A DNA stretch of 8,498 nt from an uncultured Bacteroidota bacterium (GTDB lineage Bacteria > Bacteroidota > Bacteroidia > Chitinophagales > Chitinophagaceae): assembly GCA_903879995.1 (NCBI GenBank), contig CAIRNW010000177.1, positions 1-8,498 on the forward strand, written 5' to 3'. The notes under the pieces were generated by a model that did no database searches, was not told the origin of the DNA, and saw only the letters and a list, made by a program, of their open reading frames with translations. The position numbers and the translations under genes are program-made. Below, one piece after another: positions 1 through 8,498 of this stretch (within the stretch, counting starts at the first letter, position 1; each line of letters starts with the position of its first letter).

Positions 1-176
1 CGATGGGCCAGGGCGTGCAGGAAGGTCGTCTTGCCCGTCTGCCGGGGGGCATGGATGAGGAAGTACTGCTTGGACCTGATCAGGTGCAAGATATCCTCGT
101 AGCGGTGCCGGAACGGCTCCACCATATAGTGGTCCTGCGGGTTACACAGGCCGGTCGTGTTGAAGAAGCGTGTCAT
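1..176 (-). CDS. P-loop ATPase, N-terminal part only (runs off the left edge)
   Basis: Only the first 58 residues are present; the rest lies beyond base 1. Translated from ATG at 176-174, the protein begins MTRFFNTTGLCNPQDHYMV. At about residues 37-51 it reaches a hydrophobic strand (QYFLIHAP) running straight into a Walker A-type loop, APRQTGKTT, which binds the phosphates of ATP. I recall this opening (FFNTxGxCNPxDHYM, then APRQTGKTT) from large AAA-type ATP-binding proteins of unknown role that are common in Bacteroidota. Some related families carry a C-terminal PD-(D/E)XK nuclease-like domain, but that part is not visible here. The start is supported by the conserved N-terminus and by a TATCTTTG box just upstream. 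The gene follows the peptidase/lectin gene on the same strand with a 235-base gap, so it is probably transcribed separately. Confidence 0.8.
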   Translation of the reverse strand, partial: MTRFFNTTGLCNPQDHYMVEPFRHRYEDILHLIRSKQYFLIHAPRQTGKTTFLHALAH

Positions 177-180
177 GGGG

Positions 181-188
181 CAAAGATA
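181..188 (-). promoter_or_regulatory. Candidate Bacteroidota -7 promoter box for the ATPase gene
   Basis: On the minus strand TATCTTTG is a perfect match to the Bacteroidota -7 consensus TAnnTTTG. Only four bases (CCCC) separate it from the ATG at 176. I see no clear TTG-type -33 element at the expected distance. If the box is used, transcription would start at or very close to the start codon, giving a leaderless or nearly leaderless mRNA. Confidence 0.4.
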
Positions 189-262
189 AGGGGTTTTAGG
201 GTTGCGCGGGGGAAGGGGTGTGGAAAAATGTGTATGCCATAGTCATGAGTCCCGACACACCC

Positions 263-286
263 AAAACCACGGGCTCAAGCACGTGG
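263..286 (-). terminator. Weak hairpin with T run, possible terminator after the peptidase/lectin gene
   Basis: On the minus strand CCACG (286-282) can pair with CGTGG (271-267), followed directly by TTTT (266-263). The stem is only 5 bp, the loop is 10 bases and the T tract is short, so this is at best a weak intrinsic terminator. It lies between the stop codon of the upstream gene (412) and the start of the ATPase gene (176), where a terminator would be expected. Confidence 0.25.
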
Positions 287-304
287 CTATATACCAAAAC
301 GCCC

Positions 305-372
305 CCGCTCGCAGGCTGTGGAAAACACCCGCCCCACTCCGTTCCGCTCGCTGTTTCTCTCCGCCCGCTCGC
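305..372. repeat. Three short direct repeats CCGCTCGC
   Basis: The 8-mer CCGCTCGC occurs three times on the plus strand, at 305-312, 344-351 and 365-372 (start-to-start 39 and 21 bases). The last two copies share a ninth base, T. The cluster lies just beyond the stop codon of the peptidase/lectin gene, in its presumed 3' untranslated region. The G+C-rich surroundings make some repetition likely by chance, and no function is evident. Confidence 0.5.
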
Positions 373-411
373 TCATGCCCCGAAGGAATGGCCCCCTGCT
401 TAGCCGCCCGA

Positions 412-534
412 CTAGGGGACGAACGCGACGCGGAAGCCCTGGACGTTGTCCGGGCTGCCGGGGGGGGCGTCGAAGCGGAGAGCCACCCGGCAGCCGTCGG
501 CGCCCTCGTCCCACGAGCCGCCGCGGTACACGCG
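412..534 (-). other. Candidate DGR variable region at the 3' end of the peptidase/lectin gene
   Basis: Codons 452-491 encode a frame typical of DGR-diversified lectin-fold proteins: RVYRGGSW (452-459), CRVA (466-469), R471, then GFRV (484-487). Relatives usually carry runs of Asn between these anchors. Here those places hold D460, E461, G463, D464?, G465, L470, F472, D473, A474, P475, G477, S478 and V482. Almost every such codon ends in C (GAC, GGC, CTC, TTC, GCC, CCC, AGC, GTC), as expected if AAC codons of a template had been mutated at adenines. This tail is roughly 75% G+C against about 52-57% in the preceding 120 coding bases. No template repeat, reverse transcriptase or Avd gene is in the window, so it could be a remote target, a relic, or an ordinary FGE-like C-terminus. 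Confidence 0.45.
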
Positions 535-1887
535 TTCCGAGCCCGAAGAAGGCCCTTTCGGATTGCTTTGTGCAGTCGAGCCATACCTCCCATGCCAATC
601 CGCGCACCACTCCCACACATTCCCACTCATGTCGTACAAGCCAAGCTCATTTGCTTTCTTCCGACCCACCGGTTGAGTTTGAGCTCCCGAGTTATCGGAG
701 TACCACGCCACCTCATCCAGGCTATTGCTGCCCGCATACTTATACCCCCTGCCCAACGAACCGCCCCGCGCTGCGTACTCCCACTCCGCCTCCGTTGGCA
801 GACGGAAATTTTTATCCGTCTTCCCCGACAGCCACCCGCAATATTTTGTCGCGTCGTTCCAGCTCACGTGGAGTACAGGGTGGTTGCCCTCACTCGCGGG
901 GCGTTGCGAGCCATCCGCTCTGCACCGCCAGTTTACCCCTGCTCTCTTCTTCCATTCAGAACCCGTCCACAGGAAACTCCCTCCATCTGTTTCCGCGTCT
1001 GTCCGGTAGCCTGTCGCCTCCACGAAGGCTTTGAACTCGTTTACTGTCACCTCATACTTCCCGATATAAAAATCCGATACCGTGACCTGGCGCATCGGCT
1101 TCTCATCAACATCACAATCACCGCCCTGCTCCGAAGTACATCCCATCGTAAACGTGCCGCCGCGCACGCGCACCATGTTATATTGCCGCAGGTCGGCATC
1201 GGTTTCCTCTGTGGCTGGTCCAGGCGCGGGTACCACCCTACTCCGCGGAAACTGTATCTCCGCTTGCCGCCAACCTTTCTCGATTGCATCCAGCCGTTTG
1301 GCCCGCGATGGGTGTGACATGCTGCCGTTTACCGATATCTCAGGGCTGTACATCACTTTCTGCGCATCCGCCAGGCTGGCTCCAAGCTTGTACAATATAT
1401 CGCCCGCCGTTACATCCGCCTCCAGTTCCATGCTGTGCAGTGTGGCTTCCGAGTGCGGCGACACGAGATGGTAGTTGATATGATGTCCGATCTCGTGCGC
1501 TAAGATGGCCAGCTTCTCCCAGTTTGTCGTACCCGCCGGAACAGTGGAGGTCGTGAAGTTCAGCGACTTTACACTTCTCAAAAACTCCGGGTTGTACAGG
1601 ATGTAAGGCCTCATCTTATCGTCCACGGTAGCCTGGGCATTGCTCGTGCGGTCACAGGGCATAACCACAAAGCGGTTCTGCGCACCTAATTTTTCCATGA
1701 TCTGCGTCACCAACTGCTCCACGTCAACGTCCGTGTTGAAATTGCCCGATCTGACGCAGATTTCACCCCCAGGATGACTGTTGCCATAAAAATTACTCAA
1801 CTGACCTGACTGTCCCCACAAACCCGTCGGTTTCCACAGCATAAACACCAAAAGTAACGATTTTCCGGCTTTGAACAAGTCTTTCAT
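412..1887 (-). CDS. Secreted M48-like metallopeptidase fused to an FGE/SUMF1-like (C-type lectin fold) domain
   Basis: This 491-residue protein has a signal peptide at about 1-25 (positive start, LLLVFMLW core, small residues before Gln26). An M48-like zinc peptidase domain covers about 45-205. It contains HEIGHH at 131-136 (two zinc-binding His and the catalytic Glu) and ELEAD at 154-158, whose first Glu fits the third zinc ligand of M48 enzymes. A Pro/Glu-rich linker (about 215-232) leads to a formylglycine-generating-enzyme-like domain at about 238-491. Its family marks are GGTFTMG, FRLPTEAEWEYAARGG (361-376) and GNVWEWCADW (422-431). The paired active-site Cys of true FGEs are not both present near the C-terminus: only C466 fits, and the earlier position is E461 or a neighbour. 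A binding role therefore seems likelier than sulfatase activation. The last ~40 residues look like a DGR variable region (separate entry). The start gives a proper signal peptide and sits below a TAnnTTTG box. Function is inferred: a secreted or periplasmic protease with a lectin-like recognition domain. Confidence 0.9.
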   Translation of the reverse strand: MKDLFKAGKSLLLVFMLWKPTGLWGQSGQLSNFYGNSHPGGEICVRSGNFNTDVDVEQLVTQIMEKLGAQNRFVVMPCDRTSNAQATVDDKMRPYILYNPEFLRSVKSLNFTTSTVPAGTTNWEKLAILAHEIGHHINYHLVSPHSEATLHSMELEADVTAGDILYKLGASLADAQKVMYSPEISVNGSMSHPSRAKRLDAIEKGWRQAEIQFPRSRVVPAPGPATEETDADLRQYNMVRVRGGTFTMGCTSEQGGDCDVDEKPMRQVTVSDFYIGKYEVTVNEFKAFVEATGYRTDAETDGGSFLWTGSEWKKRAGVNWRCRADGSQRPASEGNHPVLHVSWNDATKYCGWLSGKTDKNFRLPTEAEWEYAARGGSLGRGYKYAGSNSLDEVAWYSDNSGAQTQPVGRKKANELGLYDMSGNVWEWCADWHGRYGSTAQSNPKGPSSGSERVYRGGSWDEGADGCRVALRFDAPPGSPDNVQGFRVAFVP

Positions 1888-1910
1888 CTGTTTTTAATAT
1901 TTCATGTTAT

Positions 1911-1918
1911 CAAATGTA
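1911..1918 (-). promoter_or_regulatory. Candidate -7 promoter box for the peptidase/lectin gene
   Basis: TACATTTG on the minus strand matches the Bacteroidota -7 consensus TAnnTTTG exactly and lies 23 bases before the ATG at 1887. This would give a short leader that is A+T-rich and lacks a Shine-Dalgarno sequence, as is usual in this phylum. A convincing -33 TTG element at 19-21 bases further upstream is not seen. Confidence 0.4.
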
Positions 1919-2050
1919 TCATCCAAACTGGGGGCATTGCCTTGTGTACACTCACTAAACCCTGCAACCGCTCAAATGGACTGAAACGACCTTTCATTTG
2001 CGCAAGGGTCCCCAAATGGTCACCGATACGGCGCACGTACATAGAATTAT

Positions 2051-2089
2051 TGACCCCGGCCCGGTTAACTTTGGGCCGGGCAATGGTCA
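2051..2089. repeat. Strong G+C-rich inverted repeat (hairpin)
   Basis: CCCGGCCC (2055-2062) and GGGCCGGG (2073-2080) are perfect 8-base inverted arms around a 10-base loop. An outer pair, TGACC (2051-2055) and GGTCA (2085-2089), can lengthen the stem across a small asymmetric bulge, sharing base 2055 with the inner arm. There is no T run on either side, so it is not a standard intrinsic terminator. It lies upstream of the peptidase/lectin gene and next to a transposase remnant, so it could be a regulatory structure, a protein-binding site or debris of a mobile element. Confidence 0.7.
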
Positions 2090-2190
2090 TTGTAAGCAAC
2101 ATGGGCGGTTGAGACCGGCACGGGTAGCGTCCGAATCATCAGTATTTCGAATGAGTAATGATTCATGTTATTGTATGCGGGGGCACATAA

Positions 2191-2549
2191 GTCATTATCT
2201 TCGAGCAAATTAGAGTAGATTTTGAAAAGGTGTCCTACTGGCGTGGCCAGCATGAGCATATCCGCTGCGACAACGAGCCTGAATTTATGTCCATGCAGCT
2301 ACATCAGTAGGCTGGCGACCAGGCGCAAATCAGATACATATAACCTGGAAAACCAACCAGAACGGGATCTTAGAGCACCTGAACAAAATCCTGCGGATAG
2401 GGTGTACCTATCAGTAATGATTTTCGTCGAAGGAAGCACTCAACGAGGCCTTGGACCAGTGGTCTGTGGCATATAACACTTGGGGGCCACATCAAAGCAT
2501 TGGCTACGAAACCCCGGACAGGTTTGAAATACTCAACCAAAAAACTAAA
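2191..2549 (+). pseudogene. Decayed IS3-family transposase (OrfB) C-terminal half
   Basis: Reading across two frames recovers the end of an IS3-type DDE integrase core. The first frame (from about 2191) gives EQIRVDFEKVSYWRGQ and then HEHIRCDNEPEFMS (2251-2292), which matches the usual IRxDNGPEF block holding the second catalytic Asp. In-frame stops follow at 2308-2310 and 2341-2343, then PGKPT. A single-base deletion near 2355-2358 shifts the frame. The second frame gives NQNGILEHLNKILR (2355-2396), corresponding to QNGFIERFNxxxR with the catalytic Glu at 2373-2375. After two more stops (2415-2420) it continues as EALNEALDQWSVAYN (2433-2477) and GPHQSIGYETPDRF, the typical YNxxRPHxSLGYxTP ending. 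The N-terminal half, OrfA and terminal inverted repeats were not found. It is clearly non-functional and marks an old insertion. Confidence 0.85.
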
Positions 2550-2615
2550 TTTGTACCGATTGCGTTTTGGGGGAGCTCACAGGCAAAGTTTGGACTATTG
2601 GTTATGCAGCTGAAG

Positions 2616-3242
2616 TTAAGGCAAAGATACATCCAAAGTCCTCCTTGGGGAATGAACGAATATAGCTAAAAGCATGGACCAAAGTAAATTACGAAAAAGT
2701 AATGACAGGAGTTCTTTGATTTCGGAAGTTATGGAAGGTCTTTCAAAAAACTCATTATATATTTCCTGGGTCTTGGAGTTAACAGTATCGTCAAAGTGAA
2801 CTTGTTCCAACTGCAATACTATCTGTTCTTCCGATAACTCATCCATAACAATATCAAAGATTCTATACTTTACAACACTTTTCTTTATTTCGGCCTTGAT
2901 TTCGTCCTTGTGTTGTGTATCCAATGGCAGGATTGCCATATATTTAAAAACTATCGAGTGCATTAGATGGGATGAACCGAAGAGAACTAAAAATAAATAT
3001 AGATATTTCACGGCCTGGAAATAGGTAGCATACTTTTTTCCTGTCTTATGCTTCCAGACGAATATGGCAATAATCGGGAGTACTAAATAGAATAGGGTTT
3101 GTACTAATAAAATTGCAAATAAATAAGCAAATAAATTTTGCTGTACCATGAGTACCGACATGGGGTCGATCAAATAAATCAGAAAATGAAGAACCATATA
3201 GAGCAAACTGGCTATTACTGCAGAAATCAAGATAGTTCGCAT
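2616..3242 (-). CDS. Small multi-pass inner-membrane protein of unknown function
   Basis: This 208-residue protein is not confidently recognised. It shows four hydrophobic segments: about 3-25, 37-63, 77-98 and 179-197. A charged, probably helical stretch of about 80 residues (108-178, with EIKAEIKKSVVKYR and ELSEEQIVLQLEQV) sits between the third and fourth. The layout recalls the short DUF4199-type proteins of Bacteroidota, but I could not confirm a match. The start codon lies 11 bases after the stop of the 524-residue membrane protein gene on the same strand, so the two are probably co-transcribed. The last residues (SPRRTLDVSLP) reach toward the transposase remnant, and the C-terminus may have been altered by that insertion. 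No Shine-Dalgarno sequence is seen. Confidence 0.8.
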   Translation of the reverse strand: MRTILISAVIASLLYMVLHFLIYLIDPMSVLMVQQNLFAYLFAILLVQTLFYLVLPIIAIFVWKHKTGKKYATYFQAVKYLYLFLVLFGSSHLMHSIVFKYMAILPLDTQHKDEIKAEIKKSVVKYRIFDIVMDELSEEQIVLQLEQVHFDDTVNSKTQEIYNEFFERPSITSEIKELLSLLFRNLLWSMLLAIFVHSPRRTLDVSLP

Positions 3243-3253
3243 GCTTGTGGTAT

Positions 3254-4828
3254 TTATTGGGTAAAGAACGGAATCACGGCTGCTTTCCTGGTCACTACAG
3301 TGTCCTCTTCTATTTCCTTACGCTTCAGTTCGAGTAGATGATCACCATGAGGTAAGTCTCGAAGGGGGACACGACACAGCAACCCCTTTTCGCCCATGTT
3401 GGGATGCAGGTAGAAATGGCAGATCAGGCTGTCCGTATAGTCTACGGAATCTATGGATACCTCGTAAATACCCTGAAATGCCTGTAGGATCTTGCGCCCT
3501 TTTGCTCTTTGATAATCCCTTCTTGCCATATCCCGATGCTCTTCAAGGCTGTCTTTCATCGCTTCCCAGCGGGTCTTGTCATACTTATCAGGATTTTTCT
3601 TTTTCTCTTCTGATAAGGCTGACAAAGCCCCATAATAAGGAGCCATGTATTTTATCCGAAGCGAATCATACTCTTGGCCTATCGTAAGAGGCCCTAAAAA
3701 ACCTGTCTTCCAAACTTTGGGCGATTGGGCAATCTTTTTCAGGTACCGTTCGTCGTCTTCAGAGATGCGCAGAAAAAGCCATGCCTGCTCACCCTCAAGC
3801 ATGTACCGATCCAAAGTTGCCCTACGGATCACACCAACCTCAGGTGGAATATTTTTTTGGTTCAGCAGGTACGCCTTCCTCAGATCCTCATAATAAACCC
3901 AGTTCACTACCAGTTCATGATGGAGCGTATTTTCAAATTCGTCGGCGTTTTCGGGATAGCGGACTGGGAAGTAGGCAAGGTCGTTGAATTTTATTTCAGA
4001 TGGTAAACCAATGATGATCAAGGAATAAGGTATAAAAAGCCAGAGCAATCTACGGCTATAGGGATTATCGAGAAAATTGTACAATAAGGGCCGATATAGG
4101 AATGAGAGACTAATAGCACTGAAGAAAAGATAAATGTAAAAGTAAATGGAAGAGATGATCCTATTATCGATCTTCTTGATACCTCCCAGTGAGAGGAAAT
4201 CAAACATGTAAAACGAACCAAATAATAGATAAATTAAAAGTAAAAAAATTAGTAATTTAGAATTAGAAGTAAAATAATCAATTACCAAAACTGGGGGTAG
4301 AAATATAAGGATGAGTGACAGAAAGAGAAAAAAAAGCAGGTAGGTAAACGAAAACAGAATACTCCCGGCCCGTTCCAATTTCTCAATATAGGAATCGAAT
4401 TGGCCCACGTTGCGGGTGAGGTAGTTTTCAAAACGAGTGGAATAGTTTAATCGCCTAAAGTCAATATCGCCACTAACGTACCTCAAGCCAATTGCACCAA
4501 TCCAAAGTCCGCGCACGGTAATATGAATTATGAGATTGATTATAAACACATACCATGCTGTCCAAGCCAAAGTCGAGAGCCCATCGAATAAATAAGTTGA
4601 AGCTTCCTCCGCACGCAAAGCTATGAATGCGTCAAGCTGTTGTATCTGTGGTTTTAGACCAATTACAAGGAAAAGGGCCAAGCTGGAAATGATCAACTCC
4701 AATTGCCAGGATTCCTGCTGGATTTTATCCAGCCATTCCTTGAAATTGTGTGTGGAGGGAACATCTGGGTTATAACTTCCCACCCTGTCCTGCGTCGAAT
4801 TTTGTTCTTGTTTTTTGTGTTCTGACAT
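3254..4828 (-). CDS. Six-helix membrane protein with a large soluble C-terminal domain, function unknown
   Basis: This 524-residue protein is not recognised as a named family. A polar N-terminus of about 30 residues precedes six likely membrane helices at about 42-58, 86-105, 156-182, 191-210, 226-245 and 261-276. A loop with many Arg and Tyr residues (about 115-150, SGDIDFRRLNYSTRFENYL) lies between helices 2 and 3. Residues 280-524 have no membrane segment. They include a highly charged helical part (about 405-450) and then alternating strands at about 463-500 (YEVSIDSVDYTDSLICHFYL, later HLLELKRKEIEEDTVV), suggesting a small beta domain. The gene is followed after 11 bases by the 208-residue membrane protein, pointing to a two-gene unit working in the same membrane process. 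There is no signal peptide, so it is probably in the inner membrane. Its A+T-rich codons match the genes to its right. Confidence 0.85.
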   Translation of the reverse strand: MSEHKKQEQNSTQDRVGSYNPDVPSTHNFKEWLDKIQQESWQLELIISSLALFLVIGLKPQIQQLDAFIALRAEEASTYLFDGLSTLAWTAWYVFIINLIIHITVRGLWIGAIGLRYVSGDIDFRRLNYSTRFENYLTRNVGQFDSYIEKLERAGSILFSFTYLLFFLFLSLILIFLPPVLVIDYFTSNSKLLIFLLLIYLLFGSFYMFDFLSLGGIKKIDNRIISSIYFYIYLFFSAISLSFLYRPLLYNFLDNPYSRRLLWLFIPYSLIIIGLPSEIKFNDLAYFPVRYPENADEFENTLHHELVVNWVYYEDLRKAYLLNQKNIPPEVGVIRRATLDRYMLEGEQAWLFLRISEDDERYLKKIAQSPKVWKTGFLGPLTIGQEYDSLRIKYMAPYYGALSALSEEKKKNPDKYDKTRWEAMKDSLEEHRDMARRDYQRAKGRKILQAFQGIYEVSIDSVDYTDSLICHFYLHPNMGEKGLLCRVPLRDLPHGDHLLELKRKEIEEDTVVTRKAAVIPFFTQ

Positions 4829-4880
4829 AGAAATAGGGATAAAATTTCTTGAATAGTTTTTGCTGAAAAAGTCCCTTCAA

Positions 4881-4925
4881 ACCGCCACGACCCGGGGAGG
4901 GCAGCCCAGTACCCTGCATGCGGGG
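4881..4925. other. G+C-rich island in an A+T-rich intergenic gap
   Basis: The 154-base gap between the T9SS pair and the membrane-protein operon contains about 45 bases that are much richer in G+C than their surroundings. Within it, CCCTGCATGCGGGG is palindromic except for one position, and GGGCTGCCC (minus strand) could form a tiny hairpin. It lies downstream of the PorP-like gene stop (4983), so it may help end transcription, but there is no clear stem plus T run. Confidence 0.35.
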
Positions 4926-4982
4926 AGTGTTCAATTACCGCAGTGAAGATTTCAGGTTATAGTATGCCGGACCAGTTCAAAA

Positions 4983-6989
4983 TTATTCATATTTATAATA
5001 AATTACAATTTTGAACTGTTGGGAAGATTTAAGTTCAACATTAGGACTTATTAATTCAACAGAAGATTTTTCAGGTTTAATATGAATACTTTCCAAAAAG
5101 TTTTTCATAGAATATAATTTTAACAATGCCATCTGTACTAAATTCGTAGGCATACCTGTTTGTAACTTTAGGGTTTTATTTGCCACAATAAAAGAATTAT
5201 TGTTATTTTTTTTGAAAATGTATTTGATTTCAGGCTTAGGTCCAAATTCACCCCCATAAACACCCCTCCTGATTTTTTCCGCAACAGATTCATCTTCCCT
5301 CATTAAAACAACATAACTGATTGAGTCAACTGCTACACCATTTTTTAAAAATCCAGTATTCATTTTCCCAATAAAATCGAGTAAGGACTTGACATCATCC
5401 AACTCAGGATCCTTAGCTACAAGATATTTTTCGAGTGCGTTGGGAAACTGGTACATAACCGAAAAACCGACAGCATTTTTCTCAACCTTGATGCGTTCCA
5501 GATTGCGTGGTCGCTTTGTGAGCTTTGCGAGCTCATTGTTTAAAAAAGAATCCAACTCGTTGATTTTTATAGGCTTGCTACTGATAATTTCGCGTAGCTC
5601 CAGCGGTAACTTTCGCTTTAATACGTCCAATTCGTACTTTTTAGACTTAACCTCCGCAGAAATAAAAGCAATTCTATTTTCCAATTCGTTAATCCGCTTT
5701 TCGATGGTTTCTGCATCAGGGGAATTATTGGGAATTAATTTTTTGAGCTCATATTGGCTACACTTTTCGTTGTACCCCCTAAACCTGGACAATACACTGC
5801 CTAGCTCGGCTGATGTCCAACTTTCAATTAAGGATAACTCATTTTCAATGTCTTTAATCTTGTTCTTTATGGCATCAACCGGCTCGACCGAACGGCCTAA
5901 ATTATTGATTTTGCCGCTTACATTTGATATTGATGCCATTTTTTTAGTTATCGTGTCAGATAAAGTGCTCCAAGTCCTCTCAGTGGCTTCCGCATATTCA
6001 CTAATTTCATTTCGTGCCATTTTACGGCTTGTCCCGGTATCCTTTTCTTTGAAACTATATAAAAACCCTAACTCAAAAGAAGTACCAAAATACGAATTCA
6101 AATCAAAGGATCCGACAACTGTTCCTCGATCAAATGCAGATGCACCAAAGGTGAACTGTAATGGAAGGGAGAATTGCTCAACATCGATGGAGGTAAAGTG
6201 TAACCGCGATCCTAAGCCCAACCAAAAGCGATCATCGAAAAAGCCTCCACGAAATGCAAAATCCAACTGTCCTTTATCGTTAAAACCGAATCTTTTACCC
6301 CACAATAATTTTCGGTAAAGAATAACCGGCTCGAAAGTAGATGTTGCAAACCTCAACTTGAAAGCTGTTCGAAGCAATAAATGCGGTGCAACATCAATAA
6401 AAGCTCCTGCATCATTCCTGTTAGCAGAGTAATAAAGCCGTGGCAGGGAGGCATCTAACTCAAAAACATTTTTGTTCGTACCTTTTACCCTGTAAAATAA
6501 TCCTGGCCCAGCAGTTCCTATCAAAATTGATGAACCCTCATAATTTAGAGGTATGTCATCGAATCGTGTATCTTGGTCAATTTTGATACGTTGTGACAAT
6601 ATACCCGCAATTATTCCTAAACTTAATTGGGTATTTTCAGATTCCACAAGACTGTACCCGAATGATATGTTCCCATCAAAATATCTGGTTAAATGGGCTC
6701 TATCAGACGTAAAACCAAATCCTAATGCTATCCTTTTTGATTCAAGATTAAGTGAATTGGATAAATCAGCATTAAAGTTGAGTGTAACCGGAGCATCCTT
6801 ATCTTTAAGATCCATCCATTGCCGCCTATAATTCAGCAGAAAAAAACCATCCCCATATCTTGAGGGATTAAAGGTCTGTGGAAAATATACATGTTGGTTG
6901 ATACCGGGGAGGCCTTGAGAAAATAAAAAAACCGGCAATGCAGTATTTATCTTTAATAAGATGAGCAACAGGTATTTTGAATATTTCAT
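4983..6989 (-). CDS. PorP/SprF-like T9SS outer-membrane protein with a long C-terminal extension
   Basis: This 668-residue protein has a signal peptide at about 1-25 (MKYSKYLLLILL, ending FSQ before Gly26). The next ~290 residues read as an outer-membrane beta-barrel: alternating aromatic and small residues, with the PorP/SprF-type opening QHVYFPQTFNPSRYG and LLNYRRQW near residues 32-58, and a last strand GTSFELGFLYSF at about 302-313. PorP/SprF proteins are usually about 300-350 residues, so the remaining ~350 are extra. They hold coiled-coil-like helices (about 320-400 and 425-500) and a mixed domain at about 500-668. Its end (NLVQMALLKLYSMKNFLES, then QFKIVIYY) is loosely OmpA-like. PorP-like partners are known to help export and surface-anchor their cognate CHU_C proteins, and one is encoded just upstream. 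The frame is open to 7178 inside that gene. I chose ATG 6989 for its short positive N-terminus; ATG 7007 is also possible. Confidence 0.8.
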   Translation of the reverse strand: MKYSKYLLLILLKINTALPVFLFSQGLPGINQHVYFPQTFNPSRYGDGFFLLNYRRQWMDLKDKDAPVTLNFNADLSNSLNLESKRIALGFGFTSDRAHLTRYFDGNISFGYSLVESENTQLSLGIIAGILSQRIKIDQDTRFDDIPLNYEGSSILIGTAGPGLFYRVKGTNKNVFELDASLPRLYYSANRNDAGAFIDVAPHLLLRTAFKLRFATSTFEPVILYRKLLWGKRFGFNDKGQLDFAFRGGFFDDRFWLGLGSRLHFTSIDVEQFSLPLQFTFGASAFDRGTVVGSFDLNSYFGTSFELGFLYSFKEKDTGTSRKMARNEISEYAEATERTWSTLSDTITKKMASISNVSGKINNLGRSVEPVDAIKNKIKDIENELSLIESWTSAELGSVLSRFRGYNEKCSQYELKKLIPNNSPDAETIEKRINELENRIAFISAEVKSKKYELDVLKRKLPLELREIISSKPIKINELDSFLNNELAKLTKRPRNLERIKVEKNAVGFSVMYQFPNALEKYLVAKDPELDDVKSLLDFIGKMNTGFLKNGVAVDSISYVVLMREDESVAEKIRRGVYGGEFGPKPEIKYIFKKNNNNSFIVANKTLKLQTGMPTNLVQMALLKLYSMKNFLESIHIKPEKSSVELISPNVELKSSQQFKIVIYYKYE

Positions 6990-7026
6990 ACAACAGTTTT
7001 TTTTCATTAAAACTAAGCAGTTTAAT

Positions 7027-8412
7027 TCACCCGCCTTTTCGAAACATAGTAACTGCGCCTTTAATAGGAGGTTCATTATTATTTTTTTTAATAATATAAT
7101 AATAAACACCATCTGGGTGGCCATTAACGTCCCATTGATTTTCTCCACTGATTTCTCCACTGGCTGGGATTTTGCCACTGTAAACGAGTCCGCCGGAACG
7201 GTTGAAAATTAGAATTTCAAAATTTTCTTTATTTAAATCTTTTGATGAAGAAATCTTCCACACATCATTATTGCCATCGCTATCCGGTGTAAATACCTCC
7301 GGCACATAGAGTGCTATGTCGTTTGAAACAACTTTCATTGATATAGGCAAAGTATCACCTCTGCAAATAAGCTGATCCTTCCTTATCCCAGGGACAAGAA
7401 GATATTGGATTACTCCAGTACCCTGTCGCAATAATTTTGGTGTTAGCTCTAGCAACTTCCCATTATTCAAGGAAGTAAAGCCCGTACTTTCTATGTTCTT
7501 CAAGCCGGACTCTGTCCATTCAATAAAGTCAGCAACTTCGGTTCCAATACTGCCATACAGCTTGAATACCAAGCTCTTCGTTATATTCTCTTGCAAAACA
7601 AAGGAATTTACGGCAGGTGGTTCACCCGCTCGAAGAATATTAAGCTTGGCAATTTCTTGACAGTTCTTATATATTGCGGTAACAGATAGTCCCTGGACAG
7701 CATTTCCTTTATAGTCAATACTGTTTCCCGTTTGCCCATTACTCCAGGTATATGTTGTATTACTTTTATCGCTTATAGCTTGTAATTTGACCTGGTCCCC
7801 GTCACAAATAGTGCCAGGTGTAATACTAATTTTAAGGTTTTTATCGTCAATTATATTAATAGATTTCGTAGTCTGGCAGATGCCGTTAGAAATCTCTGCA
7901 GTATAAGTTCCGCTTTGAAGAACACTAATGCTAGTTTTGACGCTGTCGATTTTAATACTACCTCTTTTCCAAATGATTGATGTATAATCAGGGTAGGATT
8001 TGATAATACTTAGATTTAACTTCAATTCATTGATATCACAAGTAAGCTTCGTACCAGTACTAGAAATTTCTGCATTCAATGATGATTTTTTAAAATATTT
8101 TGCAGCAGAAGGGTCACAATTTGGAATCACTATTCGTATATAGCCCTTATCAATTCCGTCTGGTATTTCAAATATAGAATTATCACCAGAAACACGTGTC
8201 TCAGTCCCATTTGTATCGCTATATATCAAAGCCGAGCCAATTGTACCTAAAAGGGGTATATTATCCTTTATAATATCTACAATTTTAATTTTTCCACACA
8301 TTGTTGTATCTATCATAAATGAAATCCCACAATTCTGTGCATAGGTTTCAAAATTTATGAAAAAAATTAGCCCGAATAACACTATGAAATATTTACTCAT
8401 TTCCTTTTCCAT
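7027..8412 (-). CDS. Secreted Ig-like protein with a T9SS type-B (CHU_C) sorting domain
   Basis: This 461-residue protein starts with a signal peptide (hydrophobic FIVLFGLIFFIN, cleavage likely after TYAQ at residue 26). The middle consists of beta-rich, Cys-containing modules: about 27-115, an Ig-like repeat at about 117-190 (ending SGTYTAEISNGIC), and another at about 191-262 (CDGDQVKLQA, then TYTWSNGQTG). Such modules are typical of cell-surface adhesins of Bacteroidota. Residues 368-461 form the gliding-motility-associated C-terminal domain: YVPEVFTPDSDGNNDVW (369-385), FEILIFNRSGGLVYSG (388-403) and the end NGHPDGVYYYIIKK (430-443). This domain directs export through T9SS. The stop is 19-37 bases before the PorP/SprF-like gene, so the two form a likely operon and a substrate-partner pair. 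The start may instead be the fifth codon (ATG 8400), which also gives a good signal peptide. The ligand is unknown. Confidence 0.9.
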   Translation of the reverse strand: MEKEMSKYFIVLFGLIFFINFETYAQNCGISFMIDTTMCGKIKIVDIIKDNIPLLGTIGSALIYSDTNGTETRVSGDNSIFEIPDGIDKGYIRIVIPNCDPSAAKYFKKSSLNAEISSTGTKLTCDINELKLNLSIIKSYPDYTSIIWKRGSIKIDSVKTSISVLQSGTYTAEISNGICQTTKSINIIDDKNLKISITPGTICDGDQVKLQAISDKSNTTYTWSNGQTGNSIDYKGNAVQGLSVTAIYKNCQEIAKLNILRAGEPPAVNSFVLQENITKSLVFKLYGSIGTEVADFIEWTESGLKNIESTGFTSLNNGKLLELTPKLLRQGTGVIQYLLVPGIRKDQLICRGDTLPISMKVVSNDIALYVPEVFTPDSDGNNDVWKISSSKDLNKENFEILIFNRSGGLVYSGKIPASGEISGENQWDVNGHPDGVYYYIIKKNNNEPPIKGAVTMFRKGG

Positions 8413-8425
8413 TTTTATGATTAAA

Positions 8426-8432
8426 CAAAGTA
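8426..8432 (-). promoter_or_regulatory. Weak candidate -7 box for the adhesin/PorP operon
   Basis: TACTTTG on the minus strand lies 13 bases before the ATG at 8412 and is one base short of the TAnnTTTG consensus. No -33 element is evident. The remaining bases to the window end (8433-8498) show no gene. Confidence 0.25.
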
Positions 8433-8498
8433 TGTTTTACGCCAGCAGGTTTTATACATTAGACTTGTTGCGAGGGGTCAGCGAGGTGGGAAAAAAGA

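Follow-up and report, generated by a model that had tools for sequence, protein, structure and literature searches.

The C-terminal tail of a predicted M48 peptidase-lectin protein from an uncultured Bacteroidota bacterium is a probable target of a diversity-generating retroelement

Judged from comparison with related sequences, codons 460-483 of an M48 peptidase-lectin gene from an uncultured Bacteroidota bacterium are very probably a variable region of a diversity-generating retroelement (DGR), written by a reverse transcriptase (RT) that was not found in this assembly. The gene lies in the window, the whole 8498-base stretch of DNA that was analysed, which is one contig (G000:C177) of a 2.1-Mb draft genome of 410 contigs, with a completeness rating of 96.7% and a contamination rating of 4.15%. 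A conservation test among relatives carries the argument most strongly, because the columns that it uses were defined by the templates of other genomes. The preliminary description of this DNA had proposed present or past diversification of the gene by a DGR, and this is supported in that relatives' template-adenine columns predict the variable positions; of its view that the DGR is encoded elsewhere, the DGR-type variation at those columns stands, whereas a cassette elsewhere was not located in the draft. The features on which the argument draws, all in the window except the last, are these:

412..1887 (-): M48 peptidase-FGE lectin gene (491-aa ORF; Pfam PF01435 and PF03781)
1807..1884 (-): N-terminal hydrophobic segment, residues 2-27, predicted export signal (sequence; model helix 2-27)
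1456..1722 (-): M48 peptidase match, residues 56-144 (Pfam)
1480..1497 (-): HEIGHH, the HExxH zinc motif, residues 131-136 (alignment of relatives)
424..1179 (-): FGE-sulfatase domain of C-type lectin type, residues 237-488 of 491 (Pfam; structural matches to human FGE and TvpA)
412..534 (-): G+C-rich 3' tail, codons 452-491 and stop (composition)
439..510 (-): inferred variable region core, codons 460-483, containing 13 template-Asn (AAn) columns (template comparison, conservation)
351..411 (-): G+C-rich 3' flank (weak resemblance to a post-VR element, nhmmer E 1.6 at 389-351, not significant)
L002:507-1895 (-): Drt2 antiphage reverse transcriptase, in the same genome (L002 / L066, G000:C236; NCBIfam, PADLOC)

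The reading frame and coordinates are as first described, 412-534 (-) encoding codons 452-491 and the stop of a 491-aa ORF, and the anchors named at the outset were confirmed (RGGSW at 455-459, CRVA at 466-469, GFR at 484-486). The protein matches PF01435 at 30.8 bits (cut-off 20.3) and PF03781 at 220.9 bits (cut-off 23.3). HExxH is the zinc motif of M48, and both marks of that family, a Pfam match above cut-off and this motif, are present in the window protein; H131, E132 and H135 are unchanged across 12 aligned relatives, and zinc-peptidase activity of the M48 half would be expected from its sequence. Export is predicted from the N-terminal hydrophobic segment together with the modelled helix 2-27. 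The other half offers a feature of DGR targets, namely an FGE-type CLec domain, seen in Pfam and fold matches, with the candidate region at its C-terminus. Elsewhere in the window, positions 2454-2516 (+), upstream of the gene, contain a weak integrase-core remnant (rve_3, E 2e-4, below the curated cut-off), hinting at transposition in the past, and the start of an ORF at 3-176 (-), cut by the contig end, has a weak AAA_14 match (E 0.085, below cut-off).

An AlphaFold2 model built from 36 aligned sequences has a mean pLDDT of 78, and of 90-92 over residues 451-490. Human FGE ranks first in a Foldseek search (E 3.5e-25) and the DGR variable protein TvpA 29th (E 3.5e-19). Human SUMF1 (PDB 1y1e, 5ssy) provides the top sequence and fold matches, and its Cys341 aligns with Cys466, whereas its catalytic Cys336 aligns with Glu461 (the catalytic roles of both cysteines are given in the excerpted text of PMC6328139). 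Identity as a formylglycine-generating enzyme was rejected because of this glutamate, despite the retained Cys466, and the domain is for the same reason predicted to be a binding surface. The likeness to TvpA extends to sequence (phmmer E 1.3e-29 over window-protein residues 358-489) and fold (Foldseek TM-score 0.70 by target length); according to the same excerpt the TvpA variable region lies at the extreme C-terminus, as does the candidate region here, although TvpA is there a single-domain protein, whereas the window protein has an M48 peptidase half in addition, and its cassette was not found in the draft.

Templates were available from DGRs of the same order. In the order-mate G045 (locus L063) an FGE target (4494-5288), an RT (6102-7094) and a template (7206-7335) stand in one locus, and self-BLAST pairs the template repeat (TR) at 7206-7335 with the variable repeat (VR) at 5157-5283, 16 of 17 substitutions falling at a template A. 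This target has the same anchors as the window protein and its template shares the 32-codon frame of the window tail, but it lacks a peptidase half and has its RT and template adjoining. When the G045 RT served as query, matches came from 24 of 298 genomes of the order at E up to 1e-15 and, at E up to 0.001, from 2 of 42 in the same genus; beyond L063, 31 loci were fetched, 29 from the order search and two from the genus, with matches in G079, G183, G229 and G253 left out. The 32 loci were scanned for repeats 50 bases or longer in which A (or T, on the other strand) accounts for 75% or more of the mismatches, and 27 of the loci have such TR/VR pairs (none in L106, L117, L119, L120 and L129), the adenine bias of which is partly by construction since the scan demanded it. 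In the 32-codon frame shared with the tail, the template of 25 loci gives an RGGSW-NNN-...-GFR-like reading, all 25 templates being distinct, while L127 and L128 (G019) have pairs of a different type and fall outside this set. A template protein profile recovered six templates, spread over G045, G225 and G233 (E 1.2e-21 to 3.4e-19), which are profile members themselves, and had no matches in G019 or G041. A column was defined as AAn when at least 60% of the templates have A at the first and at the second codon position, which gave 13 (460-462, 465, 470, 472-475, 478 and 480-482), with 461 AAn in every template. NNN-type FGE-tail repeats were also seen in L025, L047 and L061 (titles Verrucomicrobia, bacterium Bpl_4 and Candidatus Zipacnadia) and may be additional templates of DGRs.

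It is exactly at these columns that relatives cease to resemble the window protein. P0002, at 76% identity overall, agrees with it at 184 of 223 FGE columns upstream of the tail and 14 of 19 other tail columns, as against 1 of 13 AAn columns (P 3.7e-8); the corresponding counts are 163 of 217, 14 of 19 and 1 of 13 for P0003 (P 1.4e-6), and 159 of 221, 12 of 19 and 0 of 13 for P0036 (P 1.8e-7). The P values compare AAn columns with FGE-domain columns upstream of the tail, and these three proteins are 72-83% identical to the window protein in the rest of the FGE domain. P0113, P0100, P0060 and P0056 are depleted at the AAn columns too (1-2 of 13, P 0.0003-0.002). Averaged over pairs, identity at the AAn columns and at the remaining tail columns, respectively, is 0.07 and 0.75 among seven M48-FGE tails (alignment A1 has 12 proteins, of which five were left out), 0.12 and 0.72 among 28 known variable regions, 0.71 and 0.74 among the 25 templates, and 0.89 and 0.83 among nine ordinary FGE tails, all of a single subfamily and taken from records with Proteobacteria and Verrucomicrobia in their titles. 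The preliminary description had tied abandonment of its view to two outcomes jointly, the lack of a template and DGR RT and ordinary conservation of codons 460-483 among orthologs: the draft yielded neither template nor DGR RT, but the orthologs are not ordinarily conserved, with AAn identity of 0-2 of 13 in seven relatives (4 of 13 in the in-genome paralog).

The template repeat that the preliminary description proposed to look for in the genome was found neither by blastn nor by template profile in the 410-contig draft, and a DGR RT was likewise not found in it. Searches of the genome by blastn with 412-534 (E up to 10) and with 412-700 returned the tail itself only, with no template and no second copy, and a profile of the 25 templates reached just two gene tails, those on C367 (E 7e-10) and C177 (E 1e-6), and no template. 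The G045 RT query, for all its 24 matches in the order, had none here at E up to 10. The sole RVT_1 match of the genome is the antiphage RT Drt2 (NCBIfam 429 bits, cut-off 390; PADLOC E 4e-137), and this protein was ruled out as a DGR RT on that identification. The window is not classed as a complete DGR locus because no DGR RT was found in the genome; its gene would appear to be a DGR-type target without a cassette, the latter being remote, unassembled or lost. Given that neither the PorP/SprF-type protein of the window (E 1e-20, 41 other same-genus genomes) nor the M48-FGE protein (E 1e-30, 34 same-genus genomes) had a match in the genus, the contig may be accessory or misbinned, and claims that this genome lacks a DGR are weakened by this. 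With 410 contigs and a contig that is possibly another organism's, the absence of a cassette is weak evidence.

A variant of the DGR reading is that the gene is a relic, written by a DGR at an earlier time or in a different host, and now frozen, its cassette having been lost or left behind at transfer. The failure to find either RT or template, the lack of same-genus homologs of the M48-FGE protein and the weak integrase remnant upstream are all in keeping with this, as is P0001, a protein from other contigs listed at 100%, in which the tail is the same as in the window even though residues 305-306 differ, so that P0001 lends no support to variation within a population. Set against it are the weakness of absence in such a draft and the fact that other DGR targets are diversified in trans (in the excerpted text of PMC10907252), and a relic is given slightly less than an even chance. 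In Thiohalocapsa PB-PSB1, as covered by the same excerpt, FGE/CLec targets likewise stand away from the RT and peptidases occur within the same systems; the peptidases of these DGR sensors are, however, mostly separate proteins of trypsin or caspase type, whereas M48 is here fused into the target.

The genome has three FGE-domain genes: that of the window (C177), an M48-FGE paralog (C367) and a longer FGE-domain protein (C119). The C367 paralog is 63% identical over query residues 75-287 and has a different, AT-richer tail. At the AAn columns the in-genome paralog, P0067, agrees with the window at 4 of 13, a depletion that is not significant (P 0.10). The paralog on C367 (L004 1-1180 and L131) lies directly upstream of type VI secretion genes, which encode a ClpV-like ATPase, VipA (E 1e-5), TssC (E 5e-136) and a VgrG-like hub/base-V protein; nearby TssF and VasE matches are below cut-off.

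The composition of the tail changes abruptly, at least on one side. G+C is 76.4% over 412-534 against 55.3% over 535-1887, GC3 goes from 0.56 in codons 401-452 to 0.97 in codons 453-491, and the share of C-ending codons from 0.15 to 0.74 in the same two stretches. A G+C jump exactly at 412-534 had been claimed: its 5' rise near codon 452 holds, but high G+C runs on beyond the end of the gene, 120-base intervals starting at 301-361, past the stop codon, having 68-73%. The claims that NNC codons predominate in the variable stretch and that other residues fill family Asn places were borne out, 18 of the 24 codons from 460 to 483 being C-ending and Asn being gone from 12 of 13 AAn columns (it is retained just at 481); 12 of these 13 codons end in C, GAG at 461 being the exception. 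The caveat attached to these observations, that a G+C-rich tail could itself favour C-ending codons, was apt: conserved tail codons are C-rich as well (13 of 19 pyrimidine-ending), and NNC codons were therefore rejected as stand-alone proof of mutagenesis.

Base by base, the tail departs from the templates more often at adenines than at other bases. Against the 25 templates over 32 codons, mismatch is 0.75 at A versus 0.30 at other bases (Fisher P down to 5e-7 for single templates); against the G045 template alone, mismatches involve 20 of its 28 adenines and 13 of its 68 remaining bases. The mismatch ratio is 2.47 for the window, 1.24-2.87 for known variable regions (each scored without its own template) and 0.85-1.78 for twelve hand-picked ordinary tails. 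Because 9 of 50 unlabelled FGE tails in the fetched loci exceed 2 and three are at least 2.47, the ratio alone is not decisive and was rejected as stand-alone proof; three loci with high-ratio unlabelled tails carry NNN-type repeats and may themselves be DGRs. Two codons, GAG for Glu461 and CCG for Pro479, cannot arise by adenine change alone from the usual template AAC and CGC.

These compositional data are also what ordinary divergence would draw on, that is, an FGE-like active-site loop freed of constraint and a G+C tract giving C-ending codons, with no DGR ever involved. Tail and 3' flank are G+C-rich throughout, no DGR machinery was found in the draft, and the paralog is not significantly depleted at the AAn columns; nonetheless, such divergence is very unlikely in light of an identity of 0-2 of 13 exactly at template-defined columns against 12-14 of 19 at the tail columns interleaved with them, and of the conservation of AAn columns in ordinary FGE tails. 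Least probable of all is that another G+C-rich FGE gene replaced the tract by ordinary gene conversion, mutagenic reverse transcription playing no part. This fits the sharp 5' composition boundary near codon 452, but no donor was seen in the assembly, where both other FGE genes have quite different tails, and conversion by itself leaves the AAn-limited variation among relatives unexplained. A phage or viral origin of the tail was also considered and rejected: blastn of the tail against phages (28 records) reached at best E 0.1 among the 20 matches listed, and viral contigs held neither a relative of the M48-FGE protein nor a match to the 23-base exact 3' anchor.

Under the preferred DGR reading, an RT would have made a copy of a template repeat in which the bases opposite adenines were random, and this copy would have been pasted over the 3' end of the M48-FGE gene by past mutagenic retrohoming. 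That template was probably like those of the order relatives, RGGSW-NNN-x-xN-CRxA-N-R-NNNN-P-xN-R-NNN-x-GFR, its Asn (AAY) codons becoming the present NNC codons. The tail would occupy the FGE active-site region of the predicted binding surface and is predicted to set what the putatively exported zinc peptidase, with its intact HExxH, binds or cuts.

The DGRs of the relatives displayed a regularity in their flanks. In 15 of 25 loci (L063, L100, L102, L103, L105, L107-L111, L113-L116 and L118) the variable repeat is followed by 25-30 bases that, locus by locus, are reverse-complementary to the sequence directly after the cognate template. With one pair with a short flank dropped, a local score of at least 14 was reached by 18 of 32 cognate pairs as against 46 of 976 mismatched pairs, and by 0 of 32 in direct orientation. 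Such flanks could serve as a base-pairing address for retrohoming. A full-text literature search did not find this rule; a self-complementary hairpin after the VR is described in the excerpted text of PMC3240598. In flanks inspected by eye, a GAGGGACGA-like motif recurs within ~100 bases 3' of the VR (L102-L104, L107-L111 and L113-L116), frequently flanked by short inverted repeats, and is possibly the loop of a post-VR hairpin. The 3' flank of the window neither matched the flanks of relatives' templates nor bore a reverse-complement relation to them, and no stable hairpin follows the stop codon (z 2.07, weaker than shuffles); the resemblance of the window flank to a post-VR inverted element is weak and not significant, with nhmmer E 1.6 and template flanks unmatched.

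The peptidase half leads to a second type of lectin. Among P0121-P0149, a search with residues 20-235 gave 28 proteins that carry PF09603 (Fib_succ_major), and in 27 PF01435 is present as well; these fusions are 56-66% identical to the window protein in the M48 part, and a Pfam rerun on three agrees in domain content. Fib_succ_major domains serve as scaffolds of DGR variable proteins. In the alignment of 27 M48-Fib_succ_major proteins, which left out P0134 (it has FGE) and P0146 (its tail is cut short), entropy is low in M48 and highest in the last ~80 residues, where the consensus has Asn-rich runs, and on this alignment the variable, Asn-rich C-terminus would fit a second DGR-type lectin. 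The M48 half is rare: of 395 genomes of the class it occurs in four, namely the window's own and three others at 37-41% identity. No M48 gene was noticed next to a DGR in the genomes covered, and a full-text literature search, with subscription journals mostly outside its scope, found no paper treating DGR together with M48. Tentatively, and with the balance somewhat against it, the M48 module may be shared by two hypermutated lectin scaffolds, FGE and Fib_succ_major, as an exported protease with self-diversifying specificity, possibly antibacterial; a use against other bacteria is suggested because the in-genome paralog adjoins type VI secretion genes. For targets without a template more generally, the approach taken here is to take the template-adenine columns of relatives and see whether conservation collapses exactly there. 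Should the M48-lectin proteins be confirmed, hypermutation would act on the aim of a predicted exported peptidase.
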